In this document: piece after piece, positions 1-44,838 of the stretch
Layout: each line of letters begins with the position of its first letter
Position numbering within the stretch: position 1 is the first letter of the stretch
Source: Zetaproteobacteria bacterium
Lineage (GTDB): Bacteria; Pseudomonadota; Zetaproteobacteria; Mariprofundales; Mariprofundaceae
Direction of reading: 5' to 3'
Assembly: GCA_003228735.1 (NCBI GenBank)
Contig: QIFG01000050.1
Span: forward strand, 1-44,838
Length of the DNA: 44,838 nucleotides
The notes under the pieces: model-generated
Database searches by the model: none
Seen by the model: only the letters and a program-made list of their open reading frames with translations
What the model was told of the DNA's origin: nothing
Position numbers and translations under genes: made by a program

Positions 1-95
1 GAAAAACGCTGGGCTACAGAACACCCCATGAAGTGTTCTTCAATACCACATCGCGACTCACCGATGTTGCACTTGGCAGTTGAATCCGCCTTTTG
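1..95 (+). mobile_element. right end of an IS30-family element (cut by window edge)
   Basis: The first 83 bases encode the C-terminus of an IS30-type transposase on the plus strand. The bases just after its stop (about 84-95) resemble the terminal inverted repeat usual in this family, with a TTGCACTT...GTTGAAT-like stretch. The exact end cannot be fixed because the other end lies outside the window. The element overlaps the 3' end of the minus-strand gene that ends at 58, so that gene's last codons come from IS DNA. Confidence 0.6.
3..83 (+). CDS. IS30-family transposase, C-terminal 26 codons (partial)
   Basis: The plus-strand frame from base 3 reads KTLGYRTPHEVFFNTTSRLT, then DVALGS and a TGA stop at 81-83. 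The TLGYRTPxEVF segment is typical of the extreme C-terminus of IS30 transposases, which are DDE enzymes that cut and paste their own element. The remainder lies left of the window, so whether the transposase is intact cannot be judged. It runs convergently into the glycan gene ending at 58 and overlaps it by 26 bases. Confidence 0.65.
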   Translation, partial: KTLGYRTPHEVFFNTTSRLTDVALGS

Positions 96-1419
96 CCCTA
101 GATAAGAAAAGCGCAGAAAGTATTTCAGGAACAGTTTTTCTTTTAGGAGGAATATATTTATGTCGTTTGAAAATATCTGGATCATAGCTTCCGTCCTCTT
201 CAATCCAACCAATCCCTTCTGACTTCCCAAATACAAATTTTGGATGCTTAAATTGTGCCATTTTTGAAATGCCCGTAAACCCGATGATTATAGCATGGTT
301 ACAACTCGCGCGGCCGTCTCTCAAGCATGCCGATGCATAACCAGCCATTCCAAGGTAGTTACACATGATCTCCCTTATCGGGCGGGTACTATCAACTAAA
401 GAAGCATCGATTCCGCGAGCTAGCAGGAAATCTAGCAATTGTTGAGGCCACTTCCCTGACTCATCGGGGTGACACCTTAAATGTATGTGCTTGGCATTTG
501 TTTGGGAAAGGACGGTTTTAAAGTCGCGATAAAATAATAACAATGCCTCTTTGGGAATCCTATCTGTACCGACATAACCACTAAGTGGAGATAAAAAAGC
601 AGTTCTTCTTGTTGTAGAAACCTGACAGCTACAGCTGCCATATGACGGATATTGAGCCACATAGACGGCTGGAGTTTTGAGAAGCAATTTATGTGCTTGA
701 GCTTCAATCTCATCAAAAAAAATAAGAGCATTGACCCTGCCTGAGCTAAGCTGAGTCATCTCATCATATGGCCCAAAACGAAAAGTCTTGCCAGTTAATA
801 TCCAAGGTAAGATTACTCGGTCAACTATTTTACCTTTATACTTTTTTATAGAGCGCTTTATGTAAGCTTCAGAATACTGGAAACCCTGTCTCAGCATATG
901 CATAAAAGATTTACTTTGCCTTATTTTCCTTGCTACGCGTTGAAATAAATCCCTATCTGAAGCTTGACTTCTCTTCAACGGGGAATAATTAAAATTATCG
1001 CTACCTGAAAACAATTTTCTAACAATTGCCTCATTATACATAAATAAATACGTGATATTATGCCACATACACACAGAAACACAGTGCTCTGGAAGGACAC
1101 ACTCCAATATGTATCGTTCCCCAACTTGCATTTCACTTCCACTCAACCAGAGATCAAAGTTATATTGTTTAAGCTTCTTTATTTCTGATTTCATAAACAG
1201 GTGATATTTTAGCATTTCGTTATGCTTTGGAGTTAGCAAGTATTTTTCAATAGTTCCTTCTTTTTCCCAGGAGTTGAGGAGGCTAGTCAACCCCGGAGGA
1301 GTAGAATAATCCAATAATACAATAACGATCCTAAATCTTTCTCCCAACTTAGGGATGAGTGGCTGCATAACTTCCACAAAAGTTCGAGAAGTCCAGTAAA
1401 TTAATAATTTCTTTTTCAT
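58..1419 (-). CDS. putative GT-B glycosyltransferase (possibly nonulosonate/sialic acid transferase), C-terminus altered by IS
   Basis: The protein has 453 residues from ATG at 1419, or 458 from a TTG at 1434; neither has a well-spaced Shine-Dalgarno. There is no signal peptide or membrane segment. A basic middle part is followed by a half with an HP motif in the context LRCHPDESG, about residue 317, and an STRPIRE segment. An HP motif followed by a Ser/Thr motif is seen in GT-B bacterial sialyltransferases and CDP-glycerol-type transferases. With two nonulosonate synthases downstream on the same strand, transfer of a sialic-acid-like sugar is a reasonable inference but not proven. The final residues (GGFNCQVQHR) lie in the IS30 end, so the native C-terminus has been replaced. 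The IS1595 end sits only about 35 bases upstream of the start and may have cut the gene from its promoter. Confidence 0.45.
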   Translation of the reverse strand: MKKKLLIYWTSRTFVEVMQPLIPKLGERFRIVIVLLDYSTPPGLTSLLNSWEKEGTIEKYLLTPKHNEMLKYHLFMKSEIKKLKQYNFDLWLSGSEMQVGERYILECVLPEHCVSVCMWHNITYLFMYNEAIVRKLFSGSDNFNYSPLKRSQASDRDLFQRVARKIRQSKSFMHMLRQGFQYSEAYIKRSIKKYKGKIVDRVILPWILTGKTFRFGPYDEMTQLSSGRVNALIFFDEIEAQAHKLLLKTPAVYVAQYPSYGSCSCQVSTTRRTAFLSPLSGYVGTDRIPKEALLLFYRDFKTVLSQTNAKHIHLRCHPDESGKWPQQLLDFLLARGIDASLVDSTRPIREIMCNYLGMAGYASACLRDGRASCNHAIIIGFTGISKMAQFKHPKFVFGKSEGIGWIEEDGSYDPDIFKRHKYIPPKRKTVPEILSALFLSRAKGGFNCQVQHR

Positions 1420-1453
1420 TGAGGGTGCTTTCAAGCCTTCATTGATAAAATTA

Positions 1454-1472
1454 AGGCTCTAGACTAGCAGGC
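1454..1472 (+). repeat. left terminal inverted repeat of the IS1595-type element
   Basis: Reads AGGCTCTAGACTAGCAGGC. It matches the reverse complement of 2170-2188 except at two positions. Confidence 0.75.
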
Positions 1473-2142
1473 ACTGCTTTTCCTTAGTATTTTCGATAAC
1501 TCTTTGGCGAGCGTGTCCGCGTCTTTTTTCCATCGCCATTCGCATTCTTTCAAGTGTAATTCGAAGTTCGCCTTGACGCCATTGAACTTTGCCAGGCGTC
1601 GTTTGGTGAAGCTCCAGAGGGATTCCGATACCATTGATATGACAATGCCCATCACGAGCAAATTCGTTGGCTCCGTGGTGCACCCTGAAATGCTTGGAGT
1701 AACCGACATCCACCAAGTCATTATAGCCGCGCTACCTATCACTGTAGATCACACTGTCCACGGCTACTTTTCCTTTGATAACAGCCTGAAACGTTGCTTT
1801 CTTGCAGTCGGGAATGATCTCCGTATAGACCCGGCCATCACGCTCGAACACTCCAAAAACCGGCTGCTTGTTCGTGCCCCTCCCTCGCTTGAGCTTGCCA
1901 TGGAACCCGCGCACCCGTTTGGCTCCAAAATAGGACTCATCCACCTCAATCTTGCCAACCAGTGATTCCTTTAAAGCTTCTTGATGAGCATAAATAGCCC
2001 GGCGAAACACCCCGTACCAATGATTGATTGTGTTGCGATTGCGACTCAGTAAAATCGCCGCCTGACTGGCTGTCACGTCCGCACAAAAGCACAGCATTAT
2101 TTTTCTGACATGATATGCACTTAACTTACTGTTCTTTAACAT
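1464..2142 (-). pseudogene. IS1595-family (IS1016-type) transposase, inactivated
   Basis: This is the only gene of the IS. Read in three pieces it is a near full-length transposase of about 226 codons for this group. The N-terminal helix-turn-helix-like part contains AILLSRNRNTINHWY. The DDE-type core starts at KIEVDESYFGAKRVRG, and the C-terminus has ESLWSFTKRRLAKFNG. Two lesions break it. The amber codon TAG at 1732-1734 stands where the family has Trp (SDRWRGYND), and translation would continue in the same frame. Near 1622-1627 an extra G shifts the frame between HINGI and ESLWSF. The repaired protein looks typical, so inactivation is probably recent. It is not expected to move on its own. 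Confidence 0.85.
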
Positions 2143-2169
2143 GTTTCCAAACTAGGGGAGGGGGACACA

Positions 2170-2188
2170 GCTTGCTAGTCTGGAGCCT
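2170..2188 (-). repeat. right terminal inverted repeat of the IS1595-type element
   Basis: On the minus strand it reads AGGCTCCAGACTAGCAAGC and pairs with 1454-1472 apart from two mismatches. Confidence 0.75.
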
Positions 2189-2329
2189 AATTAATTTTGA
2201 GCCTATTGCTGGGGGAAAGTGTCGCCAACGGTCTCAAATCTAACAACTAATCCATTTTCTTGAATATTTAACATTGTGTGGAAAAATCAGCAATCAGTTG
2301 CAAGAGCTGACAGCTTGCTTTTAGAAAGG

Positions 2330-4027
2330 TTAGTTAGGAATTCGTATACTATCCATCTCATTACTGGCACACCCGATGGAACCTGTGACTTTTTTGGATT
2401 GCTTCATTTTTTCATCCTGGTCGAATGCGAAAGCCTCTTTCTGATAAATTTCTGATAGTTCGTTAAAAATCTTCAGCCCTTCACCATCTTCAGCTTCTGC
2501 TCGTTTGATATCCGGCCATAGCGCCTTATCAAAATAAACATAGAGAGGGAATGTTTTTAGTAAACCGCTCAATTCGTCAGCAGGAAGTTGTGGCATATTT
2601 AAAGATGAGCGGTGAAGATCGCAAACAATTAAATCTTCCTTAATGTATCCTCGCTTTACAGCAGTATCCCTTAAAACAGTCCCATGATAAGGCACAAAAC
2701 AGCTTACAGTTAATGCATCATAAGCTGTGACTTGCCGATTCAATTCGATTGTTTCAAAAATAAGCTCTCGAGTTTCATCAGGAAAGCCAATAATACTATT
2801 CAAAGAAAAAGGAATTCCACCACTAGTGATAATTTCAAATTTCTCTAAGAGAGTTTTATTTTTCAATTTGCGCAATAATTTTTTCGCACGGAACTCTTCA
2901 TTACCACACTCCAGACCAAAAGACATACGATAACAGTTGACTTCTTTCAACATTTTTAAAATTTCAGGAGTTACATTTTCTGGCCTTGTATTGAACCAAA
3001 ATGGAATTTTAAATTCTTTGTAAATTTCACAAAATGATTCGATCTCTTTCTTGGGACGAGCAAGGAAACTATCATCAGCAAATGAGAAGAAAGTTGGATT
3101 AACCTGGTCAATAATAGAGGCAAGATAATCACGAAATGACTCCAAGGGCGAACGCCTGACATAGCGACCAAGGCCAGCTTCCTTTGCCAAGGTTGCTTGC
3201 ATCGGAGAATTGCAATAAGCACAGGTGTAAGGACAACCACGGTATGATTCAACTTGTACAGATTTAAAAAATTTACCTCCCATGGGGCGATAAAAACGAG
3301 CGTCTTCAAAGAGTGAGAAGTCTGGTATGACACTCGTGAAATCAAAAAGCGGTCCACGAGGATTCTTGAGAATAGTCCCATCTTCTTTCTTTATCCAAAC
3401 CCCCTTCACGTCGGAACAAGAAACACCACTGCTAAGGCGCTCTGCGACATCCAGCACTATTTGCTCTCCCTCCCCAACGCCAATCATATCTATCCCTGGA
3501 TAAGTCATAGCCAATTCAGGAGCCGAAGTTATGAAAACGCCTCCATGCAAAGTAGGTATCTTTCTGTCCTTGACCAGCGATATTAATTTAACGGTTTGAA
3601 AGAATGTATCTTCCACAATGCTTGTTAACATCAAATCTGGTTTAAACTCATCCACCTTCTTTACAAAATCTTCGTGTAAACCTGTTTTCTTTTTAACGCC
3701 CAAGTCTTCTTCATAAGAAAATGGTCTGGCATGCAGAAGTTCAACATTCTCTTGTTCGATCGATTTGATTTGAAAGGTCACACTATCTTCATCTTCATCC
3801 AGTTTCGCCCTCAAGGTGTTCATTTCATCACCGACAGAGACGTTTGCTGCCATTGCGCTGGCTCCTTCCCCCACATAAGGAGTTACATCAAAAATATCTA
3901 CTTGATACCCTTCCTTGCGCAATAAGGACGTAAAAATACCGTATGCTAACGGGGGAGCCAACAACATAGAAAGATTCGGATATACTAACAATATTTTAAA
4001 ATCGTGTTTTGATTTAGAACCAGACAT
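2330..4027 (-). CDS. B12-binding-domain radical SAM protein
   Basis: The 565-residue protein has two parts. The first (about 10-210) resembles a cobalamin-binding Rossmann domain (KILLVYPNLS..., HGGVFIT..., IGVGEGEQIV). The second (about 255-480) is a radical SAM barrel with the 4Fe-4S ligands C265, C269 and C272 in YRGCPYTCAYC. Class B enzymes of this build methylate or otherwise modify unreactive carbons using SAM and cobalamin; the substrate here is unknown. It is a soluble, cytosolic protein. It starts with ATG at 4027 with a weak GGGAT ribosome site, and lies 5 bases after the small upstream ORF. The gene is AT-rich like the rest of 2-12 kb, suggesting a transferred block. Modification of a nonulosonate or heptose sugar is an inference from context. 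Confidence 0.8.
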   Translation of the reverse strand: MSGSKSKHDFKILLVYPNLSMLLAPPLAYGIFTSLLRKEGYQVDIFDVTPYVGEGASAMAANVSVGDEMNTLRAKLDEDEDSVTFQIKSIEQENVELLHARPFSYEEDLGVKKKTGLHEDFVKKVDEFKPDLMLTSIVEDTFFQTVKLISLVKDRKIPTLHGGVFITSAPELAMTYPGIDMIGVGEGEQIVLDVAERLSSGVSCSDVKGVWIKKEDGTILKNPRGPLFDFTSVIPDFSLFEDARFYRPMGGKFFKSVQVESYRGCPYTCAYCNSPMQATLAKEAGLGRYVRRSPLESFRDYLASIIDQVNPTFFSFADDSFLARPKKEIESFCEIYKEFKIPFWFNTRPENVTPEILKMLKEVNCYRMSFGLECGNEEFRAKKLLRKLKNKTLLEKFEIITSGGIPFSLNSIIGFPDETRELIFETIELNRQVTAYDALTVSCFVPYHGTVLRDTAVKRGYIKEDLIVCDLHRSSLNMPQLPADELSGLLKTFPLYVYFDKALWPDIKRAEAEDGEGLKIFNELSEIYQKEAFAFDQDEKMKQSKKVTGSIGCASNEMDSIRIPN

Positions 4028-4032
4028 AACAT

Positions 4033-4407
4033 TTATCCCAGACTAGAATTACTATTTGATGAAGCGTTAGATACGGGAGCGTTGTTTACACTTTTTTTCA
4101 GCAATGTACCCAACATTAATTGCTCTTCCCAATCAACGCTTCTATGTGATGAAATAATACAAAATCCATTAATATCAGCATATTGGGAGAAAACCTTGGT
4201 CGCAGATGTCCGATAGAATGCAAAACCAACCCTCAGTAATTTCGCTATTGAAAGTGTAAACAACGCGATGAAATCCAACAGATGAAGGGATAAAGCACCT
4301 ATTGTTATTACCAACCCTATTCTTCTCATTAAGATTAAGTCCAAGAGCTTTTGAGTGGCGGTGGTCTGCTCTGATGAAGTAGCAATTCCTCGTGCAAATA
4401 TCCTCAT
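4033..4407 (-). CDS. hypothetical small protein, weakly supported
   Basis: This 124-codon ORF fits between the amidotransferase (stop at 4453) and the radical SAM gene (start at 4027, 5 bases away). A GAGG lies about 11 bases before its ATG. The translation has a hydrophobic middle (about residues 28-60, LVITIGALSLHLLDFIALFTL), which could be one membrane span or hairpin. The tail is rich in Ser and Asn. I do not recognise a family. It fills the only gap in an otherwise tight operon, which argues for a gene, but composition alone cannot exclude a remnant. Confidence 0.35.
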   Translation of the reverse strand: MRIFARGIATSSEQTTATQKLLDLILMRRIGLVITIGALSLHLLDFIALFTLSIAKLLRVGFAFYRTSATKVFSQYADINGFCIISSHRSVDWEEQLMLGTLLKKSVNNAPVSNASSNSNSSLG

Positions 4408-4452
4408 CAGGCAATCAACCTCGACTTATTTCCAAAGACATCAGGGTCACTA

Positions 4453-6384
4453 CTACTTCATCCCATACCAACCAGTCAAAGAAAGGAAGGCCAAAACCGA
4501 CAGGTCGTTTCTTTCTGAGACAATTTCTCTACCCGCCAGATAATTATCTACAATTTGATCAAAGTATTCGCAATTGAAAAAGCCTGGTGTCAACAATTCC
4601 CTGTAGTCCCGCCGCCTAATTGTTTCTTTAATTTGAGGGGAAAATGAGGACTTATATATAAATTCCCCCGCATGGTTAAAATTTGGGTCAATATCATAAA
4701 GATATGAATGAGGGCCAACTTGGAGATGGAAGGGATAGTCAATGCAATGTTCAAGCATGTACTTTAACGGGTATTTTGTTGGCCTTAATTCTAAACCTCG
4801 CCCCCAGGATTCAGGTGTTGCCGCTAAAAACTCGTGGAGGCGACTATCGTAAAATGGCAAATTCATTTCCAAACCGTATTCATCGGCGATATAGGGCAAC
4901 GTCGACACGGTTCCGCCCTGCCAATGAAACGAATTATATAAATGTGTATACCAAGAATACATTGTTTCAGGTGTCGCCTCTAAAGCAGGTTGATTAATGT
5001 ACTCTGCCTCCATCTCTTCACTATAACGCCGACGCCCTTCTTCCGTCATAATGTTAGTATTATTTAAAGACCAAAGTGGAACTCGACGATCCCGAAGAAA
5101 TAAACTCACGAATAACTGGCGCCTACAACCAATTGGATCATTTGATACTTCATCAAAAATGCCATCTTGAGCTCTTTGCCTAAAAAGATTATAAACAATA
5201 TCGCTCTGAGACTTCCCATCCTGCATGGATTTAAGAAACGTCGGACCAAAAAGGTAGCTTGCCATTTTATCCGCATACTCCCTAAAGCCTAGATCTGGAT
5301 GGTCGAGTATGGATGCGAATTGAGAAAACCCAAAATTATGAACCCCATCACTAATTTCGCCTGCAAAAAGTGCTTCGCCATTACTCGTTTTAGACAGATG
5401 CTCTGATAGCCTGGCCCAGTGAAATAAGGACATGCCTGAAAACATATGTGAGCGCAGAAATGGCTGTAAATATTCAGCAAGCTCAGGCCCTCTGTTCACA
5501 TAATCAAATTCAACGACTTCTAGTTTAACACCAAAATAATCAGCTACTTTTTTTGCGCGATCGATTTCAAATGGATTTATGTACCCTGAGCGCTCAGAAT
5601 AATTCATTCTTCCTATCACAGCTCTTACCTTGGTAGCCCCATGAAGCTTTACAAGACAGGCTAGGATGGCTGTTGAATCCCATCCCGATGAAAGAAACAC
5701 CACATTGCCATTGGATGATGAACGTTGCTCAACTGCAGACAAAAGGATTTCAGAATACTTAGAGAGTTCTTGTTGGCCGTACTCATTGTTCGTTGGAATA
5801 ATAGTTGGAGGTGCCTGTTGAAAGGTAATTTTTTTATCTTTCCAACGCACGGTTTCGCCCACGCCAAGACGCCGAACACCACTATAAATAGTGTGCCGTT
5901 TTGCTGGCCGAAAACCATAAATGTAAATTGAATGCGCTACAGAAACCGGGTCATATTTCACTGTGCTGTTTCTGAATGGAAGCATACTGAGATCGGTTGC
6001 AAACACGATACCATCTTCTATTTTCTGATAATATAAATCCATTTGACCGTAGCGATCACATCCGATCTCAAACGAGCCGTCCTTATCGAACCTGACAATA
6101 ATAAACCGCCCTTCAAGCATGGTTATGCATGTCTCAATATGCTGAGAACATAAAAGGCGCTTAACATCACTGTGCGCTAGGTCAACACGCTCCATACCCA
6201 ATTCAGTTCGCTTTCCAATTATGCGCCCTAAAACGAATGCGCGGACTTCCCCTTTTTCCTTTATAAGGTGCAGATCAGAATCACCCTGTATTATAAAATC
6301 AGGTGAGGCGTACTTGTTTTCCAAACCACTTTTAGATTGGTGCTGGGCCGCTAATTTTTTCCCTACTATGATTTTAAAGCTCAT
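4453..6384 (-). CDS. asparagine-synthase-like amidotransferase lacking the glutaminase cysteine
   Basis: The protein has 643 residues. Residues 1-185 resemble the class II glutamine amidotransferase fold (EGRFIIVRFD...IGCDRYGQMDLYYQ, FATDLSMLP), but it begins MSFK, so the N-terminal nucleophile Cys2 is absent. Residues about 205-600 form the ATP-pyrophosphatase synthetase domain, with the PP-loop SSGWDST at 232-238. Enzymes of this type adenylate a carboxyl or amide group and add ammonia. In surface-sugar loci they make amide, amidine or peptide-like groups. Without Cys2 it probably uses free ammonia, a separate glutaminase, or another amine. The start at 6384 has a very strong AGGAGG site 5 bases upstream. 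The gene lies between nonulosonate synthase and radical SAM genes on the same strand, so sugar tailoring is the likely role. Confidence 0.75.
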   Translation of the reverse strand: MSFKIIVGKKLAAQHQSKSGLENKYASPDFIIQGDSDLHLIKEKGEVRAFVLGRIIGKRTELGMERVDLAHSDVKRLLCSQHIETCITMLEGRFIIVRFDKDGSFEIGCDRYGQMDLYYQKIEDGIVFATDLSMLPFRNSTVKYDPVSVAHSIYIYGFRPAKRHTIYSGVRRLGVGETVRWKDKKITFQQAPPTIIPTNNEYGQQELSKYSEILLSAVEQRSSSNGNVVFLSSGWDSTAILACLVKLHGATKVRAVIGRMNYSERSGYINPFEIDRAKKVADYFGVKLEVVEFDYVNRGPELAEYLQPFLRSHMFSGMSLFHWARLSEHLSKTSNGEALFAGEISDGVHNFGFSQFASILDHPDLGFREYADKMASYLFGPTFLKSMQDGKSQSDIVYNLFRQRAQDGIFDEVSNDPIGCRRQLFVSLFLRDRRVPLWSLNNTNIMTEEGRRRYSEEMEAEYINQPALEATPETMYSWYTHLYNSFHWQGGTVSTLPYIADEYGLEMNLPFYDSRLHEFLAATPESWGRGLELRPTKYPLKYMLEHCIDYPFHLQVGPHSYLYDIDPNFNHAGEFIYKSSFSPQIKETIRRRDYRELLTPGFFNCEYFDQIVDNYLAGREIVSERNDLSVLAFLSLTGWYGMK

Positions 6385-6538
6385 TTTTCCTCCTTGCCAC
6401 GCTGCTGCCTAACTAGGGGTTTAGTCAGCACTAATGCGGGCCTATATGCTCTTGGGAAGGATTTAATCTGTTTATGATTTAGATGACATATTTCACTGTC
6501 CAGAGTGCCTAGTTCTTGTGACTCATTAACACAAGTGC

Positions 6539-8299
6539 TCATATGCTTAACCGCACATCAAGATCACCGCTCGAAAACTTTTGTTGCTTATGCATATTGA
6601 TTTCTTCAACATCCGGATTTTCTTTCAACCAGGCAAGTGCTTCTTTCAAGGTAAAACAAGGATTAACTTTATTAAAATGAGCAAAGATTTGTTTAAAAAA
6701 CTCTAAATCTTCCTCATAATCTAAAGTCATACGTAAGAAAGGATTGAACTCATAACCTGATATTACATGGTTTATTCTAAAATACCGGTCATTCTCCAGA
6801 TAGTACTCTAGGTACTCGGTATTAGAAGGTATAATAGCTTCATCCAAAATGGTTTTTATCGCATTCGAGCTTATGACTTCTTTATTAGTACCAAAAGGCA
6901 TGTTTTCTATAAAAGTAACATCGCAACCGCTCTGTAAGTGACTTTGCACAGCCACATCGACCATAACCTCATCACACAGCAGCGCGTCTCCTGTTATGCG
7001 GACAAAATGATCAAGGCCATAATATTTAGCTGCTTCATAGAAACGTGAAGATACATTTTCAAGAGATCCTCGAAACGTCAGGATATTCTCTCTTTCTGCT
7101 ATATCAATCAGGATATTGTCAGATGGGTCCGTAGATGTTGCCAAGATAAGGCAACCCAAATTTTGACACCGTTTCATTCTGTCGATAACTAGTGCAATTG
7201 TTTCACGGCCCTCGATTTTTCGTACTGCTTTATTAGGAAGGCGGCTCGACGTACATCGAGCTACAATAACCCCCCCTACTTTATTCTTGAAGTTTGAAGG
7301 ACGGCAAAGCTCACCTTTTTTCATATGACATAGAAGTTCTTTCTTGGCGAGACTCAAACTGGCAGTTGGGATTGCATTTAAAGTATCTTTTTTAAATTCA
7401 ATATCACTTGGCTTCAAAAGATGCCCTTTGGAAAGATCACTTTTTAAAGCAGGGCTTTTCTTAAACATTTTCCGGTATTTTTTTTCATCATCACTCATTG
7501 GTCCTATTGGGAGCAACAGAGGGGCCAGTTTTTGGACACGTTTCACAAATCGTTTGAAATCAGTTTTACTTAAGGCGGAGTCATAGTCTGTCCATTTGTC
7601 ATCCCGATTAATGGTAACATGCTTCTCAATAACACAAGCACCTTTAGCCAGCGCCATTAAAGGCACAATTTGAGCTTCTTCTTGTTCGCCTGCAATATGA
7701 TCTGAAAAACCAACTTTAATCCCATATTGAGAGTATTTATCGATGAGATCGCTTATTTCTTCTAAAGAGTGGGCTTCTAATGGTGTCGGGAAAGTCTGCA
7801 CACCAGTCATCAACACAATTTTATTTAATAGCCCCTTGTTGTTAAGAAAGTTCAATAGATTGTATATTTCTATTCGATGTGCTCCACCGACACTAATAAA
7901 TAATGGTTTTTTTTCTTCCGCAACCTGAGCAATGAAATAGCTATTCAATAAATCTTCAGAATGGATTTTATACCCATCAACTTTTAGCCTTCTTGCCAAA
8001 GAAAAACTGGATACTCCATAAACATCTGAAATAACAGAAAGCCCTTTTCCACGAGCGTAATGAACTGCGTGATGCCATTGATCCTCATTAAGCTCTAATC
8101 TACGAAAAATATCCCATGCTTTTTCCCCTTCGACAGCACGTTCTTCGAGAGAAAACATTTGAAATTTAATGAGAGACGTGCCGCTGTCTGCAACACAATC
8201 GATTAACTGTTTAAGTTTATCAGGGTTGCCTTCATGCCCACAAGCAATCTCTCCAATAATATGCCCATTTTCCGGGATCAGTTCATCAAAACAAACCAT
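6539..8299 (-). CDS. fused nonulosonate (NeuB/SpsE-like) synthase - SpsF-like cytidylyltransferase
   Basis: Two enzymes sit in one 586-residue chain. Residues 1 to about 270 are a NeuB-family barrel (GEIACGHEGN, LIKFQMF, KVGFSDHIAG, VIEKHVTINRD), which condenses phosphoenolpyruvate with an amino sugar. Residues about 275-345 resemble the SAF antifreeze-like lid (KSPALKSDLSKGHLLKPSDI). Residues about 350-570 form an SpsF/CMP-sugar synthetase domain (GGVIVARCTSSRLPNKAV, RITGDALLCD), which would activate the product with CTP. The usual GPDH motif after IEKH is replaced by TDYDSALS, so the substrate or mechanism may differ from classical NeuB. It starts with ATG at 8299 and a weak AGAG site. The fusion would couple synthesis and CMP activation of a sialic-acid-like sugar for the transferase at the left edge. 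Confidence 0.8.
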   Translation of the reverse strand: MVCFDELIPENGHIIGEIACGHEGNPDKLKQLIDCVADSGTSLIKFQMFSLEERAVEGEKAWDIFRRLELNEDQWHHAVHYARGKGLSVISDVYGVSSFSLARRLKVDGYKIHSEDLLNSYFIAQVAEEKKPLFISVGGAHRIEIYNLLNFLNNKGLLNKIVLMTGVQTFPTPLEAHSLEEISDLIDKYSQYGIKVGFSDHIAGEQEEAQIVPLMALAKGACVIEKHVTINRDDKWTDYDSALSKTDFKRFVKRVQKLAPLLLPIGPMSDDEKKYRKMFKKSPALKSDLSKGHLLKPSDIEFKKDTLNAIPTASLSLAKKELLCHMKKGELCRPSNFKNKVGGVIVARCTSSRLPNKAVRKIEGRETIALVIDRMKRCQNLGCLILATSTDPSDNILIDIAERENILTFRGSLENVSSRFYEAAKYYGLDHFVRITGDALLCDEVMVDVAVQSHLQSGCDVTFIENMPFGTNKEVISSNAIKTILDEAIIPSNTEYLEYYLENDRYFRINHVISGYEFNPFLRMTLDYEEDLEFFKQIFAHFNKVNPCFTLKEALAWLKENPDVEEINMHKQQKFSSGDLDVRLSI

Positions 8300-8359
8300 T
8301 GTTTCTCTGCTGTTGATCAGTCTTGTTTTCGATTTTAATATACATTGCTCTAGAGCAGC

Positions 8360-9418
8360 TTAGTGAGCTTCGATTAAATTCTTCAATTTTTCAATTCTTG
8401 CCATTTGCTCTTTCGAAAGATGCCTTACAAAGTCACCTCTACCATCCGCTATTCCATAGACCCGTGCAGGGTTCCAGACATTATCCACAACTATTTCATT
8501 CTCTCTACCTATAAGACCGCCAGATACTAAACATGCATCATGAAGCTGCCGCCGGCCAAGTCTTCTTTTTACGATATCTTCCGTTGCCCATAATGAGGAA
8601 ATCAACCCTTCAAAAGCTGCGCTGATATCAAGCCGGTATATATCTACATCCATTTCCTCAGCTAATGATATAGCTTCAGGAAACAGGGTTCCTTTGCCCA
8701 CATCCACGATAATCGCCTTCTCCGCAAGATTTCTCACTATGTCCGGGGTGATGACTGGATGGCCTCGTGTTGCGCCGATTAATATCTCGGCATTTTTAGC
8801 GGCTTTTCTATTACTGGTTGTTCCAGTTATCATGGAGGTGGTGTACTCAGGTTTTATATAATTAAGTGCCTGAACAATCGTATCAAGCCTTTCTTTCTTC
8901 CTCCTGGTTATGGTCACATGGGCGCCCCTTTCCACGAGCCTAAGGGCCAACTTGGCTCCCAGATTTCCTGCCCCTAAAATGGCAATCTTTGCGCCACCTA
9001 TCCCTTGAATAAAATCCCTGGTCAAATATGTTAATAGAGTATCTACGGCTTCGACTGATAAATCATTTCCTTTATAAATCCAAAGCGTAGATTTCTGGAT
9101 TGATTCACGAACTGCACGTTCAATATTAGCAGGATCCCCTGACAGCGACTTTGCCTCGGGAATCTTTTTCTCGGCATCCACCAAGATGTACTGAACTTTC
9201 CCATCAAGCGATTTTGCAATATCTATTGCCTGCTTCTCGCTATAAACTATTACTCCGCCAGCAACCATAATCGGTGTTTTTCGAATTGGCGTGAAATACA
9301 CACCGCTTGATTCAATTTTAGCAGTATTTCCAATGCAGAATCCAGTTAATTTCCCCTCCTCATCAGCCAGTTTAAGGACTTGCTGCACCATTTCATTTAT
9401 TTTTTCAATACACCTCAT
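8360..9418 (-). CDS. NAD(P)-binding Rossmann oxidoreductase of a nonulosonate locus
   Basis: The protein has 352 residues. A central Rossmann domain has the dinucleotide motif GGAKIAILGAGNLGAKLALR at about 141-160, followed by a basic TRRKKERL segment that may bind the NADP phosphate. This pattern resembles shikimate/alanine/methylene-tetrahydromethanopterin dehydrogenase-type enzymes; the exact reaction is not recognisable. The N-terminal 130 residues (FCIGNTAKIESSGVYFTP...) form a separate substrate domain. It starts one base after the stop of the FAD/NeuB fusion gene and ends 60 bases before the NeuB/SpsF gene, so the three are surely cotranscribed. A redox step on a sugar precursor or product of the two synthases is the likely job, inferred from context only. 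Confidence 0.65.
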   Translation of the reverse strand: MRCIEKINEMVQQVLKLADEEGKLTGFCIGNTAKIESSGVYFTPIRKTPIMVAGGVIVYSEKQAIDIAKSLDGKVQYILVDAEKKIPEAKSLSGDPANIERAVRESIQKSTLWIYKGNDLSVEAVDTLLTYLTRDFIQGIGGAKIAILGAGNLGAKLALRLVERGAHVTITRRKKERLDTIVQALNYIKPEYTTSMITGTTSNRKAAKNAEILIGATRGHPVITPDIVRNLAEKAIIVDVGKGTLFPEAISLAEEMDVDIYRLDISAAFEGLISSLWATEDIVKRRLGRRQLHDACLVSGGLIGRENEIVVDNVWNPARVYGIADGRGDFVRHLSKEQMARIEKLKNLIEAH

Positions 9419-9419
9419 T

Positions 9420-11813
9420 TCAAATCATCTGCCATGTAATGGGATGATCTTCTTCTATGCCTTTAGTAGCTGTTCGCCCCACGACAATATCAAAATATTT
9501 AGGAAGTAACCCACCTCCTGGCCCTTTTATCGCAATCATTTCCTTAGTAATCAATTGACCTTCTTTGATTCTACAGGCGGCATAGAGACTCTTTCTTTGC
9601 ATGTTCAGTGTGTCGTATTCATTGGGTTGAATTCTCTTCACTCCATCTCCGAGAACGGTAAGGATTTTTCTTGAGGCTGCTACTAATTCTGAAAGCTCAT
9701 CTGGCTCGGAAGATAAAATATGATCGGGGCCTTCAAATGTCCGATCTAAAGTAAAATGCCGTTCGATCACATTCGCTCCTATCGCAATCGCTGTATGAGA
9801 AACGAAAAGTCCGAAAGTATGGTCTGATAATCCTACAGGAATATTAAAACACCTCTTTAGTGTCGAAATAACGTTGAGATTCATTTCAGACGGAGCGGCA
9901 GGGTATGAGGAGTTACAATGAAGGAGTATCAAATTAGGGTTGCCCGCCTGTGAGACCGTTTCTACTGCCTCCTCAATTTGCCCCAAGGTGGACATGCCTG
10001 TAGATAAAATTACTGGCTTGCCAGTTTCAGCAACATATTTAATCAAAGGCAGATTTACTAAATCCATAGAGGATATTTTGTACGCGTTCACCTCAAGAGA
10101 CTCTAGAAAATCCACACTCTTAGAATCAAAGGGAGTAGAGAATACTTCAATTCCTTTTTCCCTGGCATATTGAATCAATTCTTTCTGCTCTTCAAAAGGC
10201 ATGGCAAGCCTGTCAAACATATCAAAGAGGGTCTCTTCCAGACCAATTATTGTTTCCGCATATTTTACGGCTTTCACTTTTTTTGAAATTCTGTTTTCAG
10301 CCTTGAAAGTCTGGAACTTAATAGCATCACATCCGGTCTCTAGTGCTGCATCAACCAACTGTTTTGCTAACTGTAAACTCCCATTATGGTTGATGCCTGC
10401 TTCAGCAATGATAAAGGCAGGCTTCCCATCCCCAATAATACGATTGCCAATTGAGACAAATTGGTTGGGAACACATTGTGGAATCTGGCGAATGGCTTGC
10501 GTATAGGACGAATCCTTCCCACACAAAATGGCAACGGTATCAAAAGCCTTGTGAAACAGAACCTGGCTATCTGCGTAATTAAAGTCCCCGCCTGTTCCAT
10601 TGGAATATAATTGCTGGAATTTAGAAATCACAGAGCGCGTTTTGGCCAAATCCTCCTGATATCCCAAACAATGCAAAGGATAAACAAAAGGCTCTTTGTT
10701 CATGCTGAAATCGATTACTTCTTCTTTTCTTGCCAGGCCAACCTTCTCTATCTGCTCCGCAACTTGACGCATAAGAAGTTCCGGATCCATTACATCAATT
10801 TCATCTCCCTTGCTATAGGTAATTTCAGCAGTGAGATAGGTTTGGTCGTGAGGAGAAACGTGAGGAGTAAGCTTTTTGGGCTCGGTAATTCGATTAAAAT
10901 AGATCTCTTCTGAACCGTAATATAACCAGTGAATTCCTTCGGGGAGAACACAGGGGCGCTGATAGGCAAGATAAACAGAACAAATCCCGCGAAAACTCAA
11001 TTTGCTCTTATACCCCAAAAAGGCAGCGGTGAGGGTTATAGGCAAGCTGGAAATCACAATATCATCGGGTGCGAGATCAAGAGGCTCTCTATTCGCAAAC
11101 TCGATTCTCTTCAGGACATTCCCTTCGCCAACAATATGTGTAATTTCAGAATTTAAATGGAGTTTCCCTCCCATGGTCAGAATATTATTCTTTATTCGCT
11201 CATAGACACATCCTGTGCCTGTTTTTCCCACCGCATTCCACTGACCATGGTAAAAGGGAGTAACCTTCTGGCGAAATTCGATACGCTTGGGAGCCCAATC
11301 AGGAGTCATTTCATCAGTAGAAATACCCCAGATTTTCTCAGGGTATGTTTTAAAAAACATTTCCCTCAAAGTGGGCCCAACCTGGGCCTCCATATATTCA
11401 CTATAATTTCTTGCTTTTGCCTTATCCTCTTCTTTTCTTTCCTGCAATTCCTGAATAATATTTTCTTTAAGTTTTCGGGGATACCGGGAGATACTTTCCC
11501 AGGACAAAGGGTAATCCCAGTACTGATCAAAACTTTTCCCGCCTACATTCTTGCACCAGAATTCCCCCTTAACAAAGAGATCGCCAAATTCCGTTTCCCA
11601 GAACTGGGCCAATTGTGTGTCCGGCGTATGATATATGTGTGGTCCCGTATCAACTAAAAAGTCTCTCCATTCCCAAGTACGGCACATCCCTCCAACAATT
11701 TTCTGTTTTTCATAAATTTCAACTTTCCAGCCATGCTTCAGGAGTTCCCATGCAGAAACCAGCCCCGTTGGCCCCGCACCCAGAATAACAGCTCTTTTTA
11801 CTCTAGAATCCAT
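9420..11813 (-). CDS. fused FAD-dependent oxidoreductase (amine oxidase/PPO-like) - nonulosonate synthase (NeuB-like)
   Basis: The 797-residue protein has two recognisable halves. Residues 1 to about 440 start with the FAD-binding motif VILGAGPTGLVSAWELLKHGW, then GGMCRTWEW and a long substrate domain, as in protoporphyrinogen oxidase/amine oxidase-like and UDP-galactopyranose-mutase-like flavoproteins. Residues about 455-797 are a canonical NeuB/PseI-like synthase: IAEAGINHNGS, DAIKFQTFKAE, STPFD, LLHCNSSYPA, GLSDHT, IERHFTLDR and GPDH, plus a C-terminal SAF-like lid. Unlike its neighbour, this copy keeps the GPDH motif, so it is the better candidate for an ordinary synthase. It starts with ATG at 11813 and AAAGG 8 bases upstream. 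I do not know this domain pairing as a standard architecture. The flavin domain could oxidise or isomerise the sugar before or after condensation. Confidence 0.8.
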   Translation of the reverse strand: MDSRVKRAVILGAGPTGLVSAWELLKHGWKVEIYEKQKIVGGMCRTWEWRDFLVDTGPHIYHTPDTQLAQFWETEFGDLFVKGEFWCKNVGGKSFDQYWDYPLSWESISRYPRKLKENIIQELQERKEEDKAKARNYSEYMEAQVGPTLREMFFKTYPEKIWGISTDEMTPDWAPKRIEFRQKVTPFYHGQWNAVGKTGTGCVYERIKNNILTMGGKLHLNSEITHIVGEGNVLKRIEFANREPLDLAPDDIVISSLPITLTAAFLGYKSKLSFRGICSVYLAYQRPCVLPEGIHWLYYGSEEIYFNRITEPKKLTPHVSPHDQTYLTAEITYSKGDEIDVMDPELLMRQVAEQIEKVGLARKEEVIDFSMNKEPFVYPLHCLGYQEDLAKTRSVISKFQQLYSNGTGGDFNYADSQVLFHKAFDTVAILCGKDSSYTQAIRQIPQCVPNQFVSIGNRIIGDGKPAFIIAEAGINHNGSLQLAKQLVDAALETGCDAIKFQTFKAENRISKKVKAVKYAETIIGLEETLFDMFDRLAMPFEEQKELIQYAREKGIEVFSTPFDSKSVDFLESLEVNAYKISSMDLVNLPLIKYVAETGKPVILSTGMSTLGQIEEAVETVSQAGNPNLILLHCNSSYPAAPSEMNLNVISTLKRCFNIPVGLSDHTFGLFVSHTAIAIGANVIERHFTLDRTFEGPDHILSSEPDELSELVAASRKILTVLGDGVKRIQPNEYDTLNMQRKSLYAACRIKEGQLITKEMIAIKGPGGGLLPKYFDIVVGRTATKGIEEDHPITWQMI

Positions 11814-11926
11814 TATGAGCCTTTTGCATTTTTCCTGCTAACGGGAAAGCAGCAATGGCCTTCCCGGCATGCACGTGAAAATGAAATATTCATCTGCTCA
11901 CAACAAAAATTCTGGATGATAAAAAC

Positions 11927-12865
11927 CTAGACATTCCCGTATTTTGTGTTCTTGATCATCGTGTACCCCTTGATCAACCCCTTAAGTCCATCGTGCAGGC
12001 CAACAGCGGGCTCGAAGCCTGTTTTCTCAATCTTCTCATTCGACACAATGTAATTACGCTGATCCGGATCCTTGCCCAGAGGAGCCTCCAGAAAGATGAA
12101 GTTTTGAACATGCCTCTTGATGGCTTCACACAATTCCCACTTGGATAGGTTCGCTTCCGACAGGCCAACATTGTAGATCTCGCCTTTCATGACATTGTAA
12201 TTTTCCATGGCATGCATAAAAGCGCCTGTAACATCGCGCACATGGACATAGTTACGCTTGAAGTGGCTCTCAAACAGCGTCACGCAACCATCGTACACTG
12301 CGCGATAGGTGAAATCGTTCACTAACAGATCGACACGCATACGCGGAGACATCCCGAACACAGTCGCCAGCCTGAAGCTGATCGAGTTCTCACGCTCCAT
12401 GAGTACCTTCTCAACTTCCACCTTGTCTTTGGCATATTTGGAAATTGGCTGTAAAGGCGATTCCTCCGTGCAGAAATTGTTCTCATCACCCGTGCCATAA
12501 GCGCTGTTCGTCGTTGGCATCAGAATCACCTGATCTTTGCTGACCATCTCCAGCATCATCAGAATCGCATCGTGGTTGATGGTTGTGGCGCCCACAGGAT
12601 CCTGATTGCAGATCGGCGCGCCCACCAGTGCCGCCAGTGGAATAATGATATCCGCATCCTTTAGCAACGGCTGCATGGTTTCTTTTAGCCGCACATCACC
12701 CTTTACTACATGAAAGTCCGGCTCATGACACACGGCCGCAAGGCTATTTTGTCCATACATGAAATTATCTATTACGGTTACTTTGTGACCTGCTTTTAAC
12801 AGTTTTGGCACCATGGTCGAGCCGAGATAGCCCGCGCCGCCAGTTACCAGGATATTGTACGCCAT
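11927..12865 (-). CDS. SDR-family NAD-dependent sugar epimerase/dehydratase
   Basis: This 312-residue extended SDR has the NAD motif TGGAGYLG at the N-terminus, a TNSAYG Ser region and the catalytic YAKDK (YxxxK). Such enzymes act on nucleotide sugars in the cytosol. The next gene upstream is an HddC-like nucleotidyltransferase only 2 bases away, and a heptose kinase homologue lies in the same operon, so a GDP-heptose-derived substrate is the best guess. A strong GGAGAAGGA site precedes the ATG. The reaction (C3/C5 epimerisation, reduction or dehydration) cannot be told from sequence. A 113-base gap separates it from the AT-rich nonulosonate block downstream, and base composition changes there. 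Confidence 0.75.
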   Translation of the reverse strand: MAYNILVTGGAGYLGSTMVPKLLKAGHKVTVIDNFMYGQNSLAAVCHEPDFHVVKGDVRLKETMQPLLKDADIIIPLAALVGAPICNQDPVGATTINHDAILMMLEMVSKDQVILMPTTNSAYGTGDENNFCTEESPLQPISKYAKDKVEVEKVLMERENSISFRLATVFGMSPRMRVDLLVNDFTYRAVYDGCVTLFESHFKRNYVHVRDVTGAFMHAMENYNVMKGEIYNVGLSEANLSKWELCEAIKRHVQNFIFLEAPLGKDPDQRNYIVSNEKIEKTGFEPAVGLHDGLKGLIKGYTMIKNTKYGNV

Positions 12866-12867
12866 GT

Positions 12868-13593
12868 TTAATCCTTCTCCCTTTTATTTGCCAGCAATTC
12901 CGCAGCCCGCATGTAATCCTCCGGTATGCCAATGTCAATAAACATACCGGATGACAGATAGCCAGCCATGTGTTTTCCGCTGTTTAGCAGCGCCGGAAAC
13001 AGGTCACCCTCCAGTGAACACTTCTGCTGTGAATCGCCGACTGTGTATCCCTCAAACAAGTCCCGTTTCATTAAGTAGGCGCCACCATTCACACGCCTGT
13101 TTTCCGGATCGGCCCGGCTTGCATCAAGCGATACGATGCTACCATCAGGCTTCATGCTGACGCCGCCGTAGCGATCATTATCCGCCATATCCAGCAGCGC
13201 CATGGTTACATCCGCCTGTGTGCGCTCGTGAAACTCCCGCAAGGCATCCAGTTTCACAGCGAAGAACGTGTCCCCATTCAACACCAGAAAAGCCTCTTCA
13301 TTCTGCAGTTGCCGCAAGGCCAGAAGCAGGCCGCCACCTGTTCCCCGAGGGATTTCCTCAACCGAATAATCCAGTTCCGCTTGCCTGTAGCGGCTGCCAT
13401 AATAATCCTGAATTGTATGGCTCTTGTATCCGATGGATAGAATAAAATGGCGCACGCCCTGTCTGATCCAGTAATCCATCAGCCATGACAGAAAAGGGCG
13501 TTCGTTTACCGGTGCCATGGGCTTTGGCAAGTCAGGAACCTCGGATCGCAGCCGGGTGCCCAGGCCACCAGCGAGTATAATGGCTGAGGTCAC
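12868..13593 (-). CDS. hddC: HddC-like sugar-1-phosphate nucleotidyltransferase
   Basis: The 241-residue protein has the nucleotidyltransferase signature AIILAGGLGTRLRSEVPDLPKPM at the N-terminus, LNGDTFF with a metal-binding Asp near the middle, and GGAYLMKRDLF and FIDIGIPEDY towards the end. Length and the SEVPDLPKPMAPVNERPFL context match D-glycero-alpha-D-manno-heptose-1-phosphate guanylyltransferases, which make GDP-heptose from heptose-1-P and GTP. An HddA-like kinase at 17627-18625 supports this. GmhA and GmhB equivalents are not in the window. The start is GTG at 13593, with GAGG 5 bases upstream and 7 bases after the previous stop. Other sugar-1-phosphate substrates remain possible. 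Confidence 0.75.
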   Translation of the reverse strand: MTSAIILAGGLGTRLRSEVPDLPKPMAPVNERPFLSWLMDYWIRQGVRHFILSIGYKSHTIQDYYGSRYRQAELDYSVEEIPRGTGGGLLLALRQLQNEEAFLVLNGDTFFAVKLDALREFHERTQADVTMALLDMADNDRYGGVSMKPDGSIVSLDASRADPENRRVNGGAYLMKRDLFEGYTVGDSQQKCSLEGDLFPALLNSGKHMAGYLSSGMFIDIGIPEDYMRAAELLANKREKD

Positions 13594-13600
13594 TCCTTCC

Positions 13601-14770
13601 TCATACTGAGTTCAGAATTGAGCAAAGTTCATCTACTTCCTCATCCTTTAGATCAGGGAAATTACCGATATAAAAACCATAAAAATGGACGTGTTCGGTT
13701 TCTGGAAATTCAAGATAGTGGCCATCCGGCACGATATCCTTCAGATAGGGTTGGCGGATCTGATTGCCTCCGCCTGAGCTACCGCGGCGGAACTCGACAC
13801 CTGAATCGTGCATCTTTCGCATAACCCGCAGAACCAAATCGTCATCCGAATGCTTCAGGATGAGATTAAAGGCGTAGTTGCTGGATCCCTCTAGTTTGAA
13901 ATCAGTTCGGTACTTGCCTGGATCGATCTTCTTCAGGAAGCGCAACAAATTTTCAGTCCGGCGTTTCACGGTGGAATCCAGGCGCTTGAGCTGGCTGCGC
14001 CCCATGATACCGCCAATCTCGGTGTTACGGGCGTTGTAGGCAGGGAAGGCGAAGATGAAATCCGGGTTTAGCTCCGGGTTTGCCGACTGATAGGCCTTAC
14101 GCACGGCAGGATCGCTGGCTTCACGAACCATGCCGTGAGAGCGCAGCATACGCGCCTGCTGGCAAACCTCCGGATCATTAGTGCAGATCATGCCACCTTC
14201 GATGGTGCTCATGTGGTGAGCATAATAAAAGGAGAAATTGGATATCCAGCCAAAGCTGCCCAGCTTCTTGCCGTTATGCGTTGCGCCGTGGGATTCGCAT
14301 ACATCCTCGATCAACGGGATATCGCGCTGTTTTAATTCATCCAGCAGATCATCTGTCAATCCGTCGAACCCCTGGACATAGGTGAGAAACACGGCCCGCG
14401 TCTTGCCATTGATCTTGCGCAGAATCTGTGCGGGATCCATGGCCAGCGTGCGAGGATCAATATCCGCGAAAACCGGCTTGAACCCATTCTGCAGAACCGA
14501 TGCGATATCGGAAACCCATGTCAGAGGCGGGACGATGACTTCACCCCCCTTTGGGTGGTGAATTTTGAGAATAGCCATCGTCAACAGATTCGCTGATGCG
14601 CCGGAGTTGACGAACACGCTGTGCTTCACGCCCAGCCACTCGGACCATTCGGCTTCGAAAGCTCGCACGTTAGCACCGTGAGTAAGGATCGGATCATCCT
14701 GCTTCAGGTGCTCAATAACGGCATCCAGATCCTCGCGAAGGATGTTGTTGCGCATCAACGGAAATTTCAT
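13601..14770 (-). CDS. ColD/RfbH-type PLP-dependent 3-dehydratase (DegT fold with His instead of Lys)
   Basis: This DegT/DnrJ/EryC1/StrS-fold protein has 389 residues, the size of ColD. The segment SFYYAHHMSTIEGG (180-193) aligns with the S-F-x-x-x-K-x-x-x-x-x-E-G-G motif of sugar aminotransferases, but the PLP lysine is replaced by H185. That replacement is the hallmark of ColD (GDP-4-keto-6-deoxymannose 3-dehydratase) and RfbH, which remove the C3 hydroxyl. The protein is too short for RfbH, and I see no extra cysteine cluster. It probably makes a 3-deoxy-4-keto sugar nucleotide, which the SDR at 16638-17612 could reduce. It is 63 bases after the transketolase gene. The start ATG at 14770 has GAGAG upstream. 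No matching 4,6-dehydratase is in the window. Confidence 0.8.
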   Translation of the reverse strand: MKFPLMRNNILREDLDAVIEHLKQDDPILTHGANVRAFEAEWSEWLGVKHSVFVNSGASANLLTMAILKIHHPKGGEVIVPPLTWVSDIASVLQNGFKPVFADIDPRTLAMDPAQILRKINGKTRAVFLTYVQGFDGLTDDLLDELKQRDIPLIEDVCESHGATHNGKKLGSFGWISNFSFYYAHHMSTIEGGMICTNDPEVCQQARMLRSHGMVREASDPAVRKAYQSANPELNPDFIFAFPAYNARNTEIGGIMGRSQLKRLDSTVKRRTENLLRFLKKIDPGKYRTDFKLEGSSNYAFNLILKHSDDDLVLRVMRKMHDSGVEFRRGSSGGGNQIRQPYLKDIVPDGHYLEFPETEHVHFYGFYIGNFPDLKDEEVDELCSILNSV

Positions 14771-14833
14771 ATTTCTCTCACCAATTGCATGATTCTTGGA
14801 TTGGCTCCTTAAGGGCGCATAAAAAAACGTGGG

Positions 14834-15799
14834 CTATACTGAAATTGTTTGCACAAATTCAGTAACGCTTTTAGTCACTGCCTGGACACCGATCCCAACT
14901 TGCTCGTGCAGATCTGTGCGAGTCCCCAGTTCAAATCGATAGCCCCTTTCCACGCCAATATTGAGCATGCGGGTGCTTAGGCCTCGACGGGCAATGAATT
15001 CGAACATCATGGCGTCCACACCGCCACACCCGTGGAAGCCCTCTTCCATAGTAACGATCCCGTCATAGGGTTTAAGCACTGCCTGGAGTTGATCCGCTGC
15101 GTAACCAGAAATATCGAAGAGATCGACAACCCCGATGCTAACGCCCGCTGATGCCAGTTGATCTGCCACCTTGAGTGCGGTATGCACCATGTATCCAGTA
15201 GCCACGAAACAAATGTTTCCGTCACTACGATGAACATTGAATCCACGATCCAGGTCAGGAAGTCCCGGTTCGTAAAGGACGGGTAGAACCTGGGCATCAA
15301 AGCGCAGGTACTTGGGTCCCGTATTTTCCAAACAACGATCGAAAAGCGCAGAGGCCACGATATGATCGGAAGGTGAATATATGGTCACATTCGGCAATGC
15401 ACGCATTATGGCCAAATCTTCATAACATTGGTGAGTGGGGCCGGAGACCACATAGCTGTAACCAGCACCAACGCCGATCAGGTTTACGTTTATCGGCCTG
15501 ACCTCTGAGAGCAAGGCGAGATTGACCCGAATCTGCTCGTAGCATCGCATAGTAATGAAAGGAGCGATGGCATACGCGAATACCTTATAACCCTCAATTG
15601 CGAGCCCGGCAGAAACATTGATCAGATTCTGTTCGGCAATTCCAACGTTTACATAACGCTTCGGGAATTGCTCCCTGATCCGATCCACCACCGGAGAACC
15701 AAAATCGGCAGTGGTAAAAAAAATCTGATCATCTTCCGCCATCGCCCGGCATATGCGATCGAGGAATGCGTCACGCATGGCAATGGGGCGAACACTCAT
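14834..15799 (-). CDS. transketolase, C-terminal subunit (pyrimidine-binding plus C domain)
   Basis: This 321-residue protein matches the second half of transketolase. The Pyr domain has RDAFLDRICRAMAEDD, FFTTADFGSP, VNVGIAEQNLINVSAGLA (the EQN glutamate activates thiamine diphosphate) and YAIAPF; a C-terminal domain follows. It overlaps the N-terminal subunit gene by 4 bases (ATGA), so the two form one heterodimeric enzyme. Transketolases move two-carbon units between sugars. Placement inside a glycan operon, next to a ColD-like dehydratase and a heptose kinase, suggests either supply of sedoheptulose-7-P for heptose synthesis or addition of a two-carbon branch to a keto sugar. Confidence 0.85.
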   Translation of the reverse strand: MSVRPIAMRDAFLDRICRAMAEDDQIFFTTADFGSPVVDRIREQFPKRYVNVGIAEQNLINVSAGLAIEGYKVFAYAIAPFITMRCYEQIRVNLALLSEVRPINVNLIGVGAGYSYVVSGPTHQCYEDLAIMRALPNVTIYSPSDHIVASALFDRCLENTGPKYLRFDAQVLPVLYEPGLPDLDRGFNVHRSDGNICFVATGYMVHTALKVADQLASAGVSIGVVDLFDISGYAADQLQAVLKPYDGIVTMEEGFHGCGGVDAMMFEFIARRGLSTRMLNIGVERGYRFELGTRTDLHEQVGIGVQAVTKSVTEFVQTISV

Positions 15800-16641
15800 G
15801 GGTTCGCCTCCAGCAAAGAATCAATCAACTCAGGCTTAAGGCTCATGACGTGGGAAAGCTCAGCCCCTTCGAGTGAAGGAACACCATGGCCCTTCTTGGT
15901 TCGGGCAATCAACGCCTTGGGCTTACCCATTGACTGTATCTTCATGCGCATGAGTGCTTCTCGCACTGCCACCACATCATGTCCATCTACCTCAGCACAA
16001 TCCCAACCAAAGGACTGCAATCGGTCGGATAAGGAATCGTGTGAAACAATATTATCAGTGCTACCTAACATGCTGATCTGGTTGTCATCAATAATCAGAT
16101 GCAGGTTATCTAACCGATGATGAGAAGCGAACATGAAAGCCTCCCAGTTTGCACCTTCATGCAGTTCACCATCACCAGTAACGACAAACACATTACAGTC
16201 ACTCTTTTTTCCCTTGAGCCCGAGTGCCATACCTGCTCCAACTCCCATGCCATGGCCAAGTGACCCATTTACTGTTTCATAGCCGGGAATAATAGGATCT
16301 GGGATGCCTCCGAGAAAACTCCCTGCTTCACAGACCTTCTCTAATTCCGCCACCGGGAAAAACCCAAGGTCAGCGAGAATAGGATACATGCAGATGGAAC
16401 CGTGACCTTTACTGATAATACATCGATCCCGCGCTTGAGACTGTGGATTCTGTGGGTCATAGCGCAACACTCCGCCATAATACAATGCAACAAAAATCTC
16501 GACGGGCGACAAGGACGAGGCAAGTCGAGTCTCTGGGGCGCGGCGGTGCACCTTGAGTGTTTCCCGCCATACCCACTTCGCTTTTTTTTGCAAAGTAGAA
16601 GAATCGCTACTGGTCATCAAACCATCCTCAGTATTCATCAT
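15796..16641 (-). CDS. transketolase, N-terminal subunit (thiamine diphosphate-binding)
   Basis: The 281-residue protein is the first half of transketolase: HRRAPETRLASSLSPVEIFVALYY, DRCIISKGHGS, NGSLGHGMGVGAGMALG, then the ThDP/Mg motif GDGELHEGANWEAFMFASHH ending in DDNQ. It needs the neighbouring C-terminal subunit, which supplies the cofactor-activating Glu. The start overlaps the upstream SDR stop by 4 bases; two ATG codons lie side by side at 16641 and 16638. Split transketolases are common in secondary and glycan pathways, in contrast to the single-chain housekeeping TktA. Confidence 0.85.
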   Translation of the reverse strand: MMNTEDGLMTSSDSSTLQKKAKWVWRETLKVHRRAPETRLASSLSPVEIFVALYYGGVLRYDPQNPQSQARDRCIISKGHGSICMYPILADLGFFPVAELEKVCEAGSFLGGIPDPIIPGYETVNGSLGHGMGVGAGMALGLKGKKSDCNVFVVTGDGELHEGANWEAFMFASHHRLDNLHLIIDDNQISMLGSTDNIVSHDSLSDRLQSFGWDCAEVDGHDVVAVREALMRMKIQSMGKPKALIARTKKGHGVPSLEGAELSHVMSLKPELIDSLLEANP

Positions 16642-17612
16642 CGGCTGTGGGCTGAAATACGATGGCTATTTTGCACATACCATTCGCAAGTCTTCTGAAG
16701 ACCTTCCTCAAAACTCACTTTTGGCTCCCAGCCAAAGCCCTTCAGTCTAGTGCTGTCCAAAAGTTTCCGTGAGACACCATCTGGCTTGCTACTATCCCAT
16801 TCAAGCTGCCCAGTATACCCGACAACTTCGGCAACCGTTTCCGCAAGCTCCCGGATCGACATGTCTGAGCCAACACCTATGTTCAACGGAAATTCGAGTG
16901 TTGAGATATCCCGTTGCAGAAGATGCAGGCAAGCATCGACAATATCATCCACATACACCAATTCCCTTCGAGGCTGACCTGTACCCCAAAGGGTCACCAC
17001 ATCCACATGATTGGCCTTAGCTTCGTGAAAACGTCGAACCAGCGCAGATAACACGTGTGAGCGTTTTGGATCAAAGTTGTCATTCGGACCAAAAACACTA
17101 TTGGGGATTACGGGAAGAAACCGTTTTTCGCCATACTGTTGGTTGTACGACAAACATAACTGTACGCCAGCAATCTTGGCTACTGCGTAGGCAATGCTCG
17201 TAGGTTCGGGACTACCTGAAAGCAACTGATCTTCACTCATGGGCTGGGAGCATTCGCGGGGATACATACAGGAAGAGCCAAAAAGTATCAGTCGATGCAC
17301 GCCTGTATCATGAGCTGAACGAATGACATTCAATTCCATGGCAAGATTTTCTGTAATGTAATCAGCAGGATAAGCTTGATTGTCTGCTATTCCACCCACA
17401 CGCCCGGCAGCCAGCACCACATTATCTGGTCGTTCATGTTGAAAAAAAGACTCAACTTCTGACTCATTGGTCAGGTTAAGATCGCTTCTGTTCCGTGTAA
17501 TCACATGGCGATATCCTTCTTTCGTAAGGTGCCGCACAAATGCTGATCCAATCAATCCAGTATGACCGGCAATATATATTTTACTGGATAAATTAAGGAA
17601 AGAGTTATCCAA
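16638..17612 (-). CDS. GDP-L-fucose/colitose synthase-like SDR (Fcl/ColC family)
   Basis: The protein has 324 residues. Motifs are YIAGHTGLIGSAFVRHL (NADP-binding), GSSCMYPRECSQPMSE and YAVAKIAGVQL (YxxxK), together with AAGRVGGIADN, all typical of GDP-4-keto-6-deoxymannose 3,5-epimerase-4-reductases (Fcl/WcaG) and of ColC, the last enzyme of GDP-colitose synthesis. With a ColD-like dehydratase in the same operon, a ColC-like role (epimerise and reduce a 3-deoxy-4-keto sugar) is plausible; a GDP-heptose version of the substrate is possible. The start codon is TTG at 17612, because no ATG lies before the Rossmann motif, with only a weak AGAGAC site. It is 14 bases after the HddA-like gene. Confidence 0.75.
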   Translation of the reverse strand: MDNSFLNLSSKIYIAGHTGLIGSAFVRHLTKEGYRHVITRNRSDLNLTNESEVESFFQHERPDNVVLAAGRVGGIADNQAYPADYITENLAMELNVIRSAHDTGVHRLILFGSSCMYPRECSQPMSEDQLLSGSPEPTSIAYAVAKIAGVQLCLSYNQQYGEKRFLPVIPNSVFGPNDNFDPKRSHVLSALVRRFHEAKANHVDVVTLWGTGQPRRELVYVDDIVDACLHLLQRDISTLEFPLNIGVGSDMSIRELAETVAEVVGYTGQLEWDSSKPDGVSRKLLDSTRLKGFGWEPKVSFEEGLQKTCEWYVQNSHRISAHSR

Positions 17613-17626
17613 AAATGTCTCTGCGT

Positions 17627-18625
17627 TTACTTAAGGCCATTTGGCTGGTAAAGCACAATCCGCGATCCGGACTGTTCAAACCGAATCGGAACATAAGTCA
17701 GCTTCGACAATCGCTCACGTACGTTTTCTTGCTTTTCTGGAGGAACAAAAAACAGTATAAACCCACCTCCTCCCGCACCTGTAATCTTGCCCCCAATGGC
17801 TCCTGCCGAACACGCCGCCCCATAAACTTCATCAATGTGTGAGCTTGACACCTTATTCGATAACTTCCGCTTGAGTTGCCAGGCTTCATGGAGAAGTTGG
17901 CCAAACTCAGTCAATGGAGTACTTGTTGAACCCAAAATACTAAGCCCTTCGTCCACCATCTTCCCAATCAAATGCAGATTAGTCGTGCAATCCTTTATAT
18001 TTTCAATCTTACTCTTCGCAATATCCGAAGAAAAACGAGACACCCCGGTAAAGAAAAACATTAGATGGCTCTGAAGCATCTCCAATCTGTGTGGGTCAAC
18101 AATGATCGGCTCGACATCAAAATTTCCATCGGGGTAAAATTCAATCTTATTCATCCCCCCATATGCTGCCGCGATTTGGTCTTGTGAACCCACATGTTCA
18201 TGCAAGACATCCTGCTCAATGTGAATTGCCTCTTTTGCCAGTTGTTCAGAAGATCGGTATTCACCCTTCATTGCGTGCAGTGTATTCAACAATCCGACCG
18301 TAAAAGAAGAACTTGATCCCAACCCCGATCTCGCAGGCAGATCACCATCGTGGTGGATTTCCAGCCCTTTTTCACTCTTCATATACTCAAGCACAGCCCT
18401 CACCGCCGGATGCTGAATATCTTTGACTGATTGAACTGTTTCGACTGCGCTATACGCTATTCGATACTTGTGCTTGAAAAATGGTGGTAAATATCTGCAA
18501 TTAATATAACAGAACTTATCAATAGCCGTGGACAACACCTTACCGCCATGATGCTCGAACCATGCCGGGTAATCCGTCCCACCACCAAAAAAGGAAATTC
18601 TAAATGGAGTCTTACTGATAATCAT
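17627..18625 (-). CDS. hddA: HddA-like GHMP kinase (D-glycero-D-manno-heptose-7-phosphate 1-kinase type)
   Basis: This 332-residue GHMP-superfamily kinase has KTPFRISFFGGGTDYPAW at the N-terminus, the ATP-binding LPARSGLGSSSSFTVG at about 96-110, and GKITGAGGGGFILFF near the C-terminus. The opening motif and length match HddA and relatives (FGGGTDYP), which phosphorylate heptose-7-phosphate at C1 in GDP-heptose synthesis. HddC is present in the same operon. It starts with ATG at 18625, 4 bases after the stop of the radical SAM gene. Fucose or other sugar kinases in this family look similar, but the HddC partner favours heptose. Confidence 0.8.
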   Translation of the reverse strand: MIISKTPFRISFFGGGTDYPAWFEHHGGKVLSTAIDKFCYINCRYLPPFFKHKYRIAYSAVETVQSVKDIQHPAVRAVLEYMKSEKGLEIHHDGDLPARSGLGSSSSFTVGLLNTLHAMKGEYRSSEQLAKEAIHIEQDVLHEHVGSQDQIAAAYGGMNKIEFYPDGNFDVEPIIVDPHRLEMLQSHLMFFFTGVSRFSSDIAKSKIENIKDCTTNLHLIGKMVDEGLSILGSTSTPLTEFGQLLHEAWQLKRKLSNKVSSSHIDEVYGAACSAGAIGGKITGAGGGGFILFFVPPEKQENVRERLSKLTYVPIRFEQSGSRIVLYQPNGLK

Positions 18626-18629
18626 GAAA

Positions 18630-20156
18630 TTAACTGTTTAGCATAGCAGATGAGGCATACTGTTTTCTTGGCAACCCAATCTCCAACATCCGATTGATAT
18701 GATCGAGCACATCCTGCCCGAATTTCTTCCTCACCATGTCTAGATAACGTTGGTTTGTGAAATATTTAACAAAGGCTTCATCCCTGAATTGAAGAACCTC
18801 TGAAGAAGTCAGGTTCTCGGTTGGGAGTGGCTTACACTCATAGCTATGTTGTGAATACCCTATCCACGAATCAGGAAGTTCCCACCCATTCTCAATCGCC
18901 ATACCGTAAAGTTTTGAACCCGGGTAAGCCATAGCGGAATAAAAATTGGCAAATTCACAATTTGCCTCAATTGCCAAGTCCAAAGTGTCTTGCATAGACT
19001 CAAAAGTGTCATCAGGTAACCCAAAAATATAGTTGCCGATCACATTGATACCAGCCGCCTGAATATCCCGAACCGTCTGAATAATATCCGACGAACCAAA
19101 TCGACCTTTCTCAACTCCGTCACGAACGTGCTTACTGCCAGACTCAATCCCTAATGCCAACCAGCGCACTCCGGCTTGGGACAACTTCTCAAGAAATCCA
19201 TCCTTAATGGTATCGATACGCGCATAAGCCCATATATTCAGATCATAACCACGTTCAATGATGTGATCACAAATGCCAATTACATGACTCGTGTTCAGCA
19301 CAAACATTTCATCAACAAATTTAATATTTTTCACACCATATTCGTTCACCAACGTATCAATCTGACGTATCGTCCACTCTGGTGACCACATTCGGTAGGA
19401 TGATTTTCCAAAGGGTGCATTAATACAGCAAAAAGAGCATTTGTAGGGGCATCCAAGGGTTGTATAGAGGGATGCGTATGGCTGCCGATCATGAATATGC
19501 TCAAAGCAATGCCAATTATGAGCTCGATACTTATCCATCGGAAGCAGGTCGAAAGCGACTTCCGGCATAGCCGCATCCAAGTCCTTTATTAATTCCCCAG
19601 GAAGATTCTGGACTACCTCTTTCTCCTCCCTATACCATAAGCTGGATATTTGATTAAAATTTCCCTTGCTTGCTTTAAGGTGCTCGGCTACAGCAACAAT
19701 TGTCTCCGGACCTTCACGGTCACAGACGAAATCAATTGCCTCTTCTTCCATAGTGCGCTTGGGTAATGCTGCCGGGTGCGTACCTGTCATCATAATTTGA
19801 ATCTTAGGATTCAACGCTTTAATCGCTCGACATGTCGCCCCAGCAGCAGGCATATTTTGTGTAGAGGCAGAAGGTTGAAACCCATACACAACTAGAACAA
19901 CTAGCTTTGGTAAAAAACTTTCATTAATAAGCTCTGCGACTTGCTCAGGGGATAAACCAAAGGCAGGAGCATCTAGAATATCAACTGAAAGATTTCTTTC
20001 CCGCAGGTATGATGCAAACAACGCTGGAAGAATCGGCATTTCAATAGCTGAGAATTCGTTGCTCAAACCTTGATAGACAACTCCAAGGCTGCCTGGATTC
20101 ACAAGCAAGACATCCACATGTCTAATTTCACTATCCCGAAAATTTATTGTCTTCAC
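18630..20156 (-). CDS. B12-binding-domain radical SAM protein (class B-like)
   Basis: The protein has 508 residues. The N-terminal B12-binding-like domain (about 12-165: VDVLLVNPGSLG, SVDILDAPAFGLS, IQIMMTGTHPAALP) is followed by a radical SAM domain with C236, C240 and C243 (TLGCPYKCSFCC) and a typical barrel (IKFVDEMFVL, WLALGIESGS, IGNYIFGLPDDT). It probably adds a methyl or rearranges carbon on a sugar or lipid; the substrate is unknown. It is the first gene after the ops leader, so it opens the glycan operon. The start is GTG at 20156, with AGGA about 8 bases upstream. It is a second family member in the locus, clearly different in sequence from 2330-4027. Confidence 0.8.
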   Translation of the reverse strand: MKTINFRDSEIRHVDVLLVNPGSLGVVYQGLSNEFSAIEMPILPALFASYLRERNLSVDILDAPAFGLSPEQVAELINESFLPKLVVLVVYGFQPSASTQNMPAAGATCRAIKALNPKIQIMMTGTHPAALPKRTMEEEAIDFVCDREGPETIVAVAEHLKASKGNFNQISSLWYREEKEVVQNLPGELIKDLDAAMPEVAFDLLPMDKYRAHNWHCFEHIHDRQPYASLYTTLGCPYKCSFCCINAPFGKSSYRMWSPEWTIRQIDTLVNEYGVKNIKFVDEMFVLNTSHVIGICDHIIERGYDLNIWAYARIDTIKDGFLEKLSQAGVRWLALGIESGSKHVRDGVEKGRFGSSDIIQTVRDIQAAGINVIGNYIFGLPDDTFESMQDTLDLAIEANCEFANFYSAMAYPGSKLYGMAIENGWELPDSWIGYSQHSYECKPLPTENLTSSEVLQFRDEAFVKYFTNQRYLDMVRKKFGQDVLDHINRMLEIGLPRKQYASSAMLNS

Positions 20157-20191
20157 AAAACCGTCCTATCATAGCTTAAGATTATTTTGGT

Positions 20192-20197
20192 ATTATA
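20192..20197 (-). promoter_or_regulatory. possible -10 box (TATAAT) in the glycan operon leader
   Basis: The minus strand has TATAAT in TACTATAATACC, 36 bases before the radical SAM start. No good -35 box is found 16-18 bases upstream, so this is a weak candidate. It lies downstream of the ops element. Confidence 0.25.
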
Positions 20198-20228
20198 GTA
20201 CGGTCACTTGCCGGGCATCCACTTCAAG

Positions 20229-20241
20229 GCACGCTACCGCC
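20229..20241 (-). promoter_or_regulatory. ops element (RfaH recruitment site)
   Basis: On the minus strand the sequence is GGCGGTAGCGTGC, an exact match to the ops core (GGCGGTAGnnT) that pauses RNA polymerase and recruits RfaH in enterobacterial O-antigen, capsule and LPS-core leaders. It lies 72 bases upstream of the first glycan gene and about 60 bases downstream of an RfaH-like gene, in the correct orientation for both. Confidence 0.85.
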
Positions 20242-20243
20242 AT

Positions 20244-20266
20244 CCGGGTGAATAAAAATCACCCGG
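20244..20266 (-). promoter_or_regulatory. leader hairpin directly before ops
   Basis: Perfect 8-bp inverted repeat CCGGGTGA / TCACCCGG with a 7-base A/T loop, ending 2 bases before the ops element. In the transcript it would fold just behind RNA polymerase paused at ops. It has no T-run after it on the minus strand, so it is not a plain terminator. Confidence 0.55.
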
Positions 20267-20273
20267 ACAGAGT

Positions 20274-20308
20274 TAAATAAAAATGTGTTCAGCCTCAGTT
20301 CAGGCTGA
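20274..20308 (-). terminator. terminator-like hairpin after the rfaH-like gene
   Basis: Inverted repeat TCAGCCT-n6-AGGCTGA (20289-20308) overlaps the stop codon of the antiterminator gene. On the minus strand it is followed by ACACATTTTTATTT. The T-run starts about five bases after the stem, so strength is uncertain. It would separate the regulator genes from the glycan operon unless RNA polymerase is made resistant. Confidence 0.4.
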
Positions 20309-20812
20309 TTTCAACTCCTGCAGGGCGACATTCGTCCGCACCTGCCGTTGCAGGAAGTCCAGCAACACATGCGCCCTCTCATTGCCATTGCGGCAAACGA
20401 ACACGCCCTCAATCCCGGAAAACTGGCCTCCGCGCATCACAATTCGTTCACCCGGCTTGAATGGAGACAGAGAGTCTTCACCCTCGCAGATATATCCACC
20501 TTCATCCTCAAGCTGTCGCAGAATTTCCATCACCGCATTCGGAATCGGTGGATACAGCGCTCCGAAATGCACAGCACAAACAGCTCCACGCGTGCTGCGG
20601 ATTGAAGTCCACCGGCATTCGGTTGGGGCCAGATGAAGAAACAGATAACCGGAGAAAAATGGGCGTGGCACCTTCTCCATACGCCGGGCATGGCGTCGGA
20701 GTTTCAGCTCAATCGGCAGATAAACATCAAAGCCCTGCTGCTCGAGTTCATGCTTGGCGATGAATTCCTGCCGCGGCTTGCAGCGCACGGCATACCACTG
20801 CCGGTCAGTCAT
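20300..20812 (-). CDS. rfaH: RfaH/NusG-like transcription antiterminator
   Basis: The 170-residue protein has an NGN domain at the N-terminus (WYAVRCKPRQEFIAKHELEQQGFDVYLP, PFFSGYLFL, IRSTRGAV) and a KOW segment about 117-137 (FKPGERIVMRGGQFSGIEGVF). The VYLP and FFSGYLF patterns belong to specialised NusG paralogues such as RfaH rather than housekeeping NusG. RfaH binds RNA polymerase at ops and prevents Rho-dependent stops in long surface-polysaccharide operons. An exact ops core lies just downstream before the glycan genes. The start ATG overlaps the MarR-like gene's stop (ATGA), so the two are co-translated. The symbol is by analogy; this may be a locus-specific paralogue. Confidence 0.85.
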   Translation of the reverse strand: MTDRQWYAVRCKPRQEFIAKHELEQQGFDVYLPIELKLRRHARRMEKVPRPFFSGYLFLHLAPTECRWTSIRSTRGAVCAVHFGALYPPIPNAVMEILRQLEDEGGYICEGEDSLSPFKPGERIVMRGGQFSGIEGVFVCRNGNERAHVLLDFLQRQVRTNVALQELKSA

Positions 20813-21183
20813 GATTTCACTCCGGCTTCCGCATCTTTTGTTGCGGAAGACGCATCATTCAGATTCCGCTCACGCAGAGACTCGACTTCCTTAAGTAGAA
20901 TTTCGTACTGGGATTCAACATGCCGGAAGTACTCGAAAGTCAGGCGAACCTTTTCCTCGATTCCGTGCGGCGTTAATAAATATGCGTAGGCAAGTTTGTT
21001 ATTGTTATTCTTAAAGTTCTTTGCCTTAACCAACCCCTTGGCGATCATGGCCTGCAGGCAATAGTTAATCTTGCCGAGACTCAAGCCGAGTTCATGGGCC
21101 AGTTGCCGCTGATTGATATCCGGATTTTCCTCCAGCAATTTCAGCAGGTTATAGCTTAAATTTTTATCTGATTTCAGAACCAT
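20809..21183 (-). CDS. MarR-type EPS-associated winged-helix regulator
   Basis: The protein has 124 residues from ATG at 21183; a GTG at 21210 would add nine residues. The winged helix at 5-70 (LSYNLLKLLEENPDINQRQLAHELGLSLGKINYCLQAMIAKGLVKAKNFKNNNNKLAYAYLLTPHGIEEK) is the pattern of the MarR family regulators found beside exopolysaccharide loci. A C-terminal coiled-coil-like tail (about 75-105) could dimerise it. It overlaps the RfaH-like gene by 4 bases. The later start is preferred because family members begin about there, and because it leaves a 17-bp palindrome (21191-21207) free as a possible autoregulatory operator. It likely controls the antiterminator and hence the glycan operon. Confidence 0.8.
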   Translation of the reverse strand: MVLKSDKNLSYNLLKLLEENPDINQRQLAHELGLSLGKINYCLQAMIAKGLVKAKNFKNNNNKLAYAYLLTPHGIEEKVRLTFEYFRHVESQYEILLKEVESLRERNLNDASSATKDAEAGVKS

Positions 21184-21190
21184 CGGGGCA

Positions 21191-21207
21191 TGTTCACATA
21201 TTGAACA
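21191..21207 (-). promoter_or_regulatory. palindromic candidate operator of the MarR-like gene
   Basis: TGTTCA-n5-TGAACA is a perfect 6-bp inverted repeat with a 5-bp spacer, 7 bases upstream of the preferred ATG at 21183. The position and symmetry fit a dimeric winged-helix repressor site. No clear promoter boxes were identified around it. Confidence 0.4.
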
Positions 21208-21285
21208 CACCTTGGCAACATCGTTTAATCTAGAGAAATGAACAGCTAAAGACCCATTTGCGACTGACTGGCCATGTGGCCGTGC

Positions 21286-22296
21286 CTACGTTTTATAATA
21301 CTCTCTGTACCAATCGACAAAACGCTGCACACCATCCTCGATTGAGGTGTTGGGACAAAAGCCGACATCTCTCACAAGATCATCCACATCAGCATAAGTT
21401 GCCGGCACGTCACCCGGCTGCAGGGGAAGAAAATTCTTTTCCGCTTTCTTGCCCAATGCCTTTTCAATGGCCTCAATAAACTGCATCAATTCTACCGGGT
21501 TATTGTTGCCAATATTATATAGCTGGTAGGGAGCATTGCTGGTGCCGGGATCAGGCGCATCACCGGACCAGGAGGCATTCGGCACAGCCACGCGATCCAG
21601 CACACGCACGATCCCTTCAACAATATCATCAATGTAAGTGAAATCGCGCCTCATCTTGCCATGGTTAAACACGTCAATGCAGCGTCCTTCCAGAATTGCC
21701 TTGGTAAACAGGAACAGCGCCATATCCGGCCGGCCCCAGGGTCCGTACACGGTAAAAAAGCGCAGCCCGGTGGTCGGCAACCCATACAGGTGACTATATG
21801 TATGAGCCATCAGTTCATTCGTCTTCTTGCTTGCGGCATACAGCGAGATGGGATGGTCTACATTATGATGCTCGGAGAACGGCATCCGGGTGTTCGCCCC
21901 GTAGACAGACGAAGATGAGGCATACACCAGATGATCCACCCTATTATGCCGGCAGCCCTCCAGCACATTGATAAATCCTGAGATATTACTGTCCACATAG
22001 GCATGCGGATTTGTCAGCGAATAGCGCACCCCGGCCTGGGCCGCCAGATTGGCCACACGTTGAAAGCATTCACGCTGAAAGAAATCGGCCATGCCGGCCC
22101 GGTCGGCCAGATCCATCTGCACAAACCGAAAGCCCTCTTCCCCTTCAAGCCGGGCCAGGCGGGCCTTCTTGAGGCCTACGTCGTAGTAATCATTCAGATT
22201 ATCAAGACCGATGACTTCATCGCCGCGATCAAGCAGCCGCTTGCTCAGGTGGGAGCCGATAAACCCGGCGGCGCCCGTCACCAATATCTTGGTCAC
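21286..22296 (-). CDS. UDP-sugar 4-epimerase (UDP-glucuronate/GalNAcA epimerase-like SDR)
   Basis: The SDR protein has 336 residues. It shows [19 protein letters not shown], the [16 protein letters not shown] segment typical of UDP-glucuronate 4-epimerases, YASSSSVYG and YAASKKTNE (YxxxK). It follows the UDP-HexNAc/glucose 6-dehydrogenase gene, like the TviB-TviC pair in Vi antigen or the CapI-type epimerases. It would supply a UDP-uronic acid for the polysaccharide. A GTG at 22296 gives a 4-base GTGA overlap with the upstream stop and an AGGGT site 9 bases before; a GTG at 22305 is the alternative. It lies upstream of the regulatory pair, outside the ops-controlled block. Confidence 0.8.
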
Positions 22297-23582
22297 AGCC
22301 GCCACACCCTGAAACCGGCTTTTTCAAGTGCATCCCTGTTGAATGCCGACTTAACGTCGATGAATGGAGTTCCCTTGCCAGCCTTGGCCGCCAATGTCCC
22401 CAGATCGAGGCTCAACAATGCTTCGTGTGGCACTGCCGCAATAATGACATCGACATCCGAAATCGCATCGAGTGGGGTCAACTCGACGCCATACTCATGC
22501 TTTGCCTCATCAGCACTGGCTACGGGATCATGGATCAGAACCTGCATGCCATAGCTTTCCAACTCATTGATCACATCAACGACCCGGGAATTACGAAGGT
22601 CGGCGCAATTTTCCTTGAACGTGAGTCCCAGCACCAGGGCATTTCCGTCCTTCACAGTCCTTCCTGCGGCAATCATCTCCTTGACGGCCTGCTGCACGAT
22701 GAACCTGCCCATGCCATCATTGATACGCCGGCCGGCCAGCACCACCTCGGGGTAATATCCAAGCTTCTGCGATTTATATGTCAGATAATAAGGATCCACG
22801 CCAATACAATGTCCACCGACCAGGCCGGGCCTGAAAGGCAGAAAATTCCATTTCGTGCCAGCCGCTTCGAGCACATCCATCGTATCGATATCCAGCCTGT
22901 CAAAAATAATGGCCAACTCATTCATCAGCGCAATGTTAAGATCTCGCTGTGTATTCTCGATAACCTTGGCCGCCTCGGCCACCTTGATCGTCGGCGCCCG
23001 GTGCACACCCGCTTCGATCACCTGCTCATACAGCCAGGCCACATCTTCAAGGGTCGCCTCATCCTGGCCTGAAACAACCTTGACGATACGCTCCAGCGTA
23101 TGTTCCTTGTCGCCCGGATTAACCCTTTCCGGTGAATAACCCACCTTGAAATGCTCTCCGCAACGAAGGCCTGAAACCCGCTCCAGCAATGGCACACAAA
23201 CTTCTTCGGTCACGCCCGGATAAACGGTTGACTCAAAAATAACCACAGCGCCCGTTTTCAGATTGCTGGCCACCGTTTCGGTAGCCCGCAGCACCGGCGT
23301 CAAATCAGGCTGCTTGGCGTCATCTACCGGGGTGGGTACGGCCACGATCACATAATCCGCCCGGCAGATTTCCTCCGATTTGGTCGTATACGTCAGATGC
23401 TCTGCTTTCCGGAAGGCAGCCGGCTCCATCTCACCGGTCGGATCAAAGCCGGACCGGTAAGACTGGACTTTTTCCTCACTGATATCGTAACCGATAGTCT
23501 TAAGCTTCCGGCCGAAGGCCAGCGCCAGCGGCAAGCCGACATAACCCAACCCGACAATTGCTACGGTGCTTTTTTCTCTCAT
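22293..23582 (-). CDS. nucleotide-sugar 6-dehydrogenase (UDP-HexNAc dehydrogenase, WbpO/TviB type)
   Basis: The protein has 429 residues. It has the NAD motif [18 protein letters not shown] at 7-24, the central [23 protein letters not shown] helix and the catalytic Cys259 in [12 protein letters not shown], and it ends in the [15 protein letters not shown] region. The [16 protein letters not shown] and FKENCxDxRNS versions are usual in WbpO/TviB-type UDP-N-acetylhexosamine dehydrogenases rather than UDP-glucose dehydrogenase (Ugd). It makes the uronic acid epimerised by the overlapping downstream gene. AGGAA precedes the ATG by about 8 bases. The 43 bases to fumC hold no obvious terminator. 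Confidence 0.85.
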
Positions 23583-23625
23583 GTCCTGATTCCTGTTTTA
23601 TTTGGCATCAATGAAACCTGGGCGC

Positions 23626-25029
23626 TTAATTCTGATGCGGGTGCAGCATGCTTGCCGGATCAAGTAAAGCGTCCAACTCGTTTGCCGGCAACACGTTTTC
23701 CTCAAGGCATATCTGCCGCACAGTTTTCCCTTCTTTGACTGCCTTCTTGGCAATATCCGCCGCCTTATCGTAACCGATCTTCGGCGCCAGGGCCGTCACC
23801 ATGCTCATGCTCCACTCAATCTGTTCAGCCGCCCGCTTGCGATTCGCTTCAAGGCCGGCAATGCACTTATCGGCGAATACCCGGCTGCTGTTGGCCAGCA
23901 ACATCTCGGACTCCAGCAGATTATGCGCCATCACCGGCAGCATCACATTCAGATCAAGAAGTCCCGAGGCCCCTGCCATACTGATCGTCGTATCATTGCC
24001 GATAACCTGCACGCAAACCTGGGCCAGTGACTCGGCAATTACAGGATTTACCTTGCCCGGCATAATGCTGGAGCCAGGCTGCACGGCTGGAACCGAAATT
24101 TCCCCCAAACCGCAACGCGGCCCGGAATTGAGCAGGCGAATATCATTGACAATCTTCAGCAGCGAAACCGCCACTGCCTTCAACTGGCCGGACAACTCCA
24201 CAGCCGCATCCTGTGCCGCCTGCGCCTCGAAATGATTCAATGCCTCAGAAAAGCTGATGCCGTAGATGGCGGACAATTCCTCAGCCACATGGCGGCCAAA
24301 GTCCGCATCCGTATTCAGGCCTGTGCCAACCGCTGTGCCCCCGATAGCCAACTCACCGAGCCTCGGCAAGCATGATTCCAGCCGCTCAATGCCCAACTCC
24401 ACCTGCCTGGCCCAGCCGGATATTTCCTGCCCCAGCGTGATCGGCGTGGCATCCATAAGATGCGTACGTGCAATCTTGATGACATCGCCACAGGCGTTCG
24501 CTTTGGCGCTTAGCTCAGTATGCAGATGCCTGAGCGCCGGCAGCAGATCGTGCACCAGCACATTGGCAGCGGCCACATGGATGGCCGTGGGAATGACATC
24601 ATTGGAAGACTGCCCCAGGTTGACATGATCGTTGGGGTGGACTGCCTTGCTGCCGGCTGCTTCCCCCATCAATTGCGCCGCCCGGTTGGCAATGACCTCA
24701 TTGGCGTTCATGTTCGTGGAGGTGCCGGAACCGGTCTGGAAGATATCCAGCACGAATTCATCGTCCAGCAAACCTGAAGCCACCTCTTCGGCGGCAGAAC
24801 AGATAGGCCGGGCAAGCTCTTCATTCAGCTTGCCGGCATCCTGATTCACCTTGGCGGCAACCAGCTTGATGTGGCCCAGCGCCTTGATAAACGGTCTGGG
24901 AAAACGCAACCCGGAAACCGGAAAATTCTCCACCGCACGCGCGGTTTGCGCCCCAAACAGGGCCTCGGCGGGCACCTGCATTTCTCCCATGGAGTCACGC
25001 TCTGTTCTGGTGTCACTAATCTTCGCCAT
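23626..25029 (-). CDS. fumC: fumarate hydratase, class II
   Basis: The protein has 467 residues, the normal length for FumC. It interconverts fumarate and malate in the TCA cycle without an Fe-S cluster. Hallmarks are TGSGTSTNMNANEVIANRA, HPNDHVNLGQSSNDVIPTA, ARTHLMDATPITLGQE and the superfamily signature GSSIMPGKVNP, all intact. The ATG at 25029 lies inside the end of the upstream phosphatase gene (14-base overlap), with a strong GGAGGA site, so translation is coupled. A housekeeping gene between a phosphatase and a glycan locus suggests that the glycan genes were added beside a core-genome anchor. Confidence 0.93.
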   Translation of the reverse strand: MAKISDTRTERDSMGEMQVPAEALFGAQTARAVENFPVSGLRFPRPFIKALGHIKLVAAKVNQDAGKLNEELARPICSAAEEVASGLLDDEFVLDIFQTGSGTSTNMNANEVIANRAAQLMGEAAGSKAVHPNDHVNLGQSSNDVIPTAIHVAAANVLVHDLLPALRHLHTELSAKANACGDVIKIARTHLMDATPITLGQEISGWARQVELGIERLESCLPRLGELAIGGTAVGTGLNTDADFGRHVAEELSAIYGISFSEALNHFEAQAAQDAAVELSGQLKAVAVSLLKIVNDIRLLNSGPRCGLGEISVPAVQPGSSIMPGKVNPVIAESLAQVCVQVIGNDTTISMAGASGLLDLNVMLPVMAHNLLESEMLLANSSRVFADKCIAGLEANRKRAAEQIEWSMSMVTALAPKIGYDKAADIAKKAVKEGKTVRQICLEENVLPANELDALLDPASMLHPHQN

Positions 25030-26677
25030 GATTCCTCCGGCGCAGGCCCAATAGCGTCAAATCATCCTCGCGCGTCATCTGGCCAAATTCCTCAATCGTC
25101 TTCAGAAGCGTTTTCGGCATCTGATCCAGTGGCTCGGCGTGGTGCGCCATGAACCAGTCAGCCAGACGTCTTTCTCCAAAGACATCCAGGCCGGCGGCCG
25201 TACCGTTCCGCCCCCTGGCCTCGGTCACGCCATCCGAGTAGGCCAATATCGCATCACCCTCCACAAGCCTTTCATGGTTAACCTTATAGGCCAAGTTCTT
25301 ATCCAACCCCATAGGAGGGGCGGAAGCCTCCAGAATCCGCAAATTTCCTGCAGAATACAGCAGGGGTGGCACATGGCCCGCATTCAGCCAGGCAAAATCA
25401 TGTGCGCCCGACCGGAGCTCGGCCAGAAACAGGCTTACAAACCGCCCTCCGCGCAGATTTTCACACAAGGCGTTATTGATATAGCCGGCCGCATCGCCAA
25501 GGCTGCTCCTGCTTGCCGCCAGGGCATGCAACATCGCCTGCAGGTTCGCTACGGTCAAGGCAGCAGGATAGCCCTTGCCCGCCACATCGGCCACGATCAA
25601 CCAGTAGGTGCCGCCGGTTACCTGAATATGATCATAGTAATCACCGCCGACGGCATAGCAGCTTTTCTGAAAGCCGTATAAATCATAACCGGGAATCTGC
25701 GGCGCCTCACGCGGCAGGATTCCCTGCTGAATCTCGGAGGCGATCTCAAGCGTGCCCTTAAGGTCATCCCGCTCCTGCAAACCCTTCAGCGCCGTATTCA
25801 GTCCCCGCGCCAGATCACCCAGATCATCATCCGTCAGCACAGGCACCTTTCTCCCATAATTACCCTGCCGCAAAGCGGCCAGACCGCTTGCGAGTTCCTT
25901 TGTCACCAACGCCAACGTGTTGCTGATGGTGTACGTCAGATAGGCCCCCGACAACATGGCGGCGACAAACAACACCAGAGCCTGGGAAATGATGAATTGC
26001 TGCTCGACAGGATCGCTCACGCCCAGAGCCAGATACACGTACAAGGCAAGCAGGGTGGTCGGGAAAAGGCCTGTCACGAAAAAAACCAGCCATGGACGAC
26101 GGGCGGAACCCGTCAGCGCCCGCAAGGGCTTGGCGTCTTCAAGATCGCCTGAGAAAGCCCCCAGGGCGACAAGCTTCCGGCGCAGGTGCGTGGAATAAGC
26201 TATGGTCTTGGCCACACCAAGTGCCGGCGCCAACACTCCGGTAGTGAAGTAGAAACATATTCCCAGCGCCAGGATCATGCGTGGCGTGAGCAATACATCG
26301 TTGACGGCTGCAGCGACCAATATCAACGCCATCAGATAGGTGCCATACAGCATGCCTGTCAGCGCCAGCGCCTTTAGCGCCCGCCAGGGCTGCTCGGCCA
26401 TGACCGCCTCCAGCACCTTATGGTGCTGCGTGAAGCGGCCTTCCAACCGTTTCCCCAGCCTGGCCACCGGCCAGTGAATCCAGAAAGCGGCGATGCCAAA
26501 ACAAACGAGAAAAAGCATGAGGTCCATGCCGGATATCCATAGGGGCAGCCCAATGGAGGCGCTATTTCCGGTAAGCCGCATGGTAAGCTGAATAAAGGCA
26601 AAGATGAGCAACAGCGGCCACATGGAAAAAATGTAGCGCCATGAGCTAAGGCGTGAAGATGAACCGGCTAAAGGCAT
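25016..26677 (-). CDS. membrane-bound SpoIIE/RsbU-type PP2C serine phosphatase
   Basis: The 553-residue protein has hydrophobic segments at about 15-35, 45-68, 100-125, 135-155, 195-218 and 230-250 (about six spans), which anchor it in the inner membrane. A HAMP-like linker (about 250-300, TKELASGLAALRQGNYGRKVPVLTDDDLGDLARGLN) leads to a PP2C/SpoIIE domain at about 315-545. Metal-binding features of this domain are GGDYYD, IVADVAGKG, LNAGHVPPLL, AYSDGVTEAR and REDDLTLL. Such phosphatases usually dephosphorylate an anti-sigma-factor antagonist in partner-switching. No such partner is in the window. It is the first gene before fumC, overlapping it by 14 bases. The membrane part may sense a signal; the ligand is unknown. 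Confidence 0.85.
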   Translation of the reverse strand: MPLAGSSSRLSSWRYIFSMWPLLLIFAFIQLTMRLTGNSASIGLPLWISGMDLMLFLVCFGIAAFWIHWPVARLGKRLEGRFTQHHKVLEAVMAEQPWRALKALALTGMLYGTYLMALILVAAAVNDVLLTPRMILALGICFYFTTGVLAPALGVAKTIAYSTHLRRKLVALGAFSGDLEDAKPLRALTGSARRPWLVFFVTGLFPTTLLALYVYLALGVSDPVEQQFIISQALVLFVAAMLSGAYLTYTISNTLALVTKELASGLAALRQGNYGRKVPVLTDDDLGDLARGLNTALKGLQERDDLKGTLEIASEIQQGILPREAPQIPGYDLYGFQKSCYAVGGDYYDHIQVTGGTYWLIVADVAGKGYPAALTVANLQAMLHALAASRSSLGDAAGYINNALCENLRGGRFVSLFLAELRSGAHDFAWLNAGHVPPLLYSAGNLRILEASAPPMGLDKNLAYKVNHERLVEGDAILAYSDGVTEARGRNGTAAGLDVFGERRLADWFMAHHAEPLDQMPKTLLKTIEEFGQMTREDDLTLLGLRRRNHGED

Positions 26678-26740
26678 ATGTGGACTCTAGCGTGTCTTAT
26701 GCCTTGGAGCCAAAGGGTTAAAGCCGTCAACAACGCCAAC

Positions 26741-26768
26741 AAAAAAGGCGGCCATGGCCGCCTTTTTT
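26741..26768. terminator. bidirectional rho-independent terminator
   Basis: A perfect 28-base palindrome: A6, GGCGGCCATGGCCGCC core, T6. It forms a GC-rich stem with A/T tails on both strands. It sits just after the tRNA-Asn 3' end on the minus strand, so it originally ended the tRNA transcript and insulates the phosphatase gene. Confidence 0.9.
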
Positions 26769-26774
26769 ATTGCA

Positions 26775-26819
26775 TGGCTCCCCGGGTCGGACTCGAACCA
26801 ACGGCAAGGTGATTAACAG
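26775..26819 (-). other. prophage attachment site: 3' part of tRNA-Asn(GUU) gene
   Basis: On the minus strand these 45 bases are the 3' part of a tRNA-Asn: anticodon loop CTGTTAA, 3' anticodon stem TCACC, variable loop, T stem GTTGG / CCGAC around TTCGAGT, 3' acceptor strand CCGGGGA, G and CCA. The 5' half (acceptor, D arm, 5' anticodon stem) is missing: upstream of the loop the sequence stops fitting a tRNA (GGGTTT instead of an expected GGTGA-like stem). This is the pattern left by integrase crossover at the anticodon loop. The intact tRNA should lie at the other prophage end, beyond the window. It marks the left prophage boundary. Confidence 0.85.
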
Positions 26820-26911
26820 AAACCCGCTTTTTTCAAGAAATGGTGTGGTTGAGCGGCTTTCTGCGTATCTCCACAAAACAAAACAACCGCGAATCCCTTT
26901 ATTCCCCGTCC

Positions 26912-26946
26912 TGACAATTTTTGTCAAGGCACAACCAGGGCACAAC
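26912..26946 (+). repeat. short repeats near the att site (possible integrase arm sites)
   Basis: TGACAA-TTT-TTGTCA (26912-26926) is a palindrome, followed by GGCACAAC twice (26928-26935 and 26939-26946). Arrays like this beside an attachment core can bind integrase or an excision factor. No integrase gene is in the window. Confidence 0.35.
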
Positions 26947-26957
26947 ACGGTGGTCGC

Positions 26958-27035
26958 GTGAATGAACTCTCCCTCTTTACCGGCGCAGGCGGCGGATTGC
27001 TCGGAACGCATCTGCTCGGAGGCGAGTTGAGATGA
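26958..27035 (+). pseudogene. N-terminal scrap of a C5-cytosine DNA methyltransferase
   Basis: The plus-strand frame from GTG 26958 reads VNELSLFTGAGGGLLGTHLL, then GGELR and a TGA stop. The LSLFTGAGGG segment is motif I (SAM-binding FxGxG) of Dcm-type cytosine methyltransferases, which always lies at the extreme N-terminus. After 25 codons the similarity stops and no continuation is seen in other frames nearby, so only the start of the gene remains, probably after a deletion next to the att site. Confidence 0.6.
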
Positions 27036-27380
27036 CTCTACCAGCCTGTTTAATCCCCTGCCCCCTTATGAAGAAGGGCCCCCGCTCAATCGTTAAGTCG
27101 TCAATCAATTCAACTGAACAGTCTCAAGACAGGCAGGGGAAGGCTCCAAGGAAAAGGTACTTCTGGCGATTTGCCCTGTACGGGTACGAGAGATCGCGCA
27201 ACAGCGCTAGAGAATGGCGGCTGAACATACTTAACTCTAGTGATGCCAATGCTTTCCGCAGGTTCAGCATTAGAGAAAAGAGCATGGCCTACAATCTTGT
27301 GAACCGTTGGTATTATTGGCTTTCCCCACTGATGCGGCTTTTTTGTACCGAGAATCAAAAAGTGTGTTTCAGGTTGGCTG
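27036..27380. other. stretch without a recognisable gene
   Basis: 345 bases between the methyltransferase scrap and the tail-Z-like gene. Open frames exist on both strands, but none looks like a protein or has a ribosome site. There is an inverted repeat CCCCTGCC / GGCAGGGG around 27056 and 27134. It may be the residue of the deletion that removed the rest of the methyltransferase. Confidence 0.4.
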
Positions 27381-27992
27381 ATGATCGAGGGGCTTGTCGC
27401 TGACATGCAGATTGATGTGCGTACGAACATCAAGGAAGTCCAGCGGAAGCTGGGGCGGATGAGCCGGGAGTTGAAGGACAAGGCTGCGGTGATGGCCATC
27501 AACAAGACGGCGGCCAAGGCCAAGACCGAGCTGGTGCGTGCGATCACGGCCGAGTATGTCATCAAGGCTGCCGAGATTCGGCCACGTCTTCGGCTGCAGC
27601 GCGCCAGGCGTGGTCGGCTGACGGCTGTGATTGATCCATGGAAAGGGTCGCGCAGGCGCTCACTGAATTTGATCCACTTCCTTGAGAATAAAGTATCGCT
27701 GGCCGAGATGAAGCGGCGCAGGAAAAAAGGTGCGCACAAGCAACTCCGATTTAAAATCAAGAAAGGAAGTCCGCCCAAGATCATCCGTGGCGCTTTTATC
27801 CAGAACAGGGGCCGCACCATTTTCATACGCACCGACACGACCATGATGCCGATTGAGCCGGTACAGACCGTTGGTGTGCCGCAGATGTTCGGCGTCCGCC
27901 GCATCAATGCGCGGGTCATCCGCCGAATCCGGAAGGAATTCCCGATCGAGTACATGCGCGCGGCCCGGCACGCGACGAGGAAATTCAGATGA
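27381..27992 (+). CDS. phage minor tail protein Z-like
   Basis: The protein has 203 residues from ATG 27381 (AGG 7 bases before), or 195 from ATG 27405. It is very basic, with a start (QIDVRTNIKEVQRKLGRMSRELKDKAAVMAINKTAAKAKTELVRAI) and overall layout like lambda gpZ/minor tail Z proteins, including a C-terminal FPIEYMRAARHATRKF. These act late in tail assembly for connection to heads. Its place here, next to the att site and before the replication gene, is unusual since the head genes start at 38 kb. Its TGA overlaps the ATGATG of the next small ORF. Confidence 0.65.
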   Translation: MIEGLVADMQIDVRTNIKEVQRKLGRMSRELKDKAAVMAINKTAAKAKTELVRAITAEYVIKAAEIRPRLRLQRARRGRLTAVIDPWKGSRRRSLNLIHFLENKVSLAEMKRRRKKGAHKQLRFKIKKGSPPKIIRGAFIQNRGRTIFIRTDTTMMPIEPVQTVGVPQMFGVRRINARVIRRIRKEFPIEYMRAARHATRKFR

Positions 27993-28159
27993 TGTTAATA
28001 TGGGAACACCGCTTTCGGGGGCCGTTTAGCCGGACAACCGCGGCATGCAGGCTCAACGTCCGATGGCTGATTCAGGTCCACCGGATGCAGGTATTCGGCA
28101 AAAGCACTGGGCGCTGGGGCTGGCGATGGGTTCCTTTGTCTGAGATATGCCCAAAATGA
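27989..28159 (+). CDS. small translationally coupled ORF (56 aa), unknown
   Basis: It begins at ATG 27989 in an ATGATG that overlaps the upstream stop, and ends at TGA 28157-28159 inside the start of the primase gene (ATG 28147). The translation is basic and Trp-rich (MMLIWEHRFRGPFSRTT..., GRWGWRWVPLSE). Overlap at both ends suggests real coupling. I do not recognise the family. Confidence 0.4.
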   Translation: MMLIWEHRFRGPFSRTTAACRLNVRWLIQVHRMQVFGKSTGRWGWRWVPLSEICPK

Positions 28160-30546
28160 TCGCATCGAATTATGATGACGTGCTGCATCAGCTCACTGAC
28201 TTTGGGCTGGATGTCGACGCTCTGGAACCCGGCAGGATTGTCCGTTGCCGCACGCCGGAAGATCGCGTCAACAAGCGCTCCGGCTGGTATTCGCTGTTCG
28301 AGATTCAGACGCATGCCGGCGACTGGCTGCTGGTTGGCTCGTATGGAGACTGGCGAGAGGGCGGCGGTGCACACAAGGTAGACCTGAAGAAATCCGAGTT
28401 GTCTGCCGAAGAGAAAGCCGATATCCGCAAACGCATTGCTGCCGATCGGCGCCGGGCCGAACAGCAGCGCAAGAAGAAAGCGTCGCTGTCGGCCAGGCGG
28501 GCAGAAAAGATGTGGCAGAAATGCCAGCCGACCGGGTGCTCCGACTACCTTGAACGTAAGTGCATCGGCGCGCACGGCATTCGTTTCACAGAAAAAAACG
28601 CCCTGGTCATTCCGATGTGCGATACATCCGGCAGGATCCACGGCCTGCAGTTCATTCTATCGAAGGCCGGCCACGCCGAGCGCATCAAAAAGAATGGTCG
28701 CGACAAGGAATTCTGGCCTTTCGGCCTGGCTAAAAAGGGCCACTTCCACATGCTCGGCGCGCCGTTGATGAGCAGCGTGATTATGGTGACGGAAGGATAC
28801 GCCACTGCCGCCTCGATGTTCGAGGCTTGTGAGATCCCTGTTGCGGCAGCTTTCGACGCCGGCAACCTGGGGCCGGTGGCCGAGGCGCTGAAAAAACGAT
28901 ATCCGAAGGCCCGCATCCTGATCGGCGGCGATGACGATTATCTTGGCAAATGCCGTGAGTGTGGCAAATTCACTGAGGTGGCCCAGGCCGAGTGCAGGCA
29001 CTGCGAGAAGCCGCACGGCAAGGAAAACACAGGCATCGCCATGGCGACGCGCGCGGTCATGGCCGTGTTCGGAGCCTGGCTGGCGCCGTCGTTTTCCGAT
29101 CGCGGCACAAAAAAGCTGTCCGACTTCAACGACCTACACATCGCAGAGGGATTGCAGCAGGTGCGTTCGCAACTGGAAACAAAGCTCGCGGAGCTTGGCT
29201 GGGATGCGCGTGCGGCGCAGGAGCAGGCGCGGGAACACAATACAGGGGGAAGGGGGGAAGACACCTCTGATCCGTCGAAGTCCCTGATTTCCGTGGCCGA
29301 CGCATGTGTGCGATACAGCCTGATTTACGCCGGCAAGGGCACGCTGTTCGACCACCAGAAGCACATCCTCGTGCCGAAAACGGATGTGCTCGACATCCTG
29401 CCGGATCACGGCTGGCGGGACTGGAAACACAACTACGGCATCAGGTCTGTGGATATGAAAAACGTTGGCTTCGATCCGGGCGGCACCGATAAGAACATCA
29501 AGTGCAACCTCTGGGGCGGCTGGCCGACGAAGCCGGACTCCAGAGGCTCCTGCGAAATGCTGCTGGACCTGCTGCGGTTTCTGTGCTCGGAGGAAGAAAA
29601 CGGCAGGGACACCTTCGACTGGGTGATGAGGTGGCTGGCCTACCCGATCCAGAATCCCGGCGCTAAGATGCGCTCGGCGCTGATCTTCCACGGCCCGCAG
29701 GGCTCCGGCAAGAATTTGTTTTTTGATGCGGTCATGGCCATCTATGGCGAGTATGGCCGCATCATCGACCAGCCGGCGATCGAGGATCGCTTCAACGATT
29801 GGGCCAGCAAAAAACTGTTCATGATCGCTGATGAGGTGGTCGCCAGGGCAGAGTTGTATCACGTTAAGAATAAGCTCAAGGGATTCATCACCGGCGAGTG
29901 GATGCGCATCAATCCGAAGAACGTCGCCGCGCATGACGAGCGCAACCACGTCAATCTGGTGTTTCTGTCGAACGAACTGCTGCCCTCGGTGCTGGAGAAA
30001 GACGATCGCAGACACTGCGTGGTCTGGACGCCGAGAAAGGCCGGCCGGGAGTTCTATTCCGACGTCGGCAGCGAGGTGCAGCATGGCGGTGTTGCGGCCT
30101 TACACGCGCACCTGCTGAATATCGACATCAAGGGTTTACATACACACACGGAACCGCCGATGACCGTGGCCAAGACCGACCTCATTGCACTGTCCTGCGA
30201 TTCGCCGGAGCGATTTGTGCGCGAATGGAAGGGCGGCGAGTTGAAATATCCCTGCCAGACATGCGCCTCGGCGGCGCTTTACCAGGCGTATCGGCGCTGG
30301 TGCACAGCCGAGGGTGAGCGCTTCCCGGTAAACCACAACCGCTTTTCAGCAACTGTCAGCAAGGTGGACGGCTTCAAGATCAAACAGGTGAAAATCTATC
30401 CGGGCAAGGCTTATAAAAAAGACCCGAAGCCGGTGCGCGCCGTGCTGGTGGCTGACGACGGCGTGCCCGATATTGAAATGATGAAGTGGTATACCGAAAA
30501 ATTGCACGAATTTGAGCAGTCGCTTGGAGATAATGATGGCTTCTGA
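28147..30546 (+). CDS. phage primase-helicase (TOPRIM plus D5/SF3-type helicase)
   Basis: The 799-residue protein starts with a primase-like region (about 1-190, FEIQTHAGDWLLVGSYGDWR, GLQFILS). A TOPRIM domain follows (about 210-265, VIMVTEGYATAASMFEACEIPVAAAFDAGNL, LIGGDDDY) and is interrupted or followed by a four-Cys zinc ribbon at about 268-290 (CRECGKF...CRHC). The C-terminal half is an SF3/D5-like helicase with Walker A GPQGSGKN at about 516 and a Walker B-like LFMIADEV near 560. It primes and unwinds phage DNA. It lies directly before an array of short repeats (30554-30804) that may be its origin. It is the main replication gene in the window. Confidence 0.88.
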   Translation: MPKMIASNYDDVLHQLTDFGLDVDALEPGRIVRCRTPEDRVNKRSGWYSLFEIQTHAGDWLLVGSYGDWREGGGAHKVDLKKSELSAEEKADIRKRIAADRRRAEQQRKKKASLSARRAEKMWQKCQPTGCSDYLERKCIGAHGIRFTEKNALVIPMCDTSGRIHGLQFILSKAGHAERIKKNGRDKEFWPFGLAKKGHFHMLGAPLMSSVIMVTEGYATAASMFEACEIPVAAAFDAGNLGPVAEALKKRYPKARILIGGDDDYLGKCRECGKFTEVAQAECRHCEKPHGKENTGIAMATRAVMAVFGAWLAPSFSDRGTKKLSDFNDLHIAEGLQQVRSQLETKLAELGWDARAAQEQAREHNTGGRGEDTSDPSKSLISVADACVRYSLIYAGKGTLFDHQKHILVPKTDVLDILPDHGWRDWKHNYGIRSVDMKNVGFDPGGTDKNIKCNLWGGWPTKPDSRGSCEMLLDLLRFLCSEEENGRDTFDWVMRWLAYPIQNPGAKMRSALIFHGPQGSGKNLFFDAVMAIYGEYGRIIDQPAIEDRFNDWASKKLFMIADEVVARAELYHVKNKLKGFITGEWMRINPKNVAAHDERNHVNLVFLSNELLPSVLEKDDRRHCVVWTPRKAGREFYSDVGSEVQHGGVAALHAHLLNIDIKGLHTHTEPPMTVAKTDLIALSCDSPERFVREWKGGELKYPCQTCASAALYQAYRRWCTAEGERFPVNHNRFSATVSKVDGFKIKQVKIYPGKAYKKDPKPVRAVLVADDGVPDIEMMKWYTEKLHEFEQSLGDNDGF

Positions 30547-30553
30547 GCGCCGA

Positions 30554-30804
30554 GGTAACGCAGGTAACGCATCAGGTAACGCATGCCGAAACCTCGAAAG
30601 CGTTGTGAGACAACGTGGGTAACGCAGGTAACGCAGGTAACGCACCCTCGTGTACGCACGCGCGTAAACATTTCAGTTCCGAAGTGTTTTTACCCTCGCG
30701 CGCATATATACCCTGCGTTACCTGTGTTACCTGTGTTACCTGTCTTGGAAATAAAGGGATTGAAGAGGTAACGCATGAAAAATAGATGCGTTACCTGCGT
30801 TACC
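30554..30804. repeat. iteron-like array, candidate phage replication origin
   Basis: Twelve copies of a 9-mer GGTAACGCA or its complement (two with one change) lie in 251 bases. Plus orientation: 30554, 30563, 30575, 30618, 30627, 30636, 30767. Minus orientation (TGCGTTACC): 30714, 30723*, 30732*, 30787, 30796 (*TGTGTTACC). Several are exactly head to tail. The last group forms a 10-bp perfect hairpin, GGTAACGCAT / ATGCGTTACC, with a 9-base loop. The position right after the primase-helicase gene suits an origin. Confidence 0.75.
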
Positions 30805-30823
30805 TGCCTTGTGGTTTCTTCTC

Positions 30824-31669
30824 ATGGCTGAAACAAAACCGCTCCGAATCCTGTCCCTCGGTGCTGGCGTGCAGTCCACCACCGTCCTTCTCATGTCGTG
30901 CAAAGGTGAGTTGCCAAAACTGGATTGTGCGATATTCGCAGATGTGGGATGGGAGCCGAAGGCGGTCTATGAGCATCTTAACTGGCTCAAGGGCGAGTCA
31001 GCGCGGCATGGTATTCCAACGCATATTGTTCGCGCCGGACACATTAAAAGGGACGCGCTAAACAGTCGGGTGCGTGGCGTAAACGAGGCAGGCGCACGCT
31101 GCGCTTCCATGCCTTACCGTACACGCAATCATGATGGAACTATCGGAATGCTTCGCCGTCAATGCACGGTGGAATACAAACTTAGTCCGATTGAGCGCTT
31201 TGTACGTCGAGAGTTGTTAGGGCTTAGGCCGAGACAGCATGCACCAGAGTCAATAGTTGTGGAGAAGTGGATCGGGATATCAACCGACGAAGCCCACAGA
31301 ATGAAGCCGAGTCGAAACGCATATGAAGTAAACCGATGGCCATTGATTTATGACAAGGATATGGATCGGCACGGATGCCATGTCTGGCTGAAAGCCAATT
31401 ACCCAACACGCGAAGTGCCCAGGTCATCGTGTATCGGCTGTCCGTATCACTCAGATCACGAATGGAGAGCGCTGCGCGATAACTCGCCAGCAGAGTTTCA
31501 AGAAGCAATCGAGTTTGATAAAGCCATCAGGAATTGTGGCGGACTGCGCGGCAAGGTGTTTGTGCACCGGAAAGCAATCCCGCTGAGCGATGTGGACTTG
31601 GAAACACTTGAGGACAAAGGGCAGATCAATATGTTCGGTAATGAATGCGAAGGATTGTGTGGTGTTTGA
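30824..31669 (+). CDS. PAPS-reductase-like PP-loop protein
   Basis: The protein has 281 residues from ATG 30824. A PP-loop SLGAGVQST (11-19) binds ATP or a nucleotide, as in PAPS reductases, FAD synthetase-like proteins and DndC. A C-terminal SSCIGCPYHSDHEWRAL holds a CxxC pair and a conserved His, typical of phage members. These proteins may be linked to sulphur transfer or nucleic acid modification; the exact role in phages is unclear. It follows the iteron array, has no strong ribosome site, and its end overlaps the start of the next (broken) gene by 8 bases. Partner Dnd genes are not present. Confidence 0.75.
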   Translation: MAETKPLRILSLGAGVQSTTVLLMSCKGELPKLDCAIFADVGWEPKAVYEHLNWLKGESARHGIPTHIVRAGHIKRDALNSRVRGVNEAGARCASMPYRTRNHDGTIGMLRRQCTVEYKLSPIERFVRRELLGLRPRQHAPESIVVEKWIGISTDEAHRMKPSRNAYEVNRWPLIYDKDMDRHGCHVWLKANYPTREVPRSSCIGCPYHSDHEWRALRDNSPAEFQEAIEFDKAIRNCGGLRGKVFVHRKAIPLSDVDLETLEDKGQINMFGNECEGLCGV

Positions 31670-31927
31670 AAAAAAGACCAAGTGGTCAGGCGGACTGGCA
31701 GAGTGGCGCGAAGGCGCTACGGTGTATCTGAGCGTGGCGTTCACGTGGCTGCATTGATAATGCATGGAGCCGAGCCTCGCTACGACTGGACGGAGCGGAA
31801 GCTTCAGGACGTGGCCCGCTGGGCGAATGGCTTTGTCTGGAAGCGTGTGCCGTTTTGTGAGTATGACCGGAGATGCAGAACGGCTCGCCATGTGTCGCAT
31901 GCCGGGCAGCAGGTCTTGTTCTCATGA
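31662..31927 (+). pseudogene. frameshifted phage gene between PAPS-reductase-like and PLD-like genes
   Basis: GTG 31662 starts a coherent frame (VFEKKTKWSGGLAEWREGAT, then VYLSVAFTWLH) that overlaps the previous stop, but stops at 31755-31757. One frame over, the sequence continues plausibly as IDNAWSRA (from 31753). The third frame runs from about 31760 to a TGA at 31925-31927 that overlaps the next gene's ATG exactly (ATGA). Both ends therefore have the coupling expected of a real gene, while the middle has one or two shifts. The product is not recognised. Alternatively the last frame is a separate 55-codon gene. Confidence 0.4.
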
Positions 31928-32613
31928 GTGAAAACTTGCTCGATTTACTGCCAGACACCGATCAGGGCCTATTTGCATTAGATCCGGAGGAAATCCAGCG
32001 CGCCGAAGCGGAGAAAAAGTCAAAGCAGAAGACAGTCTCGTTGGCCCGAAGACAGCATCGTATCGAAACCCGCCGCGCTAGGTCAGAGGCAGAACTGGCC
32101 AAGCTGTTGCCCGAACGGCTGGAAATGGGCGTCAGTTATCATGTTCTAAGTTCTGGCGATATCGACTCACTCTCTTTTCTGGCGCATGTGTGCGGTGCTA
32201 TGCCGCTGGATTATTGCATGTTTTCAACGTGGTGCATGGCGATGCCGGATTGTGAGGCGTTCGGCGGCTGGGTACGCTCCCGCCGCATTTCCAGACTAGA
32301 TGCTTATGTGGGAGAAATATTCCCGTCACAATATTCCGATGAGCATCTGGTTATGTGTCAGGTGTCGCGCGATTCAGGCGGTAGGCTGGCCGTCTTTCGC
32401 AATCATTCCAAAATTATACTCGGCTGCAATCTGACTTATGATTTCTGGTTTGCAATCGAGTCAAGCGCGAACATAAATACAAATCCGCGCACGGAAAATA
32501 CAGCCATCCATTGCGGTCGTGATCTGTTCGGTTTTTACAAAGCGTATTTCGATGGCATCCGCAGCTTCAATCGTGATTTTGATGATTGGCAACCATGGGG
32601 GCCTGGCGCATGA
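31924..32613 (+). CDS. phospholipase-D-like phage protein
   Basis: The protein has 229 residues. A charged N-terminal stretch (about 20-68, likely coiled coil) is followed by a domain whose end reads VFRNHSKIILGCN (H161, K163) and ESSANINTNPRTEN (179-192). H-x-K followed by G/S-S-x-N and a Glu-Asn matches one half of the PLD superfamily active site. Two such sites, or a dimer, cleave phosphodiesters. It may act as a nuclease with the PAPS-reductase-like protein nearby. It starts with an ATGA overlap upstream and ends with an ATGA overlap with the terminase small subunit, so it belongs to the same transcript. Confidence 0.6.
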   Translation: MSENLLDLLPDTDQGLFALDPEEIQRAEAEKKSKQKTVSLARRQHRIETRRARSEAELAKLLPERLEMGVSYHVLSSGDIDSLSFLAHVCGAMPLDYCMFSTWCMAMPDCEAFGGWVRSRRISRLDAYVGEIFPSQYSDEHLVMCQVSRDSGGRLAVFRNHSKIILGCNLTYDFWFAIESSANINTNPRTENTAIHCGRDLFGFYKAYFDGIRSFNRDFDDWQPWGPGA

Positions 32614-33173
32614 GCAACCTGATCACGCAAGCGGATTTTGCCCGGAAGATCGGGATGTCGAAGGCGCATGTCACGCAGTTGAAGCAGGCCGGGCGGCTGG
32701 TAATGGATACGTCCAGCAAGAAACCGATGGTGAATGTGGAGAAGTCGTTGGCGCGGATTGGGGAAACAAAAGACCCGAACCGTGACGATGTGACAAAACG
32801 GCATGCGGCGGCGCGCAGTGAAATTGCACAGCCTATTCCGCCGGATGCCCTGACCGAAAAGATCGGTAGCAGTTACTCGGCAGCTCGGGCGGTAAAAGAG
32901 CGCTATGCGGCGCTCTCCTCTAAATTAGCTTATGAAGCCGAGGTCGGCACAAAAGTCGAGGCGGATGAGGTGAAGCGCGCCGGTGTGGAGGCCGGCACGG
33001 TGGTGCGCTCGGCGCTGGATAATCTCCGGGCGCAGATCGTTCCGGAGATTGCGCCGGAAACCGATCCGGCCCGCGTCGACGCCATCTTCGCCGACCATCT
33101 CGAACATATCCAGACCGAACTTTCGCATGCCCTGGAAAAGTTGAGCCACAGAGACACCGAGGCACAGAGATGA
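32610..33173 (+). CDS. phage terminase small subunit-like DNA-binding protein
   Basis: The protein has 187 residues from ATG 32610. An N-terminal helix-turn-helix (LITQADFARKIGMSKAHVTQLKQAGRLV) and following linker resemble Nu1-type small terminase subunits. A C-terminal helical part (about 85-180) probably assembles with the large subunit. Position supports this: it is upstream of the large terminase with only a methyltransferase and a small gene between. Its last residues (SHRDTEAQR) come from a short interspersed repeat, so its native C-terminus was replaced. It overlaps the methyltransferase start by 4 bases. Confidence 0.65.
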   Translation: MSNLITQADFARKIGMSKAHVTQLKQAGRLVMDTSSKKPMVNVEKSLARIGETKDPNRDDVTKRHAAARSEIAQPIPPDALTEKIGSSYSAARAVKERYAALSSKLAYEAEVGTKVEADEVKRAGVEAGTVVRSALDNLRAQIVPEIAPETDPARVDAIFADHLEHIQTELSHALEKLSHRDTEAQR

Positions 33174-33220
33174 AAAGCCAGGATGCTCACCACGAAGGCA
33201 CGGAGGCACAAAGAAGAAGG
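33146..33220 (+). repeat. short interspersed CAC-AGAG/GAAGGCAC repeat, two units
   Basis: Two units, 33146-33169 (CCACAGAGACACCGAGGCAC...) and 33186-33220 (CTCACCACGAAGGCACGGAG...), overlap the end of the small terminase gene and the start of the methyltransferase gene. The same motif occurs at 34580-34653. In translation it gives HRDTEAQR and HHEGTEAQRRR, typical of a widely scattered repeat type. Confidence 0.65.
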
Positions 33221-34342
33221 ATTGTTTACGATCAGGACGGCATTCAGCTGTGGCATGGCGATGCGCTGGACTGCCTGCGGGAAATGTCTGCCCAGTCCGT
33301 GAATTGTTGCGTGACTTCCCCGCCATATTGGAACCTTAGAAATTATGATGTCAAAGGCCAGATCGGTCTGGAAGACACTCCGGAGGCATATATCGAGCGC
33401 CTGGTCGAGGTGTTCCGAGATGTTCGCCGTGTTTTGCGAGACGACGGCACCCTCTGGCTAAACATCGGCGATTCATACTCTGGAGGATCACGTGGAAACT
33501 ACGACACGAAATCATCAAACAAAGGGAATACAGCCAGTCGTGGACTTGGGCGCACCTCTCCCCCAGGATTAAAGCCGAAAGACATATGTATGGTGCCAGC
33601 CCGCATCGCCATGGCCTTGCAGGCCGATGGTTGGTATCTGCGTTGCGACATCATCTGGTTCAAGCCGAACCCGATGCCTGAGAGCGTCACAGACCGGCCG
33701 ACCAAATCGCATGAGTATCTGTTTCTGTTGAGTAAATCCCCGCGCTATTACTACGATGCATATTCAATTCGTGAGCCCCTTGCAGATAAAACACTCTCAA
33801 CATTTGGAACTGTCCGCAATCCGAACGGCGGCGGAAATCTTGTAAAGTCAGACAGGCTTGCCAAGACAATGCCGGTCAGAAAACCGAAGCAGTGGAAAAC
33901 CCCTGATGGGTGGGACACATCAAAGGGCGAAGGCGGCCACGGCTCGATACATCGCAAAGGGCGTGAGAAAGGGAAAAAAGACAAACAGCGGGGCCACAGC
34001 CGACGGCATGATGGTTTCAATGCGCGATGGGATCAGATGTCCCGCAAGGAGCAGCAGGCAACGGGAGCAAACAAGCGCAGCGTGTGGACGGTCGCCACAA
34101 AACCATTCGGTGAGGCGCATTTCGCCACGTTTCCGCCCGATCTAATCAAGCCGTGCATCCTGGCTGGATGCCCTGAAGGCGGGCGCGTGCTTGATCCGTT
34201 CATCGGCGCGGGCACAACAGCCATCGTTGCCCATCTGTTGAAACGCAGATGCATCGGTATAGACCTGAACGAAACCTATCTCCGCGACATCGCCATTCCG
34301 CGAATTGAGCGCGAATGCAAACAGATGAGGTTGGTGGCATGA
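33170..34342 (+). CDS. phage DNA methyltransferase (N4-cytosine/N6-adenine, beta type)
   Basis: The protein has 390 residues. Catalytic motif IV TSPPYWNLRNY sits at about 48-58, before SAM-binding motif I DPFIGAGTTAI at about 342, which is the beta order. A variable basic insert (about 225-300, KGREKGKKDKQRGHSRRHDGF) is probably the target recognition region. Phages use such enzymes to hide from host restriction. The first 17 residues (MKSQDAHHEGTEAQRRR) are encoded by a dispersed repeat rather than by the enzyme's own sequence; the true domain begins at about IVYDQDGIQLWHGD. The ATG overlaps the small terminase stop. No restriction partner is seen. Confidence 0.88.
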   Translation: MKSQDAHHEGTEAQRRRIVYDQDGIQLWHGDALDCLREMSAQSVNCCVTSPPYWNLRNYDVKGQIGLEDTPEAYIERLVEVFRDVRRVLRDDGTLWLNIGDSYSGGSRGNYDTKSSNKGNTASRGLGRTSPPGLKPKDICMVPARIAMALQADGWYLRCDIIWFKPNPMPESVTDRPTKSHEYLFLLSKSPRYYYDAYSIREPLADKTLSTFGTVRNPNGGGNLVKSDRLAKTMPVRKPKQWKTPDGWDTSKGEGGHGSIHRKGREKGKKDKQRGHSRRHDGFNARWDQMSRKEQQATGANKRSVWTVATKPFGEAHFATFPPDLIKPCILAGCPEGGRVLDPFIGAGTTAIVAHLLKRRCIGIDLNETYLRDIAIPRIERECKQMRLVA

Positions 34343-34569
34343 GCCTCACGGTGCGGGAGATTGAATGGCGGCAGGACAAGCTGGGGCTACGGCCGGTGGC
34401 CATGCCGTCGGTGCTGTGCCCGTGCGTGTTCGACTGGGCAACGAAGAAGCGCAGGCCCGAATGGATGAGCGTTTCGCGCTGTCTGGGCTGCGCCCATGCC
34501 TGCCAGATCAAGATCGAAAACAACGAACGCCGTGGCGAAATTCTCTGCTCGGCTGGGAAAGAAGAATGA
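34339..34569 (+). CDS. small Cys-rich phage protein, unknown
   Basis: The 76-residue protein starts at ATG 34339 with an ATGA overlap with the methyltransferase stop. It holds CPC and CLGCAHAC, a likely zinc-binding set, and a charged N-terminus (SLTVREIEWRQDKLGL). It sits just before a repeat-derived spacer and the large terminase gene. Family not recognised. Coupling and composition support a real gene. Confidence 0.6.
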   Translation: MSLTVREIEWRQDKLGLRPVAMPSVLCPCVFDWATKKRRPEWMSVSRCLGCAHACQIKIENNERRGEILCSAGKEE

Positions 34570-34579
34570 AGAAGATTTA

Positions 34580-34653
34580 TCACGAAGGCACCAAGACACC
34601 AAGAAGAAATATCTTGTGTTTTCCTTTGTGCCTCCGTGCCTCTGTGGTGAGCG
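34580..34653. repeat. hairpin made of two inverted copies of the dispersed repeat
   Basis: 34580-34608 (TCACGAAGGCACCAAGACAC...) and 34625-34653 (TTTGTGCCTCCGTGCCTCTG...) are inverted copies of the unit at 33186-33220, separated by about 16 bases. They fill the gap before the large terminase gene and could fold into a long imperfect stem. Confidence 0.65.
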
Positions 34654-34659
34654 TCTCTA

Positions 34660-36621
34660 ATGCCTGAAGCGCTGATGCAGGACGGGCGCAAGGTCTTCCT
34701 ACATGCCTTTGCCCGCGCTGTGCGTCCGCGCAAGCGATTGACGGTTTCGCAGTGGTCGGATGCGCATCGGATTCTGACAAGCAAGTCTTCGCCTGAGCCG
34801 GGCCGTTGGAGCACGCAGCGCACGCCCTTTGTCAGAGAGCCAATGGATTGCCTTTCCGATCATTCCCCTCATAGAAAAGTGGTCTGCATGTTCCCCGTGC
34901 AGATGGCCAAAACCGAGATCGGCCTGAACTGGCTCGGCTACATTATGGATCACTCCCCCGCCCCTGTGCTCTCCGTGCAACCAACGATTGAAATGCGTGA
35001 CCGTTATATCACCCAGCGATTGAATCCAATGTTGGAAGTGACCGAGTGCATCGCCTTAAAATTCAACGCCAAGGCCCGCCGAGCAGCAGCAAACAACAAG
35101 GACGTGAAGGATTTCCCGGGCGGCATCCTGGTGCTGTCCGGCGCCAACTCCCCGACCTCTCTGCGATCCATGCCAATCAAGAATGTGATCGTGGACGAGT
35201 TGGACGCCTTCCCATGGGATGTGCGCGGCGAGGGCGATCCGCTCGGGCTTATCGAGGCGCGCCAGTCCAATTTCTCGCGCAGCAAAATACTGATTATATC
35301 ATCGCCAACGATGAAGGATGCGAGCCGCATCGAAGAAGAGTTTCTTGGCGGCGACCAGCGCTACTATCACGTCCAATGCCCGCACTGTGGTGAATACCAG
35401 ATACTGCAAAAGAAGTTCCTGCAATTTCCACGGTCGGCCGGGAAGATATCAGAGGTTTTCTATGTCTGTCCGCACAATGGCTGCGAGATTGAGGAGTACC
35501 ACAAGACAGCAATGCTCAAAGAACAGGGCTTCGGCGGCACGGCGAGATGGGTTCCCGAAAATCCCGGCGCGGAATATCCGAGTTACACGATCAATGCGCT
35601 ATGTTCATCCATCGGCATGGGCTGGAGTTGGCGGCGATTCGCAGTCGAGTGGCTGAAATGCCAGGGTGACAGAGTAAAGCTCAAGCGCTTCATCAACACG
35701 CGCCTGGCCGAGAGCTGGGAAGACCAGAGCCACAAGCTGAAGCCGCGCATGCTGATGGATCGCGCCGAGGATTACGCGCTCGGCAGCATCCCGCCCGGAG
35801 TGCTGGTGCTGATCGCAGCCATAGACACGCAGAACGACCGGCTGCCGACCAAGCTGGTCGGCTACGGGCGAGGGGGGCGCAGATGGGTGCTTGATTATGT
35901 CGAGTTCCCCGGTGATCCGAACAACTTGATCCCCGAATTCATCGAAAAGAAAGGCGCGCTCTATGATTATCTGAAGGCCCCGCGTGTGAATGCCTTCGGC
36001 CGGGAGATGCGCATTCAGGCCGTGGCCTGGGATACCGGCGGTCAGCGCACGGATATGGTCTACAGGGCGATACGTTCGCGCGTGCTTCCCCGCCTGATGG
36101 CCATCAAGGGCGCCAGCATATCAGGCAAGCCGATACTGGCCGCCCGCCCCTCGGCACAGGATGTGAATTGGCGCGGCAAAATCATCAAGAAGGGCGTGAT
36201 GCTGTGGCTGGTCGGCACCGATACGGCCAAGGACATGATCGTCGCGCACCTGGCCGCTGATGCCGAGAAGCCTGCTGAAGAGCGGATGATTCACTTCTCC
36301 ACCGGCCTGGATGAGGACTATTACAAGATGCTGCTGGCCGAGAAGTTCGATCCGGAGAAAAACAAGTGGATACTGCCGCATGGCCGGCGCAATGAAGCAT
36401 TAGACTTGATGGTCTATACCGATGCCGCATCGAGGCATCCGGAGATCCGCGTTCATACCATGGGCAAGCGCGCCTGGGACGACCTGGAGCGAAGGCTGGA
36501 GCCAAGGGACAAGACCGAGGAAGAAGCACCGCCGGAGGATTTCGGCCGGGACAGCGGGCAGGCATCACGACGTAAGCGGAAGCCGGGCCGCAAGCGTGGC
36601 GGCTTCGCCACGAACTGGTGA
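34660..36621 (+). CDS. phage terminase large subunit (lambda gpA family)
   Basis: The 653-residue protein has an ATPase part at the N-terminus with LTVSQWSDAHRILTSKSSPEPGRWSTQRTPFVREPMD, typical of lambda gpA terminases. An atypical Walker A region (FPVQMAKTEIGLNW, about 77) and the Walker B NVIVDELDAFPWD (about 176) follow. A zinc-like CPHCGEY...CPHNGC segment lies at about 242-278. The nuclease part has AAIDTQNDRL (first metal Asp at about 388), AWDTGG and NEALDLMVY. It packages DNA into heads. The basic C-terminus (SRRKRKPGRKRGG) may contact the portal. The ATG at 34660 lies within repeat-derived sequence and has no clear ribosome site. Confidence 0.92.
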   Translation: MPEALMQDGRKVFLHAFARAVRPRKRLTVSQWSDAHRILTSKSSPEPGRWSTQRTPFVREPMDCLSDHSPHRKVVCMFPVQMAKTEIGLNWLGYIMDHSPAPVLSVQPTIEMRDRYITQRLNPMLEVTECIALKFNAKARRAAANNKDVKDFPGGILVLSGANSPTSLRSMPIKNVIVDELDAFPWDVRGEGDPLGLIEARQSNFSRSKILIISSPTMKDASRIEEEFLGGDQRYYHVQCPHCGEYQILQKKFLQFPRSAGKISEVFYVCPHNGCEIEEYHKTAMLKEQGFGGTARWVPENPGAEYPSYTINALCSSIGMGWSWRRFAVEWLKCQGDRVKLKRFINTRLAESWEDQSHKLKPRMLMDRAEDYALGSIPPGVLVLIAAIDTQNDRLPTKLVGYGRGGRRWVLDYVEFPGDPNNLIPEFIEKKGALYDYLKAPRVNAFGREMRIQAVAWDTGGQRTDMVYRAIRSRVLPRLMAIKGASISGKPILAARPSAQDVNWRGKIIKKGVMLWLVGTDTAKDMIVAHLAADAEKPAEERMIHFSTGLDEDYYKMLLAEKFDPEKNKWILPHGRRNEALDLMVYTDAASRHPEIRVHTMGKRAWDDLERRLEPRDKTEEEAPPEDFGRDSGQASRRKRKPGRKRGGFATNW

Positions 36622-36624
36622 GGT

Positions 36625-36921
36625 ATGGCTGATTTCGTAAGCGATCTTATCGCCCGCATTCAAGGCCAGTTGCCGGAGATGGATGAGGAAAAGGCCCTGC
36701 GCATCGAGAGTGATCTCCGCAATCTGTGGGGCGGCGATCGTCCATACATCGGCAAAACGAAATTTGATCGCGAACACATGCGGAAGCGGGACATGCGGAT
36801 ATTCCATGACTATCAGCGAAACGAGCGCCCGGCGCTGCTGTCCCGCCGCTTCCGGCTGAGCATCCGCCGTATCAGCCAAATTATAAGCGAGCAGAAAAAA
36901 ATAGAGAAAAACAGAGCATAA
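36625..36921 (+). CDS. Mor-like transcriptional regulator
   Basis: The 98-residue protein starts 3 bases after the terminase stop. The pattern LRNLWGGDRPYIGK...REHMRKRDMRIFHDYQRNERPALLSRRFRLSIRRISQIISEQKK matches Mor/C activators of Mu-like phages: a WGG beta region followed by a helix-turn-helix. Such proteins switch on middle or late genes. It is an odd position for a regulator, between terminase and a cassette with its own promoter. It might act on the repeat elements at 38437 and 41510 or on the promoter at 36944. Confidence 0.6.
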   Translation: MADFVSDLIARIQGQLPEMDEEKALRIESDLRNLWGGDRPYIGKTKFDREHMRKRDMRIFHDYQRNERPALLSRRFRLSIRRISQIISEQKKIEKNRA

Positions 36922-36943
36922 GTCTCAGGCACAGAGGAAAAGC

Positions 36944-36971
36944 TTGACATTAGGCACAGCATGCCCATAAT
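36944..36971 (+). promoter_or_regulatory. sigma-70 promoter of the inserted cassette
   Basis: TTGACA at 36944-36949 and CATAAT at 36966-36971, with a 16-bp spacer. An imperfect inverted repeat CCTAT-n9-ATAGG (36975-36993) directly follows and could be an operator. The next gene starts at 37028 with GGGAG 7-8 bases before its ATG. Strong constitutive boxes inside a late operon are a mark of an independently expressed cassette. Confidence 0.75.
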
Positions 36972-37027
36972 ACACCTATGCCCGCCAGATAGGCGAGGCG
37001 AAAAAACCACCGAAAGGGAGAGAAAGA

Positions 37028-37423
37028 ATGGAAAACGATCTTATTATCAATTCAGAATCAGTACTGACAGGCATGGTCAATTGTGGCGTAGATATTTATA
37101 CAACAATTAAAGACTTTGATTTATCAGTGTATGTTCTGACAAACAACAAAGCGACTATTAAAAACACGTTTATCGTTTGCGATGACGATTCAACATCGTT
37201 CAGCTTCAAAACGTCAGCACACGCATGGGATCGCATCTCAAGTTACAGTGATAAAAACTTGATGCATGTGTCAATAGATCATGAAATTGTGATCGTAACA
37301 AAAGAAGAAGCGGCTCTTTTCGATCTCGAAGAAATCGACTTGTTTGTTCGCAACGGGGATCTCTATATCTCCAAATTTGATATCGACAACTATGAGCTGC
37401 ACGGATATAAAGTTGCTAAATAA
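37028..37423 (+). CDS. acidic 131-aa protein, unknown (candidate anti-defence protein)
   Basis: The translation (MENDLIINSESVLTGMVNCG...) has 23 acidic and 11 basic residues, a net charge near -12, with mixed beta-rich hydrophobic segments and no signal peptide. Codon use is more AT-rich than in the neighbours. It is the first gene after a sigma-70 promoter and has a good GGGAG ribosome site. The next gene is AcrVA2-like and the third is a small HTH protein, which is the layout of anti-CRISPR cassettes. The protein may therefore block a host defence, possibly as a DNA mimic; that is inference from position and charge. I do not recognise a family. Confidence 0.7.
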   Translation: MENDLIINSESVLTGMVNCGVDIYTTIKDFDLSVYVLTNNKATIKNTFIVCDDDSTSFSFKTSAHAWDRISSYSDKNLMHVSIDHEIVIVTKEEAALFDLEEIDLFVRNGDLYISKFDIDNYELHGYKVAK

Positions 37424-37435
37424 TAAGTCAGATAT

Positions 37436-37472
37436 CCGCCCGCTCATGCATCTGCGTGCAGCGGGCGGGCTT
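37436..37472 (+). terminator. terminator-like hairpin after the acidic gene
   Basis: A 9-bp perfect stem CCGCCCGCT / AGCGGGCGG (37436-37444, 37460-37468) with a 15-base loop, followed by GCTTTA. The T-run is short, and the hairpin covers the start of the next gene, so it may attenuate rather than stop transcription. Confidence 0.4.
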
Positions 37473-38159
37473 TACCCGGACGCATGGAAAACTACGGATG
37501 ATTTCCGAGCCTCGCGCGGTGTTGATCTGCCGGACTGGCCGGACTGGTGCTTTACGCCGCTGGCCACCGCGTATGCGATAGTCAGCGGTGGAGGCGATAA
37601 TCGAGTCAGCCTGGACACTGCCGGGGATGTCGGACGCCTGGCTGCGTTGTCGGCATGGCGAGGCACGCTGGGCGATGCATTAAAATCCATGCTGTCCGAG
37701 GCGCGCAGGCAATCAAAAATTGCAGGCGCAAACCTGCCGGCCATGCCCGGGTTGGCCGCCGGCATGGCCGATGCCGTGCAACCGTTATTGTCTCTGATTG
37801 TCTATCTGTGCGCAGCCAATGCAGATATTATTGATCCAGCCGATGCCGCCCGCAATCCGCATAATCCGATCCCGAAAAAAACGCGCAGGCACGGCTCACG
37901 GATTTTTCCGGCAAAAAAACCGACAGTATGGCAAACCGGGTTTCGCCTGGGCGCGGCAATCCGTCGAGCCACGGATATAGCAGCCTCCGAAGGCGCGGCA
38001 AAACGTCCACACATCCGCCGGGCGCACTGGCATCATTTCTGGCAGGGGCCAAAGTCTCAGCCGGAGAATAGGAAACTGATCGTGAAATGGTTGCCACCCA
38101 TTCCCGTGGGATTTGAAGACATCGATGAATTGATCCCGACAATTCGGAGTGTGCAATGA
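37446..38159 (+). CDS. AcrVA2-like anti-CRISPR protein homologue
   Basis: The protein has 237 residues from ATG 37446; an in-frame ATG at 37389 would overlap the previous gene. Matches to AcrVA2 (Moraxella) as I remember it are LPDWC (33-36 region, LPDWPDWCF here), a middle LLSLIVYLCAANADI, the VWQTGFRLGAAIRR segment, and the strongest, KRPHIRRAHWHHFWQG (186-201) followed by KLIVKWLPPIPV. AcrVA2 of about 320 residues blocks Cas12a production by triggering loss of cas12a mRNA; relatives on plasmids and phages are shorter and mostly untested. No CRISPR genes are in the window, so the target here is unknown. It overlaps the next HTH gene by 4 bases. Confidence 0.75.
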   Translation: MHLRAAGGLYPDAWKTTDDFRASRGVDLPDWPDWCFTPLATAYAIVSGGGDNRVSLDTAGDVGRLAALSAWRGTLGDALKSMLSEARRQSKIAGANLPAMPGLAAGMADAVQPLLSLIVYLCAANADIIDPADAARNPHNPIPKKTRRHGSRIFPAKKPTVWQTGFRLGAAIRRATDIAASEGAAKRPHIRRAHWHHFWQGPKSQPENRKLIVKWLPPIPVGFEDIDELIPTIRSVQ

Positions 38160-38368
38160 TTCTCGACGCCAGCAGGCACAATCCCGATCCGGTCTACCTG
38201 CGTGAGTTGGTTGCCCGGGCTGGGATGTCACAACGGGCCTGCGCCAGGCAGATCGGCATCAGTGAGCGCGCGATGCGCAAGTATCTCGCGCTGCCGGCCC
38301 CGGAGACGCCTGCTCCATACCCAGTCCAGTTTGCGCTGGAAGCGCTGGCGGAGAAAAACCAGAGCTGA
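38156..38368 (+). CDS. small HTH protein (Aca-like)
   Basis: The 70-residue protein has a helix-turn-helix SQRACARQIGISERAMRKYLA at about 26-46. It starts in an ATGA overlap with the AcrVA2-like gene, the usual place of an anti-CRISPR-associated (Aca) repressor. Such proteins bind an inverted repeat in the cassette promoter; the CCTAT-n9-ATAGG repeat at 36975-36993 is a candidate. Sequence is too short to assign it to a numbered Aca family. Other small Cro/XRE-type regulators would look similar. Confidence 0.7.
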   Translation: MILDASRHNPDPVYLRELVARAGMSQRACARQIGISERAMRKYLALPAPETPAPYPVQFALEALAEKNQS

Positions 38369-38436
38369 CCCTCTGTGGTGAAAAGCCCCATCGGATTTTC
38401 CAATTAACGGCGCGGGGTTTGACCGTTCAAGCATAA

Positions 38437-38473
38437 GTGAAATCATTGCCTTAACCATTTCCATTTTCGTGCG
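38437..38473 (+). repeat. 37-bp direct repeat, copy 1
   Basis: Begins GTGAAATCATTGCCTTAACC and ends TTTTCGTGCG; identical to 41510-41546 except one base. It lies just upstream of the head-joining-like gene and just after the inserted cassette. Confidence 0.85.
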
Positions 38474-38475
38474 CC

Positions 38476-39078
38476 ATGATTCGGCGCATGTCGCTTTCCA
38501 ATCAGTTCGACAGTGCGAATTATCCGGAAAACGAACCGGAAAGCCTTGTCGCCGGGGACCGCTGGGCGTGGAAGCGCTCCGATCTCCATTCCGTCTACGC
38601 CAACACCCTCTATGATCTGAAATACTCCTGCCGCCGCGAGGCATCCACGGCAGACGAAATCGAAATTACAGCCGCCGCGTCCGGCTCCGACTATCTCATT
38701 GAGGTTCCGGCTGCGACGACAGTGCCATACACGCCTGGCATTTATCTCTGGCAGGCATACATCATCCGCAAGTCCGACACCGAGCGGGTCACGCTTGAGT
38801 CAGGCCGGTTCGAGGTGCTGCCAGACCGCGATCTTGCGACCACCGATCCGCGCGGCCATGCGCGCAAGACGCTCGATGCCATCGAGGCCTATCTGGAGGA
38901 CTCGAACAATTTGAAGGCCGCGAACTACAGCATCGCCGGCCGCTCGCTGCAGCGGATCGGTATCCCCGATCTGCTGGTGCTGCGCGACAAATACCGCAGC
39001 GAGGTGGTGGCCGAAGAGACTGCCGAACGGATTCGGCAGGGCCTTTCGACCAAAAACAAGGTACGGGTGCGATTGTAA
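38476..39078 (+). CDS. phage head protein, possible head-tail joining (gpW-position)
   Basis: The protein has 200 residues from ATG 38476; ATG 38488 gives MSLSNQFDS. Neither start has a clear ribosome site. The N-terminal 120 residues look like a beta-rich domain (VYANTLYDLKYSCRREAS...GIYLWQAYIIRKSDTERVTLESGRFEVLPD). The C-terminal part (RGHARKTLDAIEAYLEDSN...GRSLQRIGIPDLLVLRDKYRSEV) resembles the short helical proteins that sit before lambda-type portal genes. The stop TAA overlaps the portal ATG (TAATG). Function is inferred mainly from gene order. Confidence 0.55.
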   Translation: MIRRMSLSNQFDSANYPENEPESLVAGDRWAWKRSDLHSVYANTLYDLKYSCRREASTADEIEITAAASGSDYLIEVPAATTVPYTPGIYLWQAYIIRKSDTERVTLESGRFEVLPDRDLATTDPRGHARKTLDAIEAYLEDSNNLKAANYSIAGRSLQRIGIPDLLVLRDKYRSEVVAEETAERIRQGLSTKNKVRVRL

Positions 39079-40730
39079 TGGCCGCCGCTGAAGGTCAGGC
39101 CGTGCCGGAGATCACCGTTGGCAAGGAGAGCCCCGGTCGAACCCATGGTTCACGAATTCTGACCGAGTGGAAGCGAGAGCGCGTCGCCCGTCAACTTGCG
39201 CCGATCAGGCAGACACGCAAATTCGAGGCTGCTGCCATCAACCGGCTGACGTCATCCTGGCTGACATCTACAGCCAGCATCGACCGCGAGCTGCGCGGCG
39301 ATCTCGACAAGCTCCGCGCTCGATCACGGGATATGTGCCGCAACAATGAATATGCGAAGAAGTTCCTGCGCATGGTTCGCACCAATGTGGTCGGCCCGCA
39401 CGGCTTCACCCTGCAACTACAGGTTCTGAATTCGGACGGCTCAGCGGACAAGCTGGCCAATGACGCCATCGAAGCCGCCTTTAAAAAGTGGGGGCGCAAG
39501 GGTATCTGCGAGGTATCCGGCCAGTATTCATTCGCCGACGTTCAGCGTGTTCTGATTGGCGCCGCCGCCCGCGATGGTGAATTCCTGGTACGCAAGGTTC
39601 GCGGCGAGGCTGCCGGCAACGTCTTCGGGTTTGCGCTTCAGATTCTCGATATCGACCGGTTGGATACCCGGCTAAATATCGCTCCGGCCGGCAATCGCAA
39701 TGCCGTGGTGATGGGTGTGGAAATGGATGCCTACCGCCGCCCTGTGGCATACTGGATATTCAAAAGCCATCCGAACGGCTTCCACGGCTCGGCCCGTGAG
39801 CGCGAGCGCGTTCCGGCCTCGGACATCATCCATGCTTTCCTGCCGGACGAACTGGAGCAGCCGCGCGGCATTCCCTGGATGCATGCCGCCATGCGGCGGC
39901 TGCACGATCTCGGCGGCTACCGCGAAGCAGCTATCATCGCCGCTCGTATCGGCGCTGCCCAGATGGGCGTGATCACGTCGCCCGAAGGTACGGCAGACGC
40001 GATTAAAGATGGCGAGGATGCAGAGGGCGTTCCGGAGATCGAGGCCGAGCCGGGCACCTTCCCGGTGTTGCCCGAAGGCTATGATATGACGCCTTTCAAT
40101 CCGACCTATCCGCATCAACAATACGAGATGTTCAACAAGGCCTGCCTGCGCGGCATCGGCTCCGGCTTTGGCGTTTCTTATCATGGCCTGGCCAACGATC
40201 TGGAGGGCGTGAGCTTTTCGTCCATTCGCTCCGGCGTGCTCGAGGAGCGCGACGAGTGGATGGTGCTGCAAAACTGGTTCGACTCCTCACTGATGGCTCC
40301 GGTTACCGACGCAATGCTGGAGATGTCGATCCTCTCCGGCGCCGTGATTCAAGCCGGCGGCTCCGCCCTTCCTGTTGCTAAGCTGGACAAGTTCTTGGTC
40401 TACAGCTGGCAGGGTCGCCGCTGGCCCTGGGTTGACCCGAAAAAAGATATGGAAGCCAGCCTGCTGGCAATCAACAACGGGCTATCCAGCCCGCAGCGCG
40501 TTGCCGCCGCGATGGGCATGGATATTGAGGATGTGCTGAACGAACTGAAAAAATTCCAGGAAATGCTGGAAACGAAGGGTGTCGTGCTCGGGACTGATAC
40601 ATCGCCGCCTAACGAGGACGTCAAAACAATCAACGAAAAACGCGCCGAACTTGGCCTGGACGACATTGATGGCGGTGATGCGATATTCATGCCCAGTTCC
40701 GAGATTCCTGCGCTTGAGAAAACACCGTAA
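39078..40730 (+). CDS. phage portal protein, lambda gpB family
   Basis: The 550-residue protein is the normal size for this family. Typical features are LDKLRARSRDMCRNNEYAKKFLRMVRTNVVGPHGFTLQLQ near 75-120, GAAARDGEFLVRKVRGEA, LQILDIDRLDTRLN, and LPDELEQPRGIPWMHAAMRRLHDLGGYREAAIIAARIGAAQMGVI. The portal ring forms the DNA entry channel and docks the terminase. It starts at a TAATG with the previous gene and ends at TAATG with the next one, so the three are translated together. It matches the lambda-type terminase upstream. Confidence 0.92.
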   Translation: MAAAEGQAVPEITVGKESPGRTHGSRILTEWKRERVARQLAPIRQTRKFEAAAINRLTSSWLTSTASIDRELRGDLDKLRARSRDMCRNNEYAKKFLRMVRTNVVGPHGFTLQLQVLNSDGSADKLANDAIEAAFKKWGRKGICEVSGQYSFADVQRVLIGAAARDGEFLVRKVRGEAAGNVFGFALQILDIDRLDTRLNIAPAGNRNAVVMGVEMDAYRRPVAYWIFKSHPNGFHGSARERERVPASDIIHAFLPDELEQPRGIPWMHAAMRRLHDLGGYREAAIIAARIGAAQMGVITSPEGTADAIKDGEDAEGVPEIEAEPGTFPVLPEGYDMTPFNPTYPHQQYEMFNKACLRGIGSGFGVSYHGLANDLEGVSFSSIRSGVLEERDEWMVLQNWFDSSLMAPVTDAMLEMSILSGAVIQAGGSALPVAKLDKFLVYSWQGRRWPWVDPKKDMEASLLAINNGLSSPQRVAAAMGMDIEDVLNELKKFQEMLETKGVVLGTDTSPPNEDVKTINEKRAELGLDDIDGGDAIFMPSSEIPALEKTP

Positions 40731-41482
40731 TGGCATTCGGGGATTTGGGTATTGCCAAAAAGATCGTCATGAATGCCCCGAAATATCGAAAAATTGTCGA
40801 ACCGTTCGCCGACGGCGGCACGCTGGCAATGTATGCAGCCAAGAAAAAGCCGAAAGAGCATATCGTGAACATTGAGGATGAGATGCTGTTCAACCTGTAT
40901 CTGTTCCTCCAGCAGATCTCTGCTGCCGACAAAAATAATCTCAAGGCCCGCGACTGGATATCCAGTCCCGAGACGTTCGACCAGGCGCTGGCCATCAATG
41001 CGGCGGATGGCCCCGATCTCTATTATCGTTTTTTCTATCTCAAGGCGTTCGGTGTCAAATCGAAAGAGCCGACCATCGATCCGACTTATGACTGGCTAAG
41101 CCTTGGCAATGATCACAAATCGATTTTGTACACACTGCCTGTTTTGCGCATCAAACTGAAGGGGGTTTCTATTTCCAACGATGATCCTCTGGCGGTGATG
41201 GCCTCCGCATCCGGCGCGGATACGTTCCTCGTTTTGACGCCGAAATCGCAGGAGCAGATTGATGCGGTTGAATCGCGCCTGTCTGGCGTCTCGGCCAAAT
41301 TTTTCTTTGCAAAAAAGAGCAAGAGCAATGACGACATCTTTGCGGCGGTCGATCAGTTTGGAAGCAGCATGAACATCAGCGCCTTCTCGGCCTCAACAAT
41401 CATGATGGCAACCACCGAAGCGCGCACGAATTACGAGAGCAGGATGGTTCCACTTGAGCCTGTTGTGGCCACGATCGCCTGA
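40730..41482 (+). CDS. D12-class adenine-methylase-like protein lacking the DPPY motif
   Basis: The protein has 250 residues. The start resembles Dam/D12 methyltransferases: KYRKIVEPFADGGTLAMYAAKKKPKEHIVNIEDEMLFNLYLFLQQ (18-62) corresponds to motif I (usually F-x-G-G-G) and the following acidic loop. Where catalytic DPPY should stand, the protein has TFLVLTPKSQEQID (about 163-176), so it is probably not a working methyltransferase. The motif I glycines are partly kept, so it could still bind SAM or DNA. It lies between portal and protease-capsid genes, and is joined by TAATG to the portal, so a structural or packaging role is possible. Confidence 0.6.
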   Translation: MAFGDLGIAKKIVMNAPKYRKIVEPFADGGTLAMYAAKKKPKEHIVNIEDEMLFNLYLFLQQISAADKNNLKARDWISSPETFDQALAINAADGPDLYYRFFYLKAFGVKSKEPTIDPTYDWLSLGNDHKSILYTLPVLRIKLKGVSISNDDPLAVMASASGADTFLVLTPKSQEQIDAVESRLSGVSAKFFFAKKSKSNDDIFAAVDQFGSSMNISAFSASTIMMATTEARTNYESRMVPLEPVVATIA

Positions 41483-41509
41483 TGGAACTTCAACGAACGA
41501 ATCTCCGGG

Positions 41510-41546
41510 GTGAAATCATTGCCTTAACCATTTCCCTTTTCGTGCG
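41510..41546 (+). repeat. 37-bp direct repeat, copy 2
   Basis: Same sequence as 38437-38473 apart from one C/A change, here just upstream of the ribosome site (GGAGG) of the protease-capsid gene. The repeated placement in front of two head genes suggests a regulatory or recombination function. Confidence 0.85.
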
Positions 41547-41558
41547 GAGGTTGCCGCT

Positions 41559-43466
41559 ATGAACGACAAAAAGAAGGAAGAAATCCGCAAACAGATCAAG
41601 CCAGGATCCACGGCATATCGCACATTTGAGCTGACGCGTAAAGACATTGATAAGGATGCCCGCACTGTTGAGTTGGCCTTTTCGTCAGAGGAGCCATACG
41701 ACAGGGGCTGGATGATCGAGATCCTTGATCATTCGCCTGGCGCTGTTGACCTGACCCGGCTGAAGTCTGCCGGACCGCTATTGCTTAATCATGAACGGGA
41801 CGACCAGATCGGAGTGATTGAATCGGCCAGTGTCGACGCGGACCGGGTAGGTCGCGCCGTAGTGCGCTTTGGAAAAGGCGCTCTTGCTGATGAGATATTT
41901 GAGGATGTCATTGATGGCATCCGCCGAAATGTGTCGGTCGGTTACATGATTTATGAGTCGATATTGAAAGAAACCTCAAAAGATGGACCGGACACCTATT
42001 TGGTGACGAAATTCACACCCTTCGAGGTGTCCATCGTTCCGATCCCGGCAGATATCAGCGTTGGCGTTAGTCGCGCCGCCGAAGATTCCGCCGGAATCGA
42101 AATCATCGAGCCGGAAGAAAAAGAAATCAAACATGAAAATAGGAGTATGGAAATGCCAAAAGAAATTAAAGACGAAGGGCTGACGCCCGAAGACGTTCGC
42201 GCCGCAGGCGCTGACGCACAGGCTGCTGAGCGCAAACGCTCTGCCGACCTGCTCGCCATCGGCAAGCAGTTCGCCCGCTTTGGCGGCGAAGAAATTGCTG
42301 CCGCATACGTTACCTCCGGCAAAAGCGTGGACGAACTCCGCGCCGCATTGCTGGAAAAGGCTTCAAGCGAGCCTGTCCCGACCGCCGAGATCGGCCTGGA
42401 TAAAAAGGAAACCAAGCGTTTCTCCATCGTCCGCGCCATCAATGCGCTGGTCAGCCCGACGGACAGGGCCATTCAGGAATCGGCTGCCTTCGAGCGCGAA
42501 TGCTCCGATGCCGTGGCCATCAAGATGGGCCGCTCTGCACAGGGCCTGTTTCTGCCGCAAGAAGTGCTCGGGCGTGACCTGAATGTCGGCACGGCGACTG
42601 CCGGTGGGCATACTGTGGCCACTGAACTTGAGGCTGCTGATTTCATCAGCGTGCTTCGCAACGCCATGGTGCTGAGCGGGCTTGGCATCCAGGTGTTGAC
42701 CGGCCTGGTTGGCGACATCGCCATTCCGCGCCAGACCGGCGGGGCAACTTCCTACTGGGTGGCCGAATCCGGCGCCCCGACCGAAAGCGAGCAGGCCTTC
42801 GATCAGGTGACGCTGTCGCCGAAAACCGTTGGTGCGTTTACCGACATCAGCCGCAAGTTGCTCAAGCAGAGCTCGATTGATGTCGAGTCTTTCGTGCAGA
42901 ATGATTTGGCGACCGTTCTCGGCCTGGCCATTGAACTGGCCGCCATCAACGGCTCCGGCGTATCGAATGAGCCGATGGGGATCCTGAACGCCACAGGCAT
43001 CGGTGATGTTGCAGGCGGCACCAACGGATTGGCTCCGACCTATGACCACATTATCGATTTGGAGTCCGATGTTTCGGTGGCCAACGCTGCTATCGGCAAC
43101 CTTGCCTACCTGGTCAACGCAACAACGCGCGGCAAGCTCAAAAAGACGTTTGTCGATTCCGGCTCCAATGCCGAGCGCGTCTGGGATAACCGCTCGCCGG
43201 AGACGCCGTTGAACGGCTACAAAACGGAGATGACCAATGCCGTGCCGTCGAACCTGACCAAAGGCTCTGGCGCGAACCTGTCTGCCATTATTTATGGCAA
43301 TTTTGCCGACCTGCTGCTCGCTATGTGGGGAGCGCTCGACTTGACGGTGGATCCGTACACGGCCTCAACCTCCGGCACCGTGCGTGTCGTGACCTTGCAG
43401 GATGTCGATGTGGCGATTCGCCATGCCGAATCCTTCTCGGCCATGAAAGACGCAATCACGGCTTAA
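41559..43466 (+). CDS. fused prohead protease - major capsid protein (HK97 type)
   Basis: The 635-residue protein has two parts. Residues about 15-175 are an HK97-type (U35/S78) prohead protease: RTVELAFSSEEPYDRG, the His in LLLNHERDDQIG (about 77) and the Ser in RRNVSVGYMIYE (about 125). Residues about 195-310 are acidic and helical, like the delta or scaffold domain. Residues about 310-635 form the HK97-fold major capsid protein (QETGGATSYWVAESGAPTESEQAFDQVTLSPKTVGAFTDISRKLL-like segment, LELAAINGSGVSNEPMGILN). The protease would cut itself and the scaffold away. GGAGG lies 9 bases before the ATG. An internal AGGAG with in-frame ATGs at 42147 and 42153 could give a separate scaffold-capsid product. 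Confidence 0.88.
   Translation: MNDKKKEEIRKQIKPGSTAYRTFELTRKDIDKDARTVELAFSSEEPYDRGWMIEILDHSPGAVDLTRLKSAGPLLLNHERDDQIGVIESASVDADRVGRAVVRFGKGALADEIFEDVIDGIRRNVSVGYMIYESILKETSKDGPDTYLVTKFTPFEVSIVPIPADISVGVSRAAEDSAGIEIIEPEEKEIKHENRSMEMPKEIKDEGLTPEDVRAAGADAQAAERKRSADLLAIGKQFARFGGEEIAAAYVTSGKSVDELRAALLEKASSEPVPTAEIGLDKKETKRFSIVRAINALVSPTDRAIQESAAFERECSDAVAIKMGRSAQGLFLPQEVLGRDLNVGTATAGGHTVATELEAADFISVLRNAMVLSGLGIQVLTGLVGDIAIPRQTGGATSYWVAESGAPTESEQAFDQVTLSPKTVGAFTDISRKLLKQSSIDVESFVQNDLATVLGLAIELAAINGSGVSNEPMGILNATGIGDVAGGTNGLAPTYDHIIDLESDVSVANAAIGNLAYLVNATTRGKLKKTFVDSGSNAERVWDNRSPETPLNGYKTEMTNAVPSNLTKGSGANLSAIIYGNFADLLLAMWGALDLTVDPYTASTSGTVRVVTLQDVDVAIRHAESFSAMKDAITA
42141..42155 (+). promoter_or_regulatory. 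internal ribosome site and start inside the protease-capsid gene
   Basis: AGGAG at 42141-42145, then in-frame ATG at 42147-42149 (codon 197) and 42153-42155 (codon 199, spacing 7). This lies exactly between the protease and scaffold/capsid parts, where a second start would make a protease-free capsid precursor. Confidence 0.55.
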
Positions 43467-43477
43467 GGGGGTGCGAA

Positions 43478-43858
43478 ATGATTGACCGTAATCTGGGCGA
43501 TCTATTGCAGACCATCGAAGTCGTTCCGCCGGTGCGAATTGCCGCATCGGCCAACGGCTCCGGCATCGACATTCGTGACTATGTCGGCGACATGAAGGTG
43601 ATCCTTTCATCTTCCGCCGGCGGCGGAACTACGCCAACGCTGGATGTGAAGTTGCAGGACTCAGCAGACAACAGCACCTTCGGTGATATCTCCGGCGCAG
43701 CCTTCACCCAGGTGACTGATGCAGCGGATTTAACCGAAGCCATCAACATCGATGCGGATGCAGTTAAACGCTACGTCCGCGTTGTAGAAACGATCACCGG
43801 CACATCGCCGACGTTCGACCGTGCGATTGTGGCAGTCGGCGTCAAGAAGGTGCGCTGA
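43478..43858 (+). CDS. small phage head protein, unknown (decoration-like)
   Basis: The protein has 126 residues from ATG 43478, with AGGGGG 7 bases upstream and a 11-base gap after the capsid stop. The sequence is beta-rich (VVPPVRIAASANGSGIDIRDYVGDMKVILSSSAGGG..., RYVRVVETITGTSPTFDRAIVAVGVKK), as in head decoration or stabilising proteins found just after capsid genes. I do not recognise a specific family. It is followed after one base by the next gene. Confidence 0.65.
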   Translation: MIDRNLGDLLQTIEVVPPVRIAASANGSGIDIRDYVGDMKVILSSSAGGGTTPTLDVKLQDSADNSTFGDISGAAFTQVTDAADLTEAINIDADAVKRYVRVVETITGTSPTFDRAIVAVGVKKVR

Positions 43859-43859
43859 T

Positions 43860-44228
43860 ATGGCTGCCGTCAAGAAGGCTGCCATCAAGGCCATCAAGCC
43901 GCTGGTGGGATGTGGCGCATCCGGTGACTCGTTGGTTGCAGGCAAGACCTACAAGGTGCCGGCTGATGTCAGCGCCAGGGATGCCGGAATCCTGATCCGG
44001 ATGGGCAAGGCCGAAGAGGTCGAGGTGAAGCCGAAGGCCAAAGCCGCTGAGGGGCCGGTTCATCCCGAGGCGTTCGCCGAGGCGATCGGCAAGCTCGAAG
44101 AGGGCAACACCGGGCACTGGACTGAGAGTGGGGCGCCCGAGGTCAAGGCCCTGGAAGGTCTGGGCATCAAGGTTTCAGCAAAAGAGCGCGATGCTCTGTG
44201 GACTGAATACCGGGCGAACCGCGCCTAG
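43860..44228 (+). CDS. phage head-completion-region protein (Mu gp35/HI1506-like)
   Basis: The protein has 122 residues from ATG 43860. An N-terminal segment (SGDSLVAGKTYKVPADVSARDAGILIRMGKAEEV) is like the Mu-type proteins that begin with KAGKxYxVxxxxAxxLIxxGkA. The C-terminal part GHWTESGAPEVKALEGLGIKVSAKERDALWTEY is the short WT-x-G-x-P-x-V-x-AL domain found in several Mu-like phage proteins. An Ala/Lys/Pro-rich linker joins them. It lies just after the putative decoration protein. Role not known. Confidence 0.6.
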   Translation: MAAVKKAAIKAIKPLVGCGASGDSLVAGKTYKVPADVSARDAGILIRMGKAEEVEVKPKAKAAEGPVHPEAFAEAIGKLEEGNTGHWTESGAPEVKALEGLGIKVSAKERDALWTEYRANRA

Positions 44229-44252
44229 CGGTATCTCGCAGCAGAGAGAAAT

Positions 44253-44280
44253 CCGTCCCGGTTCGCCGGGGCGGCTTTCC
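44253..44280 (+). terminator. terminator-like hairpin after 44228
   Basis: A 9-bp stem CCGTCCCGG / CCGGGGCGG (one G-T pair) with a TTCG tetraloop, followed by CTTTCCC. The T-run is short. It may end the head operon or lower expression of the following genes. Confidence 0.45.
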
Positions 44281-44333
44281 CAAGCAGGGCTCCCCTGCCC
44301 CGTTTAGAAAAGCCGAAGAATCAGAGGTGTGGC

Positions 44334-44753
44334 ATGAATCTGGGTCTGACAATCAAGCGCATCGCCGGCAATAAAGAGGGAACCTTCGGCGTCCTTCTTT
44401 GCGGCGATATCCCGTTTGCCCTGACGGCCGAATTGCCGTGGAAGTTTAATGCCATCAATGTTTCGTGCATTCCGGCCGACGAGTATCAGTGCAGGCTCTA
44501 TATGTCGCCGCACTTTGGCCTGTGCCTGAAGATCATGAAGGTGCCAGGCCGCACCGACATTCTGTTCCACAAGGGAAACATCCCGCTGAAAGACAGCAGG
44601 GGCTGTGTCGTCGTTGGCGAGCAGTTCGAACCGCTTAGCGGCCAGCAGGCCGTGACGCACTCCGGCAAGGGCTTCGGCGAGTTCATGGCCATGTGCAAGG
44701 ACAAGACCGACATCCGCCTGACAATCATCGACGCAACGGGAGGCGCCGCCTGA
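44334..44753 (+). CDS. DUF5675-family phage protein
   Basis: The 139-residue protein has the family pattern: ELPWKFNAINVSCIPADEYQCRLYMSPHFG, then KVPGRTDILFHKGNIPLKDSRGCVVVGEQF. The conserved His-x-Gly-Asn (HKGN) and Gly-Cys-x-x-x-Gly (GCVVVG) suggest an active site; LD-transpeptidase/peptidase-like action on cell walls has been suggested for similar folds, but is not proven. The position directly before a small membrane protein is like lysis-cassette or tail-region members in other prophages. GAGG lies 7-8 bases before the ATG. Confidence 0.75.
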   Translation: MNLGLTIKRIAGNKEGTFGVLLCGDIPFALTAELPWKFNAINVSCIPADEYQCRLYMSPHFGLCLKIMKVPGRTDILFHKGNIPLKDSRGCVVVGEQFEPLSGQQAVTHSGKGFGEFMAMCKDKTDIRLTIIDATGGAA

Positions 44754-44838
44754 TGGCCAAGATTCAGTTTGTGTTCTTCATCACCTGGCCTCTCTGGCTC
44801 GGCCTTTGCGTTGGTGGCCTGGCATGGATGGTCGGCGG
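44753..44838 (+). CDS. small membrane protein, start only (cut by window end)
   Basis: ATG 44753 overlaps the previous stop (TGATG). The visible 28 residues (MAKIQFVFFITWPLWLGLCV...) are one hydrophobic membrane span, with another possibly beginning. It may be a holin-like or other lysis-cassette protein, but too little is seen to say. Confidence 0.55.
   Translation, partial: MAKIQFVFFITWPLWLGLCVGGLAWMVG

Follow-up and report, generated by a model that had tools for sequence, protein, structure and literature searches.

A probable acr-aca1-type moron with a shortened AcrVA2-family protein in a prophage of the Zetaproteobacteria

The 44,838-nucleotide stretch of DNA analysed here (the window) contains a Zetaproteobacterial prophage whose packaging and head region carries, as judged by comparison with related phages, an inserted unit, or moron. 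It encodes an orphan acidic protein (ORF1), an AcrVA2-family protein with an internal deletion (ORF2) and a homologue (ORF3) of the Pseudomonas-phage anti-CRISPR repressor Aca1. We consider it probable that this is an acr-aca1-type moron subject to Aca1 autorepression, in which ORF2 is most likely no silencer of cas12a mRNA of the known type and ORF1 is the likelier active product. The insertion, the operon structure, the identity of the Aca1 homologue and the operator are read directly from the sequence, and autorepression by ORF3 would follow by analogy with the Pseudomonas phages.

Results

Site of insertion and content of the cassette

The window corresponds to contig 5 of a draft 1.88-Mb genome, whose host belongs to the family Mariprofundaceae of the Zetaproteobacteria. 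Bacterial genes, including those for NeuB, DegT and radical SAM enzymes, extend to ~26.7 kb; the remainder of the contig, starting at ~27 kb, holds phage genes (primase, terminase, portal, capsid). The cassette (36944-38368) is flanked by a Mor-like gene (36625-36921) and a head-tail joining (HTJ) gene (38476-39078). The order TerL-Mor-HTJ-portal is uninterrupted in the related phages L144, L121 and L122, which lack the cassette and in which the Mor-HTJ gap is less than about 100 bp; the interval in the window is 1,554 bp. A 9-bp direct repeat lies at the two edges (a 9-mer common to both edge zones arose in 9 of 1000 shuffles), and the sequence to the right of its second copy aligns with the post-Mor region of L144. 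The absence of the cassette from related phages, together with these repeats, identifies it as an inserted moron. The features are:

36915-36923, no strand: left 9-bp direct repeat AGCATAAGT; covers the stop of the Mor-like gene and forms the left edge of the inserted cassette
36927-36933, + strand: additional AGGCACA half-site that precedes the -35 box and may be a second Aca1 site
36944-36971, + strand: sigma-70-type promoter TTGACA-16-CATAAT, 11/12 to consensus
36950-36967, no strand: predicted Aca1-type operator TTAGGCACAGCATGCCCA; fills the promoter spacer directly after the -35 box, between -35 and -10
37028-37423, + strand: ORF1, orphan acidic protein, candidate anti-defence, 131 aa, net charge -12, 37% GC
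37436-37468, + strand: GC-rich hairpin with a perfect 9-bp stem over the ORF2 start region, no T-run
37446-38159, + strand: ORF2, AcrVA2/FinQ-family protein without the mid beta-segment, 237 aa; the start may be TTG 37413
37662-37676, + strand: internal deletion junction AWR-GTLG-DALKSML; relatives have about 90 more residues here
38156-38368, + strand: ORF3, putative Aca1-family HTH repressor, 70 aa; 4-bp overlap with ORF2
38430-38438, no strand: right 9-bp direct repeat AGCATAAGT; marks the right end of the insertion

An earlier note on this DNA had described a consensus sigma-70 promoter, an acidic protein with a net charge near -12, a hairpin and a small HTH gene overlapping an AcrVA2-like gene, and all of these are present. 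Its view of the whole as a self-contained acr-aca-type cassette is likewise borne out by the Aca1 homologue, the Aca1-type operator inside the promoter and the empty site in related phages.

Elsewhere in the prophage, positions 40730-41482, between the portal and capsid genes, encode a 250-aa protein with a weak match to D12-class methyltransferases (PADLOC type II MTase, 3e-5; Pfam match below cut-off) and no match in the related phages compared, and positions 30809-31669 hold a phage-type phosphoadenosine phosphosulfate reductase gene (phrog_424, 3e-39). An Rfam search of 36-39.2 kb gave no RNA family match.

Control region and the Aca1 homologue

ORF3 matches the Aca1 structure 7VJN along essentially its full length (E=7e-17, 58.5% identity, 90% coverage), and also the Aca1 structures 7C0G and 7FA3 (E about 1e-16); by these matches it is a homologue of Aca1. 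It further matches Aca1 of DMS3 and JBD24, whose neighbours are annotated I-E and I-F anti-CRISPRs, so that homologues of the HTH protein do stand beside acr genes. In the window, ORF3 immediately follows the putative acr gene ORF2, of the AcrVA2 family, in the same operon.

The predicted operator in the cassette promoter is an inverted repeat of the half-site TTAGGCACA, with the left half exact and the right half mismatched. It scores 14/17 to the Aca1 consensus and is the sole position with that score in the 44.8-kb window; when the intergenic region was shuffled 20,000 times, 5 shuffles reached that score. A published Aca1 binding probe includes TTAGGCACAATGTGCCTAA (PMC9410881), a sequence that the DMS3 acr gene likewise has upstream. 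Once the phage infected a cell, transcription from the near-consensus promoter would begin immediately and yield one coupled message for ORF1, ORF2 and Aca1; as Aca1 built up it would bind the operator between -35 and -10 and switch the cassette off, as for Aca1 in Pseudomonas phages.

The hairpin is more stable than expected (RNA fold z=-3.7; 0 of 200 shuffles were equally stable) and overlaps the ORF2 ATG. It was considered as a terminator and rejected, since it has no T-run.

Palindromes of the type TAGGNACANTGTNCCTA were also found upstream of uncharacterised small ORFs in 5 of 11 Aca1-like viral loci. Those with near-perfect operators (L013, L016, L017, L018 and L019) contain small intervening ORFs that are candidate new acr genes.

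A shortened member of the AcrVA2 family

A search with ORF2, which the earlier note had proposed as a check on its AcrVA2 assignment, returned a significant match to the AcrVA2 structure 7CI1 (E=2e-12), and both ORF2 and the Moraxella-phage AcrVA2 homologue (Mcat5) match phrog_6160. Of the hallmarks that had been listed for the protein, RPHIRRAHWHHFWQG, KWLPPIPV and LCAANADI are present, but the cited LPDW is a different motif: it belongs to VDLPDWPDWCF (residue 28 on), an instance of the family's N-terminal PxWP[DN]WC[FY] (PxWPxWCF) motif; the LPDWCVYV of AcrVA2 lies in a segment that ORF2 lacks. Upstream of the ATG the frame encodes SDIRPLMHL, similar to the SDIPRPREHL of relatives, and translation may begin at TTG 37413.

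The segment missing from ORF2 begins IYRFDP and includes LPEWCVYxETP, so that of the N-terminal, mid and C-terminal regions of AcrVA2 the mid region is absent. Across 84 aligned relatives, nearly all of which have this segment, its median length is 87 residues; in ORF2 it is down to 2 and in L055 to 1. ORF2 is sister (support 0.97) to a full-length Mariprofundus ferrooxydans protein, and the loss of the mid segment is therefore derived and in frame. Seven of the 10 residues of a docked Cas12a-peptide pocket fall in the gap, the pocket being taken from a docking model of the Shewanella phage Y11 protein (PMC10846135) and not from contacts in 7CI2. The reading frame of ORF2 is still open and the conserved motif at its C-terminus is still there, neither of which would be required of a dead gene. 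The sole second copy of the sequence is an IMG/VR contig (100% over 15.8 kb); because this copy probably derives from the same data as the window, an assembly error may lie behind the deletion. Structure prediction for ORF2, with 7 sequences, gave a pLDDT of 43 and no usable model.

A second AcrVA2-family protein without the mid segment, of 217 aa, is encoded in a Rhodoferax MAG (L055:3923-4576); it was shortened independently, and the break points of the two deletions differ.

None of the small ORFs examined downstream of AcrVA2-family genes matches the Aca1 of the window, and the pairing of Aca1 with an AcrVA2-family protein is found in no other family locus examined. Small genes, often with a 4-bp overlap, do follow the AcrVA2-family genes of L006, L007, L009, L049, L052, L066 and L099, and several such genes resemble HTH or ribbon-helix-helix regulators and may be further aca types.

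Relationship to the plasmid protein FinQ

ORF2 also matches the plasmid protein FinQ (28% identity), encoded at L108:2992-3774 on the E. coli plasmid p2-Ec-BERN-042. A long-form profile from which ORF2, FinQ and the Moraxella-phage protein had been left out gave 167 bits for FinQ, 162 for the AcrVA2 homologue of the Moraxella phage and less than 4 for each of 100 shuffled controls; among PDB sequences FinQ directly matches AcrVA2 (7CI1, 4e-12). By these profile and direct matches the IncI-plasmid fertility inhibitor FinQ is a homologue of AcrVA2. The idea that FinQ is another compact form with the same deletion as ORF2 was rejected, as its alignment shows the N-terminal domain to be absent instead. 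According to a published report, FinQ causes transcription of F tra to terminate at several sites (PMC8744291), and AcrVA2 lowers cas12a mRNA; their homology makes a common message-silencing mechanism testable in E. coli. Among the published papers searched, preprints aside, none names FinQ together with anti-CRISPR.

The orphan ORF1

ORF1 has a pI of 4.5, a good ribosome site (GGGAGA at 37016) and a GC content well below the about 57% of the flanking phage genes; a stop-free frame of its length arose in 1 of 5000 base shuffles. The earlier note knew no family for this first gene, and we found no homologue among phages, plasmids, 85k genome contigs, 78 genomes of the class, PDB or NCBIfam; in viral contigs the sole match is the same contig. 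Weak Pfam and PHROG matches (E 0.01-0.04) were rejected as chance. The structure prediction suggested for the 131-residue protein was run on its sequence alone, but the mean pLDDT was 33 and the model was not usable. ORF1 comes first after an Aca1-type promoter, and this position singles it out, by guilt by association, as a candidate new anti-defence protein.

Discussion

AcrVA2 reads nascent Cas12a at an LSKT motif, triggers decay of the mRNA and so lowers cas12a mRNA (PMC13131331), and ORF2 might act likewise and guard the phage in related type V-A hosts. It has the family match to AcrVA2, with conserved motifs and frame kept, and a suitable host type exists: the one genome of 74 in the family with Cas12a (G040) carries, at L117 (G040:C81), a complete type V-A CRISPR-Cas system with Cas12a (1284 aa), Cas4, Cas1 and a 29-repeat array, and this Cas12a, which begins MEVDMLENFTQQYSLSKTLRFELKP, has the N-terminal LSKT motif that AcrVA2 reads (PMC13131331). 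The mid segment is nevertheless missing from ORF2; the draft genome of the host has no match to the Cas12a RuvC profile and no Cas1 match; and the spacers of the G040 V-A array match the prophage over no more than 12 bp, as expected by chance. Cas12a was found in none of the 50 genomes carrying AcrVA2-family genes, which argues, weakly because Cas12a is rare, against Cas12a as the usual target of the family. The statement in the earlier note that AcrVA2 reduces Cas12a production does not transfer to ORF2, which lacks the mid segment present in nearly all relatives, and a role for ORF2 as a working Cas12a inhibitor is doubtful, indeed distinctly improbable. The reading that we prefer is that ORF2, having lost the proposed binding site for the target peptide, would be either a remnant or a protein with an altered target. 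As it is probably not a working silencer, we infer that the promoter-proximal ORF1 is the better anti-defence candidate and the likelier active product of the cassette.

There are two further accounts. If the AcrVA2/FinQ superfamily lowers specific messages in general, ORF2 could be a variant that silences some other target and shields the prophage from a competing element or from a different defence. The FinQ homology described above favours this, as do the cuts made by FinQ in tra transcription (PMC8744291) and by AcrVA2 in cas12a mRNA (PMC13131331) and the occurrence of family members in plasmids and phages whose hosts have no Cas12a; it is weakened by the loss from ORF2 of the mid segment, which FinQ and AcrVA2 have in common beyond the C-terminal region, and we regard it as unlikely, if conceivable. 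Somewhat less likely is its broadest form, in which AcrVA2 and FinQ would represent one superfamily of message-specific silencers on phages and plasmids, ORF2 a working, re-tooled non-Cas12a member and ORF1 an acidic anti-defence protein of an entirely new kind, with Aca1 controlling the two of them outside Pseudomonas. An ordinary moron, with an Aca1-like gene that regulates functions other than defence, would accord with the orphan status of ORF1 and with reports that Aca1 homologues can stand alone or away from acr genes and control other things (PMC9410906), but an Aca1-type operator and a member of an established Acr family occur here in the same operon, and this account seems to us the most improbable of all. 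We favour an acr-aca1-type moron, which would extend Aca1-controlled operons to Zetaproteobacterial phages.

ORF2 shares with AcrVA2 (7CI1/7CI2) and the Moraxella-phage homologue the N-terminal region and the C-terminal RPHIRRxHWH region, and differs in the deletion of the mid beta-segment (about residues 88-186) and in a host whose draft genome gives no Cas12a match. FinQ falls in the same superfamily as ORF2, by the profile and by its direct match to 7CI1, but ORF2 does not have the FinQ-type architecture: FinQ has mid and C-terminal regions without the N-terminal domain, whereas ORF2 has N-terminal and C-terminal regions without the mid. The acr-aca1 loci of the Pseudomonas phages DMS3 and JBD24/JBD30 resemble the cassette as a whole, with their own promoter, the operator TTAGGCACA in its spacer, and one or more short acr genes followed by an overlapping aca1 within the head gene cluster. 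The phage in the window is, however, Zetaproteobacterial, its right operator half is imperfect, and where the Pseudomonas loci carry small I-E and I-F Acrs as cargo, it carries an orphan and an AcrVA2-family protein.
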